From Gordius sp. MW1 (lineage: Eukaryota > Nematomorpha > Gordioida > Gordea > Gordiidae): a stretch of DNA of 64,000 nucleotides. The notes beneath the pieces are model-generated. The model had not been told where the DNA came from. It made no database searches and worked only from the letters and a program-made list of their open reading frames with translations. Of the stretch, positions 1-64,000 are shown one piece after another. The DNA lies in contig OZ038533.1 in NCBI GenBank assembly GCA_964036665.1, positions 2,652,001 through 2,716,000 of the forward strand, in the 5' to 3' direction. A program made the position numbers and the translations under genes. Every line of letters starts with the position of its first letter. Position 1 is the first letter of the stretch.

Positions 1-100
1 ACCCGACCCGAAAGCATTTTGAAATCAACCCGAACCCCCAGAAGACATTTAAAAATTTTCAACCGGATGTCGGGTTCGGGTCGGGTGGGTATAACCTAAC
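1..100. repeat. Dispersed CCCGACCCG-type GC-rich repeat
   Basis: A GC-rich block made of variants of ACCCGACCCGAA and its complement CGGGTCGGGT stands out from AT-rich flanks. Similar blocks lie near 16505-16600, 24125-24300, 25865-25975, 26560-26640, 32505-32605, 41105-41210, 42920-43000 and 43140-43190, so this is a dispersed family. Such motifs occur as subterminal repeats of some non-autonomous hAT elements, but no ends or target duplications were found here. Class unknown. Confidence 0.6.
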
Positions 101-1454
101 ATCCCCGTACATTTTTAAATTTCTTTTTTTAGTATTAAGTGGGAGTTAATATGCGAAGAGAATTTTTCTATTTTGTAGGTATTAACATTCTTTTAAAAGA
201 AACTGCTTGTGATGCCCAAATCCAATTGATTATCTTAATTTCCTGGCCTTATTTCCTATAGGCTACCAATTAAACCTCGTTTTTTTCTATTCAACGGTTA
301 ATATCCACTCCAATTAATAATCATCTCGATCCTAGCTATCTTACGTAGTGTCTCTACCAATTTTCCCAATAATTCCCTCTATTAATTGCTATTTTTATCA
401 TGCAACACTACATAAATAATTTACATTACAATGCGTAATTTCAACAAGTTGTTTTTTCTTGGTATATTAACAATTTTGTCTTGCAGATATAAAATAGTAT
501 AACTGCCTTTCTTTTTTCTACTTCACCCCTCATCCCAGCTTTTATATAAAACAATATTATTAAAATATTTATGATTTTTTTAATTTCTAAAAATTTTAGT
601 GTGACCCTAACACCTTTGTATTTGGTAAATGTTAAAATTTCATAGCAAAAATTTTTGCCCTTCCTAAATCTAACAAACATTTTGCCTACATATAAATTGG
701 ATGCCCATGGTTCGCAGGCCGAAAAAATTGTGTAAAAAAAATTCTTGGTCTAGAAACTGTAAGATAAAAGCAAAATTTATGTGTCTAACATAAAAAAAAT
801 TAAAAACAATGTACAACAAAGTTGAAAACAAGAAATCTCACAAAATACTTATTAAATTTATTTAAATGTTCATGAATATATAAAATTATGCTCACCATCC
901 TAAACATTTTCCCTCCATAATTTTTACATACTTTTTAGCTAGGCCTAAATTTTAGTGTGTACTAAACTAATATATGCATAAACTATGACAGAATTATAAT
1001 AAAAATTAACAGGTCAAATACAAAAAAAATAAAATGCAATATTTAAATTAATTGGTTGATAAGGGGGCCTAACAAAAAATCAAGCAAAAATTTTATGTAA
1101 AACATTTCATTAATTCTTAGGTATTATTAATCTAAATTATTAAATTTTTGACAAACATATTTATATTTTTAGACAATTAAATAGTCAGAGGTTAATATAA
1201 AAAGCAACTTACATAAAATTAAAAATATGTTATATAGAATCATTCAATGTTGGCCTTGCAAATGAAAGATATAATGCATTAAAAATCTCACAATTGCAAT
1301 GTAAAAGTTATTAAATATAAGAAATATCTATGATGTTCATATATTCATACATAAAGCAGATAAAAATTAATTCAAATTAAGTGTAAAAAATCATGAATCA
1401 AAAATAAAACAAAAAGATATATAAAACAAAAACATGATATCAATTTTACACATA
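101..1454. other. AT-rich intergenic, no gene seen
   Basis: Low-complexity AT-rich DNA. The one longer open frame, minus strand at 441-680, has no splice context or recognisable motif and looks fortuitous. The 3' UTR of the INO80E-like gene probably lies at the right edge. Confidence 0.6.
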
Positions 1455-1853
1455 TTAGGTATTACAAGAACTTATTACTGATTTTACAATGGCTTTTTCA
1501 TTAGCAATAGGGTTAAGGACAGCTGGATTTGGCATTTTTTCATCTTCTGACATATCTGTTTCATCACTGTCATCCAAGCCGACCTTGTTGGTATTTTTTT
1601 CATATTCCGCTAGCCTCTCAATTAAAAAGCTTTATTTCTAATATTTAAATAACATCATAATTTTACTTATTATCTCTATAAACTTTTAACAATCGCTCTT
1701 CGGTCTTTTGAATTTCGTCCTCATAAATGCATTGTTCCTTAAATTGCTAATTTATTTATTGATTTATTACAAATATACGTATAAAAGAATCTTAATTTTC
1801 TTTTTTAACTCTAAATATTTGGTTTTATAATTGTCATTTTGTGAGTCGTCCAT
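1455..1853 (-). CDS. INO80E: INO80 complex subunit E-like protein (three exons)
   Basis: Predicted accessory subunit of the INO80 chromatin-remodelling complex in the nucleus. Three minus-strand exons splice in phase: 1853-1779 (ATG at 1853), 1737-1667 and 1629-1455 (TAA). The introns are 41 and 37 bp with GT..AG ends. The product is 106 aa. Residues about 9-60 match the conserved INO80E core: a YKTKYLELKKKIKILLY helix, then EERLLKVYRDN, then FLIERLAEYE. The last match appears only when the acceptor at 1630 is used, which supports that splice. An acidic stretch (DDSDETDMSEDE) follows. The long proline-rich C-terminus of vertebrate INO80E is absent. The family call rests on the coiled-coil core, so another short coiled-coil protein remains possible. 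Confidence 0.75.
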
Positions 1854-2129
1854 ATATCAGCTGTTAATTAAACGGAATTCATATAATGACGGTTTTTAGA
1901 AAAGATTAAACTATCATCTATAACAAAGTTGTTTGTTGAAACTCAACACTTGCCGATTTAGTTAATCCCTTTAATGGCGTAGGGGCATATACATAGAAGT
2001 TGTAGTTAAATGTTTGATTGTTGTTTATATTGGTGTAATTTAAACTATATACATTATTTCATATGAATGCAACCTAATATAATTTGATGTGGCTTATAAA
2101 TGTTGGAATGAAAACGTATAAAAAGTTTA

Positions 2130-3045
2130 TGCTAAGTGTTATATAATTTAATATTGTATTTTAATATTGATATTTTAATATTGTATTTTAATGTTGTTTG
2201 TAAACTTCGGTTCGCATTTTATAGATACCCTTTGTTCTACTTCATATATATATTCCATTATATAGTCAATAGTTTTCAATCCGTTTATATAAATTTCATT
2301 GTATAAATACGGTGGATTCGGATTGATAGCGTAGGTAGAGGGAAATGGAACGCAATATTTCGGACACTTATGGTCCATCTTCAGGAAAAAAAAAGGAGAA
2401 GATGAAGTCTCAAAAAATAAAAATGAAGTAAAGTGATTATAACAACGATGATACTATATCTCCAAATATATTTATGAACTATTTCCTTTATTCAAACTCC
2501 AATACAAATCAAATTCAAATTGCGTTGTTCACATAATACAAAAATAGTATATCGTTTGTAGGGAAATTAATTAATGATTATATTCGATGATATTAACTCC
2601 TTTTTCTCTGATACGAATCTCTTCCTTTCTATGTCTTGCGCCAGTTGTTATTATCCCTCGAGTCTTTTACGTTACTGCGCCAGTTGTTATATTTCCTTTG
2701 TTCCCCGCTTACTATCGTCCAGCATCTGGTAATTACCCCCATGCCTCTGATTGCTAGTCTTCAACGACTCTTTCCCCAAACTCATATATATGACATATCA
2801 TCGTTGTTATAATCACTTTACTTCATTTTTATTTTTTGAGACTTCATCTTCTCCTTTTTTTTCCTGAAGATGGACCATAAGTGTCCGAAATACTGCGTTC
2901 CATTTCCCTCTACCTACGCTATCAATCCAAATCCACTGTATTTATACAATGAAATTTATATTCCATTATCACCTAATAATATCATTATTGTATTTAGTCC
3001 TATCGCGCGCATATTCTACGTTAGTAATAAAGCCCATTCATAATA
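2130..3045 (+). repeat. 5' LTR of the Gypsy element, interrupted
   Basis: The LTR starts TGCTAAGTG and ends near CATTCATAATA. It aligns with the 3' LTR at 8853-9055 on both sides of an insertion at 2262-2956. Shared landmarks are the stretch around AAACTTCGGTTCGCATTT and the CCTATCGCGCGCATATTCT block near its end. Confidence 0.8.
2262..2956. mobile_element. Foldback element inserted in the 5' LTR
   Basis: Two inverted arms of about 165 bp (2291-2460 and 2795-2957) surround an AT-rich loop. The insertion is bounded by a 13-bp direct repeat, TATATTCCATTAT, at 2249-2261 and 2957-2969. The uninterrupted 3' LTR has this sequence once, so it is the target duplication. The left end carries about 29 bp beyond the arm that is absent on the right. 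Both arms encode the same short peptide starting MDHKCPKYC, of unknown meaning. Confidence 0.75.
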
Positions 3046-3046
3046 T

Positions 3047-3064
3047 TGGCGCTGCGAGTCTGCG
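3047..3064 (+). other. Probable retrotransposon primer-binding site
   Basis: TGGCGCTGCGAGTCTGCG lies directly after the 5' LTR and begins with TGG, as expected for pairing with a tRNA ending in CCA. The tRNA was not identified. Confidence 0.5.
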
Positions 3065-3635
3065 ATGACGTTAGAACCAGATTATTGTAAATTGGAATAG
3101 ATATTCCTAAAGGAATTTGATTCTATTAATGAAAATATAGAAGACTATTTGGATTATGTGGACGCACTAGTGTTGTAAAAAACCAAGGGTTTCTATTGGT
3201 TGCCTGCAAGCGTTGGCGTTTTTTTTCACCCAACCTTTTCAGTGTTAGGTGAATTTTCTTGGGAGGGCTTTGGCGTTTGGCGTTTTCGTAAAAAACACCC
3301 AAAGCGTTTTGGGTGTTTTTTTTGGGGGCACCTTTGGCGTTTAGGTTTGGGTGTATTAAAGAGCTAAAGGGTTTGGGTGGATAATATTATTAACCTTTTG
3401 GTTTGGTTCTGGTCGTTTTGGGTTGGGCATGCAAATATATCAATTTGTTTATATTGTTTATCATATTTGTGTATTTAGATTTAGGTAATGAACTTTTAAT
3501 TTAAGAAAATAAAAATAAATGTATCATGACGTCACAATCTAGTAAATTCAGTAAATTATAATTAATTATTATGCATTATAGAAGTAGGTAGTGAATTAAT
3601 ATGTTTTATTTATAAAAAAAAATTTGTGAAGATTT

Positions 3636-4345
3636 GCCCCCCCCCTATTTTTTACACTCTTTCTCACCTGGGGAGGAACGGCGGGCAGGTGGGTGTTTGC
3701 CCCCCCCCCCTATTTTTTTACCCTCTTTCTGATGCGGGGGAGAGGGGGGTTTTTTGCCCCCCCCCCCTAATTTTTTACCCTCTTTCTGATGTGGGGGAGA
3801 GGGGGGGAGGCATGGGGGGTGTTTTGCCCCCCCCCCCTAATTTTTTACCCTCTTTCTGATGTAGGGGAGAGGGGGGCATAGGGGGTGTTTTGCCCCCCCC
3901 CCTAATTTTTTACCCTTTTTTGGTCCGGGGGAGAGGGGGGGCATGGGGGGTGTTTTGCCCCCCCCCAATTTTTTACCCTCTTTCTGATGCGAGGGAGAGG
4001 GGGGCAGGGGGTGTTTTGCCCCCCCCCTAGTTTTTTACCCTCTTTTTAATGCGGGGGAGAGGGGGGCATGGGGGGTGTTTTGCCCCCCCCCTTTTTACCC
4101 TCTTTCTAATGCGGGGGAGAGGGGGGGGCATGGGGGGTGTTTTGCCCCCCCCCCCAATTTTTTACCCTCTTTCTGATGCGAGGGAGAAGGGGGGCAGGGG
4201 TTGTTTTGTTCCCCCCCCCCTAATTTTTTACACTCTTTCTAATGCGGGGGAGGGGGGGGGGCATGGGGGTAGTTTTGCCCCCCCCCCTAATTTTTTACCC
4301 TCTTTCTGATGCGGGGGAGAGGGGTGCAGGTGGGGTGTTTTCAAA
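3636..4345 (+). repeat. G/C-tract minisatellite, left arm of foldback element
   Basis: About 10-11 copies of a roughly 60-70-bp unit. Each has a C tract, then AATTTTTTACCCTCTTTC, TGATGCGGGGGAGAGGGGGG, GCATGGGG and TGTTTTG. Copies differ mainly in homopolymer length. Open frames here (PPPLIFYPLSDAGERG-like repeats) are products of the repeat, not genes. Confidence 0.9.
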
Positions 4346-5324
4346 AAATAGAAAACGATTATAAAGTGAGACTTATCTGGCCATTCGAGAGCAGATTTTG
4401 AATTCAATCCTTCAATTAAAAATTAATATTTTAATTCATTCTAAATTAATGACAGCTAACAGACCCCCATCTAAATATTCCCGGCAATAGCAATTTTAAT
4501 CACAAAATTTAATTTAAATATATTTTGAATTCCTCGCCTCTTGTAAAAGATAAAGACTTATTAATTATATAATATCCCTTTTATTTTATATTTAAACTAT
4601 ATTTTCAATATGAGAGAACGGCATCCCGCGCGACTCGGCAAATCACCACTCCCATGTAGCATGTATATGTTCATGTACTAATCCACCCTCTCTCTTTCTT
4701 CTCTCGTTGCAATGCATGCGCAACCTATCAGATTTAAGTTAAGTACTAAACTAAATATATAAAACAATCATGGCACAACAAGGCATGGTGTGGCGTGGGC
4801 TGGCTAGGCTCTTTATTACATCATTTTACATTCATTTCTTTTTTAACGTAACATATCAAGGTATGTAGAAGTTGCGAATCATATTATTATAAATAAAATT
4901 AATGAAAATTAAACTTTTTTTATTATGTCAACTACTAATTAAGTCATAAGCAATTAGAAAATTAAGTTTCTTATTAAATAATAAGCAATAATTTAAATTA
5001 AGATGCTTAACTCATTTTTGTTACTCCGAAAAGTCCTATTTTTTTATGATCCTTATAAGCATTGTAAACGCGAGGTCTAAGTCAACAGGACGTAGAGTGT
5101 TGGTGTCTTGTGAAAGCATAGTAATTAATAGCATGATATGCTTTTTGGAAATACCTTAAGTATTTTAATTAAATGCCCAGATAACTTAAATAGTAAAACT
5201 TACTTAGATGGCAAATTTTTTTAAATTGGTAAAATTTCATATTAATATTATATTTAATAATACAGCTTATTCTTAAATAATGTTAAATTAAAAAATTTAC
5301 TTTAATTGATATGGTATATTGAGA
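4346..5324. other. Spacer of the foldback element, no gene seen
   Basis: AT-rich centre of the 3.8-kb element. No transposase motif or plausible coding exon was found in either strand. Confidence 0.6.
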
Positions 5325-5600
5325 CAATTGTTGACCGCAAATCTTCAAAAATATATTTTCGAATATTAGAAAATCTTTGTCATATAATAAGTCAATTTTC
5401 AAAAAAAAAATATAAATTTCAATAGAAAATGTTGATTAAGACATTTGTCACCACTGTGACCGCAAATCTTCCCAAAAATATTTTTTATAATAGTAGAACA
5501 TAAATATAATAAGTCTATTTTCAAAAAAAATATTAATTTCAATAGAAAATGTTGATTATGACATATGTCATCACCGTGACCGCAAAAATTCACAAAAATA
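5325..5600. repeat. About 125-bp tandem repeat, just over two copies
   Basis: Successive copies share TTTCAATAGAAAATGTTGAT, then GACATATGTCA-type sequence, GTGACCGCAAA and a TATAATAAGTC block. They lie just inside the right minisatellite of the foldback element. Non-coding. Confidence 0.7.
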
Positions 5601-5624
5601 TTTTAAAAGGGTTAAAAAGGGCTT

Positions 5625-6480
5625 TCCGGTCCCCCCCCCGGGTGAGAAAGAGAGTAAAAAATAAGAAGAGGGACAATTCATCCCCCCCCTCTCCCCCACA
5701 TCAGAAAAAGGGTAAAAAATTAGGTGGGGGGGGGGCAAAACACCCCCCTGCCCCCCCTCTCCCTCGCATCAGAAAGAGGGTAAAAAAGTGGGGGGGGGGG
5801 CAAAACACCCTTTGCCCCCCCCCCTCTCCCTCGCATCAGAAAGAGGGTAAAAAACATGCCCCCCCCTCTCCCCCGGATCAGAAAGAGGGTAAAAAATTGG
5901 GGGGGGGGCAAAACACCCCCCCATGCCGCCCTCTCCCCCGCATTAAAAAGAGAGTAAAAAACTAGGAAGGGGGGCAAAACACCCCCCATGCCCCCCCCCC
6001 CTCCCCCGCATTAGAAAGAGGATAAAAAATTAGGGGGGGGGGGCAAAACACCCCCTGCCCCCCTCTCCCTCGCATCAGAAAGAGGGTAAAAAATTGGGGG
6101 GGGGGCAAAACACCCCCGCCCCCCCTCTCCCCCCGACCAGAAAGAGGGTAATAAATTGGGGGGTGGGGCAAAACACCCCCTATGCCCCCCCTCTCCCCCA
6201 CATCAGAAAGAGGGTAAAAAATTAGGGGGGGGGGCAAAACACCCCCCTGCCCCCCTCTCCCCCACATCAGAAAGAGGGTAAAAAATTAGGGGGGGGGGGC
6301 AAAACACCCCCCAGGGCCCCCCCTTTCTTCCACATCAGAAAGAGGGTAAAAAATTGGGGGGGGGGGCAAAACACCCCCCTTTCCCCCGCATCAGAAAGAG
6401 GGTAAAAAATTAGGGGGGGGGGGCAAAACACCCCCTCTCCCCCGCATCAGAAAGTGGGTAAAAAAAAAGGGGGGGGGGCA
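5625..6480 (-). repeat. G/C-tract minisatellite, right arm of foldback element
   Basis: The same unit as at 3636-4345 in inverted orientation, about 13 copies. The two arrays could pair into a hairpin several hundred bases long. Long G runs every 60-70 bp could also form quadruplexes. The open frames across it are low-complexity artefacts. Confidence 0.9.
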
Positions 6481-7689
6481 AATCTTCACAAATTTTTTTT
6501 TATAAATAAAACATATTAATTCACTACCTACTTCTATAATGCATAATAATTAATTATAATTTACTGAATTTACTAGATTGTGACGTCATGATACATTTAT
6601 TTTTATTTTCTTAAATTAAAAGTTCATTACCTAAATCTAAATACACAAATATGATGAACAATATAAACAAATTGATATATTTGCATGCCCAACCCAAAAC
6701 GACCAAAACCAAACCAAAAGGTTAATAATATTATCCACCCAAACCCTTTAGCTCTTTAATACACCCAAACCTAAACGCCAAAGGTGCCCCCAAAAAAAAC
6801 ACCCAAAACGCTTTGGGTGTTTTTTACGAAAACGCCAAACGCCAAAGCCCTCCCAAGAAAATTCACCTAACACTGAAAAGGTTGGGTGAAAAAAAACGCC
6901 AACAACTACGCTTAGCAATACGCTGGGAAAAACCAGCCAGCCGTTTTTACAACACTAGGACGCACGCCTGGATATTTTAGGACTATCATATGACGTGGCA
7001 AGGAAAAAGCTAATTAGAGCCTTTTTAGGCACGGCTAATTTAAGAAAACTGTCGCAGTTTTTATATCGAAAGCTTTTCAAAGATGCCATGTGGGTGGAAA
7101 TTTTATCGGCTCTGCATAAAGTATTCAATAGGACAACTTCAGCATTCGCTGCGAGGATGGAATTGATGCGATCGAAAAGAGGTTCCGGTGAATCGGTTTT
7201 AGATTTTTATAGAAAAATAAATTCCATAGTCCAAAGTTGCAATTTTAAGTTAGATATAGAGGCACGCGTTAGGGATCAGCTAATTTTTGGAGTGGATATT
7301 CCACGGTTGGAACTCGAAATTCGGACAAATTTTCCCAATTGTGAGGAAAAGGACGGAAGTCCTCTCACATCAAAGAAGGTGCTAGACATGGCACTAACGA
7401 TAGAAAGAGCGGAGAAGAAGACTCAGGAAAATATTCCAGTGGTTCAAAAGATATCGAGGACGCAAAACGACAGGTCTTTTAAATGCCAACGTTGCGACGG
7501 AAATCATCGCCCAAATCAGTGTCCCGCCTTCATGGTGTATTGCAGGAAGTGTAATAGAAGGGGACATTATGCTCGATGTTGTAAAGACGGTTACAAGGTA
7601 CAGCAAGTATATATAACCGGAGAAGAAAATGATGTCTATTCTATGGATTCAATATGCCAGATTAATCATCGAGGGCGTCGTGCCACGAT

Positions 7690-7905
7690 TAGGGCGAAAA
7701 TCAACGGTCTCTGGACAGTGATGGATTTTGACACAGGGGCGCAGGTGCTGTAATTAATGCATCGTTATGGAAAGAAATCGGCCAGCCCAAACTTACAAAG
7801 GCCATACCACCTCTAATATACGGTTGTAGAGTCTTAGAGATATTGGGTGAATCAACCGTGAAGGTCCAGGTGGGTAAGAACGAAATTGTTAACAGTGGTA
7901 GTTAG
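7690..7905 (+). pseudogene. Gypsy protease remnant, frameshifted
   Basis: The aspartic protease active-site motif DTGA is at 7730-7741, continuous with gag. A frameshift follows after about four codons. The next frame continues INASLWKEIG..., ending in stops near 7905. The conserved ILG motif region is weak. Non-functional. Confidence 0.7.
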
Positions 7906-8009
7906 CAAGTGTAAGGAGGTACCACTTTTTGGGTTACCATGAAGTTTAGCTTTAAATTTATCACTTCCCCCAATGGTTGAAGTTCATAATGTCAGTAGTT
8001 CAAACAATC

Positions 8010-8616
8010 AAACCTCGATTACGTGTCAAAAAAATGCTCGGCTACGAGACGAGTTGGCTAAGACTCAACAAAAGCTGAGGGCTAGCGAACAAAACGTGGC
8101 TGCGTTGGAAGAAAAAGGCAAATAGGCGAACATTAAGAAATACGATGAAGACATTTCTGCCATCAACACCGACCATAGGGCATCAAACCTAACGCTCAAA
8201 GATCTCGGGTTCGAAGATAACCAGGCAGATCAGACGGTGCTAATAACGGAACTAGTCTATACGGCCAATCAGGAAGCAGCAATGGGTCGGGTTCCATCTT
8301 AAATTCGGGTTACGAAATACTTCCCACACTCAATAATCTAGCCGGTTTAGATGGGAAACAAGGCAACTACAAGGAAGCCGAGATATGGTACAAGCAAATA
8401 AATACGAGGGCCCACGACAAAAGGTATGAAGCCACCAAGATATGGGAAGTGGCCAAAGAGAGTCAAGAAAATTGCAAGGGTGGTGATGGCCCTATCGATA
8501 CTGCTGTTTCTGGGTTTAAGTACGGGATTGGGCATAAATCTGCATCCAATGTCGATAGCTTGGCGCATGACAAGGAATTAAAGGTAGAAGTATCCCTTCC
8601 TGAGCAACCGGGATAG
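8010..8616 (+). pseudogene. Kinesin light chain-like segment captured inside the Gypsy element
   Basis: Kinesin light chain (KLC) is the cargo-binding subunit of kinesin-1, with an N-terminal coiled coil and then TPR repeats. This segment has KLC features in the right order. ARLRDELAKTQQKL and KKYDEDIS resemble the end of the heptad-repeat region. A GS-rich linker and SGYEI follow, then NNLAGLDGKQGNYKEAE, YKQINTRAHDK and IWEVAKESQENCKG, which resemble the last complete TPR and the linker after it. The middle TPR repeats are missing. One in-frame TAG (about 8123) and a frame change between 8160 and 8221 break it. The second part, 8221-8616, is open for about 130 codons. No introns interrupt it, and its base composition is less AT-rich than its flanks. 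It takes the place of most of pol. Confidence 0.75.
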
Positions 8617-8829
8617 GTGAGAAAGAAGTCGAGTCAAGGTTGGCAGGAGGGTTTCGTTGTAACAAGAACGGAACCGTTGTCCTACTCAGTGGAAGCGGAT
8701 GGAAGGTTATTACGGAAGCATGTCGACCAACTAAGGAAGAGATTCTTAGATAAACAAGAGTCTGTGCAAGTGTACAACCGTCAGTTAAGCCTAACCCACC
8801 TTCAATACTTATCAAGGAAATATAATTAA
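8617..8829 (+). pseudogene. Gypsy integrase C-terminal tail
   Basis: The last 70 residues of Gypsy pol are open to TAA at 8829. The GPY/F-type motif is recognisable: a GWQEGFVV strand, EPLSYSVEADGRLLRKH, then VDQLRKRF. The catalytic integrase core upstream is gone, replaced by the KLC-like segment. The polypurine tract AAAGAAAGGGAGGAGA lies just downstream at 8835-8850, directly before the 3' LTR. Confidence 0.8.
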
Positions 8830-8852
8830 AAACCAAAGAAAGGGAGGAGATA

Positions 8853-9055
8853 TGCTATATATTGTATTTTATGTTATATAATTTAATATTGTATTTTAAT
8901 ATTGTGTTTTAATGTTGTTTGTAAACTTCGGTTCGCATTTTATAGATACCCTTTGTTCTACTTTATATATATATTCCATTATCACCTGATAATATCATTA
9001 TTGTATTTAGTCCTATCGCGCGCATATTCTAAGTTAGTAGTAACCCATTCATAAT
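8853..9055 (+). repeat. 3' LTR of the Gypsy element
   Basis: Begins TGCTATAT after the polypurine tract and ends near CATTCATAATA. This copy is uninterrupted and shows the pre-insertion state of the foldback element at 2262-2956. Confidence 0.8.
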
Positions 9056-9485
9056 ACTAAGTTTGTTACAAATAAGTATTTCGACGAACATATGTGCAAA
9101 ATAAAGGTGTAAAAGATATCCAATAATTTAAATATATATATACAAACTCGTGAACGTTTTCTTACTATTTGTCTTTAACCATTTTTTAAATTTCAAAATA
9201 GATTTGAATTTAATATTTATAATAGTTTAATTGTTAATCAAAGATAATTACTGGGAAATATATATAATATTTTAAGACACAGTATATATAGGAAAGAAAT
9301 CTGAAGCCGATTTTATATAGACATTATTTAATTTCTTAATTTTACATATTCTGAGGTGACCCGTCAACTTGCCAAAAACCATCTCGCCGAATTGAATGTC
9401 CCCAGGCAAAAACATGTCCACTAATTTGAAGTCTCACATATGTAAAATTTGGATTGAAAGTAAGTTTATAATGGGTGTTATTTAA
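9056..9485. other. AT-rich intergenic with one unexplained minus-strand open stretch
   Basis: Mostly AT-rich. On the minus strand, about 9440-9290 is open to a TAA and less AT-rich than its flanks, including the peptide MFLPGDIQFGEMVFGKLTGH. No matching family or partner exon was recognised. It could be a gene fragment or chance. Confidence 0.3.
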
Positions 9486-9499
9486 ATGCATAGTGAAAA

Positions 9500-10212
9500 A
9501 TTCCATAATGCTCAGTTGTTTGTGCTCAGTTTTTAATTCAATTTTCTCAAATTTTTACTTAAAAATGTTCAGTTTTTTTTATGCTCAGATTTTAATTAAA
9601 AAGTGCTCAGTTTTTTTGTAAACAAATGTTCAGTAATTTTTCAAAAAATGTTCAGTTTTTTTGCAAAAAATATTCAGTTTTTTTTCAAAAAATTTTCAGT
9701 TTTTTTTTCAAAAAATATTTCGTTTGTTTTTTTAAATATGCTCAGTTGTTTGTTATTACTAAACCTAACCCTCTTTAATAATAGTTAAAAATTATTAATT
9801 TAAATTGCCTATTTATAAAAATTATTTTTATCTGTGGAAACCTTAGAGAGCTTTTATAATCGTTGTAAGTTATTACTCTAAATTTGTATAATAAAAATCG
9901 GGAAATAACAAGTGTAGCTATATATAAGTGATATAATCCCAAAAATATTTTGAGGTCTAAAGGCTCAGCTGATTGAATGTGTGACTAGCTTCAATAGCTC
10001 GTAGGTTCGAATCCCGCTACTATCTGTTTTTAATTAAAAATTAAAACCACTTTGCATAAAAAAACTTGGCAAGTGTAATAAATCTCTAAGAAAAAATAAA
10101 AATCTGAACATTTAATAAAAACTTAACATTTAATTAAAAACTTGGCAAATTGAATCAAAAACTTGAAAAATGGCAAAAAAAACTTCGCACTTTGAATAAA
10201 AAACTGAGCACA
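9500..10212. repeat. Foldback-like element built of CTCAGTTTTT repeats
   Basis: The left arm (about 9520-9765) repeats TGCTCAGTTTTT and TGTTCAGTTTTTT every 30-40 bp. The right arm (10050-10212) repeats the complement, for example AAAAACTGAGCA. The outer ends, TTGTGCTCAGTTTTTAATTCAA on the left and the complement of TTTGAATAAAAAACTGAGCA on the right, are inverted copies. A tRNA-like sequence lies between. No target duplication was resolved. Confidence 0.55.
9960..10025 (+). tRNA. tRNA-like pseudogene or SINE head
   Basis: A polymerase III box B, GGTTCGAATCC, and a box A-like GGCTCAGCTGATTG are correctly spaced. The acceptor and T stems do not pair, so a working tRNA is unlikely. Confidence 0.35.
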
Positions 10213-10224
10213 ATAATTTGTTCT

Positions 10225-10450
10225 CGTTTATAATCTATGTTATTTTTTATCAAATTTATAATTATTTTGACAGGGCAAAGAAATAAAAGAGATTTAATGA
10301 CATATTTCTTCTCAATATTAAATCCTTTATTGTTTGAATGAATAGGTATGGAATAAAGTTTCATGCAATTTGAAAGTAAGTTTACAATTTATGTTTTTTA
10401 TCAAATTTATAATTATTATGACAGGGCAAAGAAATAAAAGGGATTTATAG
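10225..10450. repeat. Tandem copies of a GACAGGGCAAAGAAATAAAAG repeat
   Basis: Two copies of a block containing ATCAAATTTATAATTATT then GACAGGGCAAAGAAATAAAA occur at 10235-10300 and 10390-10450. A third lies at 16808-16856. It is a dispersed repeat of unknown class. Confidence 0.6.
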
Positions 10451-10659
10451 CTAATTTAATAAAATTATATAAATTTCATGACCTAGACTTTTAAATATTA
10501 AAATCATATATTGTTTTAATAAACTTTTGCCAATAGTGTAAATGTTTTATACTAATAAATGAAGTTATAGATTAATTGACTTATTTTTGTATTATTTTTA
10601 AATTAAGCAAGTCACATAATGTATTGTTTTAATATCATATGAACAAAATTTTTAAATAA

Positions 10660-11818
10660 AATTGGACCACGACTATTATATTGGCTGGGTGATATGGACA
10701 GAGTGCCTATTTATAAGGTAGGGGATAATATTATAACAGATCTGTTTACACTAGATTACATATTTGAGTCGAAACATGTGCCCAAAGTAACAAGAACTAA
10801 AATAATCTTGGGTCATATAGGACAGAAAAATATAGTATTATTATTGATTTCGTGTATCCGGAGAATATATCCTCACTCAATTATGAAGATTTTATAAAAA
10901 GGGTATTTTAACCTAAATGTACCATTTTTCAGGCTAGATTACATTTTATGAGATGCATAAAAAGGATGATGAATCACTAATGGAATATATAAATTTTTAA
11001 AGTCCAGCTGAATACTGTAATTTCAAACAGATGGATAAACGTTTGAGAGACCAATTCTTACATGGACTACAATTAATAATAAAATGTATGTTCTAATAAA
11101 AGCTTTTAGAAATAACCCAGTGCAAATTTGTGGTGTTACTCCAAGTAAGGTGTAATAATAGAATTTTGAAGTTACCAGCTGTTGTTACAACCGCTGAAGA
11201 AGAACCTATATTTGGTTTAAACTGGATGCAAGCATTTAACTTAAAACTTCCTTATCAAGTCAAGATTATTTATATTCATAATGTACCAAAAAATTTCGAA
11301 GATACATTTATTGGAAAGTATCCGGAAATATTTAATGAAGGAACTGGCTGCATAAAGGATTTTGAGGTAGGTGTTTCTCTAAAGGAAGAAGCCAATCCTA
11401 AAACTTTTCCACCCAGGAGAGTTCCTTTCCCACTACGTAAGAAAGTTAAAGATGAACTTATAAGATTGTTGAAAGACGATATAATTGAACATGCTGATCC
11501 TTCAACAACACCAATTTAATGAGCAACCCTATTAGTAAATGTCATTAAATCAAATGGTACTACTAAAATAAGTGGTGACTTTCGTGTAACTTTAACCGTA
11601 CCTAAGCCTAAATAAATATCTATTACCAACATTTGATGATTTATTAATGAAGATTGCAGGAGGAGAAAGGTTAACAATTAAGATTTGGCAGAAGAATCAT
11701 GACCGTACCTTACGATCGCTACACATATAGGCTCTTATGGATATAAAAGACTTCCATTAGGATTGTCTATCGCACCCATAGACTAGATAGACTGCTCATG
11801 CCATATGGTAAATTTTAT
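10660..11818 (+). pseudogene. Gypsy retrotransposon fragment (gag to RT start), copy A
   Basis: Starts with a gag N-terminus (RVPIYKVGDNIITDLF). At 11130-11519 a frame runs from the end of the protease into the start of reverse transcriptase. It has the FGLNWMQAF strand, a Y.EIFNEGTG hinge and the FPPRRVPFPLRKKV.DEL motif that precedes Gypsy RT. Stops break it on both sides. The same family lies inverted at 13480-14880. A hAT-type element interrupts it at 11827. Confidence 0.75.
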
Positions 11819-11826
11819 GTCAATTT

Positions 11827-13152
11827 TAGTGATGCGGAAAAACCGAGAAAAATCTCGGAAAAATGGAGTCGAGATCGAGACAAGAATTTTGATGTCGAGA
11901 CGAGACGATACGAGATTTTTTCGGCGAGATCTCGACTTTTTATTGATCGTTAAATTTTTGTAAATTACTGTATATTTTAATTTGCAAGATTTACATTTTA
12001 GGTATTAAGTATAAATCAATATGTATGGAATATATTTGATATTAAAAAAATTTCTAAGTGTAATAAATATTATATATTTTTGCAAACAAATTTAAAATTT
12101 AGCAATCATTTACTTACTTATGGTTGACACCTTAGTGTATACGATTTTACAAGTACATTAGAGTAATGAGTTTTCTAGAAGTTTTCATGCTTCAACTAAT
12201 AGTATGCCTCCCAAATTTTTGAACCTTAATAAGACATTATGTGAATACATAGTTTTGTCATATGCATTACTTTTCACATTATAAGCTGGGTTGACAGGTG
12301 CATTCAATTTACTATAATTTCTATAATTGTGCAAAATAAAATAAATACACGAACCTATATGTACTAGATAAATTACTATTTAATGGCATAGTTAGTTAGA
12401 TTGGAAGGTAATTTTTAGAATACAAATTTGTAATGATTTTTGTCAGAAAATTAAATACGTGCACTTATTTACAGTTTAAAACCTTATGTCCTTGATCCAT
12501 TAATAATTCTGCTTTAATTGTTGGTTTTACTACGTTTTCATATGTTCAACTAATTATCTATTCCGTAAATAATAATATTCGTATTGAAAGTCACCTGCAC
12601 TTGTGGTTTAACGTTCTAGTAAACATCCAATAAACTCCATGGGCTATAATTGATGATGGTAATATTAATGGACTTAAACGTTTGCCTTAAATATGTTAAG
12701 GCCTACTTTTAAGCTTCAGAGTTAATAAAGGATTGCAATTTGCTCAATTATGCAAATAAGTCAACTATAAGGGAACTTATAATTTTCTAAGTCTATTTAT
12801 AGTTGACTAACACAGTGAATTTGATACAAATGTTATAAATTTAATTTTCTATACTTTAAATTTATTTATAATTTTTTTAGTCTGAACTTCATGGAATATG
12901 TTATTTTTTTGAATTAATTCATATTGTCAGTGAGATGTCGTGTCTCGCTAAATCTTTAAAAGTTTGTGTGTTAAAGTTTTTAAAAAATATAAAAGTTAGT
13001 CATTTGGATTTTTAAACACTTATTTAATATTTTTAATAAAACAAGAAAAAATTTTATTCCCTATATTATTTTTAAAAAAGTCGAGACGAGACGAGAATTC
13101 TCGTCGAGACGAGACCGAGATTTTTCTAGACCGAGACGAGATCGAAACACTA
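11827..13152. mobile_element. hAT-type MITE with GAGACGA subterminal arrays
   Basis: Begins TAGTGATGCGG and ends CGAAACACTA, with an 8-bp target duplication GTCAATTT at 11819-11826 and 13153-13160. Both ends carry clustered CGAGACGAGA and GAGATCTCG repeats, which resemble transposase-binding arrays. The interior is AT-rich and non-coding. A diverged second copy is at 53440-55047. The ends and duplication length fit hAT. Confidence 0.85.
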
Positions 13153-13479
13153 GTCAATTTTTTCTCCATTTTAAAGACAACACTGGTCTATTTCGACCAT
13201 GGAATTTTGCCCTATAACAGTCAACTTCCTCACTAGTTTATAAATTTAAATGAAAGTCATTAAATTAATATTATACAAAATATAATTGGCTCTATATTAC
13301 TAAACAAACTTTCATCAGAGTTCTTACATTTTTAATTTTTATGTATTGTTTAAATGGTATTTAATTTAGAATGCTGTTTTTGATATCTATTTACCTTTTT
13401 AAGATTATTTAATTTACAAAAATTACTAATATCTATATAATCATTCCTTTACCAATTAACAAAATGGTGGAAAATAGGA

Positions 13480-14880
13480 TATACTTTTTGTGCGTTGATG
13501 AGGAGTCTATCTAGAGTCTATGATCGCACCCAACATATTTCAATGTTACACGAAAGTCACTACATATTTTAATAGAACGATTTGATTTAATGCCATTTAC
13601 TATGGGTGGTGACCATTGAATTGGGTTTTTGGAAGGATATACAGGTTCAATAATATCTTCAACAATCGTTTAATTTTATCTTCCATTTTCTTTCGTAAGA
13701 AAAGGTACTCTCCGTGCAGAGTAAGCTATGGGTTTGGTTTTCTCCTTAGGTAATATTTACATAATCATCGATGCAACCTGTGCCATCCCTAAAGTCATCT
13801 GAAAATTTTTCTACAAATGGGTTTCTAAATTTGTAACTTTTGTTTGTATGTTATTAATTTGGATGTGAGAGGGGAATTTTAGGTCAAAAGCTTGCTTCCA
13901 ATTTAAACCAAACAAATGTAGGTTTTTCTTCAGCAGTTGTAACGACAGCTGGTAATTTCAAAATTTTATTGTTAAGCCTTACTTGGAGTAATGTTTCACC
14001 ACAAATTGACACTTGATTATTTCCAAAAGCTTTTATAATTGGACATAGGTAACATGGGTGTCTTTAGAATTTGATACATTTACTTATTGATCACTTATAC
14101 ACATGACCCTTTATCATACAACATGGTATATTGCTTGTTGATCTTTACATTTATATAGGGATTTTGTTGATGTTTATTTAATAAATTATCCCAATTGTAT
14201 TAATTAATGATTTACTTTGTAGTTTTGCAAAATGTCCTTTCTTTTTAGATTTATGGCAAATTTTGTTAAAGGCATAACATTTGGTGGACTTATGACAACT
14301 GCCACATTTGCTGCAATTATTAATGGAATATTGTTTGTTTGAGACCCACCTATTTTGATGTTGTAATTTGTTCAATTTATTAGATGGTTAACCTCCTTAT
14401 TAGCTAGTTGGATAGATTCAGCTAAGTTGTACAAATCATTAAAAGTCACCACTTCTCCTGTATGCTTCACAGCATCTGGCCATCTTGTCCTAACATCTAT
14501 TTCTAAGGATATATTTTGTAGTCCATGTAAGAATTGGTTTCTCATACGTTCATCTAATTGTTTAGCATTCAGCTGATGCTTTTAAGCTAGTTACATATTC
14601 ATCATCATGTAATACCTTTTTTAGCAATTTATCTTCATATTCGAGTGAGGATATATTCTCTGAATAAACCAAATTAATCAATATCTATTTTTCTGTCCCA
14701 TATAACGCAAGAGTCTTTAGTTCTTGTTTCTTTGGGCACATGTTTCTACTCAAATGTTAGCTAGTGTAAACAGATATGTTAGAATATTATCCCCTACCTT
14801 ACAACCAGGTATTCCTATGTTGTCCATTTCACCACGCCAATAAAATAGTTGTCGTGGTCTAGTTTTATTCAAATTATTAT
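13480..14880 (-). pseudogene. Gypsy retrotransposon fragment, copy B, inverted
   Basis: Minus-strand relative of the copy at 10660. The gag start is near 14830. A zinc-knuckle region at 14375-14178 has CSKCGSCHKSTKC (CX2CX3HX4C) followed by a damaged second knuckle ending KKKGHF. A protease-RT junction lies near 13970-13600. It has many stops. With copy A it forms an inverted pair. Confidence 0.7.
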
Positions 14881-16180
14881 TCAAATATGATATTAAAACA
14901 ATACATATACACAAGGTAAATAGAACTAAAAGATATTATAGATAACGTGCCTAAACACATATTATATAACATTACAGAGGAGATGGTACTAAAAAAATTT
15001 AAAATGTTCTATATGATATATACACTTTGAATATCATGGTAGTTTGATTGATAAGTCATATTTTGAGATTAAATAGATGACAGAACTCTATCAATTTTAT
15101 ATATAACTATTTAATCATCTTTTTTATTATGTAACACAGTATTTGTAGAACAATTGCTTAATAAATATGCTTCTTCCTTTGCAAGTTCTGGCCCTGCATC
15201 TGTAAATTAATCTCATTTTTTGTGTGGTGGTGTGTGTGGAATTTAATATTTATACATTTTAGTCTTATTATTTTATGATTTAGAATTGTTTTATAATTCA
15301 TACTCAAAATTAGAATCACATCACATCACAAAATTTTTAATTTCGCAGGTTATAAAGTTAATATAAAAATAACGCGTTAAATTAACTAATAAACTATTCT
15401 CTAACCACGTGATAAATTCAACCAAAATCAGAAATGTTCAGGGTGAATTCGGCGAGTTGATAGGGCACCTTAAAATATTAAATTGACATAGTTGTGTTTA
15501 CATTTAACTCATGCGCTTACTAATTATTTCTCTCATTGATATATAATAAAAAACCCTTTTCCACTATAATGGTTTTTCTAATTAGGGGATAATAAGATAC
15601 ACATTATAATAAAATATATTAATTTTCCAATAAAAAACAAAACATTTTTTAAATGCAAACATTAGTCTCAAACAGATAGGCTTTTAGGGTAGGCGTGTTG
15701 CAGAATTTGTTAGAAAAAGAGGAAAAGTGATTTTTAAAAAATAATAAGCACGAATAAGAGGTATGTTTGTTTTTACTGACATCAAGAACCATTATTCCAG
15801 AAAATTTTATTTTGCTTGCCGTAATAATTAATATAAAAATAAAAAAATAAATCTATGATTAACTAAAAATAATGCTTATGACATGGTTATACTGCGCATA
15901 CATAAAAAACGCAGCAAAATTCTAAAATACCCCAAATGCGAGAGCTAATACTAGTCTGATTTTAAAAATAGGAAAGAAAGAGAGGGCTAGTAAACAATAT
16001 TCCTAAAGGTATAACTATATATTTAGTCGAATATTTTTTCTTTAGATCACTATTAAATAAAAATCTCATATTGCTGTTTGTCACATTGAGTGGCCAGCTT
16101 TTTTAGAGATTGAATGAGGGGTGACGCTGGTATCCAGGCCTTACAGCCGTGTTAACGTATATATTACAACTTTAAAAAAG
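14881..16180. other. AT-rich intergenic, no supported gene
   Basis: Mostly AT-rich. A short minus-strand open stretch (about 15205-15118, residues DAGPELAKEEAYLLSNC) follows a fair acceptor. It has no partner exon or family match, so it is not called. Confidence 0.5.
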
Positions 16181-16184
16181 AAAG

Positions 16185-16255
16185 TGCTGTGAGCGGGATT
16201 TCAACCCCGAGATCTTCAAAGACAAAGCTTAGACCACTACGCCCCCATAACCATT
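16185..16255 (-). tRNA. tRNA-like sequence, probably SINE-derived
   Basis: On the minus strand a box A (TAGTGGTCTAAG) and a box B-like GGTTGAAATCC are correctly spaced. Only part of the T stem pairs and the acceptor stem is poor, so it is probably a pseudogene. Confidence 0.35.
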
Positions 16256-16504
16256 AGATCAACAATAAATATGGATGATAATATAAAAATAGCAAAAATC
16301 CTACTTAAATTAATTACAATCCTTCCTATCTGAACAAAGAGCAGTGTATTATTGTTAATTATACGTTGGTGCTATATACATAAATTGTAGAAACTCTTTC
16401 TCGTCTTTGACACGGGTCGCGGTGTACGCTGGCATAACGTAGCCTGTGGATCGAAAGCTGAATACCGTTATTAATCTTAATCAGAAGTCAGATTTGTTTG
16501 AATT

Positions 16505-16680
16505 TTGCTGCTTAGGCCACCCGCCCCAACCCTTCTAAGTGGCTGCCCGGCCATCCTCGAACCATTGGAACTACCGGCCCGAAATATTGAATTTTCCCGT
16601 TAGGCCTAATTTATTCGATCCCAAATTCTTTCAATCACTTTAAATGAATAAGCATTAGATTAATAGCATATACATTAAAC
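16505..16680. repeat. CCCG-rich dispersed repeat with empty piggyBac site
   Basis: A GC-rich block continues into a tail reading AAATTCTTTCAATCACTTTA then AATGAATAAGCATTAGATTA. The same tail at 24280-24920 is split by a piggyBac-type insertion. Here the TTAA (16640-16643) is unoccupied. Confidence 0.7.
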
Positions 16681-17339
16681 CAATGATAGCAATATTTATA
16701 ATTCATCATTATTAGGTAAAAATAACCAATCTTCGATAATTTTTTGGGTGTTCGTCTTTTAGACTATTAATATAATCAATTTTCAATTTCAAAATAAAGG
16801 TGTTATGATCAAATTTATAATAATTATGACAGGGCAAAGAAATAAAAGAGATTTTATCATAATACATAGCTAGTTAACTTTTTATTATTATAATTATAAG
16901 CAATGAATTCAATATCAACAAAACCTCAAAGCTTGTGTTAAAATGCAGATAGAGCAGAGTAACTAAATAAAATCGCAAAAAATTCAACACTTTGCTCTAT
17001 CTAAAATTCTAAAAGTTCATTTTTATAAAGAAATTTAAAGAAACCCCGATTTTTTTTCTAAAGTATCGAACTTAATTTTAAGTCATATGAATAATAAGTT
17101 TAGTTTTTATAGCATTTCAAACTTTGAACCCAATTGTCTCAGTTTGGAGTTTTGAGGAAAAGTTGTATCAGAATTAGCCTGAAGCTGAGTGCTAGCTTCT
17201 TCGAGGCATTAAAAGTCTGATAATTCCGTTAAGCAAACTTAAATCAATATTAATTAACCTATAAGACTCCAATTTTGCGTAAATGTTTTGTTAATATGGC
17301 TCTGTATCGATTTAAGCATGGCTTAGTATTCCGCCTAAC

Positions 17340-17880
17340 ATGATTCTTGATGCAAAGTGTACTTAGGGTCTTTGTAATAACAACTTTGTTCATCATATCT
17401 TATCCATACTTTTGTAATTAACCTTCGTTAAAGGCACCTTTTAAAACTGTATTAATTAAAAGGGCTGTGAAATTGTTGCCTATATTGTTCAAGTGCTTTT
17501 TAAACGTTCGCGCCTTGGTCTGTGACTGAATTGATAGTAAAATCTTCTTTTGTAAACCCAGATGCCATATTAATTGCTATTAATATAGTTTTAATATTTT
17601 CCCCGCTTTTTTGATTATTAAACTTTGTCGTAAGAAGAAGTTTAGTCAATAATAACAAATTTTCGTCTATATAACGTAAGTAAATAATTTTTATGTGATC
17701 TTCTGCCCACATATTTATGGTGGCAGACACGAGGTCGTTGTTGAAACAAGGATTTAGCTTCACCACGAAATCATTTCCTGATTTGTCGGACAAAGTACTT
17801 ACCTTTTTTGATATTGTTGTTGGAAGGGACCACATTATAATGTCTATATGACCTTTAGAAGCCCCGATGTCAATTACCAA
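17340..17880 (-). pseudogene. hAT superfamily transposase fragment
   Basis: A 126-codon minus-strand frame (17880-17500) has the look of the hAT transposase catalytic region. SATINMWAEDHIKIIYLRYI matches the conserved DMWTD-type segment, and KSGENIKTIL and VTDQGANV match the following conserved strands. A stop follows and weak similarity continues to about 17340. It lacks the C-terminal dimerisation domain. It may derive from an autonomous relative of the hAT elements here. Confidence 0.65.
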
Positions 17881-18419
17881 TTAGCAAAATGGTGGGAAGC
17901 CTGGGCCTCCAATAGGCTCAAATAGCCTAATAACTAACAATACGGTACTTTTTATTAGTTTTTGCTCTAACCTAACTCATAGCGTTGAAAAAGCGGTTTA
18001 TTGTTTATATATTCTATTATTTTCGGAAGATCAAAGGGAATGCATTAATGACTATGACGCTCCATTACTGGATTCATTTTTAAAATTTTTATATCAATAG
18101 CTTTTTAGATAAATTTATAAAAATTAAATGTTTACAATAAATAGCAAAAATATGAAAAATAAAATCGAGAGTTATTCAATTGAATGTTAATAATTTACTT
18201 ACCTTGTTGACGTAAAAGAATTTATGCCTTACGTAAATCAATTTGATAACATTAAAAATGTAAATTCACTCGATGACTTCAATATTAAGCAAGCGGAAAA
18301 GTTTAATTAAGCTGCGTAGAAAGAAGTTTTTTAGAATCATAGCTCATCGTAAATCTTACATTCACCATCACTAAATAGGGGGATTAAAAAGGGATTGTTA
18401 ATTGAGGACAGATGCTATT

Positions 18420-18790
18420 TAAGTAAGGGGGGGGGGGTGGAGAATGCTATGAAGAGGGCAATTTTCAAGGTCTTATTAATTGCTTGACCTTTAATTACCA
18501 TTTAAGAGGGATGGTGCATAAAGGGGAGAGGGGTTGCCTTGCGTTATCACTCGCTAGAGCCCTGCATGAGGGAATGGGGGAACTAAGGGAGGAGAAGAAA
18601 GGGGAAAAAAGTGGGTGGGGGCTAAGGGGACAAAAGGGGAGGGGTAAGAAACATGGGGGGGGTGGGAAATCGGGGCAAGGGGGCTAAAAAGTGGGTTAAA
18701 TGAGGAAGGCAAGGGGCCCAAAAGAGGAAGGGAGGAGACAAATGGGAGAGGAGCAGGGGTAAAAAGAGAGTGAGTGAGGGGGGCAAAAGA
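18420..18790. repeat. Purine-rich (G-tract) low-complexity tract
   Basis: A strongly strand-biased G/A-rich region with a G run at 18427-18437 and many GGGG and GGGGGG runs. The overlapping open frames on both strands are composition artefacts. Confidence 0.7.
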
Positions 18791-19350
18791 GTTGGCCTGC
18801 AGGCACAAAATAAAAATGGAATTTGGCCGGGGTCAGATAAAGTAGAAGTAAGCAACGGTCATTAATAATTTGCTTAGAATTTAGCCAGTTCCGCATTCAT
18901 CCGTTATAAAGCAACAGAATAGGAAAAATGCCAAGGAAATTTACATATAACGGTTATCAGTCGGGCCCATAAACAATAATGGATATTGGGCTCGGGCGAG
19001 GTCGAAAAAATGAAAGCCAACCAGTGGTCATTAATATTTATCAGCCAAAATAAATAATTTTCATACATTTTAAGCTAAAATACCATGAATGCCAAAATCT
19101 GCAGGCACAAAATTATAACTAGATTTTGACCTATGGCCGGGGTCAGACAAATTAGAAATAAGCAAGGGTCATAATTAATTTAAAGGGAATTATTGAGCCA
19201 GTTTCTAAATCATCAGTAATAAAGCAACAACCTAGGTTAATTGCCAAAAGAAATTTATATTTAAAGGCAATCAATCGAGCCTAAAAACAATAGTAGAGTT
19301 TCAGCTCGAACGAGGTGAAAAAATTAAAGCCAACCAGCGGTCATTAGTTA
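18790..19350. repeat. Tandem duplication of about 300 bp
   Basis: Two diverged copies begin near 18797 and 19101. Both contain GCAGGCACAAAAT, GGCCGGGGTCAGA, a TAATAAAGCAACA-type block and AAAGCCAACCAG(T/C)GGTCATTA in the same order. Non-coding. Confidence 0.7.
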
Positions 19351-19685
19351 GTCTATTTGCGAAAGCAAAATAAAAGTCTTTTACAGAAGCAAATATACAA
19401 GTCTCTTACTAAAGCATAAGTCTTTAGAAGTTTTTATCCTTCTTCATTATTAAAAGTGTAATATGTTAATTATAACCAAAAAATAAAATAAATATATTTT
19501 GATGTGTATGCGTTTTTATATACACTTGTGTACAGATAAAATAAAGTATTAATATGAATAATATCTGCAATTAATTATCTAAGTTTTAATGTCTATTGTG
19601 TATTCAAATTGTATAATGAGGGTGTAATATGAATAAAGAGATATCAAATAATATTCAAATTGGATAACAAGGGATGTGAATAAAT

Positions 19686-20770
19686 TTTTTTTTTTTTTTT
19701 TAAGTTAAAAATCTTTATTAGGTTAAATCTATATATATAAAAAATATAAAACACGATCAATAAATAAATAAATAAAAAGCGTGACTACTCTTCATCTTCA
19801 TCGAGGGCCAGAGGCCAGGTGTCGGAAAATGCCTTATAATTGTATTTGGCAATTTAAAATTCCTATTTTTTGGCGCAAAAGAAAACTTGCTGAGTATTTT
19901 CCTTCGGGAGATCTTTTTCCTATCAATTTAAAGAAGGCTAATGCCTGTTTGCCAAAAGTGGCGGAACATGAAGCCACGATAGGGATAAAAATTTTAGAAG
20001 GAATTATATCACGGTATTTATGAGTTTTGCGTGCTTCCGCTAGAGCTAACGGGTCAGCGTTATTGTTAGAGGGTGCAAATACGTCGATGCAGGTAAAGTC
20101 CCAAGATAGGAACTTACCGTCATCCCATGGAATTGTGGATGTTCCATTGGGGCGCATTCTACCCTCAAGAGTGGGTTCTGATGGTTCGAGAATGGAAGGG
20201 AAGCCGGCTTTTAGTAAAGCGGTTTGAATCAAAAGGTTGATCTTTTGATGGCGAATGAAACGGAATTTGTTAAGTTTACAATGTAAGGGGTGGTGGGCCC
20301 AAACATCCATTTGTTTCTTACAATTTTTACAAATCAATTGCTTGCAAATTGGGATCCCCAGTCTCAAGGCGATCGCATAAGTAATTTCGGGGTTTGATAG
20401 TAAGAGCCCGGAGAACTTGCTTGGAATGCATTCCAGCCATTCGTGACCAGAGTCAGTCGTTAGTGACCTGAGATTGAAATGCTGTACGGCGTCACAACTC
20501 GAAAGTAAGTAAGCGACGGAGCGTGACACTATACTGGCATCCCAATCTCGTTGTCTGACTGAATTTGGAATAATGGTTCCTGGCATTACATTTTCAAGCC
20601 ATGATGTTAAAGCAGTTTGCGTTAAAAAATCTTCAGTTTGGGTGGTCAATTTAAAAACGAGATCTTTAACTAGATTGTAAGACGAGAGAAAAGCTACTAG
20701 GCTAATGGTCAAAGGGGACCTTATTCCTAAACCTCCAAATTTAGTTGGAAGTGAAATTGGTACTATATGT
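19686..20770 (-). mobile_element. 5'-truncated LINE, ORF2 C-terminal part (copy 1)
   Basis: A poly-T at 19686-19701 marks the 3' tail of a minus-strand non-LTR element. The 292-codon frame (20712-19834) is the region downstream of reverse transcriptase. It has the RQRDWDASIVSRSVAYLLS segment, a SGHEWLECIPSKFSGLLLS-like block, a Cys/His cluster (CKNCKKQ...HPLHC), then LEPSEP.LEGRMRPNG, IPWDDGKFLSWDFTC and FIPIVASCSATFG. Related copies lie at 50434, 56366 and 60605. The 5' break is about 210 bp upstream of the RPS15 start. Confidence 0.85.
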
Positions 20771-20983
20771 CCACAGCCATTACAAATTCATTTAAGTTTC
20801 CACGGCAATTAAAAAATTACAAGTTGGACAGGATGGACAGGGCAGGTTAGACGTTCGGACAACCAAAAGCGAGCCCATAAATTGTATAGCAATTAATAAC
20901 CGCTACTAAATAAAATTACTCATTAAAATTGTGATCGACATAACCAGCATTCATTCATCTAATTTGTTTCCTCGGTAAACATC

Positions 20984-21539
<556 letters not shown>

Positions 21540-21577
21540 TTATGCAATTTTATATGCTATGTTTGCTATTTAAATTC

Positions 21578-21583
21578 AATAAA
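21578..21583 (+). terminator. Polyadenylation signal of RPS15
   Basis: AATAAA lies 38 bases after the stop codon, at normal spacing. Confidence 0.7.
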
Positions 21584-24124
21584 ACAAACATCAGTATATG
21601 TTGAAGAAATCTTAAAAATACAATTGCAGAAAATGTTTATAAGATGGAAAATTTATCAGTTTTTAGATAGAATATATATACCTAGGATTTTAAAATATTC
21701 TAGTAAACACTAATGTTATATAAATTTTAAAATAACTTGCTAATTTTACTTAAAATTTGACTATTATTTATGAGCTAATAATTGTAGTATTTATTATTCA
21801 ATTTCAAATAATTTTTTTACAATACAATTAATCAATGTCTGTGATGTACATATTTGTGTCATTATATTATATGATGTATATTATTCAGAATAAGTTTTAC
21901 AAGATGCCTATTGAGGTCTCCATTCCTTTTATTTGACCTTTTGTTGCAATGTCATTCAGATCTTTTACCTCTGGTATATAATATTACATGGGCATAACAT
22001 TGGATTTAAAAGGGGGGGGGCAATGATTTTGGAATGGACAAAATATTAATTTTTTGAAATTTTTACCCATAATTATTTTTGGAGTTTGAGTGGGGCAGCT
22101 GCCATCCCCAGACTACACACATTTAATATTATTAATCTAATACTCTTGGGCAACTATTCTTTAAAAATTGCAGGTCAGGTTTGGGTCAAATATTTTGAAA
22201 TGCTTTTGTGTTTAGTTCAAATTGAAAATTTAAAATTGCTTTGAGTTAGATCAGGTAATAAATTTTTAAAGTAATTATCACAAAATGCGCAAAACAATTA
22301 TCCTTTTACTTATTATTTTTTAAAATGATGCTCTTAGACATGATATTAATTGTTTAACAATTTATGGGTTCTATTTACGGGGAAAATGTCTTGAAATGTA
22401 TGCCTAATTAATATATTTCATTTAAGGGTGGCCATTTCATGACAAAGCAAAACGTTTTCGGCCGATCATCTCAGATCAGGATAATTTTTGGCCAGGGTGT
22501 AGGCCTCATGTATTATTTTAGCCATTTTGGGCCAATACTTTTTAAGTTATGGACGTTTAAAGGGCCAAAATCACGTTTGGGAGCGTTTTATGGATTTTAC
22601 TATTTTTGTCATATTTTTGAAAGCAATGGGGCTATTCAATCAAATTTTGGTGCATTTTGTTCAAAATTCTCTATCTAAATAATTTAGCAAAAAAACCCCA
22701 AACTTTTGCGGTTAATTGTTTGTGGTCAAATTAGTGAGAAATCACAAAAACCTATTTGGTCATCATTTGAAATTACCAATTTCACAATGTGCACTCCTTT
22801 ATAACCCATTATCATATTTCAATCATAAAATTTAAGAACGACTACGAGATGGTCAAGAATTCGAAAAATTACATTTCCACCAAAAATATTATAGATGGCG
22901 GTATAATCAATTATCACAAGAACATATTATGATGTTTGTTTGTTTTATCAAATTGCGAATTTATAAAGAATATGGTAAATAAACAATATTGGAATAAAAA
23001 TAAACTTAAATTTTGATCTTTTTTCTGCGCAATGGGCAATTATCCGAGTTTGAAAATTAGATCTTGAATTTTAGCCTAAATGATAAAGGGGTAGGCTAAA
23101 ATTAATGTGAGGTTGAAAAAAAAATAAATACAAATATGATGGCGAAATTGCTCATATGTTTTTATTTTTGTACTGATAATCCATGCTAAAAATAAAAAAT
23201 TTATGCAGGATGAAAGGTGTTTTAAAAATTTTTGCTTGCTATTTGTGACCATTTTTTATTTTAATTAAAGTTATTTTCAAACTCGGATACTTGCATCGAT
23301 AATTCAAATTGATGAATAAAGAGTCGGCCTGAGGAACAGCGAAGGAATAAAATATCTTAAAAGGAAGCCACAATACTTGTAATTAAAGGTCTATAAATAA
23401 TTAAGTGGCTCGTAAAAATAGGTTAAAATATTAAAATACTTTGTACATTGGAGCCCACCCAGAGGGTGAAGGGTATAAGATGCTCGTAAAAACGAGAAAG
23501 AATGAGAACACTTTGTTTTGCAGATTTGTTTATACTATAAGGTGCCTATATTATTTCCCATCCAAATCCCCATTGAACTTCAAAATTGGAAAAGAACGAT
23601 TGTGTAATAATTCCGTAAATGCTAATTAATTAAGTTTGATATTCCTCGAGTATATTAATTTTTGGTCGGATTCGTTTAAAGCGCAACAACAGATGCGCAC
23701 CTAGTCCCCAAATCCCTAGCATAAAATATTATTTTCTGCCATTTGAATAGAAACCCTTAAAACAATTCTAAAACTGCCTTCCCAAAACGTTAAGCCCCAA
23801 AACGTAAAAGTATTTACACACTTTCCAGCTATCAGATGGAAATTTAACTAGCAATATATCCACCGTTGTGCCCTTGTTAATTGAGAACGCCGTCTTAGAA
23901 TCGAGGCATTCTCTAATGATGAAACTCCTGATACGATGATATTAATTTATACATAAAAGAAATTCAATTATCCATAAATTTTAAATAGGTTGTTTTTTTT
24001 ATTGTTATGGATTATCTATTTTTTAATACACAATGAATTTGGGGAAGTTTATTTTCTTTGTTTACTTTTTATTCATATATACCATTTTCAAATAGTAGTC
24101 GTTCTAACCAGAGGTTAGATTTGT
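21584..24124. other. Intergenic, no gene seen; one GTAGCC-type repeat remnant
   Basis: AT-rich. At 22005-22115 a G-tract/ATTTTT block ending GGGGCAGCTGCC resembles the dispersed family also seen at 26365, 33110, 34740, 43605, 45625 and 51925. Open frames at 22439-22678 and 23441-23629 show no coding features. Confidence 0.5.
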
Positions 24125-24300
24125 TTGGAGATTTATGCCCGAACCCGGCCTGATTCAATTTCTTAACCTTATTGCCCGCCCGAACCTTCTAGGTCTCCGC
24201 CCGGGCCCCAAAACATTAGAGCTGCCCGAAATGTCCGGCCCAAATTATTAAATGCCTGTTAGGCCCGAAATTTTGCGATCTCAAATTCTTTCAACCACCG
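24125..24300. repeat. CCCG-rich dispersed repeat, interrupted copy
   Basis: Contains CCCGAACCCGGCCTGA, GCCCGCCCGAAC and CCGCCCGGGCCCC. It aligns with 16505-16680, and its tail continues after the insertion at 24898. It dates the piggyBac-type insertion as later than this repeat. Confidence 0.65.
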
Positions 24301-24304
24301 TTAA

Positions 24305-24897
24305 CCCTCGAGAGCATACGATAGTTATAAACTTAAATATAAAACGCATTTAAAAGCAAATTGATCTGGCCTTTTCAGTAGCATAATATTTTACCAAGAA
24401 CTAAGTTTGAGGAAAGTTTTATAACTTTCGGCCCACTACTTTTTAAAATATAGCATCTTTTTGGCCACAGGGGTCCCGTGTACCCCACGAATGCTCTCAC
24501 GTAAGTTTTTTTCTGTTGGAAAAAATGTATGTATTTTTTTTCGTGTGATGATATCTTTTACAATTTGTGTTTTTAATACATTTTGAACATTCTTTTAATA
24601 AAAAATCACGTTTATTTTGATTTATTTTAAGGTATATGATGTCGAGAGGTAAAATGAGGGGAAGCTCTAAAATAACCAAAATAAAAATGGGGGTCCAGAT
24701 CGTTAATAAGTTTTTTTAATGGTGATTAAATTCACATCAAAATTTATACCATCAATCTTAAGACCATTATAAACACATGTTTAGAATTTGAAAGGTTTAA
24801 AAAGAATACTTTAAAAGTTATAAGAAGTTAAAAAATGGGGTCAAATATACCCCACGAATGCTCTCGCGTTCGGGATTTTCAGGAATGCTCTCGAGGG
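24305..24897. mobile_element. piggyBac-type MITE
   Basis: Terminal inverted repeats of at least 13 bp (CCCTCGAGAGCAT and AATGCTCTCGAGGG) are flanked by TTAA on both sides (24301-24304 and 24898-24901), the piggyBac signature. Internal motifs ACCCCACGAATGCTCTC at about 24483 and 24849 repeat the terminal sequence. It has no transposase. The paralogous repeat at 16505-16680 has the same flanks joined at a single TTAA. Confidence 0.9.
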
Positions 24898-24901
24898 TTA
24901 A

Positions 24902-26699
24902 AAAATAAGCATTTAATTAATGGCATATTGATAAAACAAATATAGCAATATTTTGTTATCCCGGACAAAATCTAATTTCCTATATTATTTCAAAGTCGAA
25001 TGATTTTTAAAAATGAAACTTTTGATCTTAAATTTATTCATAATATAAGCGTAGTATTTGGTACTTCTAAAATATTTGGCCAGAGTTTCTTTAAAATATT
25101 TTTATTACTGGCAAAACCGCTCTAGGTCACAATATTTTAATATATTAATTGCTAATGCATTTAGGTACATGTTAGAACGTTTACAAATCATATAACAGCA
25201 AAATATTAATTAAATGCAGCCGATGTCCATAAAATTATTTATACAGCAATTTTAAATTAAGTTTAAAGTATACATATTTTATAAATAATCTTACAATAAA
25301 CGAAATTATACTCCCCTTTTAGGTCCCGTTTGAGCCTCTACCCTATAAAAACTTCTTTGAATAAAATTAGTTGAATTAGTCAATCTGTGCTCTGTTAATA
25401 CTTACTTTTTTTTATAAAAACAATAATTTATCAATAGAATTTAAATGTAATTTATGTTTTTTTAATTCAAAGCAAAAAGGGAAAGGTGTAGAAATTTATT
25501 ATGCTTAGCGATAGCAACGAGTATTGGGGAAGCTTTGTTAAACCAAATAAGATTTGTTATAAAAATTAAATGATTTTGGAATGAAATTTAACACTTGCAT
25601 GCATTGTGTCAATTTGGGCATGACGCTTTTATGTAGAGACGGCACAGAACATTGAAAGGGCTACATAAATATAAATATTTCAATACTTTTCATAAACGTA
25701 GCTAGGGATAGGGACTTGATGGAAATACGGGCAAATATTATAGAAATAACTTGGGGACGGATGGCGAAATCAAGTTAACTCTTTTATCATTTTCATATAC
25801 AATCAAATCAAAAAGTAACAAAATAATACATTATCTAAAGATTTTCAAGCCCAAATCCTATCATCGTACCCGCCCGAGCCCGCCCAAAAATAAAAATTTA
25901 GGAAAGTTGCCCGACCCGGCTCACGGGCCGGGCAGATTCGGGCAGCGGGCCCGGCGAATCTGGTCTCTGATTCTAACAATCTTTATATCTATCAGATTGC
26001 ACGCTTGCTCCTATGGGCTCCATTATATTGATAAAGCCGACTTTTTAATATTGTTTGTTGCATATCTATCATCATCTTTGTTTATGGATTAAAAAATAAT
26101 TTACGTTTTAGGACTCTAAATATCTTTAACTGTATTGTTTGCTCCACATCTATCGTTAGTTTTGTTTTTAAAGTTATTAATAAATTAAGTTTTTCCCAGA
26201 GTGGCATAGGTAGCTTTATTGGGTGGGGGGATTTTAATCTCGCACAGGTGGGTAGAAAAGATACTCCATATCCATTTGTCAAATTTAATACTCCCAATTC
26301 TTAGATCCCCTCTCTTTCGGTTACCTTCCACTTAAACATGAGCACGCAAAACTAAAGGCCTTCAAGCATGGGCGCCTGGTTTTGGATTGGGGGGGGGGCA
26401 AAACGTTTAAAAGTTCAAATAGAGGGGGGCAAAACATAATTTTTTAATTTTTCACCGTTTTTGCAAATTTTTTTTTGAAATTTAGGGTGCTCCCCCCTGG
26501 CTACGCCTAAGCCTTCAAGGCATCTTTAGGTTAATCAACCCACCAGTTAGTAACATTTAATAGCCCGGGCCGGGCCCATGAAAATATTAGATGATGCTCG
26601 CGCCCGGCCAGGTAATTTATTACAATGCCCGAGCCCTAAAAAATATATATGTTACAGATATTTATAATAATCATGAAAAAATAGTACTTATTTAAATAC
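24902..26699. other. Intergenic, repeats only
   Basis: AT-rich with CCCG-rich repeat blocks at 25865-25975 and 26560-26640. A G-tract element at 26365-26510 ends CCCCCCTGGCTACGCCTAAG, a member of the GCGTAGCCA family. The 25751-26092 open frame runs through the CCCG repeat and is not convincing. Confidence 0.5.
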
Positions 26700-26945
26700 A
26701 CATTTTTAATTGCTATGCAATTTATGGGCTCGTTTTTGGTTGTCCGTTGATGTCCGTCGTCCGTTGTCTGTCCGTTACCCTATCTATTTGCATTGGGTAT
26801 ATTAGGTTATCGATTTTTAATTGCTATGCATGAGAAAGAGGTGCCCCACCCCTCATCTCTATCTCCATCGCTGTGTTATTTTTAATTGCTATGCATAAGA
26901 GGTGCCCCACCCCTCATCTCTATCTCCCTCGCTGTGTTATATATA
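26700..26945. repeat. Composite repeat with GAGGTGCCCCACCCCTCATC units
   Basis: Contains ATTGCTATGCAATTTATGGG, a GTCCGTTG run and two copies of GAGGTGCCCCACCCCTCATC. The same assembly recurs at 28480-28680. Confidence 0.6.
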
Positions 26946-26984
26946 AGATTTGTTAAATTATCTATTATATAAACATAAATAAAA

Positions 26985-27200
26985 GTTGTTTACTTTTAAT
27001 TGCTATGCAATTTAACTAGTTATATAATAAGCATAAATAAAAGTTGTTTACTTTTAATTGCTATGCAATTTAACTAGTTTTTGTTATATAATAAACATAG
27101 ATAAAAGTTGTTTACTTTTAATGCTATGCAATTTAACTAGTTATATAATAAACATAAATAAAAGTTGTTTACTTTTTAATTGCTATGCAATTTAACTAGT
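26985..27200. repeat. About 55-bp tandem repeat, four copies
   Basis: The unit has AATTGCTATGCAATTTAACT, then AGTTATATAATAAACATAAA and TAAAAGTTGTTTAC. Another copy is at 27430-27490. Non-coding. Confidence 0.75.
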
Positions 27201-27279
27201 TTTGGGGTTAGAATCCCGGAGTTTTTTTTGACTCTTATGATTGTTCTTGTTACTATCATTGATAATAAGAATTTTTGGC

Positions 27280-28055
27280 CGTCCGCTGGCTGCTGACCAA
27301 TGAAAAAAATGACCATTGGCCAAAATGTGAATCGAAATTATTTTTTTCGTTTTTTTTGACTATTATGATTGTTCCTGTTTCTACCATTGCTATTATGACC
27401 TTTTGGCCGTCCGCTGGCTGCTGACCAATGTTATATAATAAACATAAATAAAAGATGTTTACTTCTAATTGCTATGCAATTTAACTAGTTTTTGGGTTAG
27501 AATCCCGGAGTTTTTTTGACTCTTATGATTGTTCTTGTTACTATCATTGATAATAAGACTTTTTGGCCGTCCGTTGGCTGCTGACCAATGAAAAAAATGA
27601 CCATTGGCCAAAATGTGAATCCGAGTTTATTTTTTCGTTTTTTTTTGACTATTATGATTGTTCCTGTTCCTACCATTGCTATTATGACTTTTTGGCCGTC
27701 CGCTGGCTGCTGACCAATGGAATAAAATATTGGCCAAAATGTGATTCGAAAACTTTTTTTTCCTTTTTTTTTGACTATTATGAATTTATATCCGCTTTTA
27801 CCGTCTGGCTGCTGACCAATGGAAAAAAATGACCATTGGCCAAAATGTGATTCGAAATTTTTTTTTCGTTTTTTTTACTCTTATGAATTTATATCCACTT
27901 TTACCGTGTGCTGGCTGCTGACCAATGGAAAAAAATGACCATTGGCCGAAGTGAGCATCAAAATTTTTTTTTCCGTTTTTTTGGCTATCATTGACTTATA
28001 GAGTATCTGTGGGTACTGACCAATAGAGAAAAAGTGACCATTGGCCAAATTTTTG
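27280..28055. repeat. Palindromic CCAAT-box minisatellite, array 1
   Basis: About six copies of a 100-130-bp unit. Each holds CTGGCTGCTGACCAATGGA, seven or so A residues, then TGACCATTGGCCAAAATGTG and T-rich DNA. TGACCAATGG and CCATTGGCCA within each unit form a short hairpin, so each unit has CCAAT boxes on both strands. Confidence 0.85.
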
Positions 28056-28314
28056 ATTTTTTTAATTAAAAATTGTTCAAATTCAACAAAAAATTTCTCC
28101 CAACAATTCTGCAAATTCTTAACATTGTGTTGTTTTATAATATAATGTTTGTTAGACCCATAATCACTAAAGGCCATAAAAACTAATGTAATACGCAACT
28201 AGATGCAAACACTAAATCTAACCCTTGCCTATATTACATTTTGCCGTTATTACATTTTGCCTATAATGGAAAATTTGTATAAATAATTTATTAATCATTA
28301 GGCATTTAATACCC

Positions 28315-28510
28315 CCCTATAGGCATTCTCGCCCCTTCCCACCTTTCTCGCCCATAAATTGCATAGCAAATATGATACATTTATACGAAGTACAGATGAG
28401 TCGTCCCCCCTTCCCTTCCCCTCTTCCCTTCCCCTCTTCCCTTCCCTTCTCCCCCTTCCCACGAGGGCCGAAGGCCCGAGTAATTGCTATGCAATTTATG
28501 GGCTCGTTTT
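28315..28510. repeat. Foldback repeat with GCCCATAAATTGCATAGCAA ends
   Basis: GCCCATAAATTGCATAGCAA at 28350 and its complement TTGCTATGCAATTTATGGGC at 28484 flank a CTTCCC-rich tract. A related copy at 30475-30640 ends with the same GAGGGCCGAAGGCCCGAGT sequence. Confidence 0.65.
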
Positions 28511-28599
28511 TGGTTGTCCGTTGTCTGTCCGTTGTCCGTCCGTTACCCTCCCTATCTATTTGCATTGGGTATATTAGGTTATCGATTTTTTAAATTAAT

Positions 28600-28700
28600 G
28601 CATGAGAAAGAGGTGCCCCACCCCTCATCTCTATCAAGAGGTGCCCCACCCCTCATCTCTATCTCCCTCGCTTTCGGGCGGGGTCGGGTTTTAATTGCTA
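28600..28700. repeat. GAGGTGCCCCACCCCTCATC repeat units
   Basis: Two units repeat the arrangement seen at 26825-26935, so a segment was duplicated. Confidence 0.6.
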
Positions 28701-28744
28701 CGTTAAATTAATGCATAAGTATATCTATATTTAAATTTTGGTAA

Positions 28745-29450
28745 TTGCTATGCAATTTAACTAGTTTTGGGGTTAGAATCCCGGAGTTTTTTTTGACTCT
28801 TATGATTGTTCTTGTTACTATCATTGATAATAAGACTTTTTGGCCGTCCGCTGGCTGCTGACCAATGAAAAAAATGACCATTGGCCAAAATGTGAATCCG
28901 AGTTTATTTTTTCGTTTTTTTTTTTGACTATTATGATTGTTCCTATTACTACCATTGCTATTATGCCTTTTTGACCGTCCGTTGGCTGCTGACCAATGGA
29001 AAAAAATCACCATTGGCCAAAATGTGATTCGAAATTTTTTTTTTGTTTTTTTTGACTATTATCAATTTATATCCACTTTTACCGTGTCCTGGCTGCTGAC
29101 CAATGGAAAAAAATGACCATTGGCCAAAATGTAATTCGAAAATTTTTTTTTTAAATTTTTTTTTGACTATTATGAATTTATATCCACTTTTACCGTGTCC
29201 TGGCTGCTGACCAATGGAAAAAAATGACCATTGGCCAAAATGTGATTCGAAATTTTTTTTTAGGTTTTTTATTATAAGTTTATATCCACTTTTACCGTGT
29301 CCTGGCTGCTGACCAATGGAAAAAATGACCATTGGCCAAAATGTGATTCGAAATTTTTTTTTTCGTTTTTTTTTGACTTATGAATTTATATCCACTTTTA
29401 CCGTGTCCTGGCTGCTTACCAATGAAAAAAAATGACCATTGGCCAAATTT
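28745..29450. repeat. Palindromic CCAAT-box minisatellite, array 2
   Basis: About six further copies of the unit at 27280-28055, some nearly identical, with the spacer TATATCCACTTTTACCGTGT. On the minus strand, 29332-28961 is open because several units are multiples of three, giving a repeated peptide with IGQQPGHGKSGYK. Probably non-coding. Confidence 0.85.
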
Positions 29451-29459
29451 TATATATAA

Positions 29460-29840
29460 CCTAAAAATTTATTATAGATGGTCTAACAGACAGCCAACTA
29501 TGTAATGTATATTTTTAACCTTATAAATGCATATATATTTTTTTATTGGGTTAATATATTTCATTTAATTAGATTGTGATTTCATAGAAAACCTAAAAAG
29601 TAATATTTAAAAAAATAATATAGGTATTAGATTCTAATTTACGATAAAATATATCGATAGAAACTAACACAAAATTCGAAACCTCCTTCAAAGGTATAAT
29701 CATAGCCCGTTATTTCTAATTAAATTGAATCTACTATTAAACTCAAACACGAATTGTACTTTATTAGATGGCGCGCGTAAGTTTATATAATTAGTAAAAT
29801 TTTTCTACGTGTCATAGATATTACACCGCACGTGTGTCAG
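29460..29840. other. AT-rich spacer, nothing seen
   Basis: No repeat unit or coding feature recognised. Confidence 0.5.
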
Positions 29841-29842
29841 GA

Positions 29843-29975
29843 AAATGTCCGATATTTTTAAAATCAAAAGGTATTTTAGGAATCTGAAAAGGTTATTTTA
29901 CCCCCGGCCGCCCTGGGCACCTACGGGTAAAGTTTCGAGCGAATCGGGCTGGTAGTTTAAGAATTTAGCCCTTTT
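29843..29975 (+). repeat. Dispersed repeat with GCGAATCGGG...GGTAGTTT domain
   Basis: A 130-bp module contains ATGTCCGATATTTTTAAAA, GGCCGCCCTGGGCACCTACG, AGCGAATCGGGCTGGTAGTT and AATTTAGCCC. Three more modules are at 41832, 41982 and 42671. The class is unknown; it resembles the 3' part of short retroelements. Confidence 0.6.
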
Positions 29976-30178
29976 TTAAAACTAAAAAAAAACTTTTTTT
30001 TTAAATTTTTTTTTTACATTAAATTAATATTTTGTTTTTGTTAATACCATTGATAATATGACTTTTTGACCGTCCGCTGGCTACTGACCGACGAAATATA
30101 TTGATTTTCTAAACATAAAACACAACTTTATTATTTCATTATCTATATAAATAACATAATAACTTCTACTATTTTAAA

Positions 30179-30250
30179 GCCAGCATGGTATAGTGGTTAT
30201 AGCGCCGGCTTGTGAACTGGAGGTGGGAGGTTCAAGTCAGGGAGGGGACA
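30179..30250 (+). tRNA. tRNA-like sequence (His-like loop), probably a pseudogene
   Basis: Box A TATAGTGGTTATAG and box B GGTTCAAGTC are present, with a CTTGTGAA loop that would read GTG (His). A 4-bp anticodon stem pairs, but the T and acceptor stems do not. A T-rich tract follows. Likely a SINE or tRNA relic. Confidence 0.4.
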
Positions 30251-30474
30251 ACTTTTTTTTTTAAATTTTTTTAAATTAAATTAATATTTGTTCATGTTAA
30301 TACCAATGATAATATGAATTTTTGACCGTCCGCTGGCTACTGACCAATAAAAAAATGACCATTGGCCAAATAAATCGAAATTTTTTTTCGTTTTTGAATT
30401 GGTTAACATTGATAATTACCTGTCCTCCCCTACAAGGGCCTATAACTAATTAACTAATTATTTTGCATCTAATA

Positions 30475-30640
30475 CCCCCTATAGGCATTCTCGCCCCTTC
30501 CCACCTTTCTCGCCCATAAATTGCATAGCAAATATGCTACGTTTATACGGAGTATAGAAGAGTTCCCCCTTCCCCTCTTCTCTTCCCCTACTCCCCTTCC
30601 CTTCTCCCCCTTCCCACGAGGGCCGAAGGCCCGAGTATTT
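30475..30640. repeat. CTTCCC-rich foldback-type repeat cutting off a Gypsy RNase H gene
   Basis: Closely matches 28315-28465, including GGCATTCTCGCCCCTTCCCA and GAGGGCCGAAGGCCCGAGT. Gypsy RNase H coding sequence stops abruptly at its right edge. Confidence 0.65.
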
Positions 30641-32020
30641 AAAGTATGATTGGAGTGGACTAAGTCTATGTGTGATCTTTGATGCGAGAATAGACGAATG
30701 GATGAGTGGCCAGGGAAATGTAATTTTGTAGGTAGTGGAGATGTCCTCCATGTTTACGATTTTTAAGCCATTTATTACGTGACCGCCAACTATTTCGCAT
30801 GCCAATGGAGACTCGACCGAGCTAATATTTTCCGGACCTAACCTAGATAAAACATCGGCCAATCCGTTATCCTCTCCCTTACGATAAATCAACGTTAGCG
30901 TAAAATTACCTAACACTAATAACCAACGCTGTAATCTGGGGGATATCAACATTTCGTTGTTATCTTTCCGAAACAAGCCTATCAATGGTTTATGGTCTGT
31001 ATAGACGATGAATCTTTTACCTTTCAAAATCAAAATTCCCTACACCATTTTAGCCCAACACCATAGCCACTTTCTCTATAACAGAGTAGTTAAGCTCGGT
31101 CTTATTTAATTTCTTGGCGAAATACATTTCCTGATGCTCAACCGTATCCTCAAGCTGACATGATGCACCTTCCACACCATTATTTGATGCGTCGACTTAA
31201 ATCATGTTCCTTTGAAGCGTCAAAACAAACAAATACCGGTTTCTCTAATAAAGTTTTACGCAACTTGTCAAAACAATCGTTCTCAAATTGTGTCCATTTA
31301 AATTGCACGCTATATTTAATTAATTCGTTTAAAGGACCTGACCACCGAGTAAATTTAGGAATGAACCGATTATAATAAGTTATCATTCCCCAAAACGACT
31401 TCAATTCCTTTTTATTACTCGGCCCTTTTAACTGTTTTAAATCAATTTTGCTTAATATTGGACGAATCTTACCTTTACCCAATACGTCCCTCCCAAATAC
31501 GTAATCTCCTGCACACAAAAAACACATTGCTGATAACCGGACACCTTTATTTTTTATTAAGTTTAGAAATCCAGTAACCAAGATATCGTCTAAATAATAA
31601 ATTACTCTCTCCATGTTAGCAAACAAGGAAGCCATGGTTCTCCGAAAAATCGGCACTGACATACTAAGACCGAAAGGTAATCTTTTGAAAGCAAACAACC
31701 CTTGGTAAGTGTTAATAGTTAAAACTGACGCCGTTTCGCAATCAACCTTTAACTGTAAATGTGCGTTTGCAAGGTCTATTTTAGAACATATAATGCGTAC
31801 CACGCTAATTAGATAAATTACATTCTAATCTGGGGGTATTAGATGTCGACCACATATTTATTGACCGTTATTCTACAATCCGCGCATACCCTAATTGACC
31901 CATCAGTTTTCTTAACTGGAACCAGCGGGGTAGCCCATTCGGAAATTTTTACGGATTACGCCGTCGGCTAGCCATTTATCTAAAAACTGTTGTACCTTCA
32001 CGCCACAAAAAAGGAACACG
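30641..32020 (-). pseudogene. Gypsy pol remnant: reverse transcriptase and RNase H
   Basis: On the minus strand, 31803-31180 is Gypsy RT with SKIDLANAHLQL, RLPFGLSMSV and the YLDD catalytic box. The connection region follows. RNase H-like sequence at 31033-30641 has FIVYTDHKPLIGLF, LVLGNFTLTLIYRKG and NGLADVLSRL. Weak similarity upstream to 32020 shows the start of RT. Frame breaks between 31033 and 31180 and before 31803, plus the repeat at its 3' end, make it dead. Confidence 0.85.
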
Positions 32021-32500
32021 CCTCGCTGGGCAAATCCTAGGTTGATAATTCTCTTCAAGTCTAATTGAAAAATTATCGTTTTTTAGGCAACCTAGCCTAT
32101 CTTCAAATATTGGTGCATGTTTTTCCTAAATTAGATTTCTAGAACCCTTTTGAATACTAAGAATATTATATTTAGCACCCCAAGCCCTACCAGGATTTAC
32201 AGAGGGACTTTTAAACCTAGCCATCAACAACGAACTCTTTCCTTTGGAGTTTCTTCTCATAGCCAAATGATCCCTAACCAAAATATAGGCATTTAACACA
32301 GGGGTAGATTATATTTCCGATATTCCTAATTACGGGTTTATCGCAAAGCCTATCACACACACCTCACCAATTATTTAACGGACCCAATTTGCATAACCAA
32401 GACCATCCTAAAATACTTTCCATCCTTTCCTTCACAAAATATGACCTCAATCGCAATAGTTCTTCACCTTCGCGAACCCAAGCCCAGGTACAACTAGTTA
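32021..32500. other. Degenerate sequence upstream of the Gypsy remnant
   Basis: Probably a decayed protease-RT junction of the same element, but no clear motif survives. Confidence 0.3.
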
Positions 32501-32504
32501 AATG

Positions 32505-32605
32505 TTTTCAGGTCGGGTCGTGTTCGGGTTGCAAAATTTTAAATGCATTCGGGTCGGGTCCGGTTAAAAAATTTAAATGCTTTCGGGTCGGGTGGGTGGA
32601 AAAGA
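32505..32605. repeat. CGGGTCGGGT repeat inserted in Gypsy remnant
   Basis: Four CGGGT(C/G)GGGT-type clusters spaced by TTTAAATGC. It interrupts retrotransposon sequence, so it is probably a mobile member of the CCCGACCCG family. Confidence 0.6.
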
Positions 32606-32639
32606 AGTGACTTTGCAGTTCTCTACTGCTAATTAAGTA

Positions 32640-33010
32640 TCCAAAAAATATTACTTCCTTAGCCCACAAGATGTTCTTGGTTATGTTTGGCACAAACTCC
32701 CGTTTTTATTAAGTTTCTAGTACCTTGAGTAGCCGCTCGTTGTGGACTTCTTCAGTCCTGCAATTAATATATCGTCAATTTATACTGCTACTCCCTCAAT
32801 GCCTCCCAATATTTGATCCATTGTTTTTGAAAAATAACCGCGGTGCAAATTAAGCCAAAAGCATACGGTTGACTTTAATAAACCTTTGTGCGTGGAGATT
32901 GTCAATCGCTGGCTTGACTCTGGACCTAGCTCGCGCTGCAAATAAGCTTTCTTCAGGTCCAACTTTGAGAAAAAACACGCGGTATCCAGTTTATAATCAA
33001 TCGTCGATTT
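32640..33010 (-). pseudogene. Second Gypsy RT fragment
   Basis: On the minus strand LDLKKAYLQREL and TISTHKGLLKS are RT palm segments. After a frame change an IDDIL box follows near 32780. It is more degraded than the copy at 30641 and apparently a different family. Confidence 0.65.
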
Positions 33011-36000
33011 TTGGTAAAAGATAGATCAAACATTGTGCGTATTTGTTTATGGCAAACTGATAACACTGGTCAACAAATAATCGACTCGTTATTTATTAAA
33101 CTCAAGAGAAGCCAAAGAGGCCATAATTTTTATCTTGGGGGGGGGGGCGAAGGGGCCAAGATTTTGCTCTAGGGGGGGAAGGCCTTGGCTCCCTTGGTCT
33201 TCCCCTAGCTAAGTCCCTAATTTACATCTTCCATAGCTTTCTAAGTTGATCTTAATGTTTAATTCCTATTCGTTAATTCGGCTCCTTTTTTTACCTTTAT
33301 TGGTCAGCTTTCAACACTTGTTACTCATTTCTGACCTTAACTGCAAATTTTTTTAAAACAAGGTTGAGAATATTTTATCTCTATTTTATTGTTTTTTTCA
33401 TATATGTTCCATTAAATGCTTTTTTTATACGACGCGTTAATTCAAAAATAAACATATTTTTAAATTTAACGCCGTTTTCATTGTTCCTAGTTTTAGTCTA
33501 GCGCATATTTTTTTTCAACTTTTACATATTCTCAGATAAAAAGGTTGGTGCAAAAGTATACATTTTTACCGACAAATTCTCTCTCCATTTTCTATTTATT
33601 TAAAATTCCTCCCACTTTGTCTGGTAAAACCATGGTAAAATGATACACGAATTGCGTCTAAGATTTGGTTAAAAATTTCAAAAATTGTAAGTCATAAATT
33701 TTGTAGCTCACCTTTTAGGAAGAAAGGATTTAACAAGATTAGGGGTTTAAGGTCTTGTGTGGAATACTGAGCCACAAACACATATACCATTTAAATTAAA
33801 AGGGCGCTTTTTATAAAACCGTTATGAGCCAAAGGTAACGTATGAGGCAACGAAATGGGCATTAAGAAAGAAGACAAATTGACTTTCATGAAGACTCCTA
33901 TGTTAATAAAAGTCCCTGGTGAGCTCAGAGAGGAGGGTCAGCTGACAAGGATACAGACAATTGGATAGGAATGATATAAGAGAAGCGAAGTTAGCTTAAA
34001 TGAAGGCATACGTGGAGAATTCAGAGAAGTCAATATGATGTTTGTGTAAAAACAGCTAAATTATTTAAACTTGTTGTTATTTTTGGCATACATTTAATTA
34101 AATTTATAAATATATTTGGAAATTTTTGTTGTTCAACAAATTGTAAGTTGTTAATAGAGATGGCAGCATGGGAAATTTCCCAGAGAAAATCTGGAACCTT
34201 GAAAATCTTCCCTAAACAATATATATACTTTTGAATAGTAATTTCGTTTTTTGTATTAACCTTAACTTATTTAAATGGCAAAATATATCATTTTTACCTA
34301 TTGGAAAATATACATTTTATATTTTCCCGCCCTTTTAATCATTAAAAAACTTATGTCTTTGACTTTTTTCAAGAAACTACGCATACATTTAGTTTTGTTT
34401 TGAATAAACATTTAACCATATTTTTTCTCTTTTGAGACACAAATTGGGCATGTTTTGAAATGAGTGAACATGCATATTCTTACACTTTGATCTAAAATCA
34501 TAGCTAAACTCTAACTTACTCACGCCCTGTAAATATGGTGTATAAATGGACCAATATGAAATTAGGCCTTATTAATATATTCATAGGGATTGTATTCTTT
34601 CTTCTTCTTCGTCGTTTTAAGGCCGTTTTCTAGGATCTCCTGGGTTGGCCTGTTTTCCCTTAATCCATTTTATCCGATCATGAGAATCGTGTTTTGTTAG
34701 GCCATTCATAGGGATTGTATTGGTAAATATATTAAATTGCATGAGTGTAGCCAGGATTTGGTGAGCAGGAAATGAAATATCTAAAAAATGATTTGGGGCG
34801 GTAAAATGATGAATATTTATAATTTCCACCATAATTAATTGAAATTATTAAAAACTAAGAGTTAAGGGGCAGCCCTCCCTCTTATTTATGGCTAAGCCTA
34901 ACTGATTATTCATTATTTTCAGTCTAATTATTTCGTAAATTCATTTAAAAGATAAATGCAAAATTCACATTAAAATATAATTTGAAATCTAGATGGCACT
35001 ATAAAGGATAATTTTAGTTGGGAATGTTATGCTCTCTATAGCAGTATAATCTTACAAAACCCAAATAAAATTTTTTTATATAATATTTTTACTGATAAAT
35101 AAGGAGTAGCCGATATAACATTTCCCAACCCTATACTTTTAAAAAGAAGAGCAGTGAATTAAAATAAACCCACATTTAGAAATAACAATTTGGTTATATT
35201 TGTTTGCTTTTGTTGTTATTTGTAAATTTTTTATATTTTTTTAAAATTAAATTAGACACATTTAAATTTAACCTCTAGCCATTGTTGAATTTTGGATTAG
35301 AAATTATATGTCTATGTGCATTTTAATTTTTCAAGATATAGACATATTCTACACTTTACTATTTGTAAAACTATAGTCATTCATTAATCCATATTTTGAG
35401 TAATCAGCGTTACATGAATAATATAGAATTTTAAATATTTTGTGGTAACTCTGTATGTCACCAAAAAAAGCATATCATATTGATTATTTTTTAGGGTTAA
35501 TAGAAGGATATATATTAAACATAATTTTTAAATAATAAACATTTTAATTAACATTGTTAGGTTAGTAAATTTTGAACTTCAATAATATTTTTAAAGGAAA
35601 ACGCTATATTAAGCTTTAAATTTACTCAAGTAGGTCTATGTAACTTTTAACTCAAAAGTTTGCCTTTAACATAACCACTTAAATTTATAAACACTAAAGC
35701 TTTTTATGAGTTTAATTAAGGAAGGAAGGTCTAACAAATTTTTTTAAAATTTGCCAAGAAACATGTTTAAAGGCATCCTAAATTATGGTAGATTCGGGGC
35801 TTACCCTAAAACTTTTTTAGACTAATAGATAATCTCTCATATAACTCTACATGCAAGGATTATCTGATAAATAATAATTTATTTAAAACTAGTCGCCATA
35901 GATTAAAATCTACATATATGCTATTAACACGAGAGTATTAAGAAAAATAATTGATTGCCGATGATACAAGGGTAAACGATTGTAATACTCGTCAAAATGA

Positions 36001-36141
36001 TCTACATCAATATCGTAGTTGGACAATACGTGTGGATTTTGACTTAAAAACGCAGCGCGCTGGCATATAGGAATACGAATAACTAGTTAATTGTGTCAAC
36101 AAGTCTCTATAATTTTTGTCGAATTGAGCGAAAGGTGTCCG
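33011..36141. other. Intergenic, repeats and small relics only
   Basis: GTAGCC/G-tract repeat members lie at 33110-33215 and 34740-34905. At 33547-33568 the string GGTTGGTGCAAAAGTA resembles a mariner inverted repeat, but the other end was not found. Around 33900-34030 short plus-strand peptides (REAKLA.MKAYVENSEKS) recall the endonuclease-RT linker of LINEs. The remainder is AT-rich. Confidence 0.45.
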
Positions 36142-39100
36142 TTATGGTTCTATACGACATCCTGTTGTGGTTACTTGGCCACCATCCCACGTAATATCAC
36201 AAACAACTCGGTTGTTTTCGTAGTCAAGCTCAGCTACTTTACGTTCCGGATTGACCACTATCTACAAATTTTAGGCACATCAGCAATTACTTTTATAATT
36301 ACAGCGAATATTTATGCTCTTTTCTATAATTGAACGTTATTTAATCTAAATGTTGCAGATGTTAACTTCTATGATATTCACATTTTAATAGGCACAATGT
36401 CGTTAGATCTTAGTCTTTCTCAACTCATTATTAGAGAATGTTAATGTTAAAAAATGAAGGAATATATATAAACCCCCTTTGTTTCAATTTTGATAATTCG
36501 TTAGACAAAAATTTTTATTTCTGCATCCTAGGGTACATTTATATATCAATTTCAAATTACCTAAATGGATCATTTAAGGATTAAACTAAATTTCATTGAT
36601 TATTTTATATACAAAGTTCTTATAAAACTTTATTATCTTAATTTTACCTCTAGTTTATACTGGCCAGTGGGTAAGTCAGTTATATCTACCCATTGGCAAT
36701 CGATGTCATAACGGTAAACATCTATGCAACCTGCCGAAATGCCTTGGCTGCCGGCATCTCGACATTGATAAGCTGGAAATACGTCGTACTTACATTGAGC
36801 ATCTTCTAAGCAAAAACTTGCTTTGTGCCCGTTGGCTAATGAAGTACCACTGGCATCAAGCACTTTGTAGGTGGAAAATACTTCAAAACTGTGATAGTGT
36901 CTGCACAATATCGATTAAGGAACAAATTCAAATATACTCTCTATTTATAAACTTAGGGTTGTTTATGTATTATATAAGGTAAAGTTAATATTTATAATTA
37001 GAGAATAAATATATATGTATATAACATTTAAATAAAAATGTAATATTGGGTTAGTAAAGGCAGCTAGCATTTCATTAAATAAGCGTTTGGCAATGTCGAT
37101 GAAGAGCAAAACGTATATGCGTTAAGCATTATAAGCCATTTATTCAGGCGTAGCATAATATTGAAACAGCAGAAATTGAAATATGAGCTTGGTAATGATG
37201 CCAAAGTATGGTCTAAATAGCTTTAATTCAGTTTATGAAGCTCAAAGAAAGCAAATAATTATTACTGATGACATTCATGCCAGTCCCACATCACTTGGGG
37301 CAGAGTTGGACTAAAATCTGCCGTACCAATATTGGCAACGGCGGTGGTAAATCTGAGAAGATTTCTGTATGAACCACCCCATCCTAAGATTTTATTATTT
37401 TGGTTATTAACTAGAGAAAGTACAAATTCTAACTAGCTTTAGTCTAAACTTAGTCTTAACAATAGTAATGGTGGATGGAGAGGGATGTGTGTTAGTAAGT
37501 CAATATTATGCTAAAAATGTAATATAAATTGAGAATCTACTCGTGGCATTGGTGCCAATCCCATAGTTTTTTGGGTAAATACGGTAAAAAATCGGCTTGC
37601 CCTATATTAGCCATGGCTAAGGTAAACCTCAGCAATTTTCGTTTAGCCAATTTCCAATTTTCTGTCAAAAAACCATTTGTTAATAATTCGAACATTACTC
37701 CTTTATAGAGATTGTTAGTTTTGTTAACAATAATGAACTTAAAATCAGGAATCTTCAATCATCCTCATTTAGCATACATTAAAATTATAAAATAAAAGTT
37801 ATTGTTTGCTTTAAAATAGTGAATAAAATTTTTAATAATTTTACATTTAAAAGGTGATTAAATTTATGTGTTTATAAATACCCATATCATTTTGAACTAG
37901 GTTATAAGCAGAACTTGAGACACAGTTTTCCTCCATGGCGCACGTTAATTCTGCTAATGAACGGGCGTCAACGTGAATTGTTTGCTCTACTTCTCTATAA
38001 TCAACTACCAAATCTGGCAATTCTAAACAATGAATTCAATAAATACAATTTCAAATAATAAAAAGCTTATTATTGTGGGGATTTCAAGTATTGCGCTCAA
38101 CCTTAGTTCTGACATAATTTGTGCTGTCGAAGTAACAAGTTAGGAAAACATATGAATTTATCTGTACAGACCATCAAAAATTATAATTTAGAAGTATATT
38201 TTAAGGATTTGACCGAAGCGTCAAAAACATACCTTTAATTAAGAAGCTATTAAGGAATAGAAAAATCAATATAATCATAATGTTTAGTTACGTTGCCCAC
38301 AGACGACTCCCGCTATATTAGTTGCACCAGGACAAGACATTTGGGCTCCTTTTTTAAAGCGGCAAGAGCTCAAATGTGGCTCAGAGCCCTGGCAATTGAT
38401 TCCACTGAGTAACATAGGTCCGTATGAAGCTCCAAAAGAGGTTCCCTATAAAAGATGAATACAGTTTCTTTCCCCTGATTCATATAACATTGCATTCAAA
38501 TATTATTTTAGCATTGGAATGTCTCAATTTAATTACACATATCAGTTTTTGTATTTTTATCACTGTGAATTAAAAAATAAATCGTTGTGCCAAAGTGGTT
38601 GTCTTTATATAAATAGTCTTGAACAGCCTACGTTTCAGATTGACATTTCTAAGTATTCATTTAGGAGACTTGGTAAAAAACATAATTCGTTATATAAATC
38701 GGAATATCATATGAGTCAAATTTAAATTTAAAAATTAATGATCATGAGTTATGCTTATACTTGTAACGCTTGTTCGGCATAGCCGAAGCTTAACATTCGA
38801 CAAATGACATTGGCTTCTGTTGCAGTCCATGCATCACCACAAATAGTTCCCCATGGCCCGTTAGCCATACTTATTTCGACGCGTCCACTGAAAGCATTAC
38901 CGCCAGCCAATCTGAGTTGCACAGGTCCCATTTCATCGTACTAGAATTATCAAAAGTTTGTTATTAATCACTCCTTTGCTCAAACGTAATATAAATAACA
39001 ATGGGAAAAGACTTTAGATTTAATTTTTGATGGAGCCAAAGTATTTTATATACATTTCAAAAAATGCTTAGTCTAAATTTGCGATGAAAGTTGCAAGATA

Positions 39101-42100
39101 ATCAATATTTTAACCTACATGAAATATATAGAGTACAATTATTTTTTATGTTATCCAATAAAAATCGGGTGCTCTTTACCCCTCCTTGGTAATTGCCTTG
39201 GTCGTAGTAAGTTCCACTTAAATCTCCTTGAGCCACTGGCCTCTGTCTAACAAATCGGCTTGAGGGTGGTATATAAAGGCTCCGATTTGAAACAGCTTGT
39301 GTCGGACCTCGAGTTGACAGCAATTGGGTATTAAGGTGACGGGAAGGTATCTGAGGTCTGTTAACATCCGATCCCCGCGAGGCGTTTAAAAGTCTTCGCT
39401 CTTCATCCGGACTCCTACGTCTATGATTGGCTGGCGCTTGTGAAGCACGTGATGGGTATTGGGCTACGGTTCGGAAAAATTCGTCTATTTCCGCCATTGT
39501 TGTGGGTGGAAATGCGGAAGGTTGCCTCGTAACGGTGAGAGTATTTTGGGAACTTGACACGAATTGTTAAAACATTATTTAATATTTATTATTAAAATTG
39601 TCAATCATCATATTTTTGAAATAGTTGGTCCAAAAACAATTACAAATTATTTTTTTACTAAATAATTTTATAAAACTAAGAGCATAATAAAAAGGTCCCG
39701 TAAACATTCAGACTATTTACTTCTGAGAGATATTATGATCGCAAATTTAGTATATAGACCCGGAATAACTATAAGATTGCAATTGAAAGCCTTATGGTGG
39801 GAAAATTGAATATACTCTAGAGAAAAATATTTAATAAAATTTCTTTAAAAATTTAAGGGACAATTGTATGAAGATTTTACGACCATGCAATTTAAATACT
39901 CTGTAGAGTCTTTGTCCCTTAAGTTTGAAGCTATTTGATTGGTTGACATAATGCCATTATCGTTGATATGATTAGCTGGATTTTTGCACACTACGCCGGC
40001 CGCCTCGCTGATTAGGCAATTATTTTTGCCCCAATGTTTTCTACAATTTTTGATCTTTTGTCCGTCGCAAGCATGAGATCGACATTCCATTAGGCTAGCC
40101 TCCTTGCCGTCACAATTTAGATTATCCAACCAATATTCTACAAAATATCATTAGTATATAATATGAAAAATGTAAAGTTAACACTTTCATAAATTTATAT
40201 AAAGTATGATAGAAGCTTAGATTAAAATTTTACAGACTGGTGAACAGCTGGTAATTTTTAATTATCTGCCATATCTGTGACACATATTAGTAAACCAAAC
40301 GCTAGGTGACTTAAAATATTTATTTTCAAATAGAGGTATTAAGCTTATATCTTAGTGCCATCTATAATGTATTTAACTCAAGCTATTAATTTAATAGAAT
40401 TTCTCATTAAAAATGGTCACCTATGTTAATTTATAAATTTTAATGCCACAAACAGCTATTCGCCAATCTATAGCATTAGTAGTCTATAGATATAAGTTCT
40501 AACCTATATAATGTCTAAAGATGCCAAACGGCCTACCCGTTTTTGCCTAGTTTGCTTTTCCTAAGCCATAATCATGCTTTTAAATCGTATATACGCGCAC
40601 AAGTGAATTCAAACTTTGGTAATTGTTTTCATAATTTTATTTCATTTTAGCCAAGCTTATATTTAAGAAACCTAAAAGTTCATGCTTTGTGACAAGCTTC
40701 TAAAGTCACATTCCAAATCCTAAACACCAAGTGTAAATCCACTTATAAAATATCGTGCTAGATTGAGGTAATTTTTGCTAGTTCAACCCCTATGTTAAAC
40801 TTGAATGTAAATTGTTTACAATTTTTGAACATTTTACCAAATATTAAACTTCTAACTAGAATTCTGTTCAGGTCGCTCTATGCGCCCTACCCATTCGAAT
40901 CCGCCCTGAAGCAAACCCAAACATACACTCATAATTTTTTTTATTAATTCATTTATAGAAATAAAATGTTCTACGGCGTGCATAATATAGTTTTTCACTT
41001 TGTCGATAATCATTTTTTATTCAAATTGTATAGTTTTATAAATTTAATAAAGTATGTATATAAACATTTTAATTGTGATACTTTCTTAATTTGCGATTTT
41101 AAAAAGCACAGGGCAGGGCTGGGGCCAAAAATAATTTAAAAACTCGGGCTCGGATTGGGCCTCAACAAATTAGAAAGGAACATCCGACTTGGCCGTTAAA
41201 AACCTAGTTTACAGGGCTTTATTTATAACACAATCATTAAATATAAAATTACTAGCTGTGCCCGGCCAAGCGTTGCTTTGGCTCAGTCCTTAAGTGGTTA
41301 AATAAGTATAAGCTATTAATAAGACTTATCTAAAATGGGGTCATATATGAAATAATTTATAATGTGAAAGGTCCGAATGATTTTATGAACCCACTATTTT
41401 TAGTATATATTTATATAATAAGACAAACCAAATGCAAATTCTGTTTTAGTCATCAAATCCGACTAAAATTAAATGTTTTGTAAAAAATTGCTTATTAATG
41501 CTGTTACTTATTATACAATAATACCATTATTTTATTTTTCTAGTTAGCTGATTTGTTTGAAATACATTTTCTTTAATATAATAAAATAATTAATTGAAGG
41601 GTGGATAATTATTAAAAATATGCTTCTATGATCGACCACGTGATAATAATGACAAAACTGCATAATTTAAATTTTATTTATTTAATGTAAATAGTCTGTT
41701 AAACCCCAATAATTTTAACCGTATACTGTAACATTTTTATTATACTTTTAAATATCTAATTCGAGAAAACTTCAGCTTTGTATGTATGACGTCATTATTG
41801 TATATGCTGCTATATATGAAACTGGACGGGAAATGTCAGATATTTTTAAAACAAAAAGGTATTTTAGGAATCTAAAAAAGCTATTTTACCCCTGGCCTAT
41901 CTGGGCATCTACGGCTAAATTTTCGCTCGAATCGGATCTGAAGTTTCAGAATTTAGCCCTTTTTTAAAACCAAAAGGCCGAGAGATGTCCGATATTTTTA
42001 AAACTAAAAGGAATTTTAGCAATCTGAAAAAGCTATTTTAAACCTGGCCGCCCTGAGAACCTACGGGTAAAGTTTCGCGCAAATCGGGCCGGTAGTTTCA

Positions 42101-45100
42101 GAATTTATTCTCATTTAAATATCTCATTTAATAAAAATTAATGATAGATCAATAATGACATTTATATATAAATAGCATTTACTCAGAATAATCAACGTTG
42201 GACTATTTTATATTACATTTAAATTATATATACTTTCATCTTTCTCATTTAAAATATCTCATTTAATGATTATGAGAAAAATTCATCTTCTTCACCTATA
42301 TATTTTCTCAATAATCTATAATTTTATTTATTTCAGTTAATTCATAAATTTTATGTTGTCACCGTTAAGAAAAGATGACGTTTAAGAAATTTAATTCATA
42401 AATTTTATGTTGTCTTGTCACCGTTAAGAAAAGATGACGTTTAAGAAATTTAATTCATAAATTTTATATTGTCACCGTTAAGGAAAGATGACGTTTAAGA
42501 AATTTAATTCATAAATTTTATGTTGTCACCGTTAAGAAAAGATTACGTTTTACAAACTACTATAAGTGATACACTTTTACTACAGAACTGTCTGTATATT
42601 CAAATTTTCAACGAACGCGAGGAAGTGCGTTTGATTGACATTTTATTGAACGTCAAAACGCATAAAACCCAATATCTCGAAAATTAAAAGGAATTTTAGA
42701 ATTCTGAAAAAGCTATTTTACCCCTGGCCGCCCTGGGAACCTAGGGGTAAATTTTCGCGCGAATCGGGCCGGTAGTTTCAGAGATTAGCCCTTACATACA
42801 TATATACATACATATATACACTTTACTTTATATATATAGATAACCTTTCAACTACATAAATTGCATTGATTCACTTGTTGCAGTATAATATGCTTTTCTA
42901 TCCATAGAAAGGCAAGAAAAGCCGGGCCGAGTCCACTGTCCGACCAAGAATTTAAATTTTTGGGCAGGACCGGACGGGTACCCTAACAAGCTGCGCGCAA
43001 CTCGAGCTTAATGAGATTTTATAGTGTATTATTTTGTTTTCGTCTATTATTTTGCCCCCTTTTTAACTGATTGTATAATTTTTACTCGTCGTAGTTCTTA
43101 TTAAAAAAATCGAGAATCAGATTAAACTTTAGAAGTGTTTGGGTGGGCCCGGGCGAGTAATTTAGTATTATAATGGAACCGGGCTTCGGGCAAAAAATTA
43201 TATAGAAATATAACTTATGATAGTGAACGAACACTAATAAATAGCAAAAAAAGGGAGCCAAAATAAGTTATGCAAGCCTCTCAACCATTTTGCCCAAATA
43301 CTCCACCATAATTCAAAACTATGCATAAAATATTTGTTAAACTAACCAAATTGTATTATGTACAACGGCTTATATTTAATATATAAACCAACTTTCAAGA
43401 AATATTATTAAGTTTTGTATTAAATATTGCAAATAAGGTTTAAAAACAAGATATTTGCTAATTAGTGCGTTGTAAAGGGATCCGGAAGAATTTAAATTTC
43501 CTTTTTCAAACTTTTTTATAATTAAATTCAAGACGGCCTAATCACATTCTTTTCAGGTCTCTATCATATTTAATAATAATAATATTCACATTTAAATATC
43601 ATATACATGAGCGTAGCCAGCTTTGGAATAAAAGGGAGGCAATAATGATTTAAGGATGTTTAGGGAGGGGCAAAATAAACATTTTTTAAAATTTTAGCCA
43701 TAATTTTAATAAATTTCAACAATTTTTTATATTTAGAGGGGGGCAGCCGCCCCTCCCTGCCCCCCCCCCCTTGGCTACGCCCATGATCATATATCACAAC
43801 ATCTATTAACGGACCATTTAAGGTTTATGATGACCTTTAAACTGGGCAAAAGAAGGTTATCTTTCAAGAGGTTACATTTTTGATGGTAGTGAATTCAACG
43901 ATATGGGTCAAGATCATTCTAATGTATGTGTGTTAAATTTTATTGTACACGTACTATTTATTTTTTACCACATTATTTAAAAATGAAATGATTTGCGTAG
44001 TAGAACTACCATCTTTAAATATGGCCTCGAAGTTTTAATAGCAACTCGTCACTAATGTTATAATTCTTTTTTTTTCGACTTGACTTTAAGTTTTGGATTA
44101 GTAAGTTTTGAGCCAAAGATTTGGCCATCCTTATATTTCTTATCTATTCAAAAAAAATAATTGAAAATTAATGCCGTAATTTTATAGGTTTCCAAATAAG
44201 CTTTCATAAAAATCTGTTTCTATATAAGTATAGCATATATGCTAAATTAACCGTGGTTTTCTAAAATATGTTTTTAAGAGAATTATTAATAGTTTTTTTA
44301 GTGGTACTAATGATTAAATATGAACTAATATGTATATTTTCACACATTTTAGCATAAGTTTGGGTTAAGAGATGGGTTATTGAGAGACACCGTTATTTAC
44401 TTAGGACATGAGCTACTTTCACTTATAGAGAGGAAGAGTTTTATTAGTGTTATTTTTAAGTGTTTTACCTTTATAAATTAGATATAGCGGAAGAAAGTCA
44501 TTAAAACTTAGGGCAACTAATAGACTGAAATATATCTTCCAAATGTACGATATATTAAACATTTAAAAAAAGCTTCCACGAAGAAAATTGTGAAAATACA
44601 TGCATAAAAACATATTTTTTATAGATTTAAATTATTGAAGTAGATTATAAATTATTGTTAATTAATATTTAGTTTCATATTTTTATTAATTTCTCAGTCA
44701 AAGTAACACCTCATTCATGCGTATAACTTTTAGCCATTTTATTGTTAGTAATGTTGGTTATACTTAAATTATTGTTACTGTTCATCCCATATATAAAAAC
44801 GAAATTCACTCGTTTTTCCATCTCAAAATGTTTATTGTTTTGTAAACTATTTTTTCTTAATTTTTTATAAATAGATTGAGAGTTGAAAAGTAATGTGTTA
44901 CAGTCTAAACCGTTTTATTGCAAGGCCTTGGGTCTGGAAAAAATTCGCGATTAACCGATAATTCGCGATTAAACGATGGAAATAAAAGTAATATTACATT
45001 ATATTAAATATTCATTTCTTACGCTTCGCAATAAAACGATATCTTATGTAATTATCTGGTTCATTTAAGACCCGAAAATGTTTGTGAATATCTGACATTG

Positions 45101-46662
45101 TACTATTAAGCGATTTGTCAATAAACAATGTTTTTATTAATATTATCGTTTAAAAAAACAAAATGGCGGTTAACTTCGCGATTAAAAGATTTTCGCGATA
45201 ATCCAATATGCGATTAAGAAGTTTCGACTGTACTACTTTGAAGAATTTACATTACACAGGTCGGTAATAGTTAATAGATCGGCAAATAAATATTTTAAAA
45301 ATACTGATCAATTTCATTACTGCCCCTCCCAGTCTCCCTTTAAAAAATCAAATAACAACTAAAATTATTTATTATTTAAAGTTTTAGTTAATTTTTATAT
45401 TATAACAAAATGTACATTAATTCAGCTGAATAACTTGGCAAAATCCCTACATACCAAACCAAACCCTACAAGGCTTATTGTAATGTTCCCCTTGCGAGTT
45501 ATTTAAACGCTCGACCATGAAAAGGTGCTGTAAACGACCCCATGAAATCATTTAATAAGTTAAGATGCACACACAACAATAACTATGTTAGAAAACATTT
45601 AAAAGATTTGATAATAATTGCCTGGGCAAAGGCGGGATTTAAATTATGATAAGGAGGGCAAAATGATGATTTATTACATTTTGGCAATATTTTTATTAAA
45701 TACTAAAAAATATCTGAATTTAGGAAGGCGGGGGTCGGTCATCCATCCCTCTTTGCATCTCTGTGGCTGACTCAATTGAAATTCCTATTTATAATTCATT
45801 ATAGTTTCTGTAACCCACTCAAAAAATAAAGTCTCACCCTACCATTTTATTAAACTCATGGCAACTCAGATTGAAGATGAAGCTCATAAAGACAATTTTT
45901 TACATGATACCATAAAGTAATATCAAGTTAGCAAACACTAAGCCCATAGCGCGGATATGATATCATTTTATACTTTGATTAATCGCTAAATTGTTTGTGT
46001 TATGACCATTTTGATCTAGGACGCATAAAATGAAGTGTAAATAAAGGTGAAGAAAGTATGATAGGATATAACTAACTTGTAACTATGCCATATTCGGAAT
46101 TTCTGGTGGGAGTTTTAGCAGATTCGAAACCTAGTTGGCGACATACCACTTGCGCCTCTTCTAAGTCCCATTCATCGTCGCAAATAAAACCCCAAGAACC
46201 GTTAAGCCAAATTTGTACGTTGCCCTGATATATTGTTCCAGTGTTAGGATCGGCTAGACTACCCTCTCCACCTACCAATCTGATTGCACCGTTTTTGTAA
46301 CCTCCCCTTTGAGCACTGATCGGGGTTAGATTGTTTAGAGATGTTATAATTAAGATGGCTGCCGCAATTCGCTGCTTATTTCCCGCCCAGACTAGATGAC
46401 TGCGAGTCACGGTATTGGGAAAAGGATTTTGAAGGAGACGCAAAGTTGACAGGATTAGGGTAGTAGTTATGATTGCGATGTTGCGGGCAAAAAAAAGTAA
46501 TTTTGAATCACAGGGTAACTGGGCTGATTTGTGAATAATATAATTAGGCGAGTGTCCATTTTTCATAATCACCGGTTGGCAAATGTCATCTGCAAGACAC
46601 AGTAGAGTTTCACTAGTACTACTAAGACGTCTTGACACCTCTAAAGGTCCACTAATAGTCAT
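36142..46662 (-). CDS. LOXL: Lysyl oxidase-like protein with two SRCR domains
   Basis: Copper amine oxidase that oxidises lysines to cross-link collagen-like matrix; expected to be secreted or on the cell surface. Minus-strand exons in order: 46662-46077, 40137-39900, 39552-39180, 38940-38761, 38445-38292, 38022-37882, then either 37661-37541 or 37383-37266, then 36900-36648 and 36261-36142 (TAA). All junctions keep phase. The product is 721 or 720 aa. SRCR1 is at about 125-245, a basic low-complexity linker at 262-400, SRCR2 at 403-508 and the catalytic domain at 512-721. Copper motif WDWHQCHEHYH is present. The quinone-cofactor residues are Lys624 (GHKASFCLED) and Tyr660 (VYRYDIDCQW). The domain ends GCRIEP. 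Two hydrophobic stretches (55-77, 98-118) precede SRCR1. The true N-terminus is uncertain because an acceptor lies upstream at 46690. Confidence 0.9.
37266..37383 (-). other. LOXL alternative copper-site exon, version b
   Basis: 118-bp exon with acceptor AAAATCTTAG and donor GTAATA. It has exactly the same phases as version a. It encodes LLRFTTAVANIGTADFSP and WDWHECH, giving CHQHYH after splicing to exon 8, the more usual LOX sequence. A 157-bp intron separates it from version a. Confidence 0.88.
37541..37661 (-). other. LOXL alternative copper-site exon, version a
   Basis: 121-bp exon with acceptor TTTTTGACAG and donor GTAGAT. It enters after 1 nt of a codon and leaves after 2 nt. It encodes LLRFTLAMANIGQADFLP and WDWHQCH; the first codon of exon 8 completes HEHYH. 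It lies upstream of version b in gene order. Confidence 0.88.
41262..42835 (+). mobile_element. Unclassified repeat element in LOXL intron 1
   Basis: Starts ACTAGCTGTGCCCGGCCAAG, contains three modules with GCGAATCGGGCCGGTAGTTT (41832, 41982, 42671) and ends in ACATACATATATACATACAT microsatellite DNA. This plan resembles short non-autonomous retroelements in invertebrates. Boundaries are approximate and it may be a nest of related copies. Confidence 0.45.
42340..42545 (+). repeat. About 55-bp tandem repeat, four copies
   Basis: The unit has TTAATTCATAAATTTTATGT, TGTCACCGTTAAGAAAAGAT and GACGTTTAAGAAAT. Copies are nearly identical, so expansion was recent. One copy has an extra TTGTC. Confidence 0.85.
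43605..43795. repeat. GCGTAGCCA-family MITE with G/C-tract ends
   Basis: GAGCGTAGCCAG on the left and a C tract then TTGGCTACGCCC on the right form imperfect inverted ends around an AT-rich core. Related pieces lie at 22005, 26365, 33110, 34740, 45625 and 51925. Confidence 0.6.
44901..45230. mobile_element. pogo/Tigger-type MITE
   Basis: Ends CAGTCTAAACCGTTTTATTGC and GCGATTAAGAAGTTTCGACTG are imperfect inverted repeats flanked by TA (44899-44900 and 45231-45232). CAGTC ends with a TA duplication fit the pogo branch of Tc1/mariner. Internal GCGATTAA repeats occur near both ends. No transposase. Confidence 0.7.
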
Positions 46663-48880
46663 TATCAGATTGTGTTGATAAGAGTGGTCTAAAAGTTACA
46701 AAATAAATATATTATATAATAAAATTTAAATTGATATTTAGTATATGGGTTACCTACTTTTGAGTTGGAGGGTTTGTTTTTGCGAAAATATAGGAGATGA
46801 TAACTATGAAACGTGATAGTAAATACAGGTAGTAGTGGTAAATTAATGGGGTGTTAGGCGAAGTCTTCTCTTATTTTACAAATAACTTTCACACCGATGT
46901 GTAGATGTGTGTCTTTCGCTTTTATATAAACGCTAATTTTGACCTTGCTTAATTCCATTTTAACTAAAGTACGGCTCCTGGCTATCGAACGACTAAAGTT
47001 GTTTGACTCACGTTTTTTACTCTTGGGGGATACATACACATATTTAAAAAGAAAAGGGGGGGGGGAGTGAAGGGGATATAGGGATTTGATTATCCTCCTT
47101 AACGAGGAACAAAAACCGCAGACCAAGTGTCCTCTCCTATTATTCAAGATCCCTCGGTGTCAATAGTAGCGATGGAATGATGTCGGTGATCTAGTATGAG
47201 CATTCGTAATAGGACATCGCATTGTGGGACGGGGTTAGATGGGGGGGAGCCATTAAACTTGAATATTAGTGAGGGCAGGTGAAGGTAGGATACATTATCA
47301 CATTTTTAATTAGGGTTAGGTATAAATCCTTCTCACAATTAGTCTACCACTACAAATTTGGTCTGAGTAGTTAGAACTTAATACTGGGAAACGATGTTTA
47401 TAACTTGTGCACGAGAAAGCTGCTTGCTGCATTGCGCTCTCACTTCCTCGTATCTAGGTAAGTAAGGTAATGGAATGGAGGGAAATTATGTGTTCACCCT
47501 CCCTTTAACCATGTAGGCTTAGTTAGACCCTTCTTACCCATTTCCTACACAACTGCTGAGAGATGACAACAGTATAATTGTGAAGAAGAAGCTCCTAGTA
47601 CCGCGCTACTTAACAAGCATTGTTTCGCGCGCACGTAAATTGCGGGGTCTCATGCGGCGCAGCGCAGCAAGAATGCTAGGTAATGACCTATAAAAATATT
47701 TGCGACGGGGAGACAGAGAGGCAGATAGTAAGGTAGGATAGGAATGAGATACTTTAATTTGTTTGTGCTGTTTGCTTCCTGTAACAACCTAGTCTCTCCC
47801 TGCCCTCTCCCCTTACTAATAATCTCAAGTTCGAGACACGATTTAAAGTTTTTTGATCTCCTTAATCCCTTCCCAAACCTAATTCAAGGGCGTCACGCAA
47901 AGGTCTGTAATATATCGTAAAATATACAGAGCCCTCCGACCCAAGCCAAACATAAATTGAAAAGCCTATACATTTTTTATAGAATAATAACCTTCTTGCA
48001 AAGTATTTTCGAAGTTGTTGGCCATTTTTCAAATTACTAGCCGCAAAAAATAACATTCTCGGAATACTTAGAGGTTAGTGGCATTAAATGTCATGATCAA
48101 TAGGAGGTTGGAATTGTCGCCCCAAGAGAGCTGGTGATACATCTCACCACCTCACTCTTAAAGGCATATGAATCGCAATTAATAATTAATTTTCTCACAC
48201 ATTCCCATCTTATGGTGACATTGGTTAGTTAATTCAACTTGACACGAATTATTATATGAAGTAGCTTAGACGGCCAAACACCCTACCTTTGTATGCACTA
48301 TGATAGTGAATATTTTATTTAATATTTTGTGTTAAGGTGTAATGAAAAGGGCATTGGCCTGTCTAAACTTATTTAAAGTCAACAACGACTTTCTAATAAT
48401 GACAGATCAATGGAATGCTATTCAATTATATAACTTTAACAAACATAATTTTACATGTTTAATTTAACATTTTAGTTGAGGGTTTGTTGATCGGTATGTT
48501 TCATAGAAATGCAAAATAGATTAATTTCCTATACTTAAACATAGGCCGTTCGTTTAAAAGAAAAAAATCTCGACGTTTTACATGATATTGCATATTTAGT
48601 GGAAACTTGTGCTACTCCCTGCTCACAAATCTCATGGATAGATTCCAAAGGCTTTTTAAGATTTTTTAGATTCCATAATTCCTAGGATGCTTACTTAAAA
48701 GATTAATAATTAATAGTGACTAAGTTCACTTGTATATTTTTTTTAAATCACGAGCTATAATTGACAAAATATATGTAGAAAATTTAATATTTTCTTACAA
48801 TTGAAAATAAATTTTATAACCCTTCAAAACATAAACTTAACGGGAAGAAAGTGTTAAGACATTCAAAACTTTTAAGAGTA
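46663..48880. other. Upstream of LOXL, no gene recognised
   Basis: Less AT-rich than average between 46850 and 48060. Open frames at 47147-46854 and 48056-47862 (minus) show no domain or splice support. A LOXL upstream exon or promoter may lie here. An acceptor-like TTTTAG at about 46690 could join an upstream exon. Confidence 0.4.
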
Positions 48881-48886
48881 AGGTAA

Positions 48887-49387
48887 AGCGGGGCATAAGT
48901 AGCCATAGATGAATAGAATGTTTGGGAAAAAATTTATGATCTTAAGAAATTGATTAAAAAACTTTTATATCAATTTCAGTAATGCTTGAGCAGATTACAT
49001 CCCCGTTCAGAAAATAAATAGCACTTTCAGTCAATGAACAATTATTGTCGCTAAATGTTTTTTCCACAAATAAATAAGTGGATTAACATGACAACCCATA
49101 GCATTTTAATAACATATTTTCTATAACAATTTTCTAATTGTTTCCGTTTAAATTACTAATATAAGTTTTCCTTTTTTATATTTGAAATTAATTAATAAAT
49201 TGCGGGATCATTTTCGCTAAAAAATATAGGGATATATATAGTCAAATTAGTCTCTAATTAAATTGCCGAAAGATGGCGCTAATTAGAGGGCACTTTTGCG
49301 GTACTCCTAAAAGGGGTTATTATTATCTTCTTAAAAATATTATCTTTTCTAGTTTATGCAATAACGGAAAGCTACCCTTACCCCGCT
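48887..49387. mobile_element. Possible MITE with AGCGGGG ends
   Basis: AGCGGGGCATAAGTAGCCAT on the left and GGAAAGCTACCCTTACCCCG CT on the right are imperfect inverted repeats around 500 bp of AT-rich DNA. The target duplication is not clear. Confidence 0.4.
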
Positions 49388-50397
49388 AATATTTTTCACG
49401 GCTTTTATTTTGTTCTACAAATTATAAATAACTATAATTAATTGTAAAATCAAAAGTTTGTTTAGAAAAAAAGGGAAGCAGCTAAGCCAAAATTTTGTTT
49501 TCCTTACATATTTTATACTTAGACCTCGTAATAAGATACCCATGTGTTTCAAATTTCTATTTTTTGAATATTACGATACAAATAATTCTTTTATGATTAC
49601 TCCCGTCCCTGTCCTCCCTATTTAAAATTTTTAAGCAAATTTTGTGTACCTTCTTATAAAAAATTCTATATCCATATCGCCTAAAGTTCTAAAAACCTTG
49701 ACACAATCGACTTATGTAATTTTATATCTGTTTTTAGGTAAATTATATTAGTTTCTTAAAGCCTGTAAAATTAAAAATAAATAACTCCTGTTTCACATAT
49801 TTAGGTAATTATGCGTTCATTTATTTTAGGACACAATGTAATACTACCCCAAGGTTTTGACTTCGATGTTTGATAAAAAAAATACTTATCGGGTCATAAG
49901 TATTGGTAAAACAAGTGTGATACACTTCAACTTCCCTATATCACTATACCAAGCCAAAGCAAACCAAGATAAAAATATTGTGTTAGTTGGTTATGATAAA
50001 TGACCCTCACATACATTTACCTCTTTGTATGAGGAGGTTGTGACTTATTTGCCTATCACCAAGCTAGAGCGTAGTTGAGGGGGGGGGGGAGGGGTTGGTC
50101 CTAGGGCATCAATCATTCAGGGATAACTTTTTTCAAACTAGTTATACTAAAACTATTTATTTACTGCGACAACAAGGGGGTGGGGGGCAATGGCTTTGCA
50201 TCATTGTCATTTGATCAAGGAGTTAGGTTAAGTGGGGTTAAAATTTACATCCAAAATATGTTCAAATAAGTTAGTCTCCAAATTTTATTACAAATTTTTA
50301 AATTTACCAGGGACATAGTGGTATAGATAGGCTTTGTCTATAAAGCAAAAGCTGCCGATAAATATTTTTGACTTATTAACAATTGTAATAGATTCAA
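49388..50397. other. Intergenic, no gene seen
   Basis: AT-rich. G-tract patches at 50080-50095 and 50174-50186 may belong to the GCGTAGCCA family. Confidence 0.5.
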
Positions 50398-50433
50398 GTT
50401 AACATTAATTTGAGTTATCAAACCTGATTTTCA

Positions 50434-50721
50434 GGGACGTTCGGAAAGAGGGCATTAAATTTTTTTAAAGAACTCAATAAACGCTCGCCCCCTTCTAAAA
50501 TATCGAATAGTTTCTTACTAAGACAATCAATTGCCATTGCGATTGCTAAATCCAATTTTTATTCTTTGATGGATTCAATGCCCATTCTTAAAGATGAAGA
50601 AACGGATAATGTATTTTACTCATTATTTTTTATAAATATTTTCGTTCTTGTATCTTTGTATTAATTCCACTTTATATTTAATACTTTTTTTCAATAAAGC
50701 ATGTCGATTCAAAAAAAAAAG
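50434..50721 (+). mobile_element. LINE 3'-end fragment with long target duplication (copy 2)
   Basis: Only the last part of the LINE ORF remains, starting within the GTFGK-type segment and continuing FFKELNKRS to a stop, then the 3' UTR ending AATAAAGCATG. It is flanked by a 36-37-bp direct repeat (GTTAACATTAATTTGAGTTA...) at 398-433 and 722-758 of this 50-kb stretch (50398-50433, 50722-50758). Confidence 0.8.
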
Positions 50722-50758
50722 GTTAACATTAATTTGAGTTATCAAACCTGATTTTTCA

Positions 50759-51060
50759 TTTATAATTCAAAATAATTAAAATACCATTGAAAAGGCCATA
50801 GAAACATATATTTCAGTTCAAAAACAGTTTTTTATTGCTAAATGGGAATAATGCTAATTTATAAATTAATGACCATTGCCTGTTATTAAGCTTTTAAAAA
50901 AGGAAAGAAGTTAAAAAAAACATGTTATATAATTCAAATTTTGGAAACATATTTAGAGTTTAAATTGTGATAATTAAACTATTTTTATTTTCCACATCTT
51001 ATAATTACAACGTTCACATTTACTAAGATTGTTAAGCAATGTTTGACAAATGTTAGGAAC
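50759..51060. other. AT-rich spacer, nothing seen
   Basis: No coding or repeat signal beyond base composition. Confidence 0.5.
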
Positions 51061-51092
51061 AGTTATATTAAATGCAATCGTTTTCTTTTTTA

Positions 51093-51875
51093 TCAATTAT
51101 TTGGTCCCACAGTCGTTGGGTTTGTTTTGACGAGTTTCCATCGTGATCGGGTAAGTGCCATGTCTTGATTAATCTTCTTAGTAATAACTTTGTCCACTTG
51201 TCCTTTCCACGTGACACGAGGTCTTCCTCTTCCTCTCTTCCCCGATACTTCCATGTCCTTAATTTTTAAATTCGTCTCTCTTCTCAGTATAGGCCCATAC
51301 CACTGATTTTCGTTAATGTAGTCCGCCATAAATTAAATACCCATTTTTGTCATGAGAAAGTCATTCGTTATATGGTCGAGCTCAGTATACCCCAAGCTCC
51401 ACCGTATCATTCTCATCTCCGTGGCTTGTAATAGCTTTCCTTCCGTAGTGTTTAATGCCCATGTTTCACTTCCATAGAGTAACACCGGTCTTAATATGGA
51501 TTTGTAAGCTTTGTTCTTTAAATAAATTAGCATTTTCTGGTCGCACATTACACCGGATATTCGCCATAGCCATCTTTTTTGAATCCGGGCTTTGACTTCT
51601 GTAGCGTAACCGCCCTCTTGATGTAAATTTGAGCCGAGGTATTTAAACCTGTCTACTTTTGGGTATTTTAGATGGCCATCTAGCTATGGAGTGCCTGTAT
51701 GTTCAACTCCATGTATACCGATTTTCGATCGTTAAAACTATATCCAGATAAACGCTTTGACCACATCTCCGCTTCTTCGAATACTTTATCTCTTTTGTCT
51801 CTTCGCATAGTACTATATCATCGGCATATAGCATACACCAAGAAGATGGCCTTTAACTGTCTCTTGGTATCGTGT
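51093..51875 (-). pseudogene. RTE-like LINE reverse transcriptase remnant
   Basis: On the minus strand a YADDIVLCEE catalytic box lies at about 51835. At 51548-51333, YKSILRPVLLYGSETWAL and EMRMIRWSLGYTELDHI follow, and at 51329-51093 KRGRGRPRVTWKGQVDKVI. This order is the end of RTE-type ORF2. Frame breaks and a missing 5' part show it is dead. It is unrelated to the other LINE family here. Confidence 0.8.
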
Positions 51876-51924
51876 CCATCATAATTATATTGAAAAAAAT
51901 ATCTAAGGCTATTAAACAATTTCC

Positions 51925-52250
51925 ACCATGCGCGTAGCCAAGGGAGAGGAGAGCGGGACTTTTACCCTCGAATAAAAGTTGAAATTTTTTATGATCAATA
52001 ATTAGATTAAATGGGATAAAATATTATAGTTTAGTTGCATGAAAGATTTTGAGACACTTATAAAAGCCTGGAAACATAATACATACATTCAATTTTTCAA
52101 ATTTAATCCGAGTGGGGCCAGTGAGCCTGACTTTATGGTTGTTTAATTTTTATTTAAATAACAAATAAAATGTTTTAAAAATTTTTTTAGCAGCTTCCCC
52201 CCCCCCCTTTGAGAAATTATTGGTTACGCGTCTGATTTCCTCACAATATA
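51925..52250. repeat. GCGTAGCCA-family element
   Basis: Starts near GCGCGTAGCCAAGGGAG and ends with a C tract then TTGGTTACGCGTC, imperfect inverted ends around an AT-rich core. Confidence 0.55.
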
Positions 52251-52279
52251 ACCGAAAAATTAGAAAACGTCTAGAATTT

Positions 52280-53400
52280 CAAGGTGACTCTCGAAGTCGA
52301 CGGTAATGCGATTCCCAAAGTTCTTGCAGTGAGAATGGTACCGTTCGTTTTTATTACGACAAGCAGTCGAGGATGAACTTTAACGGTTACTAAACGAAGA
52401 AATCATTGAAATAACGCCAATCAAGTGGGCTACCCCAACTGTCAATGTAAAGAAGAAATTATGAAATGTGATGATTTTAGATTAATATTGGATAAATTTC
52501 GGCTGAAGATCAATGTATTAATGACGTTTAGCGATGTTGCCGAAAGAATAGCCGGACGTAAATTTTTTCATTATTGACTTAAAAGATGCTTTCTTTCAAC
52601 TTGAACTTGAGGGAAAAGTAGGAATTAGCTAAACATAACAACACACATAGGATATTTTCATCATAAGCGATTACCTTTGGATCTACAACAGCACCGATGA
52701 TCTTTCATAAGTCTATGAGACACTTGGTAGATAACATACCCGAGGTTAGTTTTTATAAACGATATAATAGTCAGCGGTAAAAACGAAAAAAATTCCTTAA
52801 ACAATTTTTTGACAGAATTAAATCTTTTTCAAAATGTCGGCTTAACAACATATACGACAAAATTGCAACTATTTCAAAGTCTTTAAAATACTTGGGACTT
52901 GTAATAGCCAAAGTATAATACTAAGTGAAGATAAGGTTTTCAAGATCAAAAATTTAAAAACACCCCAAAACAAAAAGAGACTAAGGTCTTTCCTTGGTTT
53001 ATTTCCTAAACTTTTAAGAAATTGTGCACCATTATACAAACTTAAAAACACAAGGTGGTTATGAGGCCAAGTAGAAAATTCAAACTTTGAAAAAGTCAAA
53101 AATATAATATCAAACAGAAAAAATAGTACCCTATCAAAAATAATTGCCTATTATAATTTTTATCGATGCGTCGGATTTAGGGTTAAGAGCGGCTATAGCA
53201 CATAAGTTTTCCTCGCGCCAAGAAAAACCTATTGGCTACGCCTCTCGTTCACTAAATCCCGATGAGAACAATTATTCTGTCATAGAGAAGCATCAGCTGT
53301 AATGTATGCGATTAACAAATTTCATCAATATATTTATGGTCGTAAATTTTAAATGTAAACAGATCATCATCCTCTATATATTTTTGGAAAAACTAATGAT
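52280..53400 (+). pseudogene. Degenerate Gypsy pol remnant
   Basis: Scattered frames read as RT (DDFRLILDKFRL, ITTHIGYFHHKRLP, a damaged catalytic box INDIIVSG near 52757), then RNase H (FIDASDLGLRAAIAHK, GYASRSLNPDE near 53240). Stops and frameshifts are frequent. The hAT MITE copy 2 adjoins it. Confidence 0.7.
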
Positions 53401-53439
53401 CTTAGTAAAATACTAATAATAGATTATTAAAATGGGCGA

Positions 53440-55047
53440 TATAACTGGACGAGACGAGAATTTGAAAAATGGAGTCGAGATCGAGACGTGAATTTTGATG
53501 TCGAGACGAGACGATAAGAGATTTTTTCGGCGAGATCTCGACTTTTTATTGATCTTTAGATTTTAGTAAATTATTGTGTATTTTAATTTGCATGATTTAC
53601 ATTAACTTATTAAGTGTAAATCAATATGTATGGAATATATTTGATATTAAAAAAATTCCTAAGTGTAGTAAATATTATGTATTTATGAAAAAAATTTAAA
53701 ATTTGGCAATCATTTACCTATGTACGGTTGACCCTTAAGGTATGTGTAATATTATAATATGTTCATCATATTTTTGTATCCATAGCATTATTAAAAATTA
53801 CAAAATTTTAGGCTTAGAATGAGTTCTGATGGAATAGTAAATATTGCTAAAGCATATTTGAATTTCGCAGTTACACATCTTGCATTGCGGTAATTATAAA
53901 TTGATTATCAATCAGTTTGAATAATTATACAAGTTAAGCTAAGGTGGCTCGAGAATTTTGAGCACCCGCCTAACGATTTTAAAAGTAAAATGGAGTAATT
54001 AATGACATCGTAATAGATTAAATCTTAAATTATGAGTTTTCTAGAAGTTTGTATGCTTCAACTAATAGTATACCTCCCAAATTTTTAATAGACATTATGT
54101 GAATACATAGTATTGTCATATGCATTACTTTTCACCTTATAAGCTGGGTTGGCAGGTGCATTAATTTACTGTAATTAAGCAATATAAAATAAATACACGA
54201 ATATATTTATTCGATAAATGACTATTTAATGGCAAAGTTAGTTAGAATTTGGTGGTAAATATTTGAAATATAAATGTGATTATAATTATTTTTGGCATAA
54301 ATTTAAATACGTGCACTGTTTAATCCTACAATGCTGCTTTTATTGTTGTTTTTACAACGTTTTAATTGTGCAACTAGTTATCCATTGTGTAAATAATAAT
54401 ATTATCATTAAAAGTCACTCGCATTTTGTGATTTATAACGTTATAGTAAACATGCAATAAACACTAAGGGCTATAATTGATGACGGTAATATCAATGGAC
54501 ATAAACGTTTGCCTTAAATATGTTAAGGTCTACTTTAAAGCTTTAACCAGGGTTAATACAGGGTCTCAATTTGCTCAATTATGCAACTAAGTCAACTATA
54601 AGCGAACTTATCATTTTCTAAGTCTATTTATATTTGCCAAACACAGTGAATTCGATACAAATGTTATAATTTGCTAGAACAATAAAATTTGATTTTCTAT
54701 ACTTTAAATTTATTTATAGATTTTAGTCTGCACTTTTTATAGAAAATGTTATCTTTAAGAATTAATTCATATCTTTATATTGTCAATGAGATGTCGTGTC
54801 CCGCTAAATCTTTAAAAAGTTTGTGTATTAAAGTTCTTTATAAAATATAGTTTGTCATTTGGATCATTTAACACTTATTTAATATTTTTAATAAAACAGG
54901 AGAAATTTTTATTCCGTACTTATTTTTTAGAAAAAGTCGAAACAAGACCGAGATTTTTCTAGACCGAGACGAGATCGAGATTTTCATAATCGCTCCCGAG
55001 ACGAGATTTTGTTTTCGAGACCGAGACGAGACGAGATCGAAACACTA
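53440..55047. mobile_element. hAT-type MITE with GAGACGA arrays, copy 2
   Basis: Long collinear similarity to 11827-13152, including GGCGAGATCTCGACTTTTTA and the same AT-rich core. It ends CGAAACACTA. The left terminus lacks TAGTG and no target duplication is visible, so the left end is probably truncated. The right end carries an extra set of CGAGACGAG repeats. Confidence 0.75.
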
Positions 55048-56261
55048 GAAATTTAAGAAGCATTTAATCGATAATTTAATCTGACGGGTAGCAGTACCGG
55101 TTCGGCCGAATCAATTTCTATACACAAAATTTTGGGGCATCTCAATATGTTCTAGATAACTAAACAATTTAAAAATTCCGGAAAAATTGCCTAGTTTCGG
55201 AAATACAGGGGTGTCACCCACAGATTACACTAGGAGACATAGAAATATTCTAATTACAAAATTTTATTAAATTATTAAGGTAAGTGAAAAAAAAATTAGT
55301 TGAGTATATTGAAATTGTGAACCATAATGCATGTGAGGTCTGACATTGCAGTATGGGCAAATTATTATGGTTGTTTGGCTGCATAAGAGCAACGTCGTTG
55401 ATTGTTTTTTTGTTGATGACAGCCTATCGCGTCCTGACCTTGAAAAATCTAAGATTACGATCTTCTTTTGATATTTATTTGAAAATTTCTTTTACCATTT
55501 GTAATACTTTTCGGCATAAGATACATTGGCTATTTATATATACCTTAAAAAGTTCTGATGGAAATTTTTTGATGGAAAATTTGTGCTGCCTATAGGTGTA
55601 GGTTGATGACAAAATAACGGCACCAATTGCACAAAATATTATTTTGCCTTGATTTAAATGAATAAGCTTTATTTTAAGAGAAAGTAGTTTATATTCGTAT
55701 TTTTAAAAATAACGATGGACACAATAATGGACAATTTATTTTTTAAACTGCAGAGTTTGTTAAGACAATAGATCTGGCAGGCATTGTGGTTAGCGAATCT
55801 AAACCAAATAATGGGAAGTACCAATTTCTGCTCCTAAAAAATACTTTCGCGGCATCAATGATCTAAGGATTCTACGTTGCCTATGAATTTATTACATATT
55901 TTTGGGCATTGAATCAAATCGGTCCAGACGATAAAATAAAAAAACTGGCCCGTGGTATCACTTAGAGATTTGGAATAAAGTTTAATACCTATTCTCAGAC
56001 CTACCAATGATAGGAAAATTAAATTCTTTCATTTTTTGTCTTATTTTAATCTAATTAGAGATTTGACTACTATAGGTAATAGGTTAACAATTAAAAGCCT
56101 CGTTTTAATTATAATGCAACGTACTGCCATGAAGCAATAAATATTCCTTTGTGGAATAAATCTTTATTTTTTTAGGGATTTTATATCAATCAATAGTCAT
56201 TTAAGACGATTTAAATGCACTGTTTTTGTAGCTCCAATATTCATTATTGAATGACAATTTA
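55048..56261. other. Intergenic, no gene seen
   Basis: AT-rich. The 55353-55595 open frame is hydrophobic but has no domain or splice support. Confidence 0.45.
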
Positions 56262-56365
56262 ATAATTAAGCGATTGTAAAGATATTATTAAAATATACAT
56301 TAATAGAAACAAAATTGAAAGGTAGCTAAGTCATTTATGACAGCGACTTCTAATTCATTTCATTT
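56262..56365 (+). repeat. 104-bp direct repeat, left copy (LINE target duplication)
   Basis: Runs from ATAATTAAGCGATTGTAAAG to CATTTCATTT. It matches 58733-58836 with only about two mismatches and brackets the LINE exactly. Confidence 0.85.
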
Positions 56366-58732
56366 GTGAATTTTGCGAGACCAATAAATTTTTAACAGCT
56401 GTTGGGATTTCGCCATCTCCAAGAGATTCATTTTTGAGTCCTCCACAAAAATCATATGAAGAAATGGTTCTCAAGCAGTCTATCATCTACTTACCTATCG
56501 CCCTCGCAACTTTCGGATATTGCTTTTAAGTCATCAGACATTCGAGATGCCATCTTATCCTTTCCTATGGATTCTGCAGGTGATCTCGACGGCATAAAAC
56601 CAATTTTTTTTTAAAAGATCTTATAACAATTGATAATAATAACTCTCCATCTTACTAGGCTTACTCACCAAATTTTGTAACCTTTTAGTCAATGGGAGTA
56701 TACCTAAAGAAATAATGCCCATAGTCTTTGGAGCTAAGCTTTTAGCTATAAGGAAGGCCGACAATTTAGCCAGGCCTATCGCTATCGGCAGTGTCTTTTA
56801 AAGAATTATTTCTAAATTAATTTGTTCGGCGATCAAACCCATATTGACCCCTACTTTAATTCCGCATCAACTAGGCTTTGGGGTCAAAGGAGGGTGCGAG
56901 ATAGCTACCCATGCCGCACGCTTAGCCCTGGAACACCTCCCTCTGGGTGACTCCTTTATAAAACTGGATTTTAAAAATGCTTTCAATAGCATTCGCTAAA
57001 CAGCCTTCATTAACAATTTTATCAAGGGATTTCCCCAATACATCAACTACATCATTTTAAGTTACGGATGTCCTTCGATTTTGAAATTTGGAGAATTCTT
57101 CCTTGAATCCGCAGAAGGGATCCAACAAGGTGACCCCCTAGGCCCCTCTTTATTCTGCTTGGCTATAAATCACCTAATAAACGAAATTAACAAACATTGT
57201 AAACTCACCCTTAATGTCTAAAATCTAGATGACGCCGCTCTTGTTAGCACCCCTCACAACCTAGTCCAAGCACTAGATGTAATACATGCTTTTTTCCCCA
57301 CTTTGAATTTATGTTTAAACGCCTCTAAAAGTGAAATATATTCTGACTTGGATAATATTCACCCAAAGTTTTTTGACTTTGCTAATTAAAAAAGACAATA
57401 TGTATGTTTTAGGAGCACCTATCGGGGGCCCTGAGTGCCTCAAAAATTTTTAGACAAAAACCTTTCTTCTTTAAAAATCAAATTAGACACTTTTAAATCT
57501 ATGCCCTCCCATCATTCCTTTTACATTGTAAAAAATTATTACAATATTAGCAAAATTTTATTCTGCTTCCGCTCCATGCAAGCTTTTTTATTTAAAGATG
57601 TTTTACACAATTATGAACACTTTTTTAAATCCACACTTGAATTAGTTTTAAATATTGCTTTTAACACGAATACTTGGCTTCAAGCCACTCTTCCCACAAA
57701 ATCCGGCGGTCTAGGTATTCGCTCCCCAACTGCGATTTCCTTAGCCGCCTTTATTTGCTCCTCCATTTCTTTTAAATAATTCATTTATAAAGACCTTGTC
57801 CCTTTCTCACTCAACCCCTCTATCAATCAAGCCTTATTTCTATGGAATGAGAATGTCAATTTGGGAACAATCATATGCCCAAAAAGATTTGGATGCAAGT
57901 TTGGTGTCGCGGTCCGTTGCTTACCTTCTCTCGACATGCGACGCCAAACAGCATTGCAATCTTAGGTCATTGGCTTTCGACCAATCCGGTCATGTATGGC
58001 TTGAAGCTTACCTTAGTAAATTTTCGGGAATGTCTTTAGAGAACCCTACCCTGTTCTTCAACATAGCCCTCCGCTTGGGCTGTAAATACACGTCCCCATA
58101 CCCCTGCCGGCTTTGTAATTCACTTGTAGATGAGGAAGCGCGTCACCCTCTGCATTGTAAATTTAACAAAAGACGGTATATAGGCACCAAAAAATAAATA
58201 CACTGCTTCAAGCTGCCCTCAAACCAAAAGTTCCTTCCATCCTTGAACCGTCAGAACCCTGAGGGGCGGATGCGTCCTGACGGTTCGTCACTTATCCCAT
58301 GGGACAAAGGCCTTTTCTTAAAATGGGACTACACCTGTATTGACCTGTTTGCTCCCTCCGACGATACTCACGACCCCCTAGGAACGGCAGAGCATCGTAA
58401 ATCCTTAAAATACTCAGCTTTATCGGAAACCTCCATTTTTATTCCTATCGTCTCGTCGTGCTCAGGGACGTTTGGGAAGAGCGCATTAAATTTTTTTAAA
58501 GAACTCAATAAACGCTCGCCCTAAAATATCGAATAGTTTTTTACTAAGACAATCAATTGCCATTGCGATTGCTAAATCCAATTTTTATTCTTTGATGGAT
58601 ATAATGCCCATTCTTAAAGAAGATGAAGAAACGGATGATGTGTTTTAATCATTTTTTTTAATGTTTTCGTTCTTGTATCTATTTATTAATTCTACTTTAT
58701 ATTTAATACTTTTTTTTAATAAAGCATGTTTC
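56366..58732 (+). pseudogene. LINE ORF2 with reverse transcriptase (copy 3)
   Basis: The longest member of this LINE family here. RT motifs in order: SPSQLSDIAF...PMDSAGDLDGI (56505-56600), ARPIAIGSVF, LGFGVKGGCEIATH, SFIKLDFKNAFNSI (about 56960), GIQQGDPLGPSLFCLAI (57118), and DDAALVS, the catalytic box with its first residue changed (57228). The C-terminal region follows in frames 57435-57779, 57796-58197 and 58243-58524, with the same Cys/His cluster (CRLCNS...HPLHC) and WDYTCIDLF block as the copy at 19686. Multiple stops. The 3' UTR ends AATAAAGCATGTTT without poly-A. Confidence 0.85.
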
Positions 58733-58836
58733 ATAATTAAGCGATTGTAAAGATATTATTAAAATATACATTAATAGAAACAAAATTGAAAGGTAGCTAA
58801 GTCATTAATGACAGCGAGTTCTAATTCATTTCATTT
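58733..58836 (+). repeat. 104-bp direct repeat, right copy
   Basis: Begins immediately after the LINE 3' end. See the left copy at 56262. Confidence 0.85.
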
Positions 58837-60600
58837 TAATTGAACGTACTCGTGGTACTGAAGGTTACAAGACATCCTGTTTTAGGGCGTCACACCACAT
58901 TTAAAAATAAAATCTAAAAGGCTTGCCTTTTATGAATTGCTTTGCTGGATGTCCATAAAAGTCGCCTTGAATATATTCAATGAAATATGGGTTGCACAAT
59001 TTTTAATTGATTTTAAACTAAATATTTAAAATGTCAGGAAAACCTAGAATTTTTGTGTTTGAACTGTTTAAAGTTGTCTGATTGTGTTTTAAAACCGATT
59101 TCTACGCATACCATTGGATATTATTTTGTCGAAGATTATGATAATTTTGGGAGACTATTTAATACCATTTTAAAAAATTGTAATAATTTGAAATTCGTTA
59201 ATCGTTAATTTAAAATCATGGATGTGTTTTTTTGCATATGAATTAGAGATCTAAAGCAAAATAATAAAACTTTTATATTATTTGATGGGAAGTAATGACA
59301 GTTAAAATTACATTTTAGATCTCTTTTAACTTTTTATAACGGAAAAACTTATTGCTACAAACCTAAAAATGGGATCAAGTTATAAAAAGTCCGCCATCTA
59401 CTATTATAATATGGGGTATATTCTATTAAAATATCATAAAATCAGTATGAAATATTGAAATGTAGACCTCTATCTTAGACCGCATTAAAATTATCAATTG
59501 AACTAATTTATAGCCGTATTTGGCATATTAAGAGGTACTATTTTATCTATAAATATCAGTTTATAATTATCGATTTAAGCCACATTGCGCCTAACATAAT
59601 TATGTAGTTGTCTAATTATTTAAAGTGGAAGAATACATTAATAAATAGCAAGATAAAGAGAGAGATAAGGATAATTAAACTTTATTAAATAGTAGGGCCA
59701 GTGATGGGACATGTTATCGAATAATAAAACAAAAATTTAAGGCAAAAGAATTAATAGAAGTAAAAACATATGGTTTTTACCAACTCGGCTTTGGCTAACA
59801 ATATTAAAATATATAATTATAGCATTGATATAATCTGTAGAAAATGTTATACAAATAAAAGTTAAACTAAATTAAACTATTCTTCTTTCACGTATTTACA
59901 TATACGACATACATCTCAAGAGTTTCCATCTTATTTAGATCATCCGTCCATTTTTAAATTATTTTCAACTGTCACTAAACACATGGCACTAGGCTCAATT
60001 CACAAAGTTATGCCTGAATCTGTGTTTTTACATAATTTTAAAATAAAAATGACGAGTCAAAAGGCGATTATGTTAGCTTGTTAGAATGTGGCTTATAAAA
60101 TTTAGAGAGTTGATATGTGGATTTGATAAAGGGTTGGTTATTAATTAGGTTATTTTTAATATGTTCTAATCAAACGTATAAAAGATGCACGATTGGACAT
60201 CATATACAAACCACTTTTGGTCTTATCAAGCACCTAAATTATATATCTGAACTCTATTTTAGTCTAATATATATCTTACAACAAATTGTATTTTTAAATC
60301 AAATTTTATAAAGTAGGCAAATCTTAAGATAGTTATTTACATAACCGAGTCTTGTGCAAATGACTAAACGTTATATTAATAAAAATTGTCAAAAAATAGA
60401 AAATTTATTTTGAAAATAATAAAATTATTATTGGTTTTGCCTTGGCTGATAAACATTTTACATGTCATTTCCATGCGAAATTTTTTGATCGATTATATGG
60501 TATATATATATTTTTTTTTTAATGTATATTTTTTATTTGAACCTAAGAACATTATAAAAACGAAGGGTTAAAATTCGAAAAATATAGGAGCGGGTATAAA
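58837..60600. other. AT-rich intergenic, no gene seen
   Basis: Neither strand shows a coding stretch with motif or splice support. Open frames at 60117 and 60386 are low-complexity. Confidence 0.55.
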
Positions 60601-60604
60601 AAAA

Positions 60605-62030
60605 AATTATAATTAAAAAGCGTCGCATGTGTCATCTAATAAAAGAGGCCAGCTGTCGGCCAGGGATTTAAAATTGTACTTGGCGATAAAGATACCAATT
60701 TTTTGTTTAAGTAAATAATTTGTGGAATATTTAGTGGGCGGGCAGCGACGGCTGATATCTTTAAAAAGCTTAATGGCGGCAGGACCAAAAGTCCCAGAAC
60801 ACGAGGCAACGATAGGGGTAAAGATATTAGAGGGTAGGAGGGCCTGGTATTTTACCGTTTTGCGGTGTTCGGCGAGGGTCAGAGCATTGTAGTTCTGGTT
60901 AGAGGGGGCGAAAATGTCTATGCAGGTGAAATCCCATTTAAGGGGTAGACTATTTTGCCAAGGGATGAGGGTAGAGCCATCTGGTCGCATCCTTCCCTCC
61001 AACGAAGGGTCTGACGGCTCTAAGACGGACGGGATATTGGCTTTTTTAAAAGGCTTGGATAAGGCTATTCACCCTTTCGTGCCTTATGTATTTAAATTTA
61101 TTGTAAAGGCAGTGTAGGGGGTGCCTTGAATAAATGTCTATGTTCTGGGAGCAGTTGCGGCAGGAATATTCCTTTGAATAAAGAATTCCTAGTCTGAGGG
61201 CAATGGAGTATGCTAGCTCTGGGTCCTCCAACATCAATCCAGAAAGTGAGCTAGGATAAGCTTCTAGCCACTCGTGACCCGATCCATCAGAAACCAAAGA
61301 TTTAAGGTTAAAGTGCTGGCGGGCGTCGCAACTCGATAAGAGGTAATCAACGGAGCGCGATACGAGGCCAGCATCCCAATCCTTTTGTCTTGAGGTTATG
61401 GGGAAAGGGATCCCTGGATTGACGTTAGCGGACCAGACATCTAGAGCTTGCACAAACGAAGGATCCTCACTTGTTGTGATTAATCGGTCGATCAAAGCTT
61501 GGGCGGATTTATACGAAGAGATAAAAGCTGCTAAAAAATTTAAGGTAACTGGGCGTATGCCTAAGCCGCCAGCTTTGGTAGGTAATGAGGCTTAAAGCCA
61601 CGAAGAAGTACTGAATTTGATATTAAGGATGGCTTCTAGCGTGTTTTTCATGAAGCTATCGTAACTTTTTAAAATCTCGGGTAATAAAAAAGCTGATGAT
61701 GACCGGAAGCAGTGTTGAATTTTTGAGATATTAAAATAATTTTTGACTATATAAAACGCATGATGTTTTGGGAGGGTATTAAGAATTTCTGTCTTCGAGG
61801 AAAGAGTTGATAAGTGCCTATGTAAAAACTCTATTAAGGCGATTTGCCCACCTATTGGTGAGCCTAGATGAGTTAAACTCTTCATTTCAACTTTTAAAAA
61901 AGGCTTAAAAATTGGAAATAAGTCTGTATCCGGGCACTGATATATCTCGCATTTAGAGAAATTTAATTTCAGGTTTAGGATACCTTCAGAAGTTATAAAA
62001 TTCTGACACTTCGTCTGCAACATATGATCT
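60605..62030 (-). mobile_element. 5'-truncated LINE (copy 4) abutting RNASEH2A
   Basis: Minus-strand relative of the copies at 19686 and 56366. 62023-61592 covers the end of RT and thumb (NLKLNFSKCEIYQC, HLGSPIGGQIAL, FYIVKNYFNISKIQHCF). 61495-61046 has RQKDWDAGLVSRSVDYLLS and the Cys/His cluster. 61002-60613 has EGRMRPDGS, LKWDFTCIDIFAPS and FTPIVASCSGTFG. Two frame breaks. The 5' end lies only about 84 bp before the RNASEH2A start, head to head. Confidence 0.85.
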
Positions 62031-62107
62031 CATTAAAGAACATTCGCGTTAATGTAACAAATAGTAATTTAATTTAAAAATCATATGATAGCGCATTTTT
62101 CAAATAT

Positions 62108-63366
62108 ATGGAAATGGATCATTATAAATTTTTATCAAAATTTCATAATAATAATCTCTCTACGCTAATTGATGGAAATACAAAGAAATTTAAAGTTAAT
62201 GGCAAAGAGGAGATTATAGTAGGCATTGATGAAGCTGGCAGGGGCCCTGTTTTAGGTAATAAATAATAATAATAAAATGTATTTATAGGACCCCTTGTTT
62301 ATGGAATGGTAGCAAGTAAAAAATCAAAACTAAACCATTTGAAGGAGTTGGGTTATTGCGGTAATTTACACAATAGTATTTGATGTTTGTTTCAAAGATT
62401 CTAAAAAACTTGATGAAACAACCAGAACTATTTTATTCAATGGATTAAACAATTCAGATATTAAAGATTACACATATTGGTCTGTAAATGTTCTATCACC
62501 TAATTACATATCAACCTCAATGTTAAAAAAGTATTGATATTATTTTATTTACCATTAATTTATCAGAGAAAAATATAATCTAAATTTTTTGTCTCATGAT
62601 GCAGTTATTGATCTCATCAATTGTTTCGTGACTATGGGCAATAAAATAAATGAAGTAATATAAAAGTGTGCTTAAATTATTGTTTAGCTGTATGTTGATA
62701 CAATTGGGCCTCCAGAAAAACTACAAAACAAATTAAGGGAATATTTTTCAACAAAGCATGTTTCAAAAATAATAGTTTCTAAGAAAGCTGATGATATATA
62801 CCCAATAGTTGGTTGTGCAAGTATATGTGCCAAAGTAAATCCAATGCATTTAAATGTATCATAAAATCAAGGTTATCAGGGATAAATTGATTAAAGAATG
62901 GCAATTCGTAGAAAATAAGGATAATATTAAATTGAAAGAAGTCCATACAAATTCGTTTGATTATGGATCAGGGTATCCATCAGGTAGTGATTGATATACC
63001 AGATAAATTAAAGTATAATTTTTAAATACAGATCCAAAAACAAAATCATATTTAGCCAAAACAGTCAATTATGTTTTTGGTTTTCCTACATTTGTTAGAT
63101 TTAGTTGGTCAACAGCTGAACTGATTATGAATGATAAAACATGCAAAGTTATTTGGTAAATTAATTATTCATAAACATTTTAATTAAGTAGGGAGGATGA
63201 AGATTCTAATCAAAAGTCATTGCCTTCTTTGAAAAGATTAAAACCCTTACAAAAGAATTCCATCAAAAATTATTTTCAAGTTGATAAACAGAAGACAAAT
63301 GATATATTGCTTGGCAAATCAGTGACATTTACAAATTTGACTTTTTTTGATATTTTATTGACATAA
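62108..63366 (+). CDS. RNASEH2A: Ribonuclease H2 catalytic subunit A, eight exons
   Basis: Cuts RNA in RNA-DNA hybrids and removes single ribonucleotides from DNA in the nucleus. Exons 62108-62255, 62289-62360, 62398-62530, 62567-62654, 62688-62834, 62872-62983, 63032-63155 and 63192-63366 splice in phase to 332 aa (human is 299). Introns are 33-48 bp. The type 2 catalytic residues are present: [28 protein letters not shown] and [43 protein letters not shown] and FVRFSWSTA are also conserved. The C-terminal exon carries KNSIKNYF, a PIP-like motif at the position of KITSYF in the human protein. The start could also be the second ATG, two codons later. No breaks are seen. Confidence 0.95.
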
Positions 63367-63400
63367 ATTATTTACATGTGTAATTATAAATAGATAAAAA

Positions 63401-63406
63401 AATAAA
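63401..63406 (+). terminator. Polyadenylation signal of RNASEH2A
   Basis: AATAAA 34 bases after the stop codon. Confidence 0.65.
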
Positions 63407-63583
63407 ATTCATATATTGTTTTAAAATCCTAATGATTACACAAATAATTTATTAATGGTTTGGCAGAAAAAGATGTGGATAAAGGTTTGTCATTTGAAAT
63501 CTTTACTGGACAATTACGAAAGGATTGATAATTTTGAATGATTGATTGTTGATGATGCTAAACATTTTTAAATTATAAAATAA
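63407..63583. other. Spacer between convergent genes
   Basis: Short AT-rich spacer shared by the 3' ends of RNASEH2A and the minus-strand gene. No other feature seen. Confidence 0.5.
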
Positions 63584-64000
63584 TTAATTAACTACCAAAA
63601 TAATTAATTTTTGCTTAAATTCTTCAATGTGATTTCTTTTTGAATTCATTAAATCTATGTACTGGCTAGGAATTGTCTGATCATAATTTGTTTTCTTTAG
63701 TTCACATTGACTAATATCCCAATAAATGTACATATTATAATTAAAAAATATTTGACTCATATATTTTTTTAAATTTTATATAAGTGCTATGCCAAAAACA
63801 AGGAAAGTCAATTCATACAAATGAAATGACTTAGGGTGTTTTGGTAAAATTTATAAATACTTTTTGAATTCTATATATTCCATGTGATATTTGTTCACAC
63901 ATTCTTTCCATCTATGTTTTTCCTCTTCAAGCTTTTTATTAAGGGTTTTAAGCATCACAATAGTATTATCTTCATGTTTTTGATCTTTTTCATCACTACT
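63584..64000 (-). CDS. 3' end of an unrecognised coiled-coil protein gene (partial)
   Basis: Two minus-strand exons, 64000-63861 (continuing out of the window) and 63710-63584 (TAA), join in phase across a 150-bp GT..AG intron. The frame is open to the window edge. The visible 88 residues are charged and helical, with LKTLNKKLEEEKHRWKECV, then HMEYIEF and QYIDLMNSKRNHIEEFKQKL, typical of a coiled coil. No family was recognised. It is convergent with RNASEH2A. Confidence 0.6.

Follow-up and report, generated by a model that had tools for sequence, protein, structure and literature searches.

A duplicated exon in a lysyl oxidase gene

The window, that is, the whole stretch of 64,000 nucleotides analyzed here, contains a lysyl oxidase (LOX) gene of the SRCR-LOX type, modeled on the minus strand with approximately 705 codons. 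The spliced model comprises 706 codons with exon A and 705 codons with exon B, the terminal stop counted, and has no other stop. Two SRCR stretches lie N-terminal to the LOX domain (Table 1). The first coding exon was defined by an open frame, an SRCR match at C7:2698090-2698230, and a donor (CAA/GTTAGT) that gives an in-frame junction; the junctions upstream of SRCR 2 are modeled, that between the second and third coding exons only tentatively. The first coding exon carries a long N-terminal extension before SRCR 1 (within 46077-46662) with hydrophobic stretches recognized by eye, and the extension of the Gordionus protein P0161 is also long. The first long intron of the gene harbors a 54-nt tandem repeat of approximately four copies (42337-42550). 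Elsewhere in the window, three open frames (19837-20787, 61049-61591, and 57745-58194) have in common a VSRSVxYLLSxCDAxQH-like stretch and, by eye, look like a repeated mobile-element protein.

Table 1. Coding exons of the modeled LOX gene and candidate elements in the introns around the exon pair (window positions).
Feature	Position	Strand	Remarks
First coding exon	46077..46662	-	N-terminal extension and first half of SRCR 1; start ATG inferred
Exon	39948..40137	-	Second half of SRCR 1; donor TAT/GTCAAC is a weak guess
Linker exon	39180..39552	-	5' border tentative
Exon	38761..38940	-	First half of SRCR 2
Exon	38292..38445	-	Second half of SRCR 2
Exon 6	37882..38022	-	LOX domain begins here; exits in phase 1
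9-nt complement of A-B arm, 6-A intron	37768..37776	-	Weak, not significant
ACTAAC, 6-A intron	37714..37719	-	Possible STAR-protein site or branch point
Exon A	37541..37661	-	121 nt; alternative LOX segment ENWKLAKRKLLRF...WDWHQCH(E)
Candidate stem arm, A-B intron	37500..37513	-	TAGCATAATATTGA; perfect 14-nt complement of 37151-37164
ACTAAC within TACTAAC, A-B intron	37491..37496	-	Adjoins stem arm
Exon B	37266..37383	-	118 nt; alternative LOX segment GWGGSYRNLLRF...WDWHECH(Q)
Candidate stem arm, B-8 intron	37151..37164	-	TCAATATTATGCTA; pairing with the A-B arm loops exon B
ACTAAC within TACTAAC, B-8 intron	37050..37055	-	Motif match
Exon 8	36648..36900	-	Copper ligands 2 and 3 (HYH), LTQ Lys (GHK), LTQ Tyr (DVY)
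Last coding exon	36142..36261	-	Contains stop codon

An earlier note on this DNA had described A and B as tandem alternative exons of a lysyl oxidase-like enzyme, and its account of their structure was reproduced in all particulars. Both exons have GT-AG borders, are entered in phase 1 and left in phase 2, and can be joined upstream to the exon 6 donor at 37882 and downstream to the exon 8 acceptor at 36900. The 6-A-8 and 6-B-8 joins are open, whereas inclusion of both exons leads to a stop after 23 out-of-frame residues of B and direct joining of exon 6 to exon 8 leads to a stop after 21 residues of exon 8, so that exactly one of the two exons is needed. The Pfam Lysyl_oxidase domain (PF01186) is complete with either exon (positions 1-204 of 204; 287 bits with A and 291 bits with B), and the match shrinks to positions 1-46 when both are skipped. 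The assignment to the LOX family, of the SRCR-LOX type, is borne out by the complete domain that either A or B restores and by the two SRCR stretches ahead of it.

A whole-genome search (211.8 Mb, 12 contigs) with the Pfam LOX model detected A and B each and yielded at least nine exon-level matches, located at two places on contig 7; no third copy of the switched exon was present among these at least nine matches. With a profile of the segment built from 107 of 120 homologous proteins (the other 13 did not parse), A scored 75.9 bits, B 64.3 bits, and the corresponding exon of the second LOX gene of the genome 83.8 bits. The likeness of the two predicted exons is far beyond chance. They are adjacent, internal, homologous, of like length and the same phase, and bordered by valid splice sites; the pair thus shows, at the level of sequence, the features expected of mutually exclusive exons, as had been proposed.

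Several observations concern other parts of the genome. The first 10,000 bases of contig 12 (L013), which has the best COX1 match, contain ten hairpin-forming pairs of inverted repeats, seven of them perfect, with arms of up to 108 nt. Many COX1-like copies occur on other contigs (C8:2829490-2830827, C4, C5, C1, and C3), including one that is nearly full length (408.2 bits vs. 410.5 bits for C12) and four partial copies on C4 with equal scores, two per strand; nuclear insertions or an assembly effect are candidate explanations for these extra copies. Perfect inverted repeats have been reported in the mitochondrial genes of four nematomorph species (PMC6649704), and the repeats of contig 12 resemble these.

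Constraint, active site, and relatives of the two exons

The two exons share 24 of 40 aligned residues (the first, extra codon of A left out) and 69 of 120 aligned bases. Codon positions 1, 2, and 3 are identical at 22, 32, and 15 of the 40 codons, respectively, with a significant contrast between positions 2 and 3 (Fisher p = 0.0002), and the NG86 estimate of dN is 0.41, whereas dS is saturated and not computable. The W, W, H, C, and H of the WDWHxCH motif are present in A and B alike. The preservation of 24 of 40 residues in spite of saturated third positions is the pattern expected of two copies that have long been under coding constraint, and A and B look as if both had been held under it.

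The human LOXL2 enzyme binds copper through His626-X-His628-X-His630 and forms LTQ from Lys653 and Tyr689 (PMC9180022). Alignment to the LOXL2 structure (PDB 5ZE3), with the numbering given there, revealed all of the HxHxH copper ligands and the LTQ lysine and tyrosine in the window gene. In the A form, ten cysteines of the LOX domain also align with 5ZE3, as do these catalytic residues, by eye. The earlier note had stated that all copper-ligand histidines are kept in both exons. The WH and CH histidines do occur in each; only the first of the HxHxH ligands, however, lies in A or B, and ligands 2 and 3 as well as both LTQ residues are encoded by exon 8. With one of three copper ligands inside the switched exon, the label "copper-binding core" was too strong.

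The split last codon of the switched exon determines which amino acid separates copper ligands 1 and 2: A gives Glu and B gives Gln. The exons also differ in charge: A is basic, with 7 Lys/Arg and 4 Asp/Glu, and B has few charges, with 2 and 3, respectively, compared with 6 and 2 in the paralog. At one site all 107 parsed homologs, mostly from arthropods, have Lys, but B has Gln; vertebrate segments mostly have Arg at this site, and some have His (by eye). The two forms would thus be expected to retain the catalytic residues while carrying unlike charges on the segment leading to the copper site, and we infer that both are active enzymes.

The second LOX gene of the genome (L009) is located on contig 7 at C7:4.418 Mb, 1.73 Mb from the window gene. 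In its model, exon borders and phases in this LOX region match those of the window gene, but the switched exon is present as a single copy (118 nt). The LOX domain of this conserved paralog was 89% identical over 210 residues to P0161 of Gordionus sp. m RMFG-2023, the next highest value among the 166 proteins compared being 64%. Gordionus belongs to the horsehair worms (phylum Nematomorpha), and together with the inverted repeats of contig 12 this makes it almost certain that the window, too, comes from a horsehair worm. In the C-terminal part, the paralog and P0161 are identical at 119 of 132 residues, the window gene (B form) and another Gordionus protein, P0205, at 98 of 131, and the window gene and its own paralog at only 69 of 131, so that hairworms have two LOX lineages that predate the split of the two worms, with that of the window gene evolving faster. 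Its branch was very long (3.88 changes per column) in a quick tree computed without the columns of the switched exon and with 4 of the 120 homologs left out, so the placement of the window gene is unsure because of long branches.

P0205, an unnamed Gordionus product of 133 residues from an annotated gene model that begins inside a B-type exon, was obtained with an A/B alignment search (best 120 of 1059 matches). In two other searches, nothing closely orthologous to the window gene appeared among the best 120 of 347 and the best 120 of 355 matches; the former used a 322-residue query and could not return proteins above approximately 563 residues, and the latter used the full-length model. By comparison of the predicted proteins, P0205 is the ortholog of the window gene. 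It opens with MWDWHECHQHYHSFEVFSTY and starts with the end of a B-type exon (MWDWHECHQHYH) joined to exon 8. Three positions of this exon end distinguish A from B (M/L, E/Q, and Q/E), and P0205 matches B at each of them; the B-type exon therefore probably predates the split of the window worm from Gordionus. Over the nine exon-end residues, B agrees with Gordionus at nine and with A at six, which hints that A, too, arose before this split, although the stretch is short. In another unnamed assembled protein, P0263, a LOX segment (DYRQ..LTCAYDEGCLSS...VQN) faintly resembles the window gene and is accompanied by an apparent unspliced intron.

These comparisons bear on an alternative in which only one of the exons is used, its partner being a silenced relic so far spared from decay. 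It would accord with the absence from B of the lysine common to the parsed homologs and with the acceptor of B, the lowest of nine by a crude pyrimidine count (7 of 17), with that of A close at 8 of 17. Moreover, A-type sequence is absent from the lone Gordionus fragment, which is too short on the upstream side to reveal any. Against decay stand the residues kept in both exons despite saturated third positions, including those of WDWHxCH, the intact frames of both exons with all four splice dinucleotides, and the B-type exon end in Gordionus. We consider the relic explanation unlikely, and A and B most likely constitute a genuine mutually exclusive pair.

Intronic elements and candidate control of exon choice

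The 14-nt complementary arms in the A-B and B-8 introns would form a stem that is predicted to hold exon B in a 335-nt loop and to draw the donor of A towards exon 8. When the two introns were shuffled with dinucleotides preserved, pairing of this length was reached in 38 of 20,000 cases and in none of 200 in a smaller run. For the cluster as a whole, the predicted minimum free energy was -196.5, compared with -172 ± 7.7 for 40 shuffles, and the pairs of the stem had probabilities of 0.84-0.98 in this fold. In a control on real sequence, the same geometry was placed at 3067 other positions along the minus strand of the window, and 61 of these (7 separate blocks) had a 14-nt inverted match; after a complexity filter the count was 27 of 3067, and at the paralog locus 0 of 393. 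The window counts place the chance rate of such a stem nearer 1-2% than 0.2%.

The best duplexes between whole introns were no better than those of shuffles (16, 96, and 40 of 100 as good). Neither the candidate in the 6-A intron that would compete for the A-B arm (matched in 86 of 500 and 23 of 300 shuffles) nor a candidate close behind exon B (matched in 358 of 500) reached significance. A repeat origin of the stem arms was rejected, the A-B and B-8 introns each matching only themselves genome-wide. The 14-bp intronic stem is a candidate control element and a lead from one genome; of the two sides that a two-way switch would need, only one was found.

Each of the three introns of the cluster contains one ACTAAC, an arrangement seen in 1 of 2000 shuffles; the looser ACTAAY occurs in all three introns in 64 of 2000 and is thus weak. 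Elsewhere, ACTAAC was found once in the 7.5 kb of the six other introns of the gene and was absent from three introns of the paralog. In C. elegans, ASD-2 acts on let-2, a type IV collagen gene. ASD-2 is a STAR protein that governs mutually exclusive splicing in this nematode, according to a title cited in PMC3771449, and UACUAAC suits the branch point and the STAR-protein consensus alike (PMC2905418). Among the nine acceptors of the gene model, B has the lowest pyrimidine count and A is tied with the last exon; with both among the lowest, splice-site strength says little about which exon is the default.

An exact 14-nt direct repeat also occurs in the A-B intron (37512-37525) and the B-8 intron (37033-37046), near TACTAAC in both. 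It was reached in 55 of 20,000 shuffles but in 209 of 3067 real placements, and we assign it no role.

Two mechanisms that operate without a stem were considered. Steric exclusion by a short intron was rejected, since the A-B intron spans 157 nt and the paralog model includes an intron of 62 nt. Spliceosome geometry, with a branch point too near the donor of A, is a sub-hypothesis compatible with mutually exclusive choice. The TACTAAC of the A-B intron would place the branch adenine at a distance of 48 nt from the donor of A, in line with this idea, yet approximately 108 nt and seven other AGs separate the motif from the acceptor of B, making it an unlikely branch point for B, and the short paralog intron argues against geometry as well. 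We therefore regard this mechanism as weak and distinctly improbable.

The early stops produced by both wrong combinations, together with an A-B intron that is spliceable by length in view of the 62-nt intron of the paralog model, would also fit a control by poison exons, in which the exons are spliced freely, double inclusion or skipping gives decaying RNA, and mainly the dose of the enzyme rather than its type is set. A pure dose switch would have no need of the LOX-type sequence kept in both A and B, and a stem that loops out B fits choice better than free splicing, leaving this explanation very unlikely. An assembly artefact or allele difference, for which the sole point is that a single assembly was examined, can practically be dismissed given the agreement of A and B at just 69 of 120 bases and the uniqueness of the A-B and B-8 introns in the genome.

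Interpretation and relation to known systems

We consider it likely that a tandem exon duplication gave this hairworm gene the interchangeable exons A and B, one of which is chosen in each LOX transcript. The duplication, in the second, fast-evolving LOX gene of horsehair worms, would have created two versions of the approach to the copper site. Splicing would proceed from exon 6 to either A or B and on to exon 8, with double or zero inclusion breaking the frame. Both exons would be used in RNA, giving active enzymes that may be unlike in surface charge and in the amino acid separating copper ligands 1 and 2. Pairing of the A-B and B-8 arms may, with moderate support, loop out B and favor A, and opening of the stem, for which a STAR-type protein acting on the ACUAAC motifs is one possibility, might permit B. 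As for purpose, we can only guess that the cross-linking enzyme could in this way be fitted to differing collagen matrices or life stages.

The arrangement resembles that of Dscam, 14-3-3 zeta, Mhc, and MRP1, in which homologous exons in tandem, similar in length and phase, are accompanied by complementary elements in the introns; in 14-3-3 zeta, Mhc, and MRP1 the partner lies in the downstream intron, as in the window gene (PMC6071210). Competing intronic pairings are described there as the mechanism of several insect mutually exclusive clusters (PMC6071210). Compared with docking/selector clusters, in which one element has two competing partners, a single strong pairing was found in the window gene.

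The architecture, SRCR domains followed by a complete LOX domain, is that of the LOXL2/L3/L4 superfamily, including human LOXL2 (5ZE3). In contrast to these relatives, the window gene has a duplicated and choosable copper-site exon and a very long branch. Among the literature matches listed, LOX splicing is represented mostly by the human LOXL2 delta 13 form, which arises by skipping of exon 13 (PMC11259713) and is described as catalytically inactive (PMC9547286). It is an example of alternative LOX splicing by exon skipping, not by choice between homologous exons. The view of the earlier note that no LOX family member with such an exon choice is known agrees with our search of the open-licence literature, in which none was found; this is not proof of absence. 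That literature likewise yielded no report of mutually exclusive splicing of CG4402 and none of a lysyl oxidase in Nematomorpha, and lysyl oxidase is unmentioned in the main text of two papers on mutually exclusive exons (PMC3228551 and PMC3303723).

The A/B pair is a fresh case of a known splicing arrangement, in a family for which none was found described. To our knowledge, no other LOX changes its catalytic domain by choice between two homologous exons, and this gene, if the proposal is true, would be the first. The cuticle of hairworms is tough and made of collagen fibres, and LOX enzymes are collagen cross-linkers. A fuller reading, in which a lineage-specific hairworm LOX has its copper-site approach swapped by exon choice under control of the RNA stem, yielding basic and nearly neutral forms suited to distinct collagen matrices or life stages, is offered tentatively as somewhat less likely than not.

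Nematodes are the sister group of horsehair worms. This nematomorph genome has two LOX genes, one of them fast evolving, whereas none was found in nematodes, according to PMC4448552. The exchange of approximately 40 residues beside the copper site, with the catalytic residues kept, would provide a natural experiment on how substrate choice or cofactor formation is tuned in LOX enzymes.
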